46,598 nt of DNA, taken from contig CAMNOV010000008.1 of assembly GCA_946547105.1 (NCBI GenBank), forward strand, positions 1-46,598, given 5' to 3'. Each line of letters opens with the position of its first letter. Positions within the stretch are counted from its first letter, which is position 1. Source of the DNA: an uncultured Clostridia bacterium. GTDB taxonomy: Bacteria > Bacillota > Clostridia > Oscillospirales > Oscillospiraceae. Both the position numbers and the translations under genes were made by a program. Positions 1 to 46,598 of the stretch are shown here, piece after piece. The notes below the pieces were generated by a model. The model had not been told where the DNA came from. It ran no database searches and saw only the letters and a program-made list of their open reading frames with translations.

Positions 1-604
1 GGCGGCGGCGCTGGGTGCTGCGCACCTTGCGCACGGCGGCCAGCTCCTCCTCCAGTTTCTGGATCTTGCGGCGGATGTGGCGGCGGTCGGTCTCCAGCTG
101 CGTTTCGCCCGGGCCGCGCGTGCCGATGGGCGAGGAGCCGCCGGAGGCGGTCTGCCGCACCAGGTGCGTCCACATGCCGGTCAGCCGCGGCAGCAGGTAT
201 TTATACTGCGCCAGCTCCACCTGCAGCTGACCCTCGCGGGTCTGTGCACGCTGGGCGAAGATATCGAGGATCAGGCCGCTGCGGTCGAGCACCTTCACGC
301 CGAGCTCCTCGCTCAGCACGCGCATCTGCGAGGGCGTCAGCTCGTTGTCGAACACCGCCATGTCGCAGTCGTTGGCGGCGATGAGCTCCTTGAGCTCCTG
401 CACCTTGCCGTCGCCGATGAAGCTGCGCGGGTCGGGCGTGGGGCGGTTTTGCATCACAATGGCCACGGTGTCGCCGCCGGCGGTGTCCACCAGGGCGGCC
501 AGCTCCTCCATCGAAACCTCGGTGGAGCGCTCGTCCTCGTCCATGCTGGCGGCCGAAAGCCCGGCCAGAACGGCGCGTTCACGTTTTTCTGTCGTTGTTT
601 CCAT
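1..604 (-). CDS. hflX: GTPase HflX, N-terminal part (cut by window edge)
   Basis: Ribosome-associated GTPase that splits stalled 70S ribosomes. The visible 201 codons from the ATG at 604 cover the HflX N-terminal domain, including the stretches FIGDGKVQELKEL, FDNELTPSQ, DRSGLILDIFAQRA and GGSSPIGTRGPGETQLE, followed by the start of the Lys/Arg/Glu-rich coiled coil. These are hallmark HflX sequences. The G domain lies beyond the left edge. AAAAGGA lies upstream of the ATG, and a near-perfect sigma-A promoter lies about 35 bp further upstream, so it is probably the first gene of its transcript. Confidence 0.93.
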   Translation of the reverse strand, partial: METTTEKRERAVLAGLSAASMDEDERSTEVSMEELAALVDTAGGDTVAIVMQNRPTPDPRSFIGDGKVQELKELIAANDCDMAVFDNELTPSQMRVLSEELGVKVLDRSGLILDIFAQRAQTREGQLQVELAQYKYLLPRLTGMWTHLVRQTASGGSSPIGTRGPGETQLETDRRHIRRKIQKLEEELAAVRKVRSTQRRR

Positions 605-636
605 ACGGTGGGTCCTTTTTCAAAAGCAGTTGCCCT

Positions 637-665
637 ATTATACTCCACGCGCCGCCGTTTGCCAA
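637..665 (-). promoter_or_regulatory. Sigma-A promoter of hflX
   Basis: Reading the minus strand, TTGGCA and TATAAT are separated by 17 bp. The start of hflX is about 33 bp downstream of the -10 box. Confidence 0.75.
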
Positions 666-684
666 CAGGGATTTCTCCCGTCGC

Positions 685-2061
685 TCAGAGCCCCGGGACC
701 CGGGGCAGCGCGGCGATGCTCTTCGCCAGGTCCTCGTCGCTGGGGATGCGGTCGCTCATCAGGCCGTCGTTGAACTGCTGATAGGCGCTCAGATCGAAGT
801 AGCCGGTCCCGGTGAGGCCGAAGAGGATGGTCGTCTCCTCACCGGTCTCCCGGCAGCGGCGCGCCTCGTCGACGGCGGCCTTGATCGCGTGGCTGCTCTC
901 CGGGGCGGGGAGGATCCCTTCGCAGCGGGCGAAGAGCTCCGCCGCTTCGAACACCTCCGTCTGTTTGACGGCGCGGGCCTCCATCAGCCCGTCGTGATAC
1001 AGCTGGCTCAGCACCGGCGACATGCCGTGGAAGCGCAGCCCGCCGGCGTGGTTGGGGGAGGGGATGAAGGAACTGCCCAGCGTGTACATCTTGGCCAGCG
1101 GGCAGATCATGCCCGTGTCGCAGAAGTCATAGGCAAAGACGCCGCGGGTAAAGCTCGGGCAGGAGGCGGGCTCCACCGCGAGGAAGCGGTAATCCGCCTC
1201 GCCGCGCAGCTTTTCGCCCATAAACGGGGCGATCAGCCCGCCCAGGTTGGAGCCGCCGCCGGCGCAGCCGATGATCAGATCCGGCTTCACGCCGAGCTTG
1301 GCGAAGGCGGCCCGGGCCTCCAGACCGATCACGCTCTGGTGCAGCAGCACCTGGTTGAGGACGCTGCCGAGTACGTAGCGATAGCCGGGCTTCTTCGCCG
1401 CCGTCTCTACCGCCTCGGAAATGGCGCAGCCCAGGGAGCCGCCCGTTCCGGGATGCTCGGCCAGGATGCGGCGGCCCACCTCCGTCTCCGCCGAGGGGGA
1501 GGGCGTGACGCTGGCGCCGTAGGTGCGCATGACCTCCCGGCGGAAGGGCTTCTGCTCATAGCTCACCTTGACCATGAACACCCTGCAGTCCAGCCCCAGA
1601 TAGGCGCAGGCCATGGACAGCGCGGTGCCCCACTGGCCGGCGCCGGTCTCGGTGGTCACGCCGCGCAGGCCCTGCGCCTTGGCGTAATAGGCCTGGGCGA
1701 TGGCGGAGTTCAGCTTGTGGCTGCCGGAGGTGTTGTTGCCCTCGAATTTGTAATAGATCTTCGCCGGGGTGTTCAGCACCTTCTCCAGGCAGTAGGCCCG
1801 CACCAGCGGCGAGGGGCGGTACATCTTGTAAAAGTCCCGGATCTCGTCGGGGATGGGGAAGAAGGCGCTTTCGTTGTCCAGCTCCTGGCGCACCAGCTCC
1901 TCGCAAAAGATGGGCGTCAGCTCCTCCGCCGTCAGCGCTTGGCCGGTGCCGGGGTTCAGCAGCGGCGCGGGCTTCTGCTTCATATCCGCCCGGAGGTTAT
2001 ACCAGGCGGTCGGCAGCTCGTCTTCGGTCAGGTAGGTTTTGTAGGGGATGTCGTTTTTCAT
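685..2061 (-). CDS. trpB: TrpB2-type tryptophan synthase beta chain
   Basis: PLP enzyme making L-tryptophan from indole and serine. The 458-residue length and N-terminal extension fit the TrpB2 (TrpB-like) class rather than the ~400-residue TrpB1. Visible elements are SGSHKLNSA (Schiff-base Lys about residue 116), TETGAGQWG (138-145) and the phosphate-binding CAGGGSNLGG (266-275). I chose the ATG at 2061 because AAGGAGCGATCCCC precedes it; the frame stays open upstream only through the T-box leader. No trpA or other trp gene lies nearby, so it probably works alone on free indole. The T-box leader implies induction when charged tRNA-Trp is low. Confidence 0.93.
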   Translation of the reverse strand: MKNDIPYKTYLTEDELPTAWYNLRADMKQKPAPLLNPGTGQALTAEELTPIFCEELVRQELDNESAFFPIPDEIRDFYKMYRPSPLVRAYCLEKVLNTPAKIYYKFEGNNTSGSHKLNSAIAQAYYAKAQGLRGVTTETGAGQWGTALSMACAYLGLDCRVFMVKVSYEQKPFRREVMRTYGASVTPSPSAETEVGRRILAEHPGTGGSLGCAISEAVETAAKKPGYRYVLGSVLNQVLLHQSVIGLEARAAFAKLGVKPDLIIGCAGGGSNLGGLIAPFMGEKLRGEADYRFLAVEPASCPSFTRGVFAYDFCDTGMICPLAKMYTLGSSFIPSPNHAGGLRFHGMSPVLSQLYHDGLMEARAVKQTEVFEAAELFARCEGILPAPESSHAIKAAVDEARRCRETGEETTILFGLTGTGYFDLSAYQQFNDGLMSDRIPSDEDLAKSIAALPRVPGL

Positions 2062-2089
2062 GGGGATCGCTCCTTTTTCTGGGCTCGAG

Positions 2090-2372
2090 GCAAAGAAAAA
2101 AGCCCTTGCCTCTGCAAAATGTGCAGGGACAAGAGCATAAACTCCTGCGGTACCACCCGGCTTGACGCAAACGCGCCCACTTTTCCGTGCCATCACACGT
2201 CGGCCCTATGATAACGGATCGCCGGCTCCGTCGCCCATACTGAGGGATAAACCCCGTTCTGTTTGCCCTCGCAGGTCCATTCCTCCGCCGCTCTCCTGCC
2301 GCCTCGCACCGCCCGGCGGCTCTCTGAAAGGAATCGCTTTCGCGGAGTACTCCTCCTGCTCTTCGGTTTCTT
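2090..2372 (-). promoter_or_regulatory. Tryptophan-specific T-box riboswitch
   Basis: On the minus strand the T-box core GGGTGGTACCGC is at 2147-2158. It is followed by a terminator hairpin (2102-2136, CAAGGGC pairing with GCTCTTG) and a run of T at 2095-2101. Upstream, Stem I carries the conserved CAGAGAG and GGTGCGAG loop elements. The specifier bulge reads GAATGGA, giving UGG (Trp) at 2277-2279 followed by the usual purine. The cognate anticodon CCA and the downstream trpB agree. By the family rule, uncharged tRNA-Trp binds the specifier and the T-box bulge and prevents termination. Confidence 0.93.
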
Positions 2373-2378
2373 TCGCAC

Positions 2379-2407
2379 ATCATAACGCTAACGAACGAAA
2401 TTGTCAA
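2379..2407 (-). promoter_or_regulatory. Sigma-A promoter of the T-box/trpB transcript
   Basis: TTGACA (complement of 2402-2407), a 17-bp spacer and TATGAT (2379-2384). Transcription should start near 2372, just ahead of Stem I. Confidence 0.85.
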
Positions 2408-2432
2408 GAGTCCCTTATGGCCAAAGAAACGA

Positions 2433-2469
2433 AAAACAAAGCAGGGCGGAGACCGCCCTGCTTTGTTTT
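2433..2469. terminator. Strong symmetrical hairpin ahead of the trpB promoter
   Basis: A perfect 17-bp stem with a 3-base loop, rich in G/C inside and ending in A/T tracts on both sides, so it could terminate in either direction. It lies between the GNAT gene end and the trpB promoter. It probably acts as a second terminator protecting trpB from read-through. The AT-rich stretch 2475-2588 holds nothing else I can support. Confidence 0.7.
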
Positions 2470-2589
2470 ATGGGATGAGGACAAAATGAAAAAGATGAAA
2501 ACTGTTTCTTACAGTGCATATATTATCGGCAAGTTGTTTCAGAAAAAACCCGGATTCTGTTACAAGAATGTAAAATCTTATGTAAACTC

Positions 2590-2617
2590 AAAAAGCGCCT
2601 TTTTCAGGCGCTTTTTT
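2590..2617 (-). terminator. Terminator of the cca-UDG-DUF2156-GNAT operon
   Basis: AAAAAGCGCC and its complement flank a short loop directly behind the GNAT stop codon (2619-2621). On the minus strand the stem is followed by TTTTT. Confidence 0.8.
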
Positions 2618-2618
2618 C

Positions 2619-3413
2619 TCAGTCAAAAGCCAGGTTCCAGACGGTATTTTCGGGCAGATCGGAGGGTGAAAAAGCGAGGTACGGATCGCCGGAACGCGCC
2701 GGCCGCCAAAGCTTTACGCGCTTCGCGCCCAGCGCGGCGCCGATGGCCGCGGCCTCCGCTTCCGCCGCGCCGAGCAGCTCCCGGATCTCGGCGGTATCGC
2801 CGTTAACATAGACCGCAGCGATCCCATCCCCGACGGAACAGAGAAAACCGCCGAAGGCGCGGCAGTTGGCCTCTTCTAGCCGCATGGCCGCCTCTGACAG
2901 GCGCAGGTGCGGCCGGCCGCACAGCAGCGCTTCCCGCCGCGCTGCGTATTCCGCAGCGCCGAGCGGCCGCGGCGCGAAGCCGGGACGGCTGTCCAGCAGC
3001 CGCTGCTCGCGATAAAGCGCACAGCGCACGCCGATCAGCTTTTCATACCAGGCGTAGAGCCCGGGCTCCGCCGGCAGGGTGCAGATCAACTCCGCGCCGC
3101 GCGCGCGGCCGAGCTCCGCCGCCGCCTGCGACAGCGCGCCGCCGAGGCCGCGGCCCCGGGCGGCGGGGTCGACTGCGACGGCGTAGAGATAGCCGCAGCG
3201 GCGGACCCTCTCGGCCTCGCAGAGCTCCAGGCCGGTGATCATATAGGCCGCGCCGACGGGCACGCCGTTGTCAACGGCCGCCACTCCGCTGCCGATTTCC
3301 GGCAGAAGGCGGAAGAATTCCTCCACATAGGAAACGGGATCGCCAAAAACCTGATGCCAGAGCGCCACCAGCGCCGTGCGGTCTTCGGGCCGGAGCTCAC
3401 GGATCTCAATCAT
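2619..3413 (-). CDS. GNAT-family N-acetyltransferase
   Basis: 264 residues. The GNAT fold is shown by the acetyl-CoA-binding motif A around residues 78-94, ending RGRGLGGAL, after a beta strand with CGYLYAVAVDP. An additional C-terminal half of about 120 residues, ending in an Asp/Leu/Pro-rich segment, resembles the sterol-carrier-like extension of Eis-like GNATs, but I cannot assign it. The ATG overlaps the 3' end of the DUF2156 gene by 8 bp, so the two are translationally coupled. The substrate is unknown. Confidence 0.85.
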   Translation of the reverse strand: MIEIRELRPEDRTALVALWHQVFGDPVSYVEEFFRLLPEIGSGVAAVDNGVPVGAAYMITGLELCEAERVRRCGYLYAVAVDPAARGRGLGGALSQAAAELGRARGAELICTLPAEPGLYAWYEKLIGVRCALYREQRLLDSRPGFAPRPLGAAEYAARREALLCGRPHLRLSEAAMRLEEANCRAFGGFLCSVGDGIAAVYVNGDTAEIRELLGAAEAEAAAIGAALGAKRVKLWRPARSGDPYLAFSPSDLPENTVWNLAFD

Positions 3414-4308
3414 CGATCCACCTCGCGGTATACTTCTTCAGCAGGTATTCGGGCTTATAGGACTCCTTGGAGCGGCGCAGCGATTCAAGGCCCATGTCGT
3501 CCTCGCGGTTCATATAGCGCAGCTCCGGATGGCGCGCCATCAGCATCCTCGTCAGCTCCCGGCAGACCATCGGATAGGCGCCGTTGAGGTTGATGTCGGC
3601 CTTTTCAAAGTGCACGTCGAAGGTGTCGCTGCTGCACATCTCTCCGATCGTGAAGCCGACGATCTTGCCGCCGACGCGCAGCGCGCCGCCCTCCAGACCG
3701 AGGCGCTCATAGGCGGCGAAGGCGCGCACCACCGCGTCGTGCTCATAGACCACGCTCGGGTCGAGCCGCGCGGCGTTTTCCTCGTTCCAGACCACCAGCA
3801 TGTCCAGGCAGCCGGGGATCAGCTCGCGGGTGATGGGCACGAAGTCCCAGTCGTTTTCCGCCTCAAAGCGGTTGCAGTGATTTTTCTTGCCGTGCAGGGC
3901 CTTGCCGGCGTAGGTGGAGAGCTTTTCGGCCAGATAGATATAGTCGGCGTTGTTCACGTCCTCCTGATAGGCAAAGCGGCCGGGGTATTCCGCCTCGAGC
4001 AGCTCGCGGTGCGCCTCGGTGATGCCGCGCAGGCAGAAGGGATAGCCCTTCCAGGCGGCGAATTCCCGCAGGGCCTCGACGGCCGGGCGCAGCGGCCCGC
4101 TGCCGATCGGAAAGACGAAGGTGGGCTTGCCGTCGTAGCGGAGCTTGGTGAGCATCCGGTCGCCGCAGCGGGCGATCAGCTGCTTGTAGCGGCGGTCCCA
4201 GATGAAAATGTTGCCGAAATTATAGTCCGCGCTGGGGCTGTTCTCGGCGCGGACAAGCTCATCGACCCAGGGCTTGTCGCAGAGCGTGACGTTTTTGAAA
4301 GGGATCAT
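3406..4308 (-). CDS. DUF2156 domain protein (aminoacyl-phospholipid synthase-like fold)
   Basis: 300 residues matching the DUF2156 family, whose fold resembles the C-terminal catalytic domain of MprF (tRNA-dependent lysyl-phosphatidylglycerol synthase). Typical stretches are YNFGNIFIWDRRY near the start, YLAEKLSTYAGKALHGKKNH in the middle, FTIGE, and NREDDMGLESLRRSKESYKP near the C-terminus. No MprF-type membrane half is present, so this is the stand-alone soluble form. Its substrate is unknown. It is third in an operon: 24 bp after the glycosylase and overlapping the GNAT gene, an order that suggests two acyl-transfer enzymes made together. Confidence 0.85.
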   Translation of the reverse strand: MIPFKNVTLCDKPWVDELVRAENSPSADYNFGNIFIWDRRYKQLIARCGDRMLTKLRYDGKPTFVFPIGSGPLRPAVEALREFAAWKGYPFCLRGITEAHRELLEAEYPGRFAYQEDVNNADYIYLAEKLSTYAGKALHGKKNHCNRFEAENDWDFVPITRELIPGCLDMLVVWNEENAARLDPSVVYEHDAVVRAFAAYERLGLEGGALRVGGKIVGFTIGEMCSSDTFDVHFEKADINLNGAYPMVCRELTRMLMARHPELRYMNREDDMGLESLRRSKESYKPEYLLKKYTARWIDD

Positions 4309-4332
4309 AGTATCTCCTGAAACAATTCCGAA

Positions 4333-4905
4333 TCAATCGTATACTTCCGGGCACATTTCCCGGATCTGCTGGCGAAGCTTCACCAGGTCTTCAAAGGCCT
4401 CCGGCCGCTTGCTCTCGTCGCGCAGCAGGGCGGAGGGATGGTAGGTGGCCATGTACATGCAGCCGTCGTGCTCGTACCAGACGCCGTGCTCGCGGGTGAT
4501 GCGCAGATCGGCCTTCATGATGCCCTGCGCGGCGATGCGCCCGAGGCAGACGATGATCCGCGGCCGGACCAGCGCGATCTGCCGCGCGAGGAAGGGGCTG
4601 CAGGCCTCCTGCTCGGCGGGCAGGGGATCGCGGTTGTGCGGCGGGCGGCACTTGACGATGTTGGCGATATAGACCTTCGTGCGGTCGAGGTCGATCAGCT
4701 CGAGCATCAGGTCCAGCAGCTTGCCGGCCGGGCCGACGAAGGGACGGCCCTGCAGGTCCTCCTGCTCGCCGGGGCCTTCGCCGACGAACATGATCTTCGC
4801 CTCTTCATTTCCGTCGGCGAAGACCAGATTGTGGCGGCCGCGGCAGAGCTCGCAGGCCTCGCAGCGCTCGCAGTCCCGCTTCAGTTTTCTCCAGGAATCC
4901 TCCAT
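4333..4905 (-). CDS. Family-4 uracil-DNA glycosylase (4Fe-4S)
   Basis: 190 residues. Removes uracil from DNA at the start of base-excision repair. It has motif 1 GEGPGEQED (42-50), GRPFVGPAGKLLD, the N-terminal cysteine cluster (C12, C15, C18, C21) plus C86 and C102 that can ligate the iron-sulfur cluster, NIVKCRPP, and motif 2 HPSALL (from 156). These match type-4 UDG rather than Ung. It starts 6 bp after the cca stop and is co-transcribed with cca. Confidence 0.93.
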   Translation of the reverse strand: MEDSWRKLKRDCERCEACELCRGRHNLVFADGNEEAKIMFVGEGPGEQEDLQGRPFVGPAGKLLDLMLELIDLDRTKVYIANIVKCRPPHNRDPLPAEQEACSPFLARQIALVRPRIIVCLGRIAAQGIMKADLRITREHGVWYEHDGCMYMATYHPSALLRDESKRPEAFEDLVKLRQQIREMCPEVYD

Positions 4906-4911
4906 GGCTGA

Positions 4912-6102
4912 TTACTCCTCCGAACCGCTCGCGAGGCTCAGCAGCAGCTCGCGGCGGTTGTTTTCGGGAAATTCCATCACGTAATCCAGCAGAAACTGCA
5001 GCATATCGCCCAGCGCGGGGCCGCGCAGGCCGAGCGCGAGCAGATCGTCCCCGGTCACGGCCAGGTGCTTCATGCTGAAGCATTCGCCGCTGTTGAGGAC
5101 GCTGCGCAGCGCTTTGTAGCTGCTGCCGCCCTGCAGCGCGTCGCGGCAGCGGGCGGCGCAGGTGACGGCCTCCACGCCGTACTGGTTGAGCTGGCGCTTC
5201 CATTCCACGGGGCGCGCCGGCGTGGGCAGACGGAGAATGGCGGCGCAGTCGCTGCAGCAGCGGATGGTGCGGCTGTCCAGGCGCAGGCGCAGGAGGAAAT
5301 CCTCCGCCGCGCGGATGCAGCCCTGCTCCTCCAGCAGCTCCGAGAGCATCGCCCATCGAAAGAGCGCCTTGCGGGGCACGGCGTTGAGGCGGTAGAGCGT
5401 GGCATAGGGGGGCAGGCGGTGCAGCAGATACTCGTCCAGCAGGCCCGCGGTGATCAGATCGTCCATGCGCTCGGGGCGCGGGCTGAGCAGCAGCTTCTCC
5501 ACCTCGTCGCGCACGCGCTCCGGCGACAGACCGGCGGCCAGATGCGCCTGGCGGGTGATGGCCGTGGCGGTCTGTTCTTCGATGCGAAAGCCCAGCTTGG
5601 CGGAAAAGCGCAGCGCGCGGAACATGCGCAGCGCGTCCTCTTCAAAGCGGCGGTCGGGGTCGCCGACGCTGCGGATGATCTTGTTCTGAATGTCCTGCAC
5701 GCCGCCGAAGGGATCGGCCACCAGGCCGTCCGGCGGCAGGGCGATGGCGTTCATCGTGAAATCGCGGCGGCTGAGATCGGTGTTCAGATCGCCGACGTAG
5801 CTCACGGCGTCGGGATGCCGGTGGTCGGAGTAGCTGCCCTCGCTGCGGAAGGTGGTGACCTCCACCCGGCGGGATTCGATCACCACGGTTACGGTGCCGT
5901 GGCGGATGCCGAGCGGCAGCGAGCGCGGAAAGATCTCCATCACCTGCTCCGGCAGGGCGCTGGTGCAGACGTCCCAGTCGTGCGGATGGACACCCATCAG
6001 CATATCGCGGACGCAGCCGCCGACGAGATAGGCCAAATGGCCTCTCGCCTGCAGCGTGGTCAGCACCTGGCGGACGTATTTAGGCGGCGTGATCAAAGCC
6101 AT
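4912..6102 (-). CDS. cca: CCA tRNA nucleotidyltransferase
   Basis: 396 residues. Adds or repairs the 3' CCA end of tRNAs. It is a class-II nucleotidyltransferase with GGCVRD (28-33), the catalytic DWD (42-44), the RRDFTMNAIA motif (112-121) and the neck motif FEEDALRMFRALRFSAKLGF (153-172). The C-terminal half is helical without an HD phosphohydrolase motif, as in Firmicute CCA enzymes. It is first gene of a four-gene minus-strand operon with its own promoter at 6207-6235. Confidence 0.94.
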   Translation of the reverse strand: MALITPPKYVRQVLTTLQARGHLAYLVGGCVRDMLMGVHPHDWDVCTSALPEQVMEIFPRSLPLGIRHGTVTVVIESRRVEVTTFRSEGSYSDHRHPDAVSYVGDLNTDLSRRDFTMNAIALPPDGLVADPFGGVQDIQNKIIRSVGDPDRRFEEDALRMFRALRFSAKLGFRIEEQTATAITRQAHLAAGLSPERVRDEVEKLLLSPRPERMDDLITAGLLDEYLLHRLPPYATLYRLNAVPRKALFRWAMLSELLEEQGCIRAAEDFLLRLRLDSRTIRCCSDCAAILRLPTPARPVEWKRQLNQYGVEAVTCAARCRDALQGGSSYKALRSVLNSGECFSMKHLAVTGDDLLALGLRGPALGDMLQFLLDYVMEFPENNRRELLLSLASGSEE

Positions 6103-6124
6103 GTCGTCACTCCTGTAAAAATGG

Positions 6125-6153
6125 TTGCAATCGGAGGGGAATGAGCATATAAT
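6125..6153 (+). promoter_or_regulatory. Sigma-A promoter of murC
   Basis: TTGCAA, 17-bp spacer, perfect TATAAT. It leaves a 5' leader of about 100 bases before murC. It faces the cca promoter, so the two transcripts overlap in their leaders. Confidence 0.75.
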
Positions 6154-6206
6154 AAGTTGAATTGTGGCCTATTGAACGCAGAGAATGCCTTCCCGCCCCA
6201 AACTTC

Positions 6207-6235
6207 ATTTTATCATTTTTAAACAGGTACATCAA
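6207..6235 (-). promoter_or_regulatory. Sigma-A promoter of the cca operon
   Basis: TTGATG, 17-bp spacer, TAAAAT on the minus strand, about 105 bp upstream of cca. It lies inside the murC leader. Confidence 0.65.
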
Positions 6236-6258
6236 TACTGTTTTTCGGAGTTCATTTT

Positions 6259-7626
6259 ATGATCGATTTCAACAATTACCTCTGGCCCGAACGGCGCGGC
6301 CATCTGGTCGGCATCGGCGGCGTGTCGATGTCCTCCCTGGCCGAGGTGCTCAAGGGCATGGGGCTGAATATCAGCGGCTCGGATATGAACGAGAGCAAGA
6401 ACGTGCAGAGCCTGCGCGCGCTCGGCATCCCGGTGGCGATCGGCCATGCGGCGGAAAACGTCACCGACGACGTGGAGTTCGTGGTCCGCACGGCGGCCGT
6501 GCATGACGACAACCCGGAAATCATGGCGGCACGCTCCCGCGGCATCCCGATCTTTGAGCGCACCCAGGCCTGGGGCGCCATTTCCAAGGACTATCAGAAC
6601 GCCCTCTGCATCGCCGGCACCCACGGCAAAACCACCACCACCTCCATGTGCACGCACATCCTGATGGCGGCGGACCGGGACCCGACCGTGATGATCGGCG
6701 GCACGCTGCCGCTGCTCAATGCCGGCCATCGCGTCGGCCACGGCAACACGATCATCATGGAGGCCTGCGAATACTATAATTCCTTCCTCTCCTTTTACCC
6801 TACGGTGGCCGTGATTTTGAACATTGAGGCCGATCATCTGGACTTTTTCAAGGATCTGGCGGACGTGGAGCATTCCTTCCGCGCCTTCGCCGAGCGCACG
6901 CCCATGAACGGCACCGTCGTTGCCAATGCAGACGATGAGAACACGATGAACACGCTGCGCGGCATCAGCCGGGAAGTCATCACCTTCGGCCTGGAGAAAA
7001 AGGCGGACGTGACCGCGCGCAATATCGAATTCAAGGGCGCCAACAGCCACTTTGACGTGATCTACAAGGGCCGCAAGTTCACCGACGTGACGCTGCACGT
7101 GCCCGGACTGCACAACGTCAAGAACGCGTTAGCCGCCACGGCGGCGGCGATCTGTCTGGGCATCAGCCCCACGGCGGTCAAATACGGTCTGGCCGGCTTC
7201 AACGGCGCGGGCCGCCGCTTTGAGTTCAAGGGCAAGTACAACGGCGCGGACGTCTATGACGACTACGCCCACCATCCCGGCGAGCTGAAGGTGCTGCTGG
7301 ACACGGTGGAGCAGCTGGGCTACACGCGCACGATCCTGGTCTTCCAGCCGCATACCTACAGCCGCACGGCCGCGCTCTTCGACGATTTCGTGGAGCAGCT
7401 GCGCCGCCCGGATCTGACGGTGCTGGCGGAGATCTACGCCGCGCGCGAGAAAAACACGATCGGCATCTCCTCGGCGGCGCTGGCCGAGAAGGTGGAGGGC
7501 TCTCTGTTCTGCCCGAGCTTTGCCGAGCTGGACACTACGCTGCGCGCGCTGGCCCGTCCCGGCGATATCATCCTGACCGTCGGCGCCGGCGACGTCTACA
7601 AGGTCGGCGAGAAGCTGGTCAATTAG
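6259..7626 (+). CDS. murC: UDP-N-acetylmuramate--L-alanine ligase
   Basis: 455 residues, the usual MurC length. Adds the first amino acid of the peptidoglycan stem peptide in the cytoplasm using ATP. The N-terminal Rossmann domain starts HLVGIGGVSMSSLAE with GSDMNES. The ATP loop GTHGKTTTT is at 120-128, followed by EACEYYNSF and the metal-binding EADHLD, then the C-terminal domain with DDYAHHPGE and FQPHTYSRT. The TAG stop is the first triplet of a TTTTTAG heptad array. Confidence 0.96.
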   Translation: MIDFNNYLWPERRGHLVGIGGVSMSSLAEVLKGMGLNISGSDMNESKNVQSLRALGIPVAIGHAAENVTDDVEFVVRTAAVHDDNPEIMAARSRGIPIFERTQAWGAISKDYQNALCIAGTHGKTTTTSMCTHILMAADRDPTVMIGGTLPLLNAGHRVGHGNTIIMEACEYYNSFLSFYPTVAVILNIEADHLDFFKDLADVEHSFRAFAERTPMNGTVVANADDENTMNTLRGISREVITFGLEKKADVTARNIEFKGANSHFDVIYKGRKFTDVTLHVPGLHNVKNALAATAAAICLGISPTAVKYGLAGFNGAGRRFEFKGKYNGADVYDDYAHHPGELKVLLDTVEQLGYTRTILVFQPHTYSRTAALFDDFVEQLRRPDLTVLAEIYAAREKNTIGISSAALAEKVEGSLFCPSFAELDTTLRALARPGDIILTVGAGDVYKVGEKLVN

Positions 7627-7655
7627 TTTTTAGTTCTTAGTTTTTAGTTTTCAGA
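7624..7655 (+). repeat. TTTTTAG heptad array, sense to murC
   Basis: A leading TAG (the murC stop codon) followed by four heptads, two TTTTTAG and the variants TTCTTAG and TTTTCAG, then the common right flank AGAAGACGAAAG. It pairs with the inverted array at 7722-7753 across a hairpin. Confidence 0.85.
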
Positions 7656-7683
7656 AGACGAAAGAGAACGAATCCTCGATAAC

Positions 7684-7721
7684 AAGCAGGGCGCTGCGAC
7701 AGAAGTCACAGCGCCCTGCTT
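7684..7721. terminator. Hairpin between convergent murC and the E2-like gene
   Basis: AAGCAGGGCGCTG and its complement around a 10-base loop. It sits between two inverted heptad arrays, so the whole of 7624-7753 can fold as one long stem. It probably ends both convergent transcripts. Confidence 0.7.
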
Positions 7722-7753
7722 TCTAAAAACTAAGCACTAAAAACTAAAAACTG
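7722..7753 (-). repeat. TTTTTAG heptad array, sense to the E2-like gene
   Basis: On the minus strand there are four heptads (three TTTTTAG, one TGCTTAG) beginning a few bases after the TGA stop of the gene at 7756-8634. It is the inverted partner of 7624-7655. Confidence 0.85.
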
Positions 7754-7755
7754 TA

Positions 7756-8634
7756 TCACCGGATGTCTTCGACGACCTTGGTGGGCGGGGTCTCGAGGAT
7801 CTCGGGATGCTCGAACATGTAGCGGAAGGCGCGCAGGAGCTGCGCATAGTAGTGGCCGTCCACAATGCCCTCGTCGATGACCATCTTGGTGTCGACGTAC
7901 TTGTTGTCGATCACCTTGCCGTGGCGGTTGATCTCGTAGGCGTGGCGCTTGGCGCCGAAGGCGATGAACACCGGCAGGGTGCCGAAGTTGTAGATGTGGT
8001 GATAGACGGGGCCGATGCGCAGCGAGCCCAGGTCGGTGATGATCATGGAGCCGTGGAAGGGGCTGACGTCGGTCAGCTTCTCGGGCAGCCAGCCGAAATA
8101 GTCCATGATGCGCAGCACGCCGATGGCGGCGCGCAGCAGGAAGCGCGGCAGGCTGGCGGCGACCTCGGCAAAGTCCTCGGTGCCGTTGTTGTCGTCGCTG
8201 TCCTTGATTTCGCTGATCTTCTCGTTCATCTTGCGGTAAACGTCGAAGATCGTATCCGTCGGCTGGAAGCGGACCTTGATGGTGGTCTCGGTGGCGTCGA
8301 TCGTCAGCTCGCGCTTGACGGTCATGACGACCTCGATGTCCTTGTGGGCGTAAATGCGGCGGCCGGCGACAAAGCGGTTGATGCCGGGCAGCATGGAGGC
8401 CGTGCGGACATAGGTGGCGATGATGAAATGCAGCATGCCGATGCCCTTGTAGCCCTCCGTGCGCAGCTGGCGCAGGCGGCGGTCTACGGCGGTGACCTCA
8501 AAGGCTTCCTCGTAATGGACAAAGCGGTCGTTGCGCTGGGGCATGATGTAGGGGACGAATTTATTGAAGGCCGGCAGCGTGCGCAGCAGGCGCCCGTCCT
8601 TGCGGTCGCCGGGGCGGCGGGTATATTCACTCAT
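7756..8634 (-). CDS. Stand-alone E2-like (2-oxo acid dehydrogenase/CAT fold) acyltransferase homolog
   Basis: 292 residues with no lipoyl or peripheral-subunit-binding domain; only the catalytic-domain fold of dihydrolipoamide acyltransferases is present. Recognisable parts are a C-terminal beta-strand region with MIITDLGSLRIGPVYHH and IAFGAKRH, then DEGIVDGHYY (254-263). In true E2 enzymes this last motif reads DHRxxDG with a catalytic His; here Glu255 replaces it. No E1 or E3 genes are nearby, so a dehydrogenase-complex role is unlikely. From family knowledge, similar short proteins with DE-type motifs occur in Clostridia and are usually annotated as E2 by fold only. It starts at ATG 8634 after GGGAGG. 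Confidence 0.8.
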   Translation of the reverse strand: MSEYTRRPGDRKDGRLLRTLPAFNKFVPYIMPQRNDRFVHYEEAFEVTAVDRRLRQLRTEGYKGIGMLHFIIATYVRTASMLPGINRFVAGRRIYAHKDIEVVMTVKRELTIDATETTIKVRFQPTDTIFDVYRKMNEKISEIKDSDDNNGTEDFAEVAASLPRFLLRAAIGVLRIMDYFGWLPEKLTDVSPFHGSMIITDLGSLRIGPVYHHIYNFGTLPVFIAFGAKRHAYEINRHGKVIDNKYVDTKMVIDEGIVDGHYYAQLLRAFRYMFEHPEILETPPTKVVEDIR

Positions 8635-8676
8635 TGGACTACCTCCCGATTTGATCTGTGAAGGGAAATCTAATAC

Positions 8677-8705
8677 ATTATACCGTGAATGCCGGCCGGT
8701 GACAA
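8677..8705 (-). promoter_or_regulatory. Sigma-A promoter of the E2-like gene
   Basis: TTGTCA, 17-bp spacer, perfect TATAAT on the minus strand, 43 bp upstream of the ATG. Confidence 0.8.
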
Positions 8706-8776
8706 GAGAGAATTTGAGGGAAAGGGAGCTCCGCCGCCGCTTTTTGCCGAAACGGCGCTTTTTTTGCGGGCGATTC

Positions 8777-8805
8777 TTGCCTCGCGGGCGCGGATATGAT
8801 ATACT
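8777..8805 (+). promoter_or_regulatory. Sigma-A promoter of murT
   Basis: TTGCCT, 17-bp spacer, TATACT. It is divergent from the promoter at 8677-8705. Confidence 0.65.
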
Positions 8806-8859
8806 ATTTCCTCTGTTGTGAACATATACAGAAAGCAAGAACCGATCCATGGAGAGTCT

Positions 8860-10239
8860 ATGATGCTGAAACTGAAAATGATACTGGCCCTGCTGGCCGG
8901 ACGGGCCGTCCGCCTTCTCTCCCGGCTGCTGCACCGCGGCGGTACGGATATGCCGGGGCGCATCGCGCTGAAGATCTGCCCGGAGCTGCTGCGGCTGCTG
9001 GCCGCCGGGGTCAAAAGCCTTGCCATCACGGGCACCAACGGCAAAACCACCAGCGCGCGCATGATCGAGGAGGCCTTCCGGGAGGCGGGGCTGAGCTATT
9101 TCGCCAACCGCTCCGGCGCGAATCTCATCTCCGGCATCACGACGGAGTTCATCATGAACGCCGACTGGCGCGGCCGTCCGAAAAAGGACTACGCGATCAT
9201 CGAGTGTGACGAGGCAGCGGCCAAAAAGGTCTTCGGGCAGCTGAAGCCCCGCGTGGTGGTGGTGACGAACCTCTTCCGTGACCAGCTGGACCGCTACGGC
9301 GAGGTGACGCATACGCTCTCGAACATCCGCGAGGCGATGCGCGGCGCGCCGGAGGCGCAGCTCTGCCTGAACGCCGACTGCTCGCTGACGGCTTCTCTGG
9401 CGGGAGATCTGCCGAACAAGGTGATCTGGTACGGCGTCAACGAGGGCGCGGCCCCCAGCCGGGCAAAGCCCGTCATCTCGGACGCGACCCACTGCATCCG
9501 CTGCAAAACGGAATATGAATACAGCTACATCACCTACGGGCACCTGGGCGGTTTCCGCTGCCCGCATTGCGGCTACGCGCGGCCGAAGGCCGACGTCGCC
9601 GTGACGGAGGTGGTCGAGCAGCGCGCCGACGGCAGCACCGTCGTCGTCGACCTGCGCGGCAGCCGCCGGGTGGTGGAGATCAACCTCCCCGCGATGTATA
9701 ACATCTATAACGCGGTCGGCGCGCTGACCGCGGTGACTGCCATGGGCATTGACGCCGACACGGCGATCGCCTCGCTGGGGCGCTTCTCCTGCGGCTTCGG
9801 GCGCATGGAGCAGTTCAAGCTCGGGCAGAAGGGCGCGCGTATGATGCTGGTGAAAAATCCCGCCGGCTGCAACCAGGTGCTGGAGTTTCTGGAGACCATC
9901 AGCGATCCCTTTACGCTGGTCGTCTGCCTCAACGACCGTCACGCCGACGGCACCGATGTCTCCTGGATCTGGGACGCGGAGTTCGAGACGCTCGGCCGCC
10001 TGGGCAGCCGCCTGCGCCGGGTGATCGTCTCCGGCGACCGCGCATCCGACATGCGCGTGCGCATCAAGTATGCGGGCGTGCCGGACGAGCGCATCACACT
10101 GCAGCGCGACTACGAGGCGCTGGTGAAGGAACTGGAAAAGGCCGAAGAGACGGTCTTTCTGATGCCCACTTACACCGCCATGCTCGAGCTGCGGCAGACG
10201 GTGATCCGCCACGTGGGCGGCGCAGAATTCTGGGAATAG
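8860..10239 (+). CDS. murT: Lipid II isoglutaminyl synthase, MurT subunit
   Basis: Mur-ligase subunit of the MurT/GatD complex that amidates the D-glutamate of lipid II. It has the ATP loop TGTNGKTTS (57-65), NLFRDQLDRYGE, and a zinc-ribbon insert with C212, C215, C234 and C237 typical of MurT, then MYNIYNAVGA and a C-terminal DUF1727 domain with NPAGCNQVLE and the catalytic-triad-like region CLNDRHADGTDVSWIWD. The ATG at 8860 (or the adjacent 8863) follows GGAGAG; an upstream ATG at 8818 has no ribosome site. Its partner gatD follows after 180 bp. Confidence 0.94.
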   Translation: MMLKLKMILALLAGRAVRLLSRLLHRGGTDMPGRIALKICPELLRLLAAGVKSLAITGTNGKTTSARMIEEAFREAGLSYFANRSGANLISGITTEFIMNADWRGRPKKDYAIIECDEAAAKKVFGQLKPRVVVVTNLFRDQLDRYGEVTHTLSNIREAMRGAPEAQLCLNADCSLTASLAGDLPNKVIWYGVNEGAAPSRAKPVISDATHCIRCKTEYEYSYITYGHLGGFRCPHCGYARPKADVAVTEVVEQRADGSTVVVDLRGSRRVVEINLPAMYNIYNAVGALTAVTAMGIDADTAIASLGRFSCGFGRMEQFKLGQKGARMMLVKNPAGCNQVLEFLETISDPFTLVVCLNDRHADGTDVSWIWDAEFETLGRLGSRLRRVIVSGDRASDMRVRIKYAGVPDERITLQRDYEALVKELEKAEETVFLMPTYTAMLELRQTVIRHVGGAEFWE

Positions 10240-10419
10240 CGTCAGAAGAAGCGCGCTCCGCTCTGTCTCCGCCTGTCGGCGAAGACGGCGCATCCGCTTC
10301 CTCCTTCTTCCTTTCCGGTCCGGACCCGCTCCGCTGGGCTCCGGCCCGGGGAAAAGCATGAAAGCATGACAGGAAGTCTGTGCAGACGGGCGCAGACGGA
10401 CGAATTGGAGATAATGAGC

Positions 10420-11145
10420 ATGGAACTGAACATCTGCCATCTGTACCCGGATGTGCTGAACCTCTACGGCGACGGCGGCAACATCATCACCCTGACGCAG
10501 CGCCTGCGCTGGCGCGGGATCGAAGCGAAGGTCACGCGCGCGCCGATCGGCTCGCCGGTCTCGCTGGCGGGCGCTGACCTCGTGTTCATCGGCGGAGGCC
10601 AGGACTTTGAGCAGCAGGTGCTGCTGGAGGACCTGCACCGCGGCCGCGACCGCGAGATCAAGGCCGCGATCGAGGACGGGATCCCCTTCCTGACGATCTG
10701 CGGCGGCTATCAGATGCTGGGCGCCTACTACGAGACCTACGACGGCCAGCGCTGCGATTTCATCGGCGCGCTGGACCTCTACACCGTCGGCTCGCAGACG
10801 CGCATGATCGGCAATTACAAATTCCAGTGCACGCCGGAAGCGGGCGGCAGCGTGATCGTCGGCTTTGAAAACCACAGCGGCAAGACTCGCCTCGGCAGCG
10901 GCGTGCGGCCGCTGGGAAAGGTGCTCGCGGGCTTCGGCAACAACGGCGAGGACGGCACCGAGGGCGCGCACTATAAAAACGTCTTCGGCAGCTACAGCCA
11001 CGGGCCGATGCTGCCGAAAAATCCCGCCTTTGCCGACCTGCTGCTCTCGACGGCGCTCGAGCGCAAATACGGGAAAGCCGAGCTTTCGCCGCTGGACGAC
11101 CGCGCGGAGCTCGCCGCCCACGACGAGATGGCGGATAGAATTTAG
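10420..11145 (+). CDS. gatD: Lipid II isoglutaminyl synthase, GatD glutaminase subunit
   Basis: 241 residues, class-I glutamine amidotransferase-like. Supplies ammonia to MurT. The nucleophile is C94 in LTICGGYQ and the catalytic His is 194 in YSHGPMLPKNP; FIGGGQDFEQ and NLYGDGGN are typical GatD stretches. The ATG at 10420 has TTGGAG nine bases ahead and puts the nucleophile at the position known in GatD; ATG 10414 is the alternative. The 180 bp after murT (10240-10419) holds no gene or promoter that I can support, so co-transcription is likely. The TAG stop lies in a heptad array. Confidence 0.93.
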   Translation: MELNICHLYPDVLNLYGDGGNIITLTQRLRWRGIEAKVTRAPIGSPVSLAGADLVFIGGGQDFEQQVLLEDLHRGRDREIKAAIEDGIPFLTICGGYQMLGAYYETYDGQRCDFIGALDLYTVGSQTRMIGNYKFQCTPEAGGSVIVGFENHSGKTRLGSGVRPLGKVLAGFGNNGEDGTEGAHYKNVFGSYSHGPMLPKNPAFADLLLSTALERKYGKAELSPLDDRAELAAHDEMADRI

Positions 11146-11166
11146 ATTTTAGTTTTTAGTTTTTAG
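11143..11166 (+). repeat. TTTTTAG heptad array after gatD
   Basis: The gatD TAG stop is followed by ATTTTAG and two TTTTTAG units, then AAAGAGAACGGG leading into the next gene. It is a three-unit, unpaired copy between co-directional genes. Confidence 0.8.
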
Positions 11167-11180
11167 AAAGAGAACGGGTT

Positions 11181-12449
11181 ATGATACGTTTTTACAACGG
11201 CCGGGTGCTGTGCTTTGAGCCGGAGCTGCACCTGACGGAGGACGAGGTCTGGATCGACGGCGGCCGCATCGCCTACGTCGGCCCGGCGCGTATGGACAGG
11301 CCCGCCTTTGACCGGCAGATCGACCTGAAGGGCGACCTGCTGATGCCGGGCTTCAAAAACGCACACAGCCACACGGCGATGACCTTCCTGCGCTCCAAGG
11401 CGGACGATATGCCGCTCGACCGCTGGCTCTCGGAGCAGGTCTGGCCCAACGAGGCGAAACTTACCGACGAGGCGGTCTATACCTTCACCAAGCTCGGCAT
11501 CATGGAGTACGTTTCGAGCGGCGTGACCGCCTGCTTTGATATGTACGTCCACAACGACGCCTTCACCGCCGCCTGCATCGATGCGGGCTTTCGCGCGGTG
11601 ATCTGCTCGGGACTCAATAACTTCGACCGCGACGTGGAGCAGACCGAGCGGGACTATCTCAAGTATAACAGCCTGCACGAGCTGATCTCCTTCCGGCTCG
11701 GCATCCACGCGGAGTACACCACCAGTATGGAACGGATGGAGTACGCCGCGGGCCTGGCGGAGAAATACCACGCGCCCTGCTTTACGCATCTGTCCGAGAC
11801 AAAGGCCGAGGTCGAGGGCTGCCTTTCCCGCTACGGAAAAACGCCCCCGCAGCTGCTGGACGAGCTGGGCTTCTTCCGCTACGGCGGCGGCGGCTACCAT
11901 TGCGTGCACATGAGCGGGGAGGACATCGCGCTCTTTGCCGAAAAGGGCCTCTGGGCGGTGACCTGCCCGGGCTCGAACGCCAAGCTCGCCAGCGGCATCG
12001 CGCCGATCGAAAAGCTGCGGAAGGCGGGCGTGAAGCTCGCCATCGGCACCGACGGCGCGGCCAGCAACAACGCGCTGGACTTCTTCCGCGAGATGTATCT
12101 CGTTACCGCGCTTCAAAAGCTCATCGAGGGGGACGCCTCCGCCTGCCCGGCGGGGGAGGTGCTGCGCATGGCCTGCGTCGGCGGCGCCGGCGCGATGGGT
12201 CTGGACGACTGTGACGAGATCGCCCCGGGCAAAAAGGCGGATTTGGTCGTGATCGACCTGCAGCGGCCGAATATGCAGCCGGTCCACAACATTCCGAACA
12301 ATCTCGTCTATTCCGGCTCGAAGGAAAACGTGCGGCTGACGATGGTCAACGGGAAGATCCTCTACGAAAACGGGGAATTCTTTGTGGGAGAGGAGCCTGA
12401 GCGCATTTACGCGGCGGCCAACGCCTTTATCAGGGAACTGAAGACATGA
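11181..12449 (+). CDS. MtaD/SsnA-type amidohydrolase (putative MTA/SAH deaminase)
   Basis: 422 residues, metal-dependent amidohydrolase of the cytosine/adenosine-deaminase group. Metal and substrate motifs occur in order: NAHSHTAM (about 67-74), HAEYTTS, THLSET, CVHMSGED and GTDGAASNN, then the closing beta domain with GKKADLVVIDL. This set and the FLRSKADDMPLDRWL segment are typical of 5-methylthioadenosine/S-adenosylhomocysteine deaminases. The exact substrate (MTA, SAH, adenosine or another) cannot be set from sequence. The TGA stop overlaps the next ATG (ATGA), so it is coupled with the PHP gene. Confidence 0.88.
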   Translation: MIRFYNGRVLCFEPELHLTEDEVWIDGGRIAYVGPARMDRPAFDRQIDLKGDLLMPGFKNAHSHTAMTFLRSKADDMPLDRWLSEQVWPNEAKLTDEAVYTFTKLGIMEYVSSGVTACFDMYVHNDAFTAACIDAGFRAVICSGLNNFDRDVEQTERDYLKYNSLHELISFRLGIHAEYTTSMERMEYAAGLAEKYHAPCFTHLSETKAEVEGCLSRYGKTPPQLLDELGFFRYGGGGYHCVHMSGEDIALFAEKGLWAVTCPGSNAKLASGIAPIEKLRKAGVKLAIGTDGAASNNALDFFREMYLVTALQKLIEGDASACPAGEVLRMACVGGAGAMGLDDCDEIAPGKKADLVVIDLQRPNMQPVHNIPNNLVYSGSKENVRLTMVNGKILYENGEFFVGEEPERIYAAANAFIRELKT

Positions 12450-13297
12450 GAGAAATCGATTTACATGTGCATACGACTGCTTCCGACGGCACCTTTACGC
12501 CGACCGAGGCGGTGAAGCTCGCCGCGGAGACCGGGCTGCGCGCCATGGCCGTCACGGACCACGACAACATGCGCGGCTGCGCGGAGGCGATGCGCGCCGG
12601 AGAGGAATACGGCGTGGAGATCGTCCCCGGGATCGAGATCAGCACGAAATTCCGCCAGTCCGTCCATATCCTGGGCTACTACGTCGATCCCGAGGCCCCG
12701 GCCATGAAGGAGACTTTGGACTGGGTGGTGAACGACCGGGACGAGAGAAACAAAAAAATGGCGGCCCTGATGGCCGCCGACGGTCTGCCGGTGAGCTATG
12801 AGCAGATGCACGAGCGCTTCGGCCCCGTGATCGGACGGCCGCACTTCGGCCGGATCCTGGTGGAGCTCGGCCTGGCTGACAGCGTGGCCGAGGCCTTTGA
12901 CAAGTATGTGGAAAGGGGCCGGAAATACTACGTGCCCCGGAGCATCCTGTCGATCGAGCGCTCGGTGGAGATCATCCGGGAATCCGGCGGCGTGCCGGTG
13001 CTGGCCCATCCCTTCCAGTACCATCTGGACGACGCCGGCCTGCGCGAGCTGATCGAGCACTGCATGGAAAGCGGGCTGATGGGCATCGAGTGCCGGTACT
13101 CGGGCTATAATCAAAAGAGGGTCGAGTATCTGCTGGGTCTGGCAAAGGACTACGGCCTGCTGACGACCGGCGGCAGCGATTTCCACGGCAGCAACAAGCC
13201 GCACATTTCTTTGGGCCGCGGCGTCGGCGGCGACCTGGAGGTGCCCTACGAATACCTGCAGCGGCTGAAGGAAGCCGCGGGGCGAGTTAGTTTTTAG
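12446..13297 (+). CDS. PHP-domain phosphoesterase (RNase AM/YciV-like)
   Basis: 283 residues. PHP-fold metal sites are DLHVHTTASDG (5-15), TDHDN, EISTKF, GRPHFGRIL, LAHPFQY and the final GGSDFHGSN. The family includes the 5'-nucleotidase/5'-3' exoribonuclease RNase AM and other 3',5'-bisphosphate phosphatases; the specific role is inferred only. It overlaps the upstream deaminase by 4 bp, which hints at joint nucleotide turnover. The last codons (Val-Ser-Phe-stop) are read from the heptad array, so the 3' end of the gene has been remodelled by it. Confidence 0.9.
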   Translation: MREIDLHVHTTASDGTFTPTEAVKLAAETGLRAMAVTDHDNMRGCAEAMRAGEEYGVEIVPGIEISTKFRQSVHILGYYVDPEAPAMKETLDWVVNDRDERNKKMAALMAADGLPVSYEQMHERFGPVIGRPHFGRILVELGLADSVAEAFDKYVERGRKYYVPRSILSIERSVEIIRESGGVPVLAHPFQYHLDDAGLRELIEHCMESGLMGIECRYSGYNQKRVEYLLGLAKDYGLLTTGGSDFHGSNKPHISLGRGVGGDLEVPYEYLQRLKEAAGRVSF

Positions 13298-13318
13298 TTT
13301 TTAGCGCTTAGTTTTTAG
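13287..13318 (+). repeat. TTTTTAG heptad array overlapping the PHP gene 3' end
   Basis: Four heptads (three TTTTTAG, one CGCTTAG) that encode the last residues and TAG stop of the PHP protein. They are followed by AAGAAGACGAAAGAAC, nearly the same flank as after murC. It is paired with 13362-13394. Confidence 0.85.
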
Positions 13319-13330
13319 AAGAAGACGAAA

Positions 13331-13357
13331 GAACCGGGAGGCAGTGCCTCCCGGTTC
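13331..13357. terminator. Hairpin between convergent PHP and degV genes
   Basis: GAACCGGGAGGC and its complement around a 3-base loop, then TTCTTTT on the plus strand. It lies inside an inverted pair of heptad arrays. Confidence 0.75.
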
Positions 13358-13361
13358 TTTT

Positions 13362-13394
13362 ACTAAAAACTAAGAACTGAAAACTAAAAACTAT
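13362..13394 (-). repeat. TTTTTAG heptad array, sense to degV
   Basis: On the minus strand four heptads (TTTTTAG, TTTTCAG, TTCTTAG, TTTTTAG) start directly behind the degV TGA stop. Confidence 0.85.
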
Positions 13395-14282
13395 TCAGTC
13401 CACGCGCTCCGCGCCCCAGAAGAAGAGGGCGACGGTGCCCGGGCCGGTGTGGCTGCCGATGGTGGTGCCGATGTTGTTGATGACGACCTTGCCGTTGAGC
13501 TTCGGGAAGCGCGCCTCGACCAGATCGGCGACCGCGCGGGCGTCGTCCAGGCAGGCGGACATGGAGATATAGCACTTGCCGTCGTAATCCAGGCCCTTGT
13601 CGGCAAACTCTTCCATCTTGTCCACGATCTGGCGGATGACGCGCTTTTTGGTGCGCACCTTGAAGCGCGGGATCAGGCGGCCAAGGTTATCCATGTTCAT
13701 CAAGGGGCAGATCTCCAGCAGGCCGCCGAAGACCGCCGCGGTCTTGGAGATGCGGCCGCCTTTGACGAAGAAGCTCAGGTCGGTGGAGAAGAACCAGTGG
13801 TGCAGCTTCAGGCGGTTTTTCTCGATCCAGTCGGCCAGCTCGGCGGCGCTCAGGCCCTCGTCGCGCTTTTTCGCGGCGGTGTCCATGATGAGGCCGTAGC
13901 CGGAGGAGGCGCCCAGGGAGTCGATCACATAGATCTTACGCTCAGGGAAGCGCTCCATGGCGATGTTTGCGGCGTTGCGGGCGGAGTTGATGGTGGCGGA
14001 GATGCCGGAGGACAGCGTGACGTGCACGATGTCCTTGCCCTGCTCGAGGAAGGGCGTGAAATAGTCCAGATATTCCTGGATGCTGACCTGGGAGGTCTTG
14101 GTGTCGGCGCCCTCCTTCATCAGGCGGTAAAACTCGTCGAAGGGCACGCTCTGCCCCAGGTCGTCGGGGTAGTCCTTGCCGTCGAGGATATAGTGGAAGC
14201 AGACGTAATGGACGTCGATCGCCTCAAAATGCTCCTTGCTCAGATCGGCGGTGGAGCAGCAGCTGATGATGTAGTCGGCCAT
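13395..14282 (-). CDS. DegV-family fatty-acid-binding protein
   Basis: 295 residues. DegV (FakB-like) proteins bind a single fatty acid, and some present it to the kinase FakA. Family features are YIISCCSTADLS at the start, KTSQVS (about 60), the lipid-site VTLSSGISATINSARNA, IDSLGASSGYG, SFFVKGGRISKTAA and the C-terminal NIGTTIGSHTGPGT. Start ATG 14282 is preceded by AGAGGAG with 9-base spacing. No FakA kinase gene lies in this window. Confidence 0.93.
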   Translation of the reverse strand: MADYIISCCSTADLSKEHFEAIDVHYVCFHYILDGKDYPDDLGQSVPFDEFYRLMKEGADTKTSQVSIQEYLDYFTPFLEQGKDIVHVTLSSGISATINSARNAANIAMERFPERKIYVIDSLGASSGYGLIMDTAAKKRDEGLSAAELADWIEKNRLKLHHWFFSTDLSFFVKGGRISKTAAVFGGLLEICPLMNMDNLGRLIPRFKVRTKKRVIRQIVDKMEEFADKGLDYDGKCYISMSACLDDARAVADLVEARFPKLNGKVVINNIGTTIGSHTGPGTVALFFWGAERVD

Positions 14283-14316
14283 GGCTGGGATCTCCTCTCG
14301 ATTAAATTGCAGATTT

Positions 14317-14345
14317 ATCCTATCGCACAGGAACGAAAAAGCCAA
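14317..14345 (-). promoter_or_regulatory. Possible sigma-A promoter of degV
   Basis: TTGGCT, 17-bp spacer, TAGGAT on the minus strand. Each box matches consensus at four of six positions, so this is a weak call. Confidence 0.4.
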
Positions 14346-14378
14346 GCTACTCCCGCGTCATTCGCTCTACTGCGCAAA

Positions 14379-14408
14379 AAGGCCGCGGGCAGATTTCTCT
14401 ACCCGCGG
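14379..14408 (-). terminator. Terminator of the membrane XRE regulator gene
   Basis: GCCGCGGG and its complement around a 10-base loop. On the minus strand the stem is followed by CCTTTTTG, 23 bp after the stop codon at 14431. Confidence 0.75.
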
Positions 14409-14430
14409 CTCTACAAATCGTAGAATCGGC

Positions 14431-15054
14431 TTATTTACTGGCTTTTTTGACGATCCGACGGACCTTGGGGACCTTGCGGATGTTGCAGGCAAGGAAAACG
14501 ATCGCCTCCGCCGGCACGGCCAGCAGAAACAGCTGCCAGGGCCGGTCGACCGGGAGGAAGAAATAGGCCAGCACGAAAAGACTCAGCACAAAGGCGGCCA
14601 GGATATACTGCAGGTGCCGCCCGTGACGGAATACGCAGACCAGGATCATGTACACCAGCAGCTCCACCGACAGCGCCACCAGGAACACGCGCCATTCGAT
14701 GATATCTAGCAGCCAGAGCGTGACGAAGACCGTCAGCGCGATGGTGAACACGCCGAGCAGAACGATCGCGATGATCACGCTGACGCTGTAGCTGCGCGTC
14801 GGGACCTCGTTTTCGTCCTTCGGCGGCTCCCATTTGTCGTGCGCGGAGAGCAGATCGTTCACCGTCACGCCGAACAGCTCCGCCATCTGCACCAGCACGT
14901 AGGCGTCAGGGATGGCCTCGCCGCGCTCCCACTTGGAGATGGTCTTGTCCGAGTAATTCAGTTTGGCGCCCAGCTCCGCCTGCGTCATGCCGTGAGCCGT
15001 GCGCAGGTTGATGATGTTGCTGGCCGAAATCAGCTTGAGATCAGATAATTCCAA
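14431..15054 (-). CDS. XRE-family regulator with C-terminal membrane segments
   Basis: 207 residues. A Cro/C1-type helix-turn-helix fills residues 12-66 (LRTAHGMTQAELGAKL, YSDKTISKWERGEAIP). After a linker there are about four hydrophobic segments (near 91-113, 122-140, 148-165, 172-190) and a basic tail. The start codon is TTG at 15054, supported by GAGGG seven bases upstream; no ATG is suitably placed. The DNA-binding domain should therefore be held at the membrane. The family is common in Firmicutes, but the signal it senses is unknown. It lies 24 bp after the MBL gene. Confidence 0.85.
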   Translation of the reverse strand: MELSDLKLISASNIINLRTAHGMTQAELGAKLNYSDKTISKWERGEAIPDAYVLVQMAELFGVTVNDLLSAHDKWEPPKDENEVPTRSYSVSVIIAIVLLGVFTIALTVFVTLWLLDIIEWRVFLVALSVELLVYMILVCVFRHGRHLQYILAAFVLSLFVLAYFFLPVDRPWQLFLLAVPAEAIVFLACNIRKVPKVRRIVKKASK

Positions 15055-15066
15055 AAAACAACCCTC

Positions 15067-15100
15067 AATTTCGAATTCCTAATTCCGAACTCCGAATTTT
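15067..15100 (-). repeat. TTCGGAA-type heptad array spanning the MBL gene stop
   Basis: On the minus strand there are heptads TTCGGAG, TTCGGAA, TTAGGAA and TTCGAAA in register. They encode the last residues of the MBL protein and its TAG stop. This is a second heptad family, unrelated in sequence to TTTTTAG. Confidence 0.75.
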
Positions 15101-15714
15101 AAAACGGCGACCTGGGGCTCCATGAAGGGCTCCACGGTAAACGTGTCCGTGTCGTAGTAGTGGATCAGCTCCGGGGACTCGAACTGGTAGGCGAAGTCCC
15201 GCACGGTCTCCAGCCGGTGGCCGCCGCGGTTGCCGTCGCGGTAGTGCATCGGGATGACGACCGTCGCCATGATCTCGTCGCAGATGCGCTTGGTCTCCTG
15301 CGAGGGCAGGCCCGTGCAGCTGCCGGCGCAGATCATCACCACATCCGCGCCGAAAAGGCGCGAGACCTGGCTCCCGTCAAGCTGGGTGCCGATATCGGCC
15401 ATGTGAACGAGCTTGACGCCGTCCGCCTCCAGCACGTGGATGTCGCAGAAGCCGCGCCAGTTGCCCATCTTGAAGTCGTGAGGCACGCGGAGCTTCGTGA
15501 TCTCGAAGGGGCAGTCGCTCGCCGGGCGGCCGGAGAGCTTCACGCCCTCGCGGTAGTTGTGGCCGTAGTGCTCGTGGCTGACGAGGACCATGTCCGCCGT
15601 GGTGCGCAGCTTCGGATAGCCGTTGATATAGTCGCTGTTATAGGGATCGATCACGATCCGGAAGCCCTTGTGGGTGATGGCAAAGCAGGCGTGTCCCAGC
15701 CACTGGATCTCCAT
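15079..15714 (-). CDS. Metallo-beta-lactamase-fold hydrolase
   Basis: 211 residues, UlaG-like MBL fold: WLGHACFAI at the start, a strand ending VIDPYN, the metal motif SHEHYGHN (46-53), DIGTQL and a C-terminal IPMHYRDGNRGG. The canonical HxHxDH motif here has Gly where Asp is expected, and this may change metal occupancy at the second site. The C-terminal residues Lys-Phe-Gly-Val-Arg-Asn and the TAG stop are encoded by a TTCGGAA heptad array. The substrate is unknown. Confidence 0.85.
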   Translation of the reverse strand: MEIQWLGHACFAITHKGFRIVIDPYNSDYINGYPKLRTTADMVLVSHEHYGHNYREGVKLSGRPASDCPFEITKLRVPHDFKMGNWRGFCDIHVLEADGVKLVHMADIGTQLDGSQVSRLFGADVVMICAGSCTGLPSQETKRICDEIMATVVIPMHYRDGNRGGHRLETVRDFAYQFESPELIHYYDTDTFTVEPFMEPQVAVLKFGVRN

Positions 15715-15738
15715 GGCGCGTCCTTTCCGCTCCGGCGC

Positions 15739-15767
15739 TTGCGCGCGGAGATGGTCTATAGTATAAT
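15739..15767 (+). promoter_or_regulatory. Promoter of the DUF255 gene
   Basis: TTGCGC, 17-bp spacer, perfect TATAAT. The -10 box overlaps a minus-strand TATACT at 15760-15765 that could serve the MBL gene, so two divergent promoters may compete here. Confidence 0.55.
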
Positions 15768-15825
15768 CGAACGGAATAGAAAAATAATATCATAGAAGCG
15801 AAAAAATGACAAGGTGGAAATCATC

Positions 15826-17808
15826 ATGCCCAACCGTTTGCAGCTTGAGAAGTCGCCCTATCTGCGCCAGCACGCGGACAATCCCGTGGACTGGTATCTC
15901 TGGGGCGAGGAGGCCTTTGAAAAGGCGCGGCGGGAGAACAAGCCCGTCTTTCTGTCCATCGGCTACGCGACCTGCCACTGGTGCCACGTGATGGCGCGGG
16001 AGTCCTTTGCCGACGGGGAAGTGGCGGAGGTGCTGAACCGCGACTATGTGCCGGTGAAGGTGGACCGCGAGGAGCGGCCGGACGTGGACGCGGTATATAT
16101 GCGGGCCTGCGTTGCGATGAACGGCAGCGGCGGCTGGCCGCTGACGGTGCTCCTCACGCCGGAGCAGCAGCCCTTCTTTGCCGCGACCTATCTGCCGAAA
16201 AACAATCGCGGCCGCCAGCTCGGCCTGCTGCCGCTGCTGAAGGCGGCGGCGCAGAAATGGGCGCAGGCGCCGGACGCGCTGCGCAAGACCGGCGCGGAGC
16301 TGACGGCGCTGCTGGCACAGCCCGCCGCTGCGGATGCCGCGGAACCTTCGCTTGACCAGGCCAGGCGCGCGGCGGAGCAGCTCATGGCGAGCTTTGACGC
16401 CGAATACGGCGGCTTCGGCACCGCGCCGAAGTTCCCGACGCCGCATCATCTGCTCTTCCTGCTGCGCTATGCTCATGCGCAGGGCGACAAAAACGCCCGC
16501 GCCGCTGTGGACAAAACCCTGCAGCAGATGGCGCGCGGCGGTATCTTCGACCAGCTCGGGGGCGGGTTTGCCCGCTACTCCACCGACCGGGAGTGGCTCG
16601 CGCCGCACTTTGAAAAGACGCTCTATGATAACGCTTTGCTGGCGCTCGCCTATACCGAGGCCTGGCAGGACGGCCGCCTTGCGCTCTACCGCTCGGTGGC
16701 CGAGCGCACGCTCGATTACTGCCTGCGCGAGCTGCGGGATGAACAGGGCGGCTTTTACGCCGGACAGGACGCGGACAGCGAGGGCGAGGAGGGCGCATAC
16801 TACCTCTTCACGCCCGCCGAGATCAAGGCTGTGCTGGGCGAGAGCGAGGGACGCGGCTTCTGCGAGTGCTACGATATCACCGAGGAGGGCAACTTCCACG
16901 GCAAGAGCATCCCGAACCTGCTGCTCAACCAGCGCTGGCAGCTTGTGCCCGAGGGCTACGGGGCTTATCGGGAAAAGCTGCGGCATGCCCGGCAGGAGCG
17001 GCTGCCGCTTGCCACGGACAACAAGGTGCTCACCGGCTGGAACGGTCTGATGCTGACGGCGCTTGCGCGCGCCGCGCGCGTCTTCGACAGCGCGGTATAC
17101 CTGGATGCGGCGGAAACACTTGCAGAATTCCTGGCGCGGGAGCTTGGCGCTCCCGCGAGCTTAAATGCGCGCTGGTGCGAGGGCGAGGCCCGCTTTGCCG
17201 CGCGGCTGGACGATTATGCCTTTTACGCGCTCGGCCTGCTGGAGCTCTACCGCGCAGACTTCGATCCCGCGCACCTGCTGCGCGCGAAGGCGCTGGCCGG
17301 GGAGATCCTGCGTCGCTTTGCAGACCCCTCGGGCGGCTTCTTCCTGACGGCCGCGGACAGCGATCGGTTGATCCTGCGCCCGAAGGAGACGCAGGACGGG
17401 GCGCTGCCCTGCGGCAACAGCGCCGCGGCGATCCTCTTTCAACGCCTCTGGCGGCTGACGGCGCAAGAAAAATGGCGCGAGGCCGCCGACCGGCAGCTGC
17501 GCTTTGTCTGCGGCGGGCTGGGGGCCTATCCCGCGGCGGCGACCTTCGGCCTCTGCGCCGTGCTGGACGCGGTGCTGCCGACGCAGGAGCTGGTCTGCGC
17601 CGCGCCGGACGAGACCGTGCCGGAAGCGCTTCGCGCCGTGGAGCGGAAATACGCGCCGGAGCTGGAGATATTGCTCAAAACGCCCGCGCGGGCGGAGGCA
17701 TTGGCCGAGGCCGCGCCCTTCACCGCCGATTACGCGCCGAAGGACGGCAAAGCCGCCTATTATCTCTGCACTGGCGGCGCCTGTCAGCTGCCGGTGACGG
17801 AACTGTGA
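15826..17808 (+). CDS. DUF255 (YyaL/SPATA20-type) thioredoxin-domain protein
   Basis: 660 residues. The N-terminal thioredoxin-fold DUF255 domain has the family signature [30 protein letters not shown] (the Cys-x-x-Cys pair), [15 protein letters not shown] and [14 protein letters not shown]. The remaining ~480 residues form a six-hairpin alpha/alpha barrel like N-acylglucosamine epimerases, with [24 protein letters not shown] and [10 protein letters not shown]. The biochemical role is not established. I chose ATG 15826 over an in-frame GTG at 15814 because AAGGTGG lies eight bases ahead of the ATG. Confidence 0.92.
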
Positions 17809-17810
17809 GA

Positions 17811-17835
17811 GAATTCGAAATTCGGCGTTCGGAAC
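17811..17835 (+). repeat. TTCGGAA-type heptad array after the DUF255 gene
   Basis: TTCGAAA, TTCGGCG and TTCGGAA in register, starting 2 bp after the TGA stop. It is the same family as 15067-15100, again sense to the upstream gene. Confidence 0.65.
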
Positions 17836-17882
17836 GAAAATGGGCTGTGAAAAAGCCGTATGATATAAAACAGACAGAAACA

Positions 17883-18045
17883 CGGGCCTGTAGGGGCTGG
17901 CACCCTCGGCAGCCCGGCACGAAAACCGAAATAAAACAGAAATCTCCGGCGAATTCGGACTTTATACCGTCTTCGCCGGAGATTTCTATATCAAGTTTCC
18001 TTTATGCTGCACGGGCCGTCCGGGGGGCCGGCCCCTACATCCTGC
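17883..18045. repeat. Inverted pair of TGTAGGGGC repeats around a terminator hairpin
   Basis: TGTAGGGGCTGGC with its palindromic follow-on (17890-17924) recurs inverted at 18012-18044 as GGCCGGCCCCTACA. Between them lies a hairpin (17939-17987) with a 14-bp stem AAATCTCCGGCGAA, which can end both convergent transcripts. The plan is the same as in the TTTTTAG gaps but uses a different repeat. No gene is visible in 17809-18093. Confidence 0.7.
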
Positions 18046-18093
18046 TATGGACTTTTTTCAAAGCCCCTTTGATGTGTGCCGGATGGGAGAAGA

Positions 18094-19458
18094 TCAGAAC
18101 TTGCCGAGGGAGCTGGAGTTCTCTTCGTTCGGCATGTACTCTTCGCGCTTGCCGGGGAGGATGGCGTTGAGGACGATGCCGGCGATGGAGGCGACCGCCA
18201 GACCGGACAGGGCGATGTTCAGGCTGCCGATCTGGAAGGAGATGGAGCCGAGGTCGGAGAAGTTGACGCCGAGGGCCAGGCCGAGGATGACGGCCGCGAC
18301 GATGACGTTGCGGGACTTCTGGAAGTCGGTGTGGTTCTCGACCATGTTGCGGACGCCGACCGCGGAGATCATGCCGTAGAGGATGATCGACACGCCGCCG
18401 ATCGTGGCTGCGGGCATGGCGGAGATCAGAGCCGCGAACTTCGGGCAGAAGGACAGGAGGATGGCAAAGTAGGCCGCGATGCGGACGACCTTCGGGTCGT
18501 AGACCTTGGTCAGAATGAGGACGCCGGTGTTCTCGCCGTAGGTGGTGTTGGCGGGAGCGCCGAAGAGGGCGGCGATCGTGGTGCCGATGCCGTCGCCGAT
18601 CAGCGTGCGGTGCAGGCCCGGATCCTCGATGAGGTTCTTTTCAATGGCGCCGCTGATGGCGGAGATGTCGCCGACGTGCTCCATCATCGTCGCGAAGGCG
18701 ATCGGGACGATCATGATGATCGAGGAGACCAGCAGGCCGGTGTTGACGCTGCCGGAGGAGAAGAGACCAAAGACGGTGTTCTGCATGGCGACGGGCAGGC
18801 CGATCCAGGCAGCGTCGCGGACGCCGGAGAAGTCGACGTTGCCGGTGATCGCGGCGACCAGGTAGGAGGCGAGCACGCCCATCAGGATCGGGATGATCTT
18901 GATCATGCCCTTGCCCCAGATGTTGCAGACGATGACGACGACGATCGCGACCAGCGCGATCCACCAGTTGGTGGAGCAGTTGTTGATGGCGGACGGCGCG
19001 AGGATCAGGCCGATGGCGATGATGATCGGGCCGGTGACGACGGGCGGGAAGTAGCGCATGACGTTCTTCGAGCCGAAGGCCTTGCAGATTCCCGCAAGGA
19101 TGAGGTAGAGAAGACCGGCGCAGGCGACGCCGACGCAGGCGTAGGGCAGCGCTTCAGCCTGGGAAAGACCCAGCTCGGCGCCGGAGGCGACGACACCGAA
19201 GTAGCCGCCGAGGAAGGCGAAGGAGGAGCCGAGGAACACGGGGACCTTCTTGCCGGTGACCAGGTGCATGAACAGCGTGGCGAGGCCGGCGAAGAGCAGC
19301 GTCGCGGAGACGCTCAGACCGGTCAGGATCGGGACGAGCACGGTCGCGCCGAACATGGCGAACAGGTGCTGCAGACCGAGGACCAGCATCTTCGGCGTGC
19401 CGAGGGTGCGCGCGTCGAAAATCGGTTCGTCGACGACGTTTTTCTTTTCTTTACCCAT
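18094..19458 (-). CDS. uraA: Uracil permease (UraA, NCS2 family)
   Basis: 454 residues, about 14 transmembrane segments in two inverted repeats. Proton-coupled uracil uptake. Recognisable NCS2 features are LGLQHLFAMFGATVLVPILTGLS at the start, the uracil-contact region MEHVGDISAISG, and GAPANTTYGENTGVLILTKV. It is second gene behind pyrR (43 bp gap), so the PyrR attenuator should reduce it when UMP is plentiful. Confidence 0.95.
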   Translation of the reverse strand: MGKEKKNVVDEPIFDARTLGTPKMLVLGLQHLFAMFGATVLVPILTGLSVSATLLFAGLATLFMHLVTGKKVPVFLGSSFAFLGGYFGVVASGAELGLSQAEALPYACVGVACAGLLYLILAGICKAFGSKNVMRYFPPVVTGPIIIAIGLILAPSAINNCSTNWWIALVAIVVVIVCNIWGKGMIKIIPILMGVLASYLVAAITGNVDFSGVRDAAWIGLPVAMQNTVFGLFSSGSVNTGLLVSSIIMIVPIAFATMMEHVGDISAISGAIEKNLIEDPGLHRTLIGDGIGTTIAALFGAPANTTYGENTGVLILTKVYDPKVVRIAAYFAILLSFCPKFAALISAMPAATIGGVSIILYGMISAVGVRNMVENHTDFQKSRNVIVAAVILGLALGVNFSDLGSISFQIGSLNIALSGLAVASIAGIVLNAILPGKREEYMPNEENSSSLGKF

Positions 19459-19501
19459 GGTTTGTACCTCTCTTTTTATATGATTTTTGTTGCCAACATA
19501 A

Positions 19502-20047
19502 TTATTCTTCGGCGGTGTCCATCAGGAACACGCCGGTTTCGCCGTCAAAGTCCGGCAGACGAACCTCCACCAGCTCCGAGCGGGAGGTGGGGATGTTCTT
19601 GCCGACGTAGTCCGGCCGGATGGGCAGCTCGCGGTGTCCGCGGTCGACCAGCACGGCCAGCTGGATCGAACGGGGGCGGCCGCAGGAGAACACGGCCTCG
19701 ATGGCCGCGCGGGCGGTGCGCCCGGTGTAGATCACGTCGTCCACCAGCACCACGTCGCGGTCCGTCACGTCAAAGCCCAGATCGATGCGCCGCAGCTCCG
19801 GCGATTCGGTCAGGGTGCTCAGATCGTCGCGGTACCAGCGGATATCCACGCTGCCGCAGGGCAGGTCCACGTCCTCGATCTTGCAGATGTTGTCGCGGAT
19901 GCGGCGGGCGATCGGTTCGCCGCGGCGGCGCACGCCGATCAGCTGCACGTTTTCCACGCCCTTGTTCTTTTCGGCGATCTCATGGGAGATGCGCATCAGC
20001 GCGCGGCCCAGGGCCGCTTCATCCATGATCTGTGCCTTTAACCGCAT
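19502..20047 (-). CDS. pyrR: Bifunctional PyrR: attenuation regulator / uracil phosphoribosyltransferase
   Basis: 181 residues, standard PyrR length. It binds pyr mRNA leaders in the presence of UMP/UTP and also converts uracil plus PRPP to UMP. The PRPP-binding motif [18 protein letters not shown] is at 98-115, with [11 protein letters not shown] (40-50) and [14 protein letters not shown] (72-85) as in PyrR. The leader carries its own PyrR target, giving feedback control of pyrR-uraA. Confidence 0.95.
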
Positions 20048-20078
20048 GAGCCGAAATCCCTTTCATCAATCATTCCAC

Positions 20079-20112
20079 TCGTTTTTGACGCAGCTTTGCC
20101 GCGTCAAAAACG
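20079..20112 (-). other. Second hairpin in the pyrR leader
   Basis: CGTTTTTGACGC and its complement around GCAAAG-type loop sequence, lying between the attenuator terminator and the pyrR ribosome site. It lacks a clear T-run after it, so it could be an RNA-stability element rather than a terminator. Confidence 0.5.
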
Positions 20113-20124
20113 CATTGAAAAAAC

Positions 20125-20272
20125 AAAAAATGCCTTACCGATTCCGGCAAGACACGCAACAAAAGGAAGATGCACGCGGTGCATCGTATCTATATGAGCG
20201 ATTTTGCCGGTCTCTCTGTACCGAAGCTTAAAAATCTGTTTTCCCAAATCAGGCAGCTCTCGTCTGCTCGTG
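20125..20272 (-). promoter_or_regulatory. PyrR-responsive transcription attenuator
   Basis: On the minus strand the PyrR loop CAGAGAG (20212-20218) is held by a CGGT/ACCG stem. Its 3' arm continues as CCGGCAA (20204-20210), which is perfectly complementary to TTGCCGG (20144-20150) in the 5' arm of the terminator (20125-20151, ending in TTTTTT). This is the classic three-state pyr design: without PyrR the CCGGCAA-TTGCCGG antiterminator forms, and with PyrR-UMP the anti-antiterminator loop is held and the terminator forms. Confidence 0.88.
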
Positions 20273-20276
20273 TCGC

Positions 20277-20305
20277 ATTATACGTGGAGAGGATCAAAAA
20301 AGCAA
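20277..20305 (-). promoter_or_regulatory. Sigma-A promoter of pyrR-uraA
   Basis: TTGCTT, 17-bp spacer, perfect TATAAT on the minus strand. It gives a leader of about 220 bases. The stretch 20306-20416 between this and the divergent promoter holds no feature I recognise. Confidence 0.82.
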
Positions 20306-20416
20306 GCCTTTTTTTCGCATTTTTGCAGCTTCGTCGCATGCAACGAAAAAGCACCGGTCACGACCCACGCTTTTCTGTCATTCTGCCCGACCGGCGGGGA
20401 TGCCTGCAATCTTTTG

Positions 20417-20445
20417 TTGACAGGCCGTCGTTCATCCTGTAAAAT
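20417..20445 (+). promoter_or_regulatory. Sigma-A promoter of the alpha-oxoamine synthase gene
   Basis: Perfect TTGACA, 17-bp spacer, TAAAAT, 40 bp ahead of the start. Confidence 0.82.
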
Positions 20446-20484
20446 GCAGTTAATTGATTCAAATATTTTAAGGAATGAAAGGGC

Positions 20485-21663
20485 TTGGCGGAGATGGATA
20501 TTTTCACGAAAGTCGAACGCTTCACATTGGCCGACGAATACCGGGAAATGGGCATTTATCCCTATTTCCACGCGCTGGAATCGCGGCAGGATACCGAGGT
20601 CATCATGGAGGGCAAGCGCCGCATCATGCTCGGCTCCAACAACTATCTCGGCCTGACGACGGAGCCTTCGGTCATCGAGGCCGGCATCCGCGCCTTTGAA
20701 AAATACGGCAGCGGCTGCTCCGGCTCGCGCTTCCTCAACGGCACGCTGGAAATGCATCTGGAGCTGGAACAGGAGCTGGCCGCCTTCGTACACAAGGAGG
20801 GCGCCGTGACCTTCTCCACCGGCTTTCAGTCCAATCTCGGCATCATCAGCGCCATCGTCGGCCGCGGGGACTACGTGATCTGCGACCGCGAGAACCACGC
20901 CAGCATCTACGACGGCTGCAAGCTCAGCTACGGCAAGATGATGCGCTATAAGCACAACGATATGGAAGAGCTGGAGAGCATCCTCAGCCGCATCCCGGAC
21001 GAGGCGGGCCGACTGATCGTCACGGACGGCGTGTTCTCCATGGGCGGCGATATCGCCAATCTGCCGGAGATCTGCCGCCTGGCCGAGCAGTACGGTGCGC
21101 GCGTTATGGTGGACGACGCCCACGGCCTCGGCGTGATCGGCGAGGGCGGCCGCGGCACGGCCAGCTACTTCGGCCTGGAGGACAAGGTGGACATCATCAT
21201 GGGCACCTTCTCCAAGTCCCTGGCGAGTCTCGGCGGCTATATGGCGGCCTCGGAAAAGGTCTGCGACTTCGTGCGCCACAATTCCCGCCCCTTCATCTTC
21301 TCCGCGTCCATCCCACCCTCCGCCTGCGCCACCGCGCTGGCCGCGCTGCGGCATCTGGAGGCGCACCCGGAGCTGCCCGTGCGTCTGCGCGCGCTGGCGG
21401 CGCATGCCAGAGCAGGCCTCAAGGCCGCCGGTCTGCACGTGCGCGAGTCCGAAACGCCGATCGTCCCGATCTACACCTACGAGGCGGTGCGCACGCTGCA
21501 GAAGGCCAAGGAGGCCTACGACGCCGGTGTGTACGTCAACCCCGTGCTGCCGCCCGCCACGCCGCCGACCGAGTGCCTGCTGCGCACGAGCTATATGGCG
21601 ACGCTGACCGAGCCGCTGATCGACGAGGCCGTGGAGATCCTCGGCCGTGTGCTGAGGGATTAG
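20485..21663 (+). CDS. Alpha-oxoamine synthase, serine-palmitoyltransferase-like
   Basis: 392 residues, PLP-dependent fold type I. It joins an amino acid with an acyl-CoA. Family features are GSNNYLGL (50-57), GSGCSGSRFLNGT (75-87), HAS (138-140), DDAHGLG (210-216) and GTFSKS with Schiff-base Lys about 244. The stretches YPYFHALESRQDT, VFSMGGDIANLPEI and SRPFIFSASIPP resemble Bacteroidetes serine palmitoyltransferases more than Kbl or BioF by my recollection, but glycine C-acetyltransferase remains possible. The likely start is TTG 20485 with AAAGG upstream; ATG 20494 has its SD too close. The TAG stop opens a heptad array. Confidence 0.85.
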   Translation: MAEMDIFTKVERFTLADEYREMGIYPYFHALESRQDTEVIMEGKRRIMLGSNNYLGLTTEPSVIEAGIRAFEKYGSGCSGSRFLNGTLEMHLELEQELAAFVHKEGAVTFSTGFQSNLGIISAIVGRGDYVICDRENHASIYDGCKLSYGKMMRYKHNDMEELESILSRIPDEAGRLIVTDGVFSMGGDIANLPEICRLAEQYGARVMVDDAHGLGVIGEGGRGTASYFGLEDKVDIIMGTFSKSLASLGGYMAASEKVCDFVRHNSRPFIFSASIPPSACATALAALRHLEAHPELPVRLRALAAHARAGLKAAGLHVRESETPIVPIYTYEAVRTLQKAKEAYDAGVYVNPVLPPATPPTECLLRTSYMATLTEPLIDEAVEILGRVLRD

Positions 21664-21691
21664 TTTTTAGTTTTCAGGTTTTAGTTTTTAG
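21661..21691 (+). repeat. TTTTTAG heptad array after the oxoamine synthase gene
   Basis: The gene's TAG stop is followed by TTTTTAG, TTTTCAG, GTTTTAG and TTTTTAG, then the usual AAGAAACGAA flank and a hairpin. No inverted partner is visible on the far side. Confidence 0.85.
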
Positions 21692-21698
21692 AAGAAAC

Positions 21699-21736
21699 GA
21701 ACCGGCGAATGCGTCATACGCATCCGCCGGTTTTGC
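21699..21736. terminator. Hairpin between convergent oxoamine synthase and membrane-protein genes
   Basis: AACCGGCG-A-ATGCG and its complement (one mismatch) around TCATA, followed by TTTT on the plus strand. Confidence 0.75.
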
Positions 21737-21757
21737 GTGCATTGAAATATCACGGTG

Positions 21758-22438
21758 TCAATTCCCTTGGTGTTGAGGTTCCCGAAAGCGAGACACGATT
21801 TTTTTCGCGTCCGGAAGGATGACCGATTCGGGGGCGTTCCAAGCTGCCAGATTGCTTTTGCTTCGCCGGTAGGAGAGCAAAGCATATTTGCCGCTTCTCG
21901 GCTCATGCACGGAGGGGAGCGGAAGGGGACAAAACTCCTTCAGCTTTTCTTCGTTTTGCAGACCTTTGCAGGGCACGCGGATCATTAGGCCGCCCTTTGC
22001 TTTGTCAAAGGCTTCGTCGATGGCGGCGCGCTCTGTTTCATCCAGATTCCGATTCGCAAAGTACAGGCACCGATAAGGGCCGCCTCGCACAATCCAACGC
22101 TCCAGAGCGATGCCAATCTCCTCCAGCTCATCCCATAGAATTAGGCAGTGGGTTTTGCCGAAAACTCTACGCTCGATGGCCTGCGAACTGAAAATGACCT
22201 GTGAAAAACTGTCGCGCACAATCCATAAACAAACAAAGCCAAACAATAATGCAATAATCAGACCGAGCAGACCGATCAGGAAGTGCAGCCAGTCAAAGCC
22301 CGCCGCGAAGGCATATTTTACCAACAGGCCGACACCGACACAAGCACAGGCAAGGCTGGTCGCGAGGGCAAGCAGAAAAAAGGGCAGCAGCTTTAGAAAC
22401 CTTAGCCACGAAGGCTGTTGAAGAGACCATGTTTCCAT
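21758..22438 (-). CDS. Hypothetical membrane protein with two TM segments and a C-terminal globular domain
   Basis: 226 residues from ATG 22438 (AAAGGA ahead). Residues about 14-42 and 50-75 are hydrophobic helices. The rest looks like a small PH/YcxB-type beta domain followed by helices (SSQAIERRVFGKTHCLILWDEL, then IYFANRNL-like CLYFANRNLDETERAAIDEAF). I do not recognise a named family. It is visibly less GC-rich than its neighbours. It is last in the padR operon (19 bp after the DUF4097 gene), so it probably belongs to the same envelope-linked module. Confidence 0.65.
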   Translation of the reverse strand: METWSLQQPSWLRFLKLLPFFLLALATSLACACVGVGLLVKYAFAAGFDWLHFLIGLLGLIIALLFGFVCLWIVRDSFSQVIFSSQAIERRVFGKTHCLILWDELEEIGIALERWIVRGGPYRCLYFANRNLDETERAAIDEAFDKAKGGLMIRVPCKGLQNEEKLKEFCPLPLPSVHEPRSGKYALLSYRRSKSNLAAWNAPESVILPDAKKIVSRFREPQHQGN

Positions 22439-22457
22439 TTCTGCAATCCTTTCACGT

Positions 22458-23432
22458 TTAATCAAAGGCGCCTAGGATCAGGTCGCCGCTGGTCGTTTCG
22501 ACCTCGACCTGCGGGCAACCGCTGCCGCCCTGGATCAGTCGGCCGCTCATGTCGCCGGAGGCGGTGTCGTAGTCCAGGTCGATCGCGCCGGGAACGTCCA
22601 GATGTACGTCGCCGCTGGTCGTTTCGACCTCGATGCGTTGATCGTCGCTCGTGTCAAGCAGGCTCAGACGCACGCTTCCGCTGGTCGCGTCGATGCTGAC
22701 GTCGCAGCCGGCCGGGACGGCTTCGCAGCGGACGGAACCGCTGGTGCTTTCGAGCCGGATCTCCTTCGCTTCGCAGCGGACGGCAATGCTTCCGCTGGTC
22801 GAAGCCGCTTCCAGCGTGTCGCAGCGGCAGTCCTGCGCGGCGAGCGCACCGCTGGTCGCGCTCAGCCGCAGCTCACGGCAGGCACAGGCGGTCAGGCTGA
22901 TTTCGCCGCTGGTCGCGCTGAGGTCGAGCGTCTTTTCGACCTGCAGAGCGCGCAGCTCGACGTCGCCGGAGGTCACGCCGACGCTGACGCTCTCCGCCGT
23001 CCAGCCGGCGGGAACGGTCAGCACGAGCTCCTTGTCGGGCATCTGCGTCTGCGGCGCGGAGCAGAAACGGATGGACAGCGTGCCGTTTTCCAGCTTCCAG
23101 CAGAGCTTCTGCTCGTCCTTCAGGGCTTTTCCGCAGCGCTCCTCCAGCGTGATCTGATCGGTGCTGCCGGACTGCAGCTTCACCGTACCGCTGATCCAGT
23201 CAAGATCGATCGTTTTGACCTCGGCGGGGGAGAAGCTCTCCTCGCCGCTTTGGCATATCGTGTAGTCCTTGAGGTCGCCGTAGCCGGTAGAGATCTGGCC
23301 AACCTGGAAATTGCCCGTGTTCCAAAGCTCGTGGATATTTGCGCCGCGCAGCAGGGACACGGCGATCAGCGCCATGCCCAGTACGATCAGCAGCAGCGCG
23401 GTCACCAATGCGGTCTTTACAGCTTTGCTCAT
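22458..23432 (-). CDS. DUF4097 beta-strand-repeat (adhesin-like) protein
   Basis: 324 residues. One N-terminal membrane helix (about 8-30) anchors an extracellular right-handed beta-repeat domain. At least nine units of about 20 residues each carry T-S-G or A-S-G followed by D/E/S and alternating hydrophobics (VTSGDVEL, ATSGEISL, STSGSVRC, TTSGDVHL). This is the DUF4097/DUF4098 pattern regularly encoded with PadR and DUF1700 genes in Firmicutes. The role is thought to be in envelope stress sensing, but is not established. Confidence 0.88.
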   Translation of the reverse strand: MSKAVKTALVTALLLIVLGMALIAVSLLRGANIHELWNTGNFQVGQISTGYGDLKDYTICQSGEESFSPAEVKTIDLDWISGTVKLQSGSTDQITLEERCGKALKDEQKLCWKLENGTLSIRFCSAPQTQMPDKELVLTVPAGWTAESVSVGVTSGDVELRALQVEKTLDLSATSGEISLTACACRELRLSATSGALAAQDCRCDTLEAASTSGSIAVRCEAKEIRLESTSGSVRCEAVPAGCDVSIDATSGSVRLSLLDTSDDQRIEVETTSGDVHLDVPGAIDLDYDTASGDMSGRLIQGGSGCPQVEVETTSGDLILGAFD

Positions 23433-23445
23433 TCGATATCCCTCC

Positions 23446-24024
23446 TTATCTCAGCAGGGCCTTTTTGCAGCCGCGCCAGATCGACCGGCACAGCCGCGCG
23501 AAGCCGCGCATGATCACGCCCATCAGCATCACGCCGAGGATCAGTACGCCCGCGCCGCAGAGGACGCCGCCGATCGCCATCAGCAGCGGCAGCGCCGTCT
23601 GGCCGAGCAGCGTGCCGAGACCGAGGGCGATCAGCGAGATGCCGACGGCCGGGAGCGCGATCCCGAGGCTGAGACCCAGAGCCCAAAGCGTGATCAACAG
23701 AGAGAGCAGGATCGCAAAGGCCGCGATCAGCAGCGGCAGCCACAGCGGCGCGCCCAGCACCAGCAGCACGACCGTCAGCGCCGAGGGCTTTCCCTGCGCC
23801 TGCACGCGGCTTTTCACCAGCGTGGACAGAGGGATCTCCGCCAGCAGCGTCTCCGCGACGTCCTCCGGCGCGCCGAGATGCGCGGCGGCCTCCGCCTCGC
23901 TCATGCCGTCCTCCAGCATGTCGTCAAACAGTTCTTCATAATAGGCCAGCTGCGCCTCCCGCTCCTCGGCCGGCATCAGCGCCAGGGCCGCCCGGAGGCG
24001 TTCCAGATATTCAGCTCTTGTCAT
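23446..24024 (-). CDS. DUF1700 (HAAS-type) membrane protein
   Basis: 192 residues. The N-terminal 70 residues carry the HAAS signature: YLERLRAALALMPAEER, YYEELFDDMLEDGMSEAEA, HLGAPEDVAETLL. Four or so hydrophobic segments follow between about 80 and 180. The domain is found next to PadR regulators and is believed to act as their partner or target. Its ATG lies inside the padR 3' end (14-bp overlap), and DUF4097 follows after 13 bp. Confidence 0.9.
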   Translation of the reverse strand: MTRAEYLERLRAALALMPAEEREAQLAYYEELFDDMLEDGMSEAEAAAHLGAPEDVAETLLAEIPLSTLVKSRVQAQGKPSALTVVLLVLGAPLWLPLLIAAFAILLSLLITLWALGLSLGIALPAVGISLIALGLGTLLGQTALPLLMAIGGVLCGAGVLILGVMLMGVIMRGFARLCRSIWRGCKKALLR

Positions 24025-24337
24025 GCTCCAGCCCTCCCCGGATATACTCGTACATGGCGGCCAGCTCGTTCCAGTCCGCCGCGAAGCTCTCCAGCTGCCG
24101 CCGCCCGGCGTCCGTCATGTGGTAAAACTTGCGCAGCCGTCCGTTGTGCTCGACGGAATAGACCGTCAGCGCTCCGGCGCCCTCCAGCCGCCGCAGGATC
24201 GGATAGAGCGTCGACTCCGTCACCGGAACGAAGGCGCTCAGATCCCGCACGATCTGGTATCCGTAGGAATCGCCGCGCGCCAGTGCAGCCAGCACGCAGT
24301 TTTCCAGCAGACCGCGCCGCATTTGGGCATCCAACAT
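24011..24337 (-). CDS. PadR-family transcriptional repressor
   Basis: 108 residues, PadR-s2 size. The winged helix shows LLENCVLAALARGDSYGYQI, ESTLYPILRRLEGAGAL and GRLRKFYHMTDAGRRQLE, followed by a C-terminal dimer helix. First gene of a four-gene operon. A perfect inverted repeat over its own promoter implies autorepression; the ligand or signal is unknown. Confidence 0.93.
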   Translation of the reverse strand: MLDAQMRRGLLENCVLAALARGDSYGYQIVRDLSAFVPVTESTLYPILRRLEGAGALTVYSVEHNGRLRKFYHMTDAGRRQLESFAADWNELAAMYEYIRGGLEHDKS

Positions 24338-24360
24338 GCGAATACCCCCTTTCGCACAAT

Positions 24361-24389
24361 ACTATACAACGCACAGTATAGTGCGTCAA
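24361..24389 (-). promoter_or_regulatory. padR operon promoter with PadR-type operator
   Basis: TTGACG, 17-bp spacer, TATAGT on the minus strand. The perfect inverted repeat ACTATAC-N8-GTATAGT (24361-24382) covers the -10 box and spacer, as expected for an autoregulated PadR operon. Confidence 0.82.
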
Positions 24390-24401
24390 GGGGTATTTTC
24401 C

Positions 24402-24430
24402 AAAAACTAAAAACTAAGATCTAAAAACTG
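24402..24430 (-). repeat. TTTTTAG heptad array downstream of the DUF2804 gene
   Basis: On the minus strand: TTTTTAG, ATCTTAG, TTTTTAG, TTTTTGG. It follows the terminator hairpin of the DUF2804 gene, and its first T-run serves as the terminator tail. Confidence 0.8.
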
Positions 24431-24457
24431 AAACCCTCCGCGGCAGCGGAGGGTTTC
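24430..24457 (-). terminator. Terminator of the dnaD-dnaI-DUF2804 operon
   Basis: A perfect 12-bp stem GAAACCCTCCGC with a 4-base loop directly behind the TAA stop. On the minus strand it is followed by AGTTTTTAG, i.e. the heptad array. Confidence 0.82.
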
Positions 24458-24458
24458 T

Positions 24459-25484
24459 TTACCACTTGTTTTCCACTTTTTCGGCAAAGCCGGGGAAGTC
24501 CTTGATGTCGATCGGCGTGCCGTCGTCCAGGATCGCGGTGCCGGTGAAGAGACCGAAGACCTGGTGCTGGTCGGATTTGATCAGCTTGAGGTCGGTGCAG
24601 GAGGCGCGGTCGAGCACGGGCTGGAAATCCATCGTGAAGCGGCCGTTATCCGACGAGAAGCGCCAGGGGGAGAGGAAATCCTTTTCATCGCCCGGGATAT
24701 GGAAGCTCACGTGGTTGAGCTTGTGCGCTTTGCCGTTATAGAACAGCATGTTCTCGGTGGCCTGCTCGGTGTTTCCGAAGCCGTAGCCGATGTTGAAGCC
24801 GAAGGGCACGCCGTCGACCTCGCCGGATGCGGAGCCCCAGTACCAGGTGTTGTGGTAGGTCCAGACGCCGCGGCCCCAGTCGAGCACGGCGAAGCTGTCC
24901 GCGGGATCGAAGCGGTAGACGCGCCCGCCGTAGCGGACCTCGCCGCTGGCGCGCAGGCAGTTGATCTTCTGGTTGAAGTAGAAGTGGCCGGGCTTGTCGA
25001 AGGGCGTGGCGATCACCATGCTCTCCTCCGGCTCGTCGGTCAGCTCGATCTCGGCCGCGAGCGAGCCCTCCGGGCCAAAATCGGCCATGCTGGCCGTCAG
25101 CACGCGGCGGCCTTTGCCGTCGTTTTCAAAGGATAGGCTGTGATCCTTGCCGCCGTGGCGCACGCTGCCGACGGCGGAGCTCTCCGGCAGATGCACCTTG
25201 CCGAAGGGAAACACGCTCATCGGACTTTTCGTGATCTCCCAGACCTCTTCAAAATCCAGCAGGGAGACGGAGTCCATGCCCATGTAGCTGTTGTCGGCGA
25301 TGGTCAGGGCCAGGGCGAAGCGGCCGTTGTTGATGAGATAGTAGTCCCATTCCTTGATGCGGCTTTTCCCGGCGCGGATGTCCGAGCGGCGGTAGACGGG
25401 CAGCAGCTTTTTGGCATAGCCCGGCTCGGTCAGATTGCCCTGCTTGTCGAGCAGCGGCATGGCTCTGGTGATTTCGTGCTGCAT
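24459..25484 (-). CDS. DUF2804 domain protein
   Basis: 341 residues across one DUF2804 domain: EWDYYLINNGRFALALTIADNSYMG near residue 45, FNQKINCL, FAVLDWGRGVWTYHNTWYWGSASG (about 200-222) and FGFNIGYGFGN. No signal peptide or membrane segment is visible. The function is unknown; the family is widespread in Firmicutes and Actinobacteria. It is 12 bp after dnaI and so apparently rides in the replication-loader operon, without an obvious functional link. Confidence 0.88.
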   Translation of the reverse strand: MQHEITRAMPLLDKQGNLTEPGYAKKLLPVYRRSDIRAGKSRIKEWDYYLINNGRFALALTIADNSYMGMDSVSLLDFEEVWEITKSPMSVFPFGKVHLPESSAVGSVRHGGKDHSLSFENDGKGRRVLTASMADFGPEGSLAAEIELTDEPEESMVIATPFDKPGHFYFNQKINCLRASGEVRYGGRVYRFDPADSFAVLDWGRGVWTYHNTWYWGSASGEVDGVPFGFNIGYGFGNTEQATENMLFYNGKAHKLNHVSFHIPGDEKDFLSPWRFSSDNGRFTMDFQPVLDRASCTDLKLIKSDQHQVFGLFTGTAILDDGTPIDIKDFPGFAEKVENKW

Positions 25485-25496
25485 GTCGGCCTCCTT

Positions 25497-26483
25497 TTAT
25501 TTTTTCAGCAGGCGGATATCCCGGCCCACGAAGGGCAGGCGCAGGAACTCGCCCTTCATGCGGGAGCAGATCTGCGGCGTGTATTTACGCAGCAGCTCCT
25601 CGTCCGTGCAGTTGGTGCTGATGATGGTCTTCTTTCCGGCGTTGAGGCGGCTGTTGATGAGCGTATAGAGGGCGCTGACGGTGACGGAGGTGATCATCTC
25701 CGTGCCCAGATCGTCCAGGATCATCAGGTCGCAGTCGAGCATCCGGCGCACGCGGGCCGCGGCGGCCTCAGCGGTCTCCGGGTCGCGGGCGAATTTCTGC
25801 GCCTCAAAGGCCTCCAGCGCGGAGGCAGCCGAGTCATAGCAGACGGAATAGCCCTTGTCGGCCACGACGCGGGCGATGCAGGCGGACAGATAGGTCTTGC
25901 CGAGGCCGGTGCCGCCCTGGAAGAGCAGGTTGGAGCTGACCTCGGGGAAGCTGTCGGCAAATTTGCGGCAGCTTTTATAGATGCGGCTCATGGCCTCGCG
26001 CGGAGAAACGCCCTCGAGCGGCTGCTCGTCGTAGAGGCTCAGATCGAAGCGCTCGAAGCTCTCGTCGCCGTGGCGCAGCAGCGCGCTGAGCTCCTGGGTC
26101 AGCGCCTGGTTGTAGAGCTTCTTCAGGCAGCGGCAGGGCTGCGCACCGTCCATGCCGGTGTCCCGGCAGATCGGGCAGGAGACGATCTCGTCCAGGTAGT
26201 CGATCGGCCGGCCCAGCGCCGTCAGCCGCTCGGCCCGTTCGGCCTGCAGCTCCAGGTTGTCGCGCTTCAATACTTCAAGTTTTTCGGCAAGGTCCGGCGC
26301 GCGCGAGACGGTCAGCCTCACCAGCTCCGCCATCTGGCGGCGCAGACGCAGGTCGATCCGCTCGATCTCCGGGTCGCGGGCATAGACCAGGCTCAGCCGG
26401 CGCTGATGCTCGGCGGCATTATCCGCGCGCCGCTGCTCCAGCGCTTCCCTGGCCTTGGCCAGGAGTTTTCCGTCATATGGCAT
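25497..26483 (-). CDS. dnaI: DnaC/DnaI-type helicase loader ATPase
   Basis: 328 residues. AAA+ ATPase that loads the replicative helicase. An N-terminal coiled region leads to a zinc site (C103, C106, C117, C119 in SCPICRDTG and PCRC), then Walker A GGTGLGKTYL (190-199), Walker B LMILDDLGTE and sensor IISTNCTDEEL. The pairing with DnaD supports a loader role rather than an IstB transposition helper. Start ATG 26483 has AAGGAG eight bases ahead; an in-frame GTG at 26492 overlaps that ribosome site. Confidence 0.9.
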   Translation of the reverse strand: MPYDGKLLAKAREALEQRRADNAAEHQRRLSLVYARDPEIERIDLRLRRQMAELVRLTVSRAPDLAEKLEVLKRDNLELQAERAERLTALGRPIDYLDEIVSCPICRDTGMDGAQPCRCLKKLYNQALTQELSALLRHGDESFERFDLSLYDEQPLEGVSPREAMSRIYKSCRKFADSFPEVSSNLLFQGGTGLGKTYLSACIARVVADKGYSVCYDSAASALEAFEAQKFARDPETAEAAAARVRRMLDCDLMILDDLGTEMITSVTVSALYTLINSRLNAGKKTIISTNCTDEELLRKYTPQICSRMKGEFLRLPFVGRDIRLLKK

Positions 26484-26500
26484 GGCAAGCACTCCTTCCG

Positions 26501-27409
26501 TTAAATCTTGTCAAAGATCTCGTCCAGTTCGCGCAGATCGACGCGGCCGCTGTTCGCCGCGCCGCCGGCCGCCGGGGCGCGGCGGCGGCTGTCGCCGGCT
26601 TCGATCTCGGCTGGCGTGTGCAGCCTTTTCGCGTGCCAGGACTGGAAGATCTTGTCCATATAGGACCAGTGCAGCTTGCCGAGCTTGACGAGCGTGCGGT
26701 CGTAGGCAATGGCGACGGCCTCCGGCGGAAAGCCCATGCCGAGCCAGCGCTCCACGTATTCGCGCTCGGTCTTGCTCAGATCCCGCCCGCGGATGTTCAG
26801 CACCTCTTTGACCTGCCCGGTCAGCTCGCGCTGTTCGCGGCGGAAACGGATGTAGTCGTCGGCCTGCTCGAGCGTCATGATTTCGCGGTTGGCCCAGTCG
26901 TAGCCCTCCTTTTCCACGCTGCGGGGGGAGGGGACGCTGCCGGGCCTGCGCTCGGCTGCGCGCTCGGCGCAGTAATGCAGCAGCGTGAACAGGACCTCGG
27001 CGGGCAGGCCGAGGTGCTTATAGAGCCCGGCCAGCATTTTCATATCGGCAGGGGAGAGCTTGCGCCCGAAGACCTGCTCCGCTTCGCGGTAGATGGCCTG
27101 CAGCTGCGGATCCTCTGCGGCAAAGCGGATCAGATCCTCGGCGCGGTATTCCGGCAGCGTGTCCTCCGGTACCCGCTGCGTGGACACGGGCGCGGGCATG
27201 CCGTCCAGCAGGCCCATGCGGCGCAGCTTTTCGGCGGCGGCGTCGATCTCGCGCGCAGTGCGGCAGAGCGCTCCGGCCGCGCGTTCCGCGTCCAGGGCTC
27301 CCGTGCGGGCGATATATAAATAAAGCAGGGCCACGTCGCCGTCGTGTGCGGCGATCAGGAGGTCCGCCGCCTCGGCCGGCAGCGGAAAAGCGGTCTTGTT
27401 TTCGGTCAT
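26501..27409 (-). CDS. dnaD: DnaD-domain replication initiation protein
   Basis: 302 residues. The N-terminal winged-helix-like region is followed by two DnaD/DnaB2 domains (about 105-175 and 200-270). The second ends in the family signature SYMDKIFQSWHAKRLHTPAEI. Works with DnaA and the loader in remodelling DNA at initiation and restart. First gene of the dnaD-dnaI-DUF2804 operon; 17 bp separate it from dnaI. Confidence 0.9.
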   Translation of the reverse strand: MTENKTAFPLPAEAADLLIAAHDGDVALLYLYIARTGALDAERAAGALCRTAREIDAAAEKLRRMGLLDGMPAPVSTQRVPEDTLPEYRAEDLIRFAAEDPQLQAIYREAEQVFGRKLSPADMKMLAGLYKHLGLPAEVLFTLLHYCAERAAERRPGSVPSPRSVEKEGYDWANREIMTLEQADDYIRFRREQRELTGQVKEVLNIRGRDLSKTEREYVERWLGMGFPPEAVAIAYDRTLVKLGKLHWSYMDKIFQSWHAKRLHTPAEIEAGDSRRRAPAAGGAANSGRVDLRELDEIFDKI

Positions 27410-27456
27410 GGCAGAATGTGGAGGTCTCTTTTCCTTAATTTTTACAGAGCAAAGCT

Positions 27457-27485
27457 ATTATATCATTAAAATTATCTTGTCGCAA
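27457..27485 (-). promoter_or_regulatory. Sigma-A promoter of dnaD operon
   Basis: TTGCGA, 17-bp spacer, perfect TATAAT on the minus strand. Its -35 box overlaps that of the divergent promoter at 27477-27506. Confidence 0.82.
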
Positions 27486-27506
27486 TAGGCCAAAGCGTGT
27501 TATAAT
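27477..27506 (+). promoter_or_regulatory. Sigma-A promoter of the U32-maf-mreCD-PBP2 cluster
   Basis: TTGTCG, 18-bp spacer, perfect TATAAT. It shares 3 bp of -35 sequence with the dnaD promoter, so the two cannot both be occupied at once. Confidence 0.75.
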
Positions 27507-27565
27507 GTCATGAATAATGCCATGATTAATATGCGGTACTATTGCCGCTTGAAGGAGACCCCACT

Positions 27566-29650
27566 ATGATCGAGCTTCTCTCTCCCGCCGGTTCGCCGGA
27601 ATCCGTGATCGCCGCCGTACAGAACGGCGCGGACGCGGTCTATCTCGGCCTGGGCGATTTCAACGCCCGCCGCGGCGCCAAAAACTTCACCGACGAGGAG
27701 TTTCGCAAGGCGATGCGCTATTGCCGCGTGCGCGGCTGCAAGGTCTATGTGACGCTCAACACCCTGGTGGGCGACCGGGAGATGGAGGCCGCCGTGGACG
27801 CGGCGCGTCTGGCCTCCGACGAGGGCGCGGACGGGCTCATCGTGCAGGACCTCGGCATGTCGGCGGCCATCCGCCGCGCACTGCCGGATATTCCGCTGCA
27901 CGCGAGCACCCAGATGAGCATCCACAACCTGGCCGGCGTGGAGGCTGCCGCCGAGATGGGCATGACCCGCGCGGTTCTGGCCCGCGAGCTCAGTCTGGAG
28001 CAGATCAAATTCATCACCAAACACGCCTCCATCGAGACCGAGGTCTTCGTGCACGGCGCGCTGTGCTTCTGCCATTCCGGCCAGTGCTATATGTCCGCGC
28101 TGATCGGCCGCCGCAGCGGCAACCGCGGCGCCTGTGCCCAGCCCTGCCGCATGCAGTATTCCCTCGGCGGGCGCATGGACGATTATCCGCTCTCCCTCAA
28201 GGACAGCTGCCTGGTCGACCGGCTGCAGGAGCTGGAGGACGCGGGCGTTGCCTGCCTGAAGATCGAGGGCCGCATGAAGCGCCCCGAATACACCGCCATC
28301 GTGACCGAGATCTATGCCAAGGCGCTCAAGGAGCACCGCAAGCCCACCCGCGAGGAGATGAGCACGCTCGAGCAGGCCTTCTCCCGCGACGGTTTTACCC
28401 AGGGCTATTTCAACGGCGATAAAAAAGATATGTTCGGCGTCCGCGGCGAGCCGGAGCGCGAGACCGAGAAGCTCTTCACCGCCGCCCGCCGCAATTACGC
28501 CGAGGGCGAAGCGCGCCGCGTGCCGGTGCATTTCTACACCGTCTGTGAGACGGACCAGCCGATCCGCGCCATCGCCTTTGACGACGACGGCCACCGCGCC
28601 GTGGCCGAGGGACCCGTGCCCGAGGAGGCCAAGCGCCAGGGCCTGACCGAGACCTATCTGACCGACCAGATGATCAAGACCGGCGGTACGCCCTACCAGG
28701 TCGTGGAAAACCGCGCCAAGGTGGACCGGGGGCTCTTCCTGCCCGCCGCGGCGATCAACGAGCTGCGCCGGAATCTGATCTCCCAGCTGAGCGAGGCGCG
28801 CGCCGAAGCGCCGCACCGCCGCAGCCTGCCCCTGCCGCCTCCGCCGCGCGGCGCGCAGAACGTCCTCGACCCGAAGCGCATCTACCAGGTGCGCACGGCC
28901 GACCAGCTCAGCGAGGAGCTCGCCGAGCTCAAGCCGGATTACCTCTACGTCCCCGCTCTGGTCATGGCGGACGACTATGAGCGCATCCGCCCCTTCGTCG
29001 ACCGCGGCACCGTCCCCGTGGCGGTCCTGCCCCGCGTTATCACCGACGACGAGCTGCCCATCGTCTACCGCGCGCTGGAAAAGCTCTTCAGCTTCGGCGT
29101 CAACGAGGCGCTGATCGGAAACCTCGGCCAGATCGTCATGGCCCGCAAGGCCGGTATGAAGGTCCGCGGCGACTTCGGCCTCAATATGTTCAACTCCTAC
29201 AGCCTGGACGTGCTGCGCGAGGCGGGCTTCCTGTCCGCGACGGCCTCGTTCGAACTGCGCCTGTCGCAGATCCGTGATCTGCGCAAGCCCCTGCCGGTGG
29301 AGGCGATCGTCTACGGCCGCCTGCCGCTGATGATCTCCGACCAGTGCATCATCAAAAACAGCGCCGGCCGCTGCAGCTGCCAGAACCCGGCTCAGATGTC
29401 CGACCGCATGGGCTCGGTGTTCCCGGTGGTGCAGGATTTCGGCTGCCGCAACGTCATCTACAACGCGCACAAGCTGTATCTGGCCGACAAGCAGGAGGAT
29501 ATCTTCGCCGCCGGTCTCTGGGGCGCGCGCCTGATGTTCACCACCGAGACCACGCGCGAGGTCGTCGAAGTGGCCAAGGGCTATATGGGCCAGTCCAACT
29601 ACAAGCCCAACGTGCTCACCCGCGGACTCTATTACCGCGGCGTGGATTAG
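27566..29650 (+). CDS. Peptidase U32-family protein (RlhA/TrhP-like)
   Basis: 694 residues. Begins ELLSPAGSPESVIAAVQNGADAVYLG, then the U32 signature with EVFVHGALCFCHSGQCYMS (about 165-185), RGACAQPCRMQY and KIEGRMKRPEYTA. A long C-terminal half with further Cys (CSCQNPAQMSDRMG) resembles the DUF3656-containing RlhA type. Members hydroxylate 23S rRNA C2501 (RlhA) or tRNA U34 (TrhP) and likely carry an iron-sulfur cluster; protease activity is doubtful. Which RNA is modified here is not clear. ATG 27566 follows GAAGGAG. The TAG stop opens a heptad array. Confidence 0.9.
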   Translation: MIELLSPAGSPESVIAAVQNGADAVYLGLGDFNARRGAKNFTDEEFRKAMRYCRVRGCKVYVTLNTLVGDREMEAAVDAARLASDEGADGLIVQDLGMSAAIRRALPDIPLHASTQMSIHNLAGVEAAAEMGMTRAVLARELSLEQIKFITKHASIETEVFVHGALCFCHSGQCYMSALIGRRSGNRGACAQPCRMQYSLGGRMDDYPLSLKDSCLVDRLQELEDAGVACLKIEGRMKRPEYTAIVTEIYAKALKEHRKPTREEMSTLEQAFSRDGFTQGYFNGDKKDMFGVRGEPERETEKLFTAARRNYAEGEARRVPVHFYTVCETDQPIRAIAFDDDGHRAVAEGPVPEEAKRQGLTETYLTDQMIKTGGTPYQVVENRAKVDRGLFLPAAAINELRRNLISQLSEARAEAPHRRSLPLPPPPRGAQNVLDPKRIYQVRTADQLSEELAELKPDYLYVPALVMADDYERIRPFVDRGTVPVAVLPRVITDDELPIVYRALEKLFSFGVNEALIGNLGQIVMARKAGMKVRGDFGLNMFNSYSLDVLREAGFLSATASFELRLSQIRDLRKPLPVEAIVYGRLPLMISDQCIIKNSAGRCSCQNPAQMSDRMGSVFPVVQDFGCRNVIYNAHKLYLADKQEDIFAAGLWGARLMFTTETTREVVEVAKGYMGQSNYKPNVLTRGLYYRGVD

Positions 29651-29679
29651 TTTTTAGTTCTTAGTTTTTAGTTTTCAGA
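29648..29679 (+). repeat. TTTTTAG heptad array between the U32 gene and maf
   Basis: The TAG stop is followed by TTTTTAG, TTCTTAG, TTTTTAG and TTTTCAG, the same unit order as after murC. The flank AATAAAGAAGG then acts as the maf ribosome site. Unpaired. Confidence 0.85.
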
Positions 29680-29697
29680 ATAAAGAAGGTTATTTCA

Positions 29698-30270
29698 TTG
29701 TCTATTGTTCTGGCTTCCGCTTCGCCCCGGCGGCGGGAGCTGATGGAAATGCTGGGCGTCCGCGATCTGAAGATCATCCCCGCGCAGGGGGAGGAGCGCG
29801 CGCCCAAGGGGCTGAGCCCGGAGGATCTGGTCAAGGCCCTGTCCGCGGCAAAGGCCCGCGAGGTCGCCGCGCGCTGCGGCAAAGAGGATATCGTCGTCGG
29901 CGCCGATACGATCGTCTGGTTTCAGGACCGGGTCTACGGCAAGCCGCACAGCCCGGAGGAGGCTGCCGCCATGCTGCGGGAGCTGTCGGGCGAGACGCAC
30001 CAGGTCTTCACCGGCGTGACGGTGAAGTGCGGAGAACGCGAACAGAGCGAGGCGGAGATGAGCTACGTGCATTTTCGCCGCCTGAGCGAGCGGGAGATCG
30101 CGGCCTACGTCGCCACCGGCGAGCCGATGGACAAGGCCGGCGCCTACGGGGCGCAGGGCAAGGCCGCGCTGTTCGTGCGGGGCATCGACGGAGATTTCTT
30201 TAACGTGATGGGTCTGCCGCTGTGCCGGCTCGGGCAAATGCTGAAGTTGCAGGGAGTGGAACTGCTGTGA
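29698..30270 (+). CDS. maf: Maf-family nucleoside triphosphate pyrophosphatase
   Basis: 190 residues. House-cleaning hydrolase of modified or canonical NTPs, linked with cell division. Motifs: SIVLASASPRRRELM at the start, AKAREVA, VGADTIVWF (about 67-75), GETHQVFTGV and KAGAYGAQGKAALFV. The start codon is TTG at 29698 with AGAAGG eight bases upstream. The end overlaps the mreC start (GTGA). The placement before mreC is a conserved Firmicute order. Confidence 0.93.
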   Translation: MSIVLASASPRRRELMEMLGVRDLKIIPAQGEERAPKGLSPEDLVKALSAAKAREVAARCGKEDIVVGADTIVWFQDRVYGKPHSPEEAAAMLRELSGETHQVFTGVTVKCGEREQSEAEMSYVHFRRLSEREIAAYVATGEPMDKAGAYGAQGKAALFVRGIDGDFFNVMGLPLCRLGQMLKLQGVELL

Positions 30271-31109
30271 AAAACTATCTGAAGACAAACGGGATCCGCG
30301 TGGCCGTGCTGGTGCTCGCGGTCGTGCTGCTGATCGGCCTCGGCGCCGCCGCCCGCGGCGGCAACGTCGGCCTGCTGCACAACGCCACGGGCGTGCTGAT
30401 CGCACCGGTACAGAAGGTCGTCAGCTCCGCCGTCAACCTCTTCAACAGCATCTACGGCCACCTGTATGAGTACGACTCCCTGGTGGCGGAGAACGAGTCG
30501 CTGCGCGCCCAGCTGGCCGACGCCCAGCAGTCCGCGCGCGAGGGCGTGGAGGCCTCGGAGGAAAACGAGCGCCTGCGCCAGCTGCTGGAGCTGCGCGCCA
30601 AGCACACCGATTACGTCTTTGAATCGGCCAAGGTGGTGCTCTGGTCCTCCTCCAACTGGTCGCATTCCTTCACCATCAGCAAGGGCAAAAGCTCCGGTCT
30701 GGAGCTGGGCGACCCTGTCGTGACCGAATACAACGTCGTCGTCGGCCAGATCACCGAGATTGGCGAGACCTGGGCCACGGTGAGCACCGTGATCGACGTC
30801 GATATGAGCATGGGCGCCTTCGTTGGCGAGACCGGCACCTCCGGCGTCGTGGTGGGCGAATACGCGCTGATGAAAAACCGTCAGGCCAAGCTGACCTACA
30901 TGGTGGACGGCGCGCAGATCTACGTCGGCGACGAGGTGCTGACCTCCGGCGCGGGCGGCGCCTTCCCCGCGGGGCTCGTCATCGGGCGCATCAGCGCCGT
31001 GCAGACCGAGGCCGGCGGCCAGGTGACCTACGGCATCGTGGACCCGGAGTGTTCCTTCGATACGCTGGTGCAGGTCTTCATCATCAAGGACTATAGTGTG
31101 GTAGAGTGA
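30267..31109 (+). CDS. mreC: Rod shape-determining protein MreC
   Basis: 280 residues. One membrane helix (about 8-27), a coiled coil (about 65-105, ENESLRAQLADAQQ and ENERLRQLLEL) and the MreC double beta-barrel domain with SSNWSHSFTISKGKSSGLELGDPVV and DEVLTSGAGGAFPAGLVIG. Extracytoplasmic scaffold of the elongasome. The GTG start overlaps the maf stop. No mreB gene is present upstream. Confidence 0.94.
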   Translation: MKNYLKTNGIRVAVLVLAVVLLIGLGAAARGGNVGLLHNATGVLIAPVQKVVSSAVNLFNSIYGHLYEYDSLVAENESLRAQLADAQQSAREGVEASEENERLRQLLELRAKHTDYVFESAKVVLWSSSNWSHSFTISKGKSSGLELGDPVVTEYNVVVGQITEIGETWATVSTVIDVDMSMGAFVGETGTSGVVVGEYALMKNRQAKLTYMVDGAQIYVGDEVLTSGAGGAFPAGLVIGRISAVQTEAGGQVTYGIVDPECSFDTLVQVFIIKDYSVVE

Positions 31110-31630
31110 TGCAGAATCAACTGAAGGGCCTTTTCAAAAGGCTCGATCTCAAAAAAATCAATCTGCGGCGCCTGCTGCTCTACGCCCTGTACCTGTTTTT
31201 GACGATGGTGCTGCAGACCATGATCCTCACCCATATCCGCCCGCTGGGCGTGTGCCCCTTCATCCTGCCGGCTGCCGTGGTAGCGGTGGGCATGTTCGAG
31301 GGCTCGGCCTGGGGCGCGGTGTTCGGGCTGGTGATGGGCATTTACGCCGATATGGCCTTTGTGGATACCACGATCGGCTTTTCGCTGGTGTTTCCCGCGC
31401 TGGCCTTCGGCGCCGGCTTTGTGGCGCAGTTTTTCATCAACCGCCGCTTCCTGGGCTATATGGTCATCGCGGCCGGCGCGCTGCTGATCACCAGCCTGAT
31501 GCAGATGCTGTGGGTGCTGGTGTCGGACAGCTGGTCGCTCGGCATGCTGTCTACGGCGCTGCTGCAGACCCTGTGGTCGCTGCCGCTGGCGGCGCCGCTG
31601 TATTTCCCGCCTGCGCGCTGGATCGACTAA
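31109..31630 (+). CDS. mreD: Rod shape-determining protein MreD
   Basis: 173 residues, five or six membrane segments starting with LLLYALYLFLTMVLQTMI. Partner of MreC in the elongasome. The ATG shares a base with the mreC TGA (TGATG); a GTG one codon earlier is possible. Followed 57 bp later by the PBP2 gene. Confidence 0.88.
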   Translation: MQNQLKGLFKRLDLKKINLRRLLLYALYLFLTMVLQTMILTHIRPLGVCPFILPAAVVAVGMFEGSAWGAVFGLVMGIYADMAFVDTTIGFSLVFPALAFGAGFVAQFFINRRFLGYMVIAAGALLITSLMQMLWVLVSDSWSLGMLSTALLQTLWSLPLAAPLYFPPARWID

Positions 31631-31687
31631 CATCGTCGATGACGAAGCGAGCTTCGCCATCGAGAGATCCGAAAGGATATTTGTACT

Positions 31688-33823
31688 ATGAACCGTTCCG
31701 TTTCCAAGGGAAGAGTGCTGGCGCTCGGCATCATTCTGGTGCTGCTGCTGGCAGTCTACCTCTATAATCTATACGACCTGCAGATCATCAAGGGCGAGGA
31801 ATACGCCCACGCGGCCGAGGAGATCAGCGAGAAGGACGTCGCCGTGACGGCGGCGCGCGGCGCGATCCTGGACCGCTACGGGCGCGTGCTGGTGAGCAAC
31901 AAGGAGTGCTATAACCTCTCCATCGACACCGACAAGCTCTTCGCCAGCGAAGATCCCAACGCAACGCTCCTGCAGCTGGTCGCGCTCGTGGAGCAGTACG
32001 GCGACACCTACACCGACGACCTGCCCATCACCCGCGAGCCGCCTTTTGAGTACGACCCGAACATGACCGCCATCCAGCGCACGATGCTGGAGGCCTATTT
32101 CGAGCGCCACCGCGACGGCCTGCCCTCCGATTACCCCACGGCGGTGGAGCTTTTGAGCTACATGCGCACGCGCTATGACATCGACAACAGCTATTCCGCC
32201 GAGGATATGCGCACGATCGCGGGCCTGCGCTACTCGATCAACGTGCGCTACGCCATCCCGACGGCCGACTACGTCTTCGTGCAGGACGCCAGCATGAAGC
32301 TGACGACCTCCATCATGGAGCAGAAGCTGGCCGGCATCCAGGTCTCGCGCTCCTATATCCGCGACTTTGCCACCGAATACGCCGCCCACCTGCTGGGCTA
32401 CGTCGGCCTGATGACACAGGAGGAGTACGAGAAATATTCGCTGTATAACTACGCGGTCAACGCCATGGTCGGCAAGGACGGCGTGGAATACGCCTTTGAG
32501 AACTACCTCCACGGCAAGGACGGCAAAATGCGCGAATACCGCAATGCCTCCGGCACGATCCTCGGCACGGTCTATCTGGAAGAGCCCGAACCCGGCAACA
32601 ACGTCTATCTGACTCTGGACATCGTGCTGCAGGAGCAGGTGGAGCGTATCCTCGACAACGGCATCGAGATCCTGATGCGTGAGCGGCGGCTGGAAAAAGC
32701 CTCCGAGGAGGCCGAGGGCAACTGGAACTTCAAGGACGGCTACTGGGAGATCAGCGGCGCCTCCGCCGTCGTGGTGGACGTGAAGACCGGCGCGCCGCTG
32801 GCCATCGCCAGCTGGCCGACCTATGACGGCTCGACCATCATCGAGAAATACGCGGAGCTGCTGGAAATGCCGAACGCGCCGCTCTTCAACCGCGCGCTGA
32901 TGGGCGCCTACGCCCCCGGCTCGGCCTTCAAGCCCTGCACGGCCATGGCGGCCCTGTCCACCGGCCTGATCGACTCGGAATACCGCGTCAAATGCGAGGG
33001 CATTTTCGCCAAGTACGCGGCCGACGGCTACGCGCCTGAATGCTGGATCTGGCGCGCCAGCCCCAACCCCAACGAGCACTACACGCACCCGGAGCTGAAT
33101 ATCACCACGGCGCTGCTGCACTCCTGCAACTACTTCTTCTACACCGTCGGCGACAAGCTGGGCATCGACGCGATGGAGCAGTACGCGCGCAAGTTCGGCC
33201 TGGGCGAGCATACCGGCATCGAGCTGACCGAGACGGTCGGCAACATGTCCAACCAGCGCAACCACGCCAACTATACCGGCACCGAGTGGCGACAGGGCGA
33301 TACGCTGCAGGCGGCCATCGGCCAGTCCGACAGCATCTTCTCGCCGCTGCAGCTGGCGGAGTACTGCGCCACGGTGGCCAACTCCGGCCACCGGCATTCG
33401 GCCTCCCTCCTGGGCGAGGTGCGTACCTTCGATTACTCCGAAAGCCTCTATACCCGCGAGCCGCTGGAGCTCAGCACCGTCGATTCCCCGGACTACAACT
33501 GGGCCGTGGTGCAGGAAGGCATGCGCGAGGTGGCCAACTCCCCGCTGAACGAAAACGTCTCCAAGCATTTTGTGGACATGCCCAACTCCCGGCGCACCGC
33601 GGCCAAGACCGGTACTGCCCAGAAGGGTGAAAACATCGTCAACGACGCCATCTTCATCTGCTATGCGCCCTTTGACAATCCCGAGGTGGCCATCGCCATC
33701 GTGGTGGAGCGCGGCAAGGCCGGCGCCAACTGCGCCTTCATGGCGCGGCAGATCCTGGACGCCTACTTCAACATCAAAAGCTATACCGACACCTCCGAAG
33801 CGGAGATGACGCTGCTCAAATAA
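31688..33823 (+). CDS. mrdA: Penicillin-binding protein 2 (class B transpeptidase)
   Basis: 711 residues. One N-terminal membrane helix (about 9-29), a dimerisation domain beginning RGAILDRYGRVLVSN, and a transpeptidase domain with SAFK (nucleophile S412, K415), SCN (479-481) and KTGTAQ (640-645). Position after mreCD identifies it as the elongation enzyme. There is an Ala in the SxxK position usually held by Thr (PGSTFK), a conservative change. It has no PASTA domains. Confidence 0.94.
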   Translation: MNRSVSKGRVLALGIILVLLLAVYLYNLYDLQIIKGEEYAHAAEEISEKDVAVTAARGAILDRYGRVLVSNKECYNLSIDTDKLFASEDPNATLLQLVALVEQYGDTYTDDLPITREPPFEYDPNMTAIQRTMLEAYFERHRDGLPSDYPTAVELLSYMRTRYDIDNSYSAEDMRTIAGLRYSINVRYAIPTADYVFVQDASMKLTTSIMEQKLAGIQVSRSYIRDFATEYAAHLLGYVGLMTQEEYEKYSLYNYAVNAMVGKDGVEYAFENYLHGKDGKMREYRNASGTILGTVYLEEPEPGNNVYLTLDIVLQEQVERILDNGIEILMRERRLEKASEEAEGNWNFKDGYWEISGASAVVVDVKTGAPLAIASWPTYDGSTIIEKYAELLEMPNAPLFNRALMGAYAPGSAFKPCTAMAALSTGLIDSEYRVKCEGIFAKYAADGYAPECWIWRASPNPNEHYTHPELNITTALLHSCNYFFYTVGDKLGIDAMEQYARKFGLGEHTGIELTETVGNMSNQRNHANYTGTEWRQGDTLQAAIGQSDSIFSPLQLAEYCATVANSGHRHSASLLGEVRTFDYSESLYTREPLELSTVDSPDYNWAVVQEGMREVANSPLNENVSKHFVDMPNSRRTAAKTGTAQKGENIVNDAIFICYAPFDNPEVAIAIVVERGKAGANCAFMARQILDAYFNIKSYTDTSEAEMTLLK

Positions 33824-33866
33824 GGTCAAACATCAAGTAAGATCAACCATTTTTTGCAAAAAATCG

Positions 33867-33895
33867 TTGCATAATTGCCAGAGGCTGTATATAAT
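33867..33895 (+). promoter_or_regulatory. Sigma-A promoter of the mgsA-like gene
   Basis: TTGCAT, 17-bp spacer, perfect TATAAT, leaving a leader of about 80 bases. Confidence 0.8.
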
Positions 33896-33981
33896 TATTT
33901 ATCCGCTTTTGCAGTGTGTTTTGATGAATGCTGATGATAAATGGATGCTTTGAAACGAAGCGAGAAGAAAAGGAGAATCGG

Positions 33982-34389
33982 ATGAATATTGCCCTCATGG
34001 CTCATGACAGGAAAAAGGAACTGATGGTGCAGTTTTGTATCGCTTACTGCGGCATCCTGGCGGAGCACAATCTCTGCGCGACCCACGTTACCGGCAAGCT
34101 GGTGACGGAGGCGACCGGGCTGCCGGTGACCCTGTATCTGCATGCGGAGCAGGGCGGCACCCAGCAGATCGGCTCGCGCATCTCCTTCAACGAGATCGAC
34201 CTGGTCCTGTTCTTCTGCGACCCGGCCAACCCCCGCGGCTTTGACGATATCAACAAGGTCGAGCGCCTGTGCGATCAGTATCAGATCCCCTTTGCCACCA
34301 ACGCCGCCACGGCGGAGGTGCTGGTGCAGGGCCTGCGCCGCGGCGACCTCGACTGGCGCAACATCGTCAATCCCAAGAACAAGCGCTGA
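33982..34389 (+). CDS. Methylglyoxal-synthase-like protein with altered active site
   Basis: 135 residues, MgsA length and fold: NIALMAHDRKKELMVQF at the start, EATGLPV, GGTQQIGSRI, DLVLFFCDP and PFATNAATAEVLV. In E. coli MgsA (numbering from memory) the general base is Asp71 and His98 and Asp101 assist. Here the equivalents are Thr60, Phe87 and Ile90. Phosphate-site residues Thr47, Ser65 and Gly66 are Val36, His54 and Ala55. His19, Asp20, Lys23, Thr45, Thr48 and Asp91 equivalents remain. It is therefore probably not a working methylglyoxal synthase. AAGGAG supports ATG 33982. It has its own promoter and terminator. Confidence 0.88.
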   Translation: MNIALMAHDRKKELMVQFCIAYCGILAEHNLCATHVTGKLVTEATGLPVTLYLHAEQGGTQQIGSRISFNEIDLVLFFCDPANPRGFDDINKVERLCDQYQIPFATNAATAEVLVQGLRRGDLDWRNIVNPKNKR

Positions 34390-34400
34390 GCCAACGTTCG

Positions 34401-34440
34401 GAAACGTCCACGGCGCGGCAAGGCCGCGCCGTGTTTCTTT
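34401..34440 (+). terminator. Terminator of the mgsA-like gene
   Basis: GAAAC...CACGGCGCGGC with its complement around AAG, then TTTCTTT. It lies between the mgsA-like stop and the hisS ribosome site. No promoter for hisS is obvious after it, so hisS may depend on read-through or an unrecognised start. Confidence 0.78.
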
Positions 34441-34457
34441 GCAGAAAGGATATCAAT

Positions 34458-35816
34458 ATGGCAAAAGTCAATCCCCGCACCCTGTCGGGCTTCATGGAGC
34501 TGCTGCCCGCCGAACAGATGAAGTTTGAGCGCATGCTGCAGATCCTGCGCGAGAGCTACGCGGTCTACGGCTTCACGCCGCTGGATACGCCCGTGATCGA
34601 ATCGGCCGAGGTGCTGCTGGCCAAGGGCGGCGGCGAAACCGAGAAGCAGATCTACCGCTTCCAGAAGGGCGACAGCGATCTGGCGCTGCGCTTTGACCTG
34701 ACGGTGCCGCTGGCCAAATATGTGGCCGCCAATTACGCCAATCTTTCCTTCCCCTTCCGCCGCTACCAGATCGGCAAGGTCTACCGCGGCGAGCGCGCCC
34801 AGCGCGGCCGCTTCCGCGAATTCTACCAGGCCGATATCGACGTGATCGGCGACGGGAAGCTGGATATCAGCAACGAGGCGGAGATCCCCGCCATTATCTT
34901 CCATACGTTCTCACGCCTTGGATTGAGCAAATTTAAAATCCGGGTCAACAACCGCAAGCTCCTCAACGGCTTTTACGCGATGAACGGCATGAGCGAGAAG
35001 GCCGGCGAGATCATGCGCACGGTGGACAAGCTCGACAAGATCGGTGCGCAGAAGGTCAAGCAGCTGCTCATCGACGAGGTGAAGATGCTGCCCGACAAGA
35101 GCGAGAACGTGCTGGACTTCATGGCCATTCAGGGCTCGAACGAGTACGTGCTCTCCCGCCTGGAGGAGTACCGCCAGATGAACGAGCCGACCTTCAATCA
35201 GGGTCTGGACGAGCTGATCGAGGTCACAAAAAACCTGGCCGCCTTCGGCGTGCCGGAGGAAAACTTCGCCATCGACCTGACCATCGCGCGCGGCCTCGAC
35301 TACTACACCGGCACCGTCTACGAGACCGTGATGACCGAGCATCCCGAGATCGGCTCCGTCTGCTCCGGCGGGCGCTACGACAACCTGGCCGAGTATTACA
35401 CCGACCGGCAGCTGCCCGGCGTCGGTATTTCGATCGGTCTGACGCGGCTCTTTTACGTACTCAACGAGCAGGGCCTGCTGTCCGACGAGATCGTTACCGC
35501 GCCCTGTGACGCGCTGGTGATCCCGATGACCGAGGATCTCGGCGCCGCCGTCTCCGCGGCCACCGAGCTGCGGAAGGCAGGCGTTCGCACACAGATCTAC
35601 GGCGAGAAAAAGAAATTCAAGGCCAAGATGAGCTATGCCGACAAGATCGGCGTACCCTTCGTGCTGCTGCTCGGCGAGGATGAGATCGCCGAAGGCAAGG
35701 TCTCGCTCAAGGATATGGCGAGCGGCGAGCAGCAGAAGCTCACGGCCGCGGAGGCGGCACAGCAGATCCGTACCGCCGTGGACGCGAGAAACGCAAAGCC
35801 CGTCATCAAGGAGTAA
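34458..35816 (+). CDS. hisS: Histidyl-tRNA synthetase
   Basis: 452 residues, class II. Motif 2 region FRRYQIGKVYRGERAQRGRFREFYQADIDVIG, histidine motif LARGLDYYTG-type TIARGLDYYTGTVYE, motif 3 GISIGLTRLFYVL, and a C-terminal anticodon-binding domain (from about 350). ATG 34458 follows AAAGGA. Forms a pair with aspS, as in many Firmicutes. No T-box is present in front. Confidence 0.95.
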   Translation: MAKVNPRTLSGFMELLPAEQMKFERMLQILRESYAVYGFTPLDTPVIESAEVLLAKGGGETEKQIYRFQKGDSDLALRFDLTVPLAKYVAANYANLSFPFRRYQIGKVYRGERAQRGRFREFYQADIDVIGDGKLDISNEAEIPAIIFHTFSRLGLSKFKIRVNNRKLLNGFYAMNGMSEKAGEIMRTVDKLDKIGAQKVKQLLIDEVKMLPDKSENVLDFMAIQGSNEYVLSRLEEYRQMNEPTFNQGLDELIEVTKNLAAFGVPEENFAIDLTIARGLDYYTGTVYETVMTEHPEIGSVCSGGRYDNLAEYYTDRQLPGVGISIGLTRLFYVLNEQGLLSDEIVTAPCDALVIPMTEDLGAAVSAATELRKAGVRTQIYGEKKKFKAKMSYADKIGVPFVLLLGEDEIAEGKVSLKDMASGEQQKLTAAEAAQQIRTAVDARNAKPVIKE

Positions 35817-35817
35817 C

Positions 35818-35849
35818 AGTTTTCAGTTTTTAGTCTTTAGTTTTTAGAA
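35818..35849 (+). repeat. TTTTTAG heptad array between hisS and aspS
   Basis: TTTTCAG, TTTTTAG, TCTTTAG and TTTTTAG, starting 1-2 bp after the hisS TAA stop. The flank AAGAAACGAGGAG doubles as the aspS ribosome site. Unpaired. Confidence 0.85.
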
Positions 35850-35866
35850 GAAACGAGGAGAATCAT

Positions 35867-37633
35867 ATGATGCAGTCCAGGACCCATACCTGCGGCGAGC
35901 TGCGGCTTGCGAACGCGGGCGAACAGGTAAAAATCGTCGGCTGGATGGAAAACCTCCGCGAGGTCGGCGCCAGCCTCGGCTTTGTCGTCGTGCGCGACTT
36001 CTACGGAACTACCCAGGTCGTTGTGGAGACCGAGGATATGATGCGCGCCTTCAAGGCCATCAACAAGGAATCCACGATCTCTGTCGAGGGCGTTGTCCGC
36101 GAGCGCGCCAGCAAGAACCCCAAGCTCCCCACCGGCGACATTGAAGTCGTGCCCACGAAGGTCGAGGTTCTCGGCCGCTGCCGCTACAACGAGCTGCCCT
36201 TTGAGATCAACCGCAGCCGCGAGGCCGACGAGAGCGCGCGCCTCAAGTACCGTTACCTCGACCTGCGCAACCCCGACGTCAAGAAGAACATCATTCTGCG
36301 CTGCAACGTGGTGTCCGCGCTGCGCCGCGCCATGATCGAGCACGGCTTCCTGGAGATCACCACCCCGATCCTCACCGTGTCCTCTCCCGAGGGCGCGCGC
36401 GACTACCTGGTGCCCTCCCGCAAGCACCCCGGCAAGTTCTATGCCCTGCCGCAGGCGCCGCAGCAGTTCAAGCAGCTGCTGATGACCTCCGGCTTCGACC
36501 GCTATTTCCAGATCGCCCCCTGCTTCCGCGACGAGGACGCCCGCGGCGACCGCAGCCCCGGCGAGTTCTATCAGCTCGATATGGAGATGGCCTTCGCCAG
36601 CCAGGAGGACGTGTTCGCGGTGCTCGAGGACGTGCTGCCCCCGATCTTTGCCGAGTACGGCGCGTATAACATCGCCTCCTCCGCTCCCTTCCGCCGCATC
36701 GCCTATCTTGATGCGCTGGAGACCTACGGCACCGACAAGCCCGACCTGCGCATCGACCTGACCGCGCGGGACGTCACCGCGCTCTTTGAGGGCACGGAGT
36801 TTGCGCCCTTCCAGGGCCAGACCGTCAAGGCCGTCCCGGTTTCCGGCTGCACGCTGACCCGCAAGCAGATCGACAAGCTGCTGGCCGAGGTGGAAGTGCA
36901 GTCCGGCGCGAAGGGCTACTGGTTCAAGACCGACGAGACCGGCGCCATCGCCGGCGGCGTCGCCAAGTTTGTGGACGCGGACAAGGCGAAGGCCATGCTG
37001 GATCTCGCGCCCAACACGCTGGTGCTGCTCGCGGCCGGCCCCCTCGCTGTCAAGACCATCGGCGTTGCGATCAAGACCTTCGGCCCTGCCGTTCCCGGCC
37101 ACTTTGACAAGGAGCGCTACGAATTCTGCTGGATCACCGACTTCCCGATGTACGAGATCGGCGAGGAGAGCGGCGAGCTGGAATTCTGCCACAATCCGTT
37201 TTCCATGCCCAAGGGCGGCCTGGAGACCCTGCTGAAGGCCGAGCGCGGCGAGATCGACCCGCTGAGCATCATGGCCGACCAGTACGACCTGGTCTGCAAC
37301 GGCGTGGAGCTTTCTTCCGGCGCTGTTCGTAACCACGATCCCGAGATCATGGTCAAGGCCTTTGAGATGGTGCGCCTGGGCGAGGAGGACGTGAAGAAGA
37401 AATTCCCCGCCATGTACAACGCCTTCTGCTACGGCGCGCCCCCGCACGCCGGTATCGCCCCGGGCGTGGACCGCATGGTCATGCTGCTGGCGGGCGTGGA
37501 CACGATCCGCGAGGTCATTCCGTTCCCGCTGAACAAGAACGCGCAGGACCTGATGATGGACGCGCCCTCCGAGGTGACGCAGAAGCAGCTCGACGAGCTG
37601 CACATCGCCGTCACCGCGAAGGAAGAGGAATAA
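35867..37633 (+). CDS. aspS: Aspartyl-tRNA synthetase (bacterial type with GAD domain)
   Basis: 588 residues, the bacterial size. N-terminal OB anticodon domain, class II motif 1-2 with [36 protein letters not shown] and [23 protein letters not shown], a GAD insertion (about 290-400), and motif 3 [15 protein letters not shown]. The N-terminal domain reads [18 protein letters not shown] instead of the usual arginine-rich RRDHGG signature, so tRNA recognition may differ. GAGGAG precedes two adjacent ATGs (35867, 35870). Confidence 0.94.
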
Positions 37634-37786
37634 ATCCGCCTCCCTTCCTCAGAAGGGAGGTGGCGTCCGGCGCTGTTTGCCGGACGCCGGAGGGTTTCCT
37701 TTCCCGACCGGAGAGAGAACCCTCAGTCAGCTGCGCTGACAGCCCCCTTTTGCGAAAGGGGGCCTTTTCAGCATAAGGAGGACAGC
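37634..37786. repeat. Composite palindromic repeat between aspS and comM
   Basis: Hairpins in tandem: CTCCCTTC/GAAGGGAG, GGCGTCCGGC/GCCGGACGCC, GTCAGC-TGC-GCTGAC and CCCCCTTT/AAAGGGGG. The right half, with the GTCAGC/GCTGAC hairpin followed by a G-C stem, matches the element at 39304-39470. From memory, such elements are dispersed in many gut Clostridia genomes. No gene is visible here. Confidence 0.75.
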
Positions 37787-37788
37787 TT

Positions 37789-39303
<1,515 letters not shown>

Positions 39304-39470
39304 GCCTTCCCCTTGAGGGGATGATTCCCCCGGCGGGGGAAATATCCGCGCAGCGGACAAAAGGGGCGCGGAAGGTGGCCCGAAGGGCCGGATGAGGTGA
39401 TATACCAGCTTTCGTTCCACCTCATCAGTCAGCTCCGCTGACAGCTTCCCCTCCAGGGGAAGCCAAAAAG
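39304..39470. repeat. Composite palindromic repeat between comM and thiI
   Basis: Nested and tandem hairpins: CCCCCGGCGGGGG, GGTGGC-type stem GGCCCGAAGGGCC, CACCTCAT with its complement ATGAGGTG, GTCAGC-TCC-GCTGAC, and TTCCCCTCCAGGGGAA. Same family as 37634-37786, here more complete. No gene is visible. Confidence 0.78.
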
Positions 39471-39486
39471 GAAAGGTGATTTGTAT

Positions 39487-40668
39487 ATGACCGATATCAT
39501 TCTTTGCAAACTGGGCGAGATCGTGCTCAAGGGGCTCAACCGCAAGAGCTTTGAGCTCAAACTCATGGGCAATATCCGCCGTCGGCTCGCGCCGCTCGGC
39601 AAATTCCGCGTCTACTGCCTGCAGTCCACGGTCTACGTGGAGGCGGAGGACGAGAGCGCCGATATCGACGCGGCCTTTGAGGCGCTGAAAAAGGTCTTCG
39701 GCATCATCAAGCTCAGCCGCGCCGCCGCCTGCGAGAAGGATCCCGCGGCCATCGCGCGCCGCGCGATCGAGTACCTGCGCGACGACATGCTCGTCGCGAA
39801 GAGCTTCAAGGTGGAGTCCAAGCGCAGCGACAAGAGTTTTCCGATGACCTCCATCCAGCTCAGTCAATATGTGGGCGGAGAGCTGGCCGAGGCTTATCCC
39901 GGCACGGCGGTGGACGTGCACGAGCCGGAGCTGACCGTGTATATCGAGATCCGCGACCTTGCGGCCTACGTCCACGCGGCGGCGGTGCCCGGCGCGGGCG
40001 GCATGCCCGTCGGCTCCAACGGCACAGCGGTGACGCTGCTGTCCGGCGGCATCGACAGCCCCGTGTCCACCTACATGATCGCCAAGCGCGGCGTGCGCCT
40101 GATCCCGATCCACTATTTCTCCTTCCCCTATACCTCCCAGGCGGCGAAGGAAAAGGTCATTGAGCTGGCCCGCCTGCTGACCGAGTACACCGGCCGCATG
40201 ACGCTGGAGGTCGTGCCCTTTACGCACATCCAGGAGGAGATCCGCGACAAGTGCCCGGAGGAGTATTTCACGCTGATCATGCGCCGCTTCATGATGCGCA
40301 TTGCCGAGCGCATCGCCGAGGCCAACGGCGCGAAGGCCATCGTCACCGGCGAAAACCTCGGCCAGGTGGCGAGCCAGACCATGGAGGCCATGGCCTCCAC
40401 CCAGGCCGTGACCCATCTGCCGACCCTGCAGCCGCTGGTGGGCATGGACAAGGAGGAGATCGTCCAGATGGCGCGCAGGATCGGCACCTTCGACACCTCT
40501 ATCCTGCCCTACGAGGACTGCTGCACGGTGTTTACACCGCGCCACCCCCGCACCCGCCCGAAGATCAGCGAGGTGGAGGAAGTGGAGGCCGCGCTGGACG
40601 TGCAGGCGCTGGTGGAGGAGGCCCTCGCCGGCATAGAAAGGATCAAACTCGATCATGAAGAGCTATAA
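39487..40668 (+). CDS. thiI: tRNA 4-thiouridine synthetase ThiI
   Basis: 393 residues. N-terminal ferredoxin-like and THUMP domains, then the PP-loop ATPase domain with SGGIDSPV (186-193), HYFSFPYTS, TGENLGQVASQT and a terminal CCTVFTPRHPRTRP. No rhodanese domain is present, as in most Firmicutes, so sulfur should come directly from a NifS-type desulfurase not seen here. ATG 39487 follows AAAGGTGAT. The 3' end overlaps cinA by 14 bp. Confidence 0.94.
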   Translation: MTDIILCKLGEIVLKGLNRKSFELKLMGNIRRRLAPLGKFRVYCLQSTVYVEAEDESADIDAAFEALKKVFGIIKLSRAAACEKDPAAIARRAIEYLRDDMLVAKSFKVESKRSDKSFPMTSIQLSQYVGGELAEAYPGTAVDVHEPELTVYIEIRDLAAYVHAAAVPGAGGMPVGSNGTAVTLLSGGIDSPVSTYMIAKRGVRLIPIHYFSFPYTSQAAKEKVIELARLLTEYTGRMTLEVVPFTHIQEEIRDKCPEEYFTLIMRRFMMRIAERIAEANGAKAIVTGENLGQVASQTMEAMASTQAVTHLPTLQPLVGMDKEEIVQMARRIGTFDTSILPYEDCCTVFTPRHPRTRPKISEVEEVEAALDVQALVEEALAGIERIKLDHEEL

Positions 40669-41908
40669 CACCGAAATTTTGTCCGTCGGCACCGAGCTGC
40701 TGCTCGGCCACGTCACCAACACCGACGCGCGCGACGTCTCCGAGCTTCTGAGCAAGATCGGCGTCAACGTGCGCTGGCACACCGTGGTGGGCGACAACCC
40801 CGTGCGCCTGCGCGAGTGCGTGGAGATCGCCAAGAGCCGCGCGGACGTGATCATCACGACCGGCGGCCTCGGGCCGACCTGCGACGATCTGACGAAAAAG
40901 GTGCTGGCCGAGGCCTTCGGCCTGGAGCTTAAGCGCAACGAGGCGGAGTACCAGGGGCTCTACGACTATATCCGCCCCGACCGGGAGTTCACGCCCAACA
41001 ACTTTGCCCAGGCCGATCTGCCGGAGGGCTGCACCGTTTTCCACAACGACTGGGGTACCGCGCCCGGCTGCGCCTTTGAGGCGCAGGGCAAGATCGTCGT
41101 CATGTTGCCCGGCCCTCCGGGCGAGTGCGTGCCGATGTTCAAGGCCTGCGCGATCCCGTATCTGCAGAAGCTCTCGGACGAGCTGATCGTCAGCCACTCG
41201 CTGCGCATCTTCGGCATGGGCGAGAGCACCGTGGATCAGATCTTCCGCGACGAGATGAACGAGATGACGAACCCCAGCATGGCGCCTTACGCCAAGGAGT
41301 GCGACTGCCTGCTGCAGGTGACTGCGAAGGCGAAAAGCGAGCGTGATGCCGAGGCGATGATCCGCCCCGTGATGGCGCATGTGCGCGAAAAGCTGGGCGA
41401 CGTGGTCTACGGCGAGGACGTGGAGACGCTGGAAGAGGCCGTGCTGCAGATCCTCAAGCAGCGCCCTGCGACCTTTGCGGCAGCGGAGAGCTGCACCGGC
41501 GGCGATATCGCCCGCCGCTTTACCGAGCTGCCCGGCGCGAGCGCCTTTTTCCTCGGCGGCGTCGTGAGCTACACCAACGGCGTCAAGGCCGGAGTGCTGG
41601 GCGTCGACCCGGTGCTCATCGAGGAAAAGGGAGCCGTGAGCTATGAGGTCGCCAAAGCGATGGCCGAGCGCGTGCGCGCGATCACAGGCGCGGACATCGG
41701 CCTCGGCGTGACGGGGCTGGCCGGGCCCGACGGCGACGGCGTGCACGAGGTCGGCACGGTGTTCGTGTCGATGGCCGTGGAAGGGAAGACCTGGGTGCGC
41801 GAGCTGCACCTCGGCGCCTTCCGCACGCGCAGCTTCATCCGCCGCATGGCCGGCAACCATCTCTTTGACATGATGCGCCGCTGGCTCACCGGACTGGAGA
41901 TCCAATAA
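40655..41908 (+). CDS. cinA: CinA: competence/damage-inducible protein with NMN deamidase domain
   Basis: 417 residues. N-terminal MoaB/COG1058 nucleotide pyrophosphatase-like domain (SVGTELLLGHVTNTDA, TTGGLGPTCDDLT, MLPGPPGEC) and C-terminal CinA/PncC domain (about 255-415) with AAESCTGGDIARRFTELPGAS, GVVSYTNGVKAGVLGV and GVTGLAGPDGDG. Implicated in pyridine-nucleotide recycling. Translationally coupled to thiI. Confidence 0.95.
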   Translation: MKSYNTEILSVGTELLLGHVTNTDARDVSELLSKIGVNVRWHTVVGDNPVRLRECVEIAKSRADVIITTGGLGPTCDDLTKKVLAEAFGLELKRNEAEYQGLYDYIRPDREFTPNNFAQADLPEGCTVFHNDWGTAPGCAFEAQGKIVVMLPGPPGECVPMFKACAIPYLQKLSDELIVSHSLRIFGMGESTVDQIFRDEMNEMTNPSMAPYAKECDCLLQVTAKAKSERDAEAMIRPVMAHVREKLGDVVYGEDVETLEEAVLQILKQRPATFAAAESCTGGDIARRFTELPGASAFFLGGVVSYTNGVKAGVLGVDPVLIEEKGAVSYEVAKAMAERVRAITGADIGLGVTGLAGPDGDGVHEVGTVFVSMAVEGKTWVRELHLGAFRTRSFIRRMAGNHLFDMMRRWLTGLEIQ

Positions 41909-41928
41909 TCATCCTTCAACAAAAAGCA

Positions 41929-41966
41929 GAGACCGTGCGGCTCATGCGCCGCACGGTCTCTTTATA
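41929..41966. terminator. Bidirectional terminator between cinA and the small XRE gene
   Basis: AGAGACCGTGCGGC and its complement around TCATGC, with A-run before and TTTAT after, so it can serve both converging genes. It overlaps the XRE stop region. Confidence 0.82.
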
Positions 41967-42180
41967 AGGGCTGATCCTGATCCGAAGGGATGTATTCCAT
42001 CACGTCCTCAACCCGGCAGTTCAAAATGCGGCAGAGATCGTTGATCGTTGTTGTATTCACCGGGCGATTATTCCGCAGCTTGTCCAGTGTAGAGCTTGAA
42101 ATCCGATGGCGGTTGATCAGCGTATAGGTTGACTCCCGGGAGGCCCGCAGCGTCTCCCAAAAGCGTGCGTATGAAATCAT
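41962..42180 (-). CDS. Small XRE-family helix-turn-helix regulator
   Basis: 72 residues, almost only a Cro/C1-type HTH: SRESTYTLINRHRISSSTLDKLRNNRPVNTTTINDLCRILNCRVEDVMEYIP (HTH about 11-64, quoted here only in its overall pattern of helices). ATG 42180 follows GGAGGTGA. Divergent from an unknown membrane-protein gene. A dyad over that gene's -35 box is a probable target. Stand-alone YozG-like regulators of this type are common in Firmicutes. Confidence 0.88.
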   Translation of the reverse strand: MISYARFWETLRASRESTYTLINRHRISSSTLDKLRNNRPVNTTTINDLCRILNCRVEDVMEYIPSDQDQPL

Positions 42181-42211
42181 CGAGAGCTCACCTCCACACT
42201 TTATTATGGGA

Positions 42212-42231
42212 ATAGTTTTTAACTTGACTAT
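42212..42231. promoter_or_regulatory. Probable operator between the XRE and membrane-protein genes
   Basis: Inverted repeat ATAGT-N10-ACTAT that overlaps the -35 box of the plus-strand promoter and lies 32 bp ahead of the XRE start. Its position suits repression of both genes. Confidence 0.5.
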
Positions 42232-42252
42232 GGTCGAAAAAGAGACTATAAT
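42224..42252 (+). promoter_or_regulatory. Sigma-A promoter of the unknown membrane-protein gene
   Basis: TTGACT, 17-bp spacer, perfect TATAAT; the leader is about 80 bases. Confidence 0.85.
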
Positions 42253-42340
42253 CAAAGTAAAGCACTTCTCTTGTTTCATACAGAGGATTATGCTATATTG
42301 TTATTCAGTGATCCCAAAAACATACAGGAGGACACGACAG

Positions 42341-43342
42341 ATGGCTAACGAGCTTTATGCGGCGCTGGAGCGCTTTGGCTTTGAGAACGAGGGCTCGGTT
42401 TGTTTCGGAACATGGAAAGGCTATGCGGTCTCCCTGCGCCCCTTGACGGCAAAGACGTATTATGTGGATGTCGCGGTGCGGCTGGCAAAGGTGCCGGGCG
42501 GCCTTCGCCGGAATCTCAACCGCGCGCTGAAGGAGCCGGGACTGAAGATCGGCGGTGTGGAGCTGATCCGGAAAAAGGTGATTACCATTTCCGTTTCCTT
42601 TGCCAAGGCAGAAGACCTGGCCGCGCGCTTTGCCGAACGGATGGACACCCTTACGGCGGCGCTGCGCGAAAACAGCATTGCTCCGGCGGATACCTGCGCC
42701 GTGACCGGCGCGGCCCGTCCGGACAGCCTTTGCCTGGTGGTCGCGGAGGGGACGCTCTGCTATCAGCCGGTCTGCGCGGCGGCGATCCGGGAAAAGGACC
42801 TGCGCACCCGCGAAAAGGCAGAGGACAACCAGGCCAACGGCAGCTATGCGCTGGGCATTGTCGGCGCGCTGCTGGGGATGCTGCTCGGCGTGGTCCTCAA
42901 CGTGCTGGGCATCGTGTTTACCGAGCGGATCTATGCGCTCCTATTTGCGTTGGTGCCGTTGGCGGCGATGTTCGGCTATAAGTTGTTCAAGGGAAAGATG
43001 AGCAAAGGCTCGATCGCCATCGTCATCATCCTCAGCCTGCTGGCTATTCCGATGATCCCGTTTTGTGAAATGATCTTCTATTTTGTCCGCGATTACGGCG
43101 TGTCGGTCGGCGAAGCGCTGGCCGCCGCCGCGAAACTGATCTTTATGCCGGAATTCCTCTCGGAAATCAGAGGCGAGCTGCTGCAGCTCGTGCTGTTCAT
43201 GGCGCTCGGCATCTGGATCGCCTGGCGCTATATCAGCGGCCAGACCAACAGCAGCCAGGTCACGGGCACCGCGGCCCAGCTTGCCACGCTGCGCCCCAAC
43301 CCCGCTTATGCGCAGAGCGCGGAAACCGGATCCGCATCCTGA
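42341..43342 (+). CDS. Hypothetical membrane protein with soluble N-terminal domain
   Basis: 333 residues from ATG 42341 (CAGGAGGAC ahead). Residues 1-150 look like a folded cytoplasmic domain: a two-layer alpha/beta part (LYAALERFGFENEGSVCFGTWKGY, VSFAKAEDLAARFAERMDTL) followed by a cysteine-containing segment (C-A-V-T-G ... C ... C-Y-Q-P-V-C, about 117-147) that could bind metal. Four hydrophobic segments follow (about 167-190, 193-212, 222-248, 280-300), then a Ser/Thr/Ala-rich tail. I do not recognise the family. Confidence 0.75.
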   Translation: MANELYAALERFGFENEGSVCFGTWKGYAVSLRPLTAKTYYVDVAVRLAKVPGGLRRNLNRALKEPGLKIGGVELIRKKVITISVSFAKAEDLAARFAERMDTLTAALRENSIAPADTCAVTGAARPDSLCLVVAEGTLCYQPVCAAAIREKDLRTREKAEDNQANGSYALGIVGALLGMLLGVVLNVLGIVFTERIYALLFALVPLAAMFGYKLFKGKMSKGSIAIVIILSLLAIPMIPFCEMIFYFVRDYGVSVGEALAAAAKLIFMPEFLSEIRGELLQLVLFMALGIWIAWRYISGQTNSSQVTGTAAQLATLRPNPAYAQSAETGSAS

Positions 43343-43370
43343 AAGCGGAACAGAGACGAGCCCGGGCTTC

Positions 43371-43399
43371 TTGACAAAGGGCGCCGGGCCTGTTATCAT
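43371..43399 (+). promoter_or_regulatory. Sigma-A promoter of the SMR exporter gene
   Basis: Perfect TTGACA, 17-bp spacer, TATCAT. Start of transcription is expected near 43406, exactly at the first leader hairpin. Confidence 0.8.
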
Positions 43400-43405
43400 T
43401 GCTTC

Positions 43406-43484
43406 GCTGCCGCCGGGCAGCCAAAACGCCAGAACTCACGTCGTTAGGCCTTTGAAGACGTGAGATCCGGCGTTTTTATTTTTT
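43406..43484 (+). promoter_or_regulatory. Candidate attenuator/riboswitch leader of the SMR gene
   Basis: Hairpin 1 is GCTGCC-GCCG-GGCAGC (43406-43421). Hairpin 2 (43423-43476) has an outer stem AAAACGCC/GGCGTTTT and an inner stem CTCACGTC/GACGTGAG around a 14-base loop, followed by a T-rich run, i.e. an intrinsic terminator ahead of the gene. CGCCGG in hairpin 1 (43411-43416) is perfectly complementary to CCGGCG in hairpin 2 (43467-43472), so the two folds exclude each other. Gdx-type exporters are often under guanidine riboswitches, but I cannot match this to a known class. Confidence 0.6.
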
Positions 43485-43500
43485 GAAGGAGGACAATGGA

Positions 43501-43815
43501 ATGGAATGGTTCTATCTGCTGCTGGCCGCCGTGTTCGAGGTGGGCTGGGCGATCGCGATGAAGTATTCGGAGGGCTTTACCCGGCTGCTGCCGAGCCTGA
43601 TCACCGCCGTCGGCTATCTCGCGAGCGCGCTTTTCCTGTCCCTGGCGCTGAAAAAGCTGCCCCTCGGCACGGCCTACGCCATGTGGACGGGTTTCGGTAT
43701 CGTCGGCACCTCGGTGTTGGGCGTGCTGCTGTTTCAGGAGACGCTGAATGCCGCGCAAGTCGTCTGCGTGCTGCTGATCTGCGGCGGGATCGCCGGGCTG
43801 AAGCTGCTGGGCTAA
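43501..43815 (+). CDS. SMR-family exporter, Gdx/SugE type
   Basis: 104 residues, four membrane helices. Essential Glu13 (VFEVGW) with Trp16, Ser42, Tyr59 and Trp62 (GTAYAMWTG) in the places known for guanidinium exporters (Gdx-Clo numbering from memory), so guanidinium/proton exchange is more likely than general quaternary-ammonium export. Usually works as an antiparallel dimer. ATG 43501 is seven bases after GAAGGAGGA. The TAA stop overlaps the TAG of the opposite gene. Confidence 0.88.
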   Translation: MEWFYLLLAAVFEVGWAIAMKYSEGFTRLLPSLITAVGYLASALFLSLALKKLPLGTAYAMWTGFGIVGTSVLGVLLFQETLNAAQVVCVLLICGGIAGLKLLG

Positions 43816-44423
43816 GGCTCCGCCCGATCGATCTCCGCGGCGGAGACCTCATAGGCGACTTTTTCCAGCGGTCCCTCCGCCGTCATCTTGATGTAGGGGC
43901 GGCTTTGGAAGCGCCCGGCAAGCTGCAGCGCCGTGCCGGTCGGGCACAGGGAAATCTCCCGCGCCAGCGGCCCCCAGCAGATGCAGGGCAGGTAATCCGA
44001 GCGCCCGTAGGGACGGTTGACCGCCAGCATCAGATCGCAGATATCCCGCCCCATCGGCGTGCGGCGCAGCGTGGGCGGCCGGCAGAGCGCGCCGCGCAGC
44101 AGGACGGAATTTTCGTCCTCGCCCTCGCAAAACTGAAGCGCGCGGGCAAAGACCGAGATGACGAGCCGGGCCCCCTCGCCGCTGCGGTTGTTGAAGCTGC
44201 GCAGCTCCCCACTTACGCAGAGCTTGTCCGCCTCCCGCAGCTCCAGCTTCTCCAACAAGCCGCGGCGCAGCAGGAGCGGGAGCTCATCCTCCGCACCGGA
44301 GAGCCGCCGCACGGTCAGCGGCAGACGGTAAAAGGCCTCGCCGCGGCTTTCGTGGGACAGGCACGGCCGCCCCGCCGCCGTGCCCACCAGGCGCACGATA
44401 TTGTTTCCCTGGATCAGTTCCAT
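43812..44423 (-). CDS. Tandem OB-fold, SSB/PriB-like protein
   Basis: 203 residues with two similar halves: NIVRLVGTAAGRPCLSHESRGEAFYRLPLTV (OB1, from about 8) and NSVLLRGALCRPPTLRRTPMGRDICDLMLAVNRPYGRSDYLPCICWGPLA (OB2, from about 105, described by its pattern). The second half closely follows the SSB pattern, with NR and the ICWG strand. No acidic SSB C-terminal tail is visible. It probably binds single-stranded DNA, but its place in replication or repair is unknown. It converges on the SMR gene with the two stop codons overlapping at CTAA. Confidence 0.8.
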   Translation of the reverse strand: MELIQGNNIVRLVGTAAGRPCLSHESRGEAFYRLPLTVRRLSGAEDELPLLLRRGLLEKLELREADKLCVSGELRSFNNRSGEGARLVISVFARALQFCEGEDENSVLLRGALCRPPTLRRTPMGRDICDLMLAVNRPYGRSDYLPCICWGPLAREISLCPTGTALQLAGRFQSRPYIKMTAEGPLEKVAYEVSAAEIDRAEP

Positions 44424-44476
44424 CGCTTTCGCACCTCACAAACAGAGTGATGCTTCATCCTATTAGCCGCAGGCTC

Positions 44477-44505
44477 TTGAATATGCCCGGCAAAACGGGT
44501 ATAAT
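44477..44505 (+). promoter_or_regulatory. Sigma-A promoter of deoC
   Basis: TTGAAT, 17-bp spacer, perfect TATAAT, 31 bp ahead of the deoC ATG. Confidence 0.82.
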
Positions 44506-44536
44506 ACTGTCAACTTGTGAAAAAGGAGCCAGTTTC

Positions 44537-45220
44537 ATGGAAATCAGAGAAATTCTTGAAAAATGCGACCACACCCTGCTTCGCGTGGACTGCACGAGCG
44601 AAGAGATCCGCCGCCTCTGCGACCAGGGCATCAAATACAACTGCGCCAGCGTCTGCATCCCGCCCTGCCATGTGGCCGGCGCGAAGCGCTACGTCGGCGA
44701 TCAGCTGAAGATCTGCACGGTCATCGGCTTCCCCAACGGCTACATGACCTCCGCCGCCAAGGCCTTTGAGGCCGCCGACGCCATCCAGAACGGCGCGGAC
44801 GAGGTGGACATGGTCATCAACCTCTCCATGGTCAAGGACGGCTGCTGGGCCGACGTGGAAAAGGATATCCGCGCCGTGCGCGAGGCCAGCCGCGGCAAGG
44901 TGCTGAAGGTCATCATCGAGTGCTGCCTGCTGACCGAGGAGGAGAAGATCCGCCTCTGCCACATCGTGTCCGACTGCGGCTGCGAGTACATCAAGACCTC
45001 TACCGGCTTTTCCAAGGGCGGCGCCACCCGCGAGGACGTGGCCCTGCTGCGCGCAAACGTCGCGCCCGAGGTGAAGGTCAAGGCCGCCGGCGGCATCGCC
45101 ACCCTGCAGGACGCGGAGGACATGATCGCCCTCGGCGCCGACCGTCTCGGCACCAGCCGCATCGTGAAGGCCGCCATGGAGCTGGAAAAGGCCGAAGGCG
45201 CCCCGAACGAAAATTACTGA
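44537..45220 (+). CDS. deoC: Deoxyribose-phosphate aldolase
   Basis: 227 residues, DERA TIM barrel. Splits 2-deoxyribose-5-phosphate into glyceraldehyde-3-phosphate and acetaldehyde in deoxynucleoside catabolism. Schiff-base Lys153 in YIKTSTGFS, proton-relay Asp91 in DEVDMVIN and Lys182 in VKAAGGI are present. ATG 44537 follows AAAAGGAG. It is a single gene; no deoxynucleoside phosphorylase or phosphopentomutase is adjacent. Confidence 0.95.
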   Translation: MEIREILEKCDHTLLRVDCTSEEIRRLCDQGIKYNCASVCIPPCHVAGAKRYVGDQLKICTVIGFPNGYMTSAAKAFEAADAIQNGADEVDMVINLSMVKDGCWADVEKDIRAVREASRGKVLKVIIECCLLTEEEKIRLCHIVSDCGCEYIKTSTGFSKGGATREDVALLRANVAPEVKVKAAGGIATLQDAEDMIALGADRLGTSRIVKAAMELEKAEGAPNENY

Positions 45221-45221
45221 G

Positions 45222-45291
45222 TGCTTAGATCCTGGTTTTCGGCGCGCAGAAGTTTGCTTCTACAAACTAAAAACTAAGAACTAAAAACTAA
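45222..45291. repeat. Paired heptad element between deoC and infC
   Basis: The right arm (45262-45291) is an inverted TTTTTAG array: on the minus strand TTTTTAG, TTCTTAG, TTTTTAG, TTTGTAG. The left arm, starting just behind the deoC TGA, is a degenerate four-heptad array (TGCTTAG, ATCCTGG, TTTTCGG, CGCGCAG). Between them is the short hairpin AGAAG-TTTG-CTTCT. Confidence 0.7.
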
Positions 45292-45317
45292 TTTCCCCGC
45301 ATAAGCTGAAAAAGGAC

Positions 45318-45346
45318 TTGACAACGGGGGAAGCGTCTGTTATATT
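45318..45346 (+). promoter_or_regulatory. Sigma-A promoter of infC-rpmI-rplT
   Basis: Perfect TTGACA, 17-bp spacer, TATATT. It gives a structured leader of about 170 bases. Confidence 0.85.
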
Positions 45347-45352
45347 AACAAG

Positions 45353-45508
45353 GCTTAAAACAAAGAAGGTACGGCATCCCCGTCCTCACCCGGCGGCATC
45401 AGGCCAGCTGCGGTCAATAAAAGCATTGCCCACCCCGGTGGGATCAACGGTGTTTTTACGCGCGGATGCTGTGCATCCGCGCTTTATTTTGCGTACCGCG
45501 ACTTTTAC
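45353..45508 (+). promoter_or_regulatory. L20-type ribosomal leader with terminator
   Basis: The long leader of the infC-rpmI-rplT operon holds a short hairpin CCACC-CC-GGTGG (45430-45442) and a strong terminator GCGCGGATGC-TGT-GCATCCGCGC (45460-45482) followed by TTTATTTT. In Firmicutes this operon is repressed by free L20 through premature termination in such a leader (Rfam L20_leader). The position and terminator fit; I cannot confirm the L20-binding fold by eye. Confidence 0.75.
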
Positions 45509-45522
45509 GGAGGTGTTTGACA

Positions 45523-46104
45523 ATCGCAAACTTGGCTCATCAGATCAACGAAGAGATCACCGACAAGGAAGTGCGCCTGATCGGCAGCAGCGGCGAGCAG
45601 CTGGGCATCATGTCCGCTGACGAAGCGCTCAAGATCGCCATCGAGCACGACCTCGACCTGGTCAAGATCGCGCCGGGCTCCAATCCGCCCGTCTGCCGCG
45701 TGATGGACTATGGCAAGTACCGCTTCGAGCAGACCAAAAAGGAAAAAGAAGCCAAGAAAAACCAGCGTATCATCGAGGTCAAGGAGATCCGCATGTCTCC
45801 CGGCATCGACACGAACGACTTCAACACGAAGCTGAAGAACGCGCAGAAGTTCCTGGGCGACGGCGACCGTGTGAAGGTGTCCGTGCGGTTCCGCGGCAGA
45901 GAGATGGCTCACACCGACATCGGCGAAGTACTGCTGCGCGATTTTGCGGACAAGTGCGCCGAGATCGCCAACCTCGACAAGGCGCCCAAGCTGGAGGGAC
46001 GCAACATGTCCATCTTCCTCTCGCCGAAGCCCGTCACCCCGCCGAAAAAGCCCGCCAAGCCCAAAGCGCCGAAGCCCGCCCAGGCTGAGGAAACCAACAA
46101 CTAA
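45523..46104 (+). CDS. infC: Translation initiation factor IF-3, probable AUC start
   Basis: 193 residues. N domain from HQINEEITDKEVRLI, linker rich in Lys/Glu (EQTKKEKEAKKNQ), C domain with KEIRMSPGIDTNDFNTKLKNAQKFL and KVSVRFRGREMAH. The protein keeps 30S subunits free and checks start codons. No ATG fits. ATC at 45523 lies nine bases after GGAGG, whereas the in-frame TTG at 45517 is only three bases away, so the rare IF-3-type start AUC is likely, which would allow the known autocontrol of infC. The tail is a Pro/Lys/Ala-rich extension. Confidence 0.92.
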   Translation: MANLAHQINEEITDKEVRLIGSSGEQLGIMSADEALKIAIEHDLDLVKIAPGSNPPVCRVMDYGKYRFEQTKKEKEAKKNQRIIEVKEIRMSPGIDTNDFNTKLKNAQKFLGDGDRVKVSVRFRGREMAHTDIGEVLLRDFADKCAEIANLDKAPKLEGRNMSIFLSPKPVTPPKKPAKPKAPKPAQAEETNN

Positions 46105-46149
46105 GGAAATAACAGGATTTCCTGTGACAGTACGGAAGGAGAAAACGTC

Positions 46150-46347
46150 ATGCCCAAACTGAAAACCCACAGCGGTGCAAAAAAGAGATTCAATCTCACC
46201 AAGACCGGTAAGGTAAAACGCGCCCACGCGTTCAAGAGCCATATCCTCACCAAGAAGGACACCAAGCGCTGCCGTCGTCTGCGTTCCGGCACCTATGCCG
46301 ACGATACCAACGTCGCTGCGATCAAGAAAATGATCCCTTACAAATAA
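46150..46347 (+). CDS. rpmI: 50S ribosomal protein L35
   Basis: 65 residues, standard size. [20 protein letters not shown] at the start, [17 protein letters not shown] in the middle. Located between infC and rplT in the conserved order; GGAAGGAG precedes the ATG. Confidence 0.97.
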
Positions 46348-46378
46348 GGGTTGAGCTGAGTATAGGAGGATAAGATCA

Positions 46379-46598
46379 ATGGCTAGAGTTAAAGGCGCAA
46401 TGATGACCCGCAAGCACAGAAGCAAGGTGCTTGGCCTGGCGAAGGGTTACTGGGGCAACAAGTCCCGTCACTATAAGATGGCTAACGAGCAGCTGATGAA
46501 GTCCGGCCGCTATGCTTACGTCGGCCGCAAGCAGAAGAAGAGAGACTTCCGTCAGCTCTGGATCACCCGCATCAGCGCGGGCTGCAAGGCCAACGGCA
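46379..46598 (+). CDS. rplT: 50S ribosomal protein L20, N-terminal part (cut by window edge)
   Basis: Begins [20 protein letters not shown] with [22 protein letters not shown] and [16 protein letters not shown], the classic L20 sequence; 73 codons are visible. TAGGAGG precedes the ATG. L20 is the likely repressor acting on the leader at 45353-45508. Confidence 0.97.

Follow-up and report, generated by a model that had tools for sequence, protein, structure and literature searches.

Tandem arrays of about four heptads, TTTTTAG with a few variant units, stand behind many genes of an uncultured gut bacterium of the Clostridia (Oscillospiraceae), and, as read from alignments with its relatives, the first partial unit of an array often coincides with the stop codon, with TAA or TGA exchanged for TAG and the protein left unchanged. 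Between species of about 88-95% identity, the same alignments show that arrays have been gained, lost, lengthened and shortened by whole units and that units have been replaced, the direction of these changes being mostly not polarised. We tentatively regard the arrays as lineage-specific heptads of the STRR/LSSR kind, produced by template switching or slippage together with purifying selection, and give this reading a probability somewhat under one half (about 0.45).

The window, that is, the whole stretch of 46,598 nt on contig CAMNOV010000008.1 of assembly GCA_946547105.1 (genome G000; a bin of 1.89 Mb in 110 contigs, 85.6% complete), holds 21 overlapping matches to a pattern of three TTTTTAG units with at most three mismatches, and 100 dinucleotide shuffles hold none. 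Over the whole bin the pattern matches 58 times forward and 60 times in reverse, and a reversed control pattern does not match. We distinguished 55 TTTTTAG arrays in about 0.73 Mb of this genome (the window and further stretches), which bears out the dispersal proposed in the preliminary description; gene contexts were counted for 53 of them, two (in L059 and L027) being left out, with gene calls from our own hexamer script. The second set of G000 stretches and the stretches of genome G061 were taken from contigs with matches, so that array densities are biased upwards, and neither orientation nor position was selected for. In the GC-rich G000 sample, itself enriched for matches, there is about one array per nine genes (49 arrays, 430 gene ends). 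Most G000 contigs sampled at a GC content of 0.60-0.66 carry arrays; C7 (0.62) has none in the 40 kb taken. Ten stretches from contigs C1, C2, C4 and C5 (L028-L033, L037-L040) have a GC content of 0.48-0.58 and no arrays. This GC split, with the array-free contigs, makes the bin look mixed, and these ten stretches probably belong to a second organism.

Two related stretches align to the window: L068, from the MAG RUG12339 (genome G076), at about 92-95% identity, and L069, from RUG14654 (G077), at about 88-92%. All ten arrays first described for the window are present at their places, both on reading the sequence and with the three-unit pattern. Nine are, as originally described, sense to the gene that ends before them, three of these on the minus strand, and the tenth (45267-45287, minus) lies between two plus-strand genes behind a degenerate sense arm:

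7620-7654, plus strand: TTTTTAG array; its first partial unit, CAATTAG, holds the TAG stop of murC (identified by TIGR01082)
7684-7721, no strand: terminator-like hairpin between two convergent genes and their arrays
7723-7750, minus strand: TTTTTAG array with one TGCTTAG unit, sense to the minus-strand gene 7756-8634 (TGA stop)
11139-11166, plus strand: array whose first, degenerate unit AATTTAG is the stop of the GATase_3 gene 10414-11145
13284-13318, plus strand: array behind the PHP-phosphatase-like gene 12446-13297, whose frame passes the first TTAG and ends at the TAG of the next unit
13363-13390, minus strand: array sense to the minus-strand DegV gene, the inverted partner of 13284-13318 around a terminator-like hairpin
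21657-21691, plus strand: array behind a BioF/serine palmitoyltransferase-like gene, with GAT TAG here and GAC TGA in G076 and G077
24400-24434, minus strand: array beyond the terminator-like hairpin of the minus-strand DUF2804 gene
29644-29678, plus strand: array between the U32 peptidase and Maf genes; L068 and L069 have no array and a TGA stop there
35820-35847, plus strand: array between hisS (TAA stop) and aspS
45260-45287, minus strand: array antisense to the DeoC-like gene before it, with the degenerate sense arm at about 45221-45249

The upstream genes matched in NCBIfam or Pfam are murC, GATase_3, the PHP phosphatase, DegV, the BioF-like gene, DUF2804, U32 and hisS, the PHP and BioF-like matches falling below the curated NCBIfam cut-offs. 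Gene 7756-8634 has no Pfam match, yet at its 3' end it shows 96% identity to both G076 and G077. By our gene call, the array at 24400-24434 (three-unit match 24407-24427) lies 24 nt past the DUF2804 stop. The murC ortholog of G076 has TGCTTAG and TTCTTAG units after the same stop, and that of G077 ends in TAA with no array. The insert that carries the array at 45260-45287 is absent from both related stretches. Between hisS and aspS, L069 is empty, with a 27-base gap between the same anchors, and L068 (11336-11560) holds, in place of the heptad array of G000, a different insert, some 200 bases long (CCTTCCCC...GGGGAAG) and bordered by TAA at either end; a similar insert begins at another G076 stop (L156:18109). 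Elsewhere in the window, about 1.4 kb with one gene (41905-43364; gene 42341-43342, no Pfam match) is absent from L068 and L069, and L070 has a gene of similar sequence at the place of this gene.

The arrays are closely tied to gene ends. In G000, 49 of the 53 are sense to the preceding gene, against 46% for random non-coding positions on a random strand, and in 44 the first unit starts within -14 to +10 nt of the in-frame stop of that gene (null 3.3%, p about 1e-56); the other nine comprise four with no called sense gene upstream and five that are 12-34 nt away. The expected size of about four heptads was right: 31 arrays have four units, four have two, eight three, nine five and one six, and the modal number is four in G000, G061 and G064 and three in G076. 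The preliminary description had named random orientation, variable unit number and equal frequency inside genes or at 5' ends as patterns that would speak against it. None of these appeared: orientation is overwhelmingly sense, unit number is near-constant, and 59 of the 61 period-7 arrays in the G000 sample are non-coding. The placement is repeated in G061 and, less cleanly, in G064, where as a raw count 14 of 25 arrays fall -14 to +10 nt from the end of the longest open frame in their vicinity (14 of the 19 that have an open frame of at least 80 codons). Convergent gene ends carry an array more often than co-directional ones (25/98 versus 23/327, p = 4e-6). Gaps shorter than 21 nt have no array, and many arrays fill the space from the stop codon to a terminator-like hairpin or ribosome-binding site.

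The surroundings of the arrays are less uniform than had been supposed. The right flank said to be shared by many was overstated, as 7 of the 55 right flanks contain AGA[AG]0-4ACGA, compared with none of 55 control windows; an array is mostly followed by AA (75% and 82% A at these two bases), and beyond them the flanks mostly differ between G000 arrays. In four G064 stretches (L196, L197, L198, L200) arrays have a longer stretch behind them in common (AAACGG..GTTTAGCG, with variants), which mostly runs into a GTAGGGGC-type repeat. Hairpins stand beside many arrays and differ from locus to locus. The regions of the two convergent pairs that were folded are strongly structured (7620-7756, -59.1 kcal/mol, z -11.0; the pair 13284-13318 and 13363-13390, z -12.1), and in both the paired array arms lengthen the hairpins; a lone array folds no better than shuffles (35813-35870, z 0.47). 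With Rfam 15 at the gathering threshold, no array in the window has a match. The only Rfam match in the window is a T-box leader (RF00230; 2122-2372, minus strand).

The fusion with the stop codon is evident from codon usage. In the GC-rich G000 stretches, TAG is the stop of 26 of 49 array genes and of 15 of the 381 genes without an array (odds ratio 27.6, p = 5e-18), so that array genes own 26 of the 41 TAG stops in this array-enriched sample. A period-based detector gave the same picture for arrays of TAG-bearing units in G000 (22/38 versus 18/382), and also in G061 (35/44 versus 15/196, with one gene of another heptad array left out) and G076 (5/11 versus 34/688). Where TAG array genes could be compared with G077, the relative has TAA or TGA in 7 of 7 cases, one pair being doubtful (78% identity, 7 residues longer in G000), and 6 of 6 array genes with a TAA or TGA stop have the same stop there. 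Relative to G076, 21 TAG array genes correspond to TAG in 11, TAA in five and TGA in five. Protein length is equal in 36 of 40 comparisons with G076 and 10 of 13 with G077. At both 21657 and 29644, GAC TGA in the two relatives stands against GAT TAG followed by the array in G000. These comparisons indicate that the array often brings the stop codon with it, at the old place; because TAG was often absent before the array, a TAG anchor cannot have guided many of the insertions.

Turnover among close relatives is equally marked. The three-unit pattern matches 118 times in G000, 17 times in G076 and once in G077; in 400 kb of G077 there is no non-coding period-7 array and a single one that is coding by our calls. 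Since these sister species have dense, sparse and almost no arrays on colinear genes, sites with and without an array can be set side by side at single-base resolution. For 46 of the 55 sites the left flank has a match in the G076 stretches, two of these matches being doubtful (L057, 67% identity; L062, 77%), and the sites were classed by eye: 27 have no array (some have another insert), eight have a TTTTTAG-type array, six have TGCTTAG- or TGCGTAG-type units (at 7620, 7723, L036:8303, L042:8405, L042:8480 and, a short one, L055:3000) and five have TTCGGAA arrays (L043:3858, L060:17683, L027 and both L066 sites). Several of the eight shared TTTTTAG-type sites differ in unit number, and the length differences at shared loci are of whole units (2 versus 4, 6 versus 4, 3 versus 5). 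At L058:6271 the sister genome has a partial unit, and at L065 a gene overlap in G076 corresponds to a stop, an array and a ribosome-binding site in G000. Genes with an array in G000 more often have a heptad array in their G076 ortholog than other genes do (8/36 versus 11/200, p = 0.003). The detector behind these figures is strict and overlooks short arrays; by eye the count is 19 of 46 sites. We also considered hot spots common to different heptad families and rejected them, as TTCGGAA occurs at 2 of 36 orthologs of array genes and 6 of 200 others (p = 0.35). Such quick coming and going between sister species marks a fast-evolving dispersed repeat.

On a wider scale the distribution is patchy. 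Within the genus, 23 of 61 genomes, G000 included, match the pattern at up to three mismatches, some with one or two chance-like hits, and 12 have ten or more matches; of 294 other genomes of the order, two match at up to one mismatch. One of these two, G329, has its arrays beside other heptads; most of these arrays stand 27-85 nt past the closest open frame, which in several cases is short. Nine viral-collection stretches from IMG/VR (L262-L270) hold a 28-base TTTTTAG array, and four of them hold two in a row. Phages as carriers were considered and set aside, 11 phage records having given only short partial matches.

The heptad period itself is a property of these genomes. Non-coding period-7 arrays number 59 in G000, 28 in G076 and 56 in G061, with at most two, three and one, respectively, at any of the periods 4-6 and 8-13; period 14 is the double of 7. 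They include other heptads of the same class, namely TTCGGAA, TGCTTAG and GGAGTGA-like units, and of the 14 TTCGGAA arrays in G000 eight abut a stop as we read them and six lie elsewhere, some of them antisense before a ribosome-binding site. The variants of TTTTTAG are far from random. In the 45 G000 arrays of at least four units, T-to-C changes at positions 1 to 5 occur in 1, 1, 29, 0 and 36 units, and no unit is the double variant TTCTCAG. The consensus TTTTTAG makes up a larger share of the outer than of the inner units (55/90 versus 41/101, p = 0.006). TTTTCAG, the most frequent variant (44, against 32 for TTCTTAG), is common to all the species, TTCTTAG is shared by the close pair G000 and G076, G061 has TTTGTAG and TTTATAG, and G064 has TTTTAAG. 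The composition of the unit pool depends on the species (chi2 166, 30 d.f., some cells being small; p = 9e-9 for G000 against G061 alone), so that each species draws on its own short list of units. Identical whole arrays were no commoner than after shuffling of units in G000 (two pairs versus 3.0), which led us to reject whole-array copying there; the corresponding figures are 4 versus 0.86 in G061 (p = 0.03) and 3 versus 0.84 in G064 (p = 0.08).

To account for these features, we suggest that the arrays are written into the short untranslated gap that opens at the stop codon and closes at the next ribosome-binding site or at the terminator hairpin. A nascent DNA strand with a unit-matching end would pair with an array elsewhere in the genome, or slip on its own array, copy a few heptads and then return. 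Such copying would draw units from a species-wide pool, so that arrays would share unit types and not whole sequences. Purifying selection would clear insertions from coding sequence, terminators and ribosome-binding sites, leaving the gap behind the stop, and no benefit to the cell need be assumed. Several observations weigh against this copying-plus-selection reading. Selection and random placement alone do not explain why the arrays reach exactly to the stop, since a protein should often tolerate the gain or loss of a few C-terminal residues; TAG was often not in place beforehand as an anchor for insertion; the consensus excess in outer units is not what template switching would predict; and there is the slight excess of identical whole arrays in G061. 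We find it less likely, though worth stating, that an as yet undescribed process, working without reverse transcriptase or Y1 transposase, assembles heptads unit by unit, phase-locked to the stop, from a small species-specific set that is replaced across loci as species diverge, and rewrites arrays in place with the flanks kept, as with TTTTTAG and TGCTTAG at the same loci.

The preliminary description favoured a functional or mobile unit. For function, U-rich heptads behind the stop could be bound by a protein and thereby govern where transcription terminates, how stable the mRNA is or how the gene is kept apart from the next one, the units co-evolving with the binder; a cold-shock protein, a protein of the S1 or Hfq type and the elongating polymerase are candidate binders, taken in part from PMC4679880. 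The exact sense placement behind stops, the discrete species-specific unit set, the near-constant size and the excess at convergent ends all suit a functional element, as does the recurrence of arrays at the G076 orthologs of array genes, which shared descent would also give. We nevertheless consider it doubtful, because a sister species lacks non-coding period-7 arrays in 400 kb, the genus is patchy (matches in 23 of 61 genomes), no known RNA family matches the arrays of the window, and TTTTTAG and TTCGGAA, of unlike composition, coexist within a genome and, at five array sites, stand at the same stop in one species and in the other. Still less support can be given to a selected back-up stop, in which three units, 7 being 1 modulo 3, place TAG in all three frames: TTTTTAG, TGCTTAG, TTTTAAG and TTTTGAG all carry a stop, but TTTTCAG destroys it and is commoner than the stop-keeping TTCTTAG, and TTCGGAA has no stop in any frame and also starts at stop codons, so that as a general function this is contradicted and we hold it to be very improbable. 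As to mobility, a non-autonomous element akin to REP/REPIN or MITEs, mobilised by a transposase (Y1/RAYT or another) and leaving a solo array as one arm, would fit the gains or losses between close species, the inverted arm pairs and the longer right flank shared by several G064 arrays. Elements with a two-hairpin core between inverted heptad arms do occur in other members of the genus, at L080 (11356, 16074), L081 (11361), L071 (4894) and L168 of G076 (12350-12477), with GGTRTC ... GAYACC in L080 and L081, stems that differ per copy and an arm unit that differs by species; possibly they form a REPIN-like or MITE-like family. No such core was found in the G000 sample with a low-sensitivity pattern that also missed the L168, L081 and L071 cases, and we set aside the idea that the arrays derive from it. 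Five array-rich genomes have Y1_Tnp (G064, G040, G046, G059, G017); it was not found in array-rich G000 (85.6% complete), G061, G058 (95% complete) and G050, and is present in array-free G001, G008, G012 and G074, and thus does not track the arrays among these genomes. With whole arrays not shared beyond chance in G000 and right flanks mostly unlike, the dispersal that had been claimed stands, and we judge the mobile unit improbable.

Two further explanations concern the synthesis of the repeats. Plain replication slippage, acting at each locus on its own with a 7-nt step favoured by the polymerase, is consistent with the whole-unit length differences at shared loci, and in many bacteria no long repeats are commoner than heptads, for which polymerase slippage has been proposed (Mrazek 2007, as cited in PMC4679880 and PMC4692102). 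However, many sites have neither array nor seed in the sister genome (the partial unit at L058:6271 is an exception), TTTTTAG is concentrated in arrays (105 units in 53 arrays, against only 122 occurrences in 522 kb), and unit types are common to many loci and differ by species. The early argument against simple slippage is thereby upheld, and slippage alone is unlikely, indeed quite improbable in our estimation. Reverse-transcriptase-templated synthesis of the DRT10 or telomerase type would explain the species-specific units and the stop codon as primer end; in DRT10, as described in PMC12632851, a short RNA template dictates the tandem repeats, and changes in the template are tolerated. Of 20 genomes, three contain RVT_1, and G064 and G050 are the only array-rich ones among them. 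It was not found in array-rich G000, G061, G058, G040, G046, G059 and G017 (75-95% complete), where a very divergent reverse transcriptase could be missed, and G058 (95% complete) has neither RVT_1 nor Y1_Tnp; a reverse transcriptase is therefore not needed for the arrays, and we give this explanation very little credence.

The arrays resemble known repeats in several respects. They are exact tandem direct repeats of a 7-nt unit, with many dispersed intergenic copies and a patchy, strain-specific distribution, as in STRR and LSSR families. The cyanobacterial STRR heptanucleotide repeats of Calothrix and Nostoc are likewise dispersed tandem heptads, with other units and in another phylum. REP/REPIN sequences, which are linked to the Y1 transposase RAYT, are also small, dispersed and extragenic; they are palindromic, whereas TTTTTAG is a direct repeat without a palindrome of its own and with a varying right flank. 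The closest parallel is the TAACTGA heptamer of Beggiatoaceae, cyanobacteria and some Bacteroidetes (MacGregor 2015, PMC4679880), described there as mostly intergenic, oriented and strain-specific, in 2-6 copies, with related heptamers mixed in, 7-nt length steps and stop codons in all frames. Its unit is different and, in the main genome treated there, it lies mostly just upstream of start codons, in contrast to TTTTTAG at the stop (44/53); TAACTGA sets overlap the end of the upstream ORF in 14 of 169 cases, and the sections of PMC4679880 drawn on here hold no count of stop-codon replacement or of unit swaps between sister species. Xanthomonas GGGAATC and Nostoc GGGGA(C/T)T repeats, as portrayed in PMC4692102, are also mostly intergenic heptads that vary in length and sequence between close species, and GGGAATC/GGGGATT repeats downstream of a gene are mostly close behind its stop on the coding strand, some overlapping it. 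They differ in being G-rich and quadruplex-forming, and in the majority lying between the same genes in two Xanthomonas (PMC4692102). Our units carry a single G as a rule, and G-runs able to form quadruplexes were not found in them. The tandem-repeat cDNA of DRT10 shares short tandem repeats and a flexible unit; according to PMC12632851 its main system has a 9-nt unit, and G000 yielded no RVT_1.

The preliminary description knew of no account of this repeat. For the unit this holds, since in the full text of openly licensed papers we found neither TTTTTAG arrays nor heptads in this clade; it does not hold for the class, which is described (PMC4679880, PMC4692102). Intergenic heptanucleotide repeats are thus a known kind, with examples in cyanobacteria, Beggiatoaceae and Xanthomonas, and what seems new is the replacement of the stop codon and the turnover of units.

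In summary, unrelated bacteria have been known for decades to carry heptanucleotide repeats, and we know of no accepted origin for them. The fusion with the stop codon, the change of TAA or TGA to TAG and the swapping of units at fixed positions are facts for which any proposed origin has to account, and they open the question to testing. They also show that which stop codons a genome uses can be influenced by a dispersed repeat.
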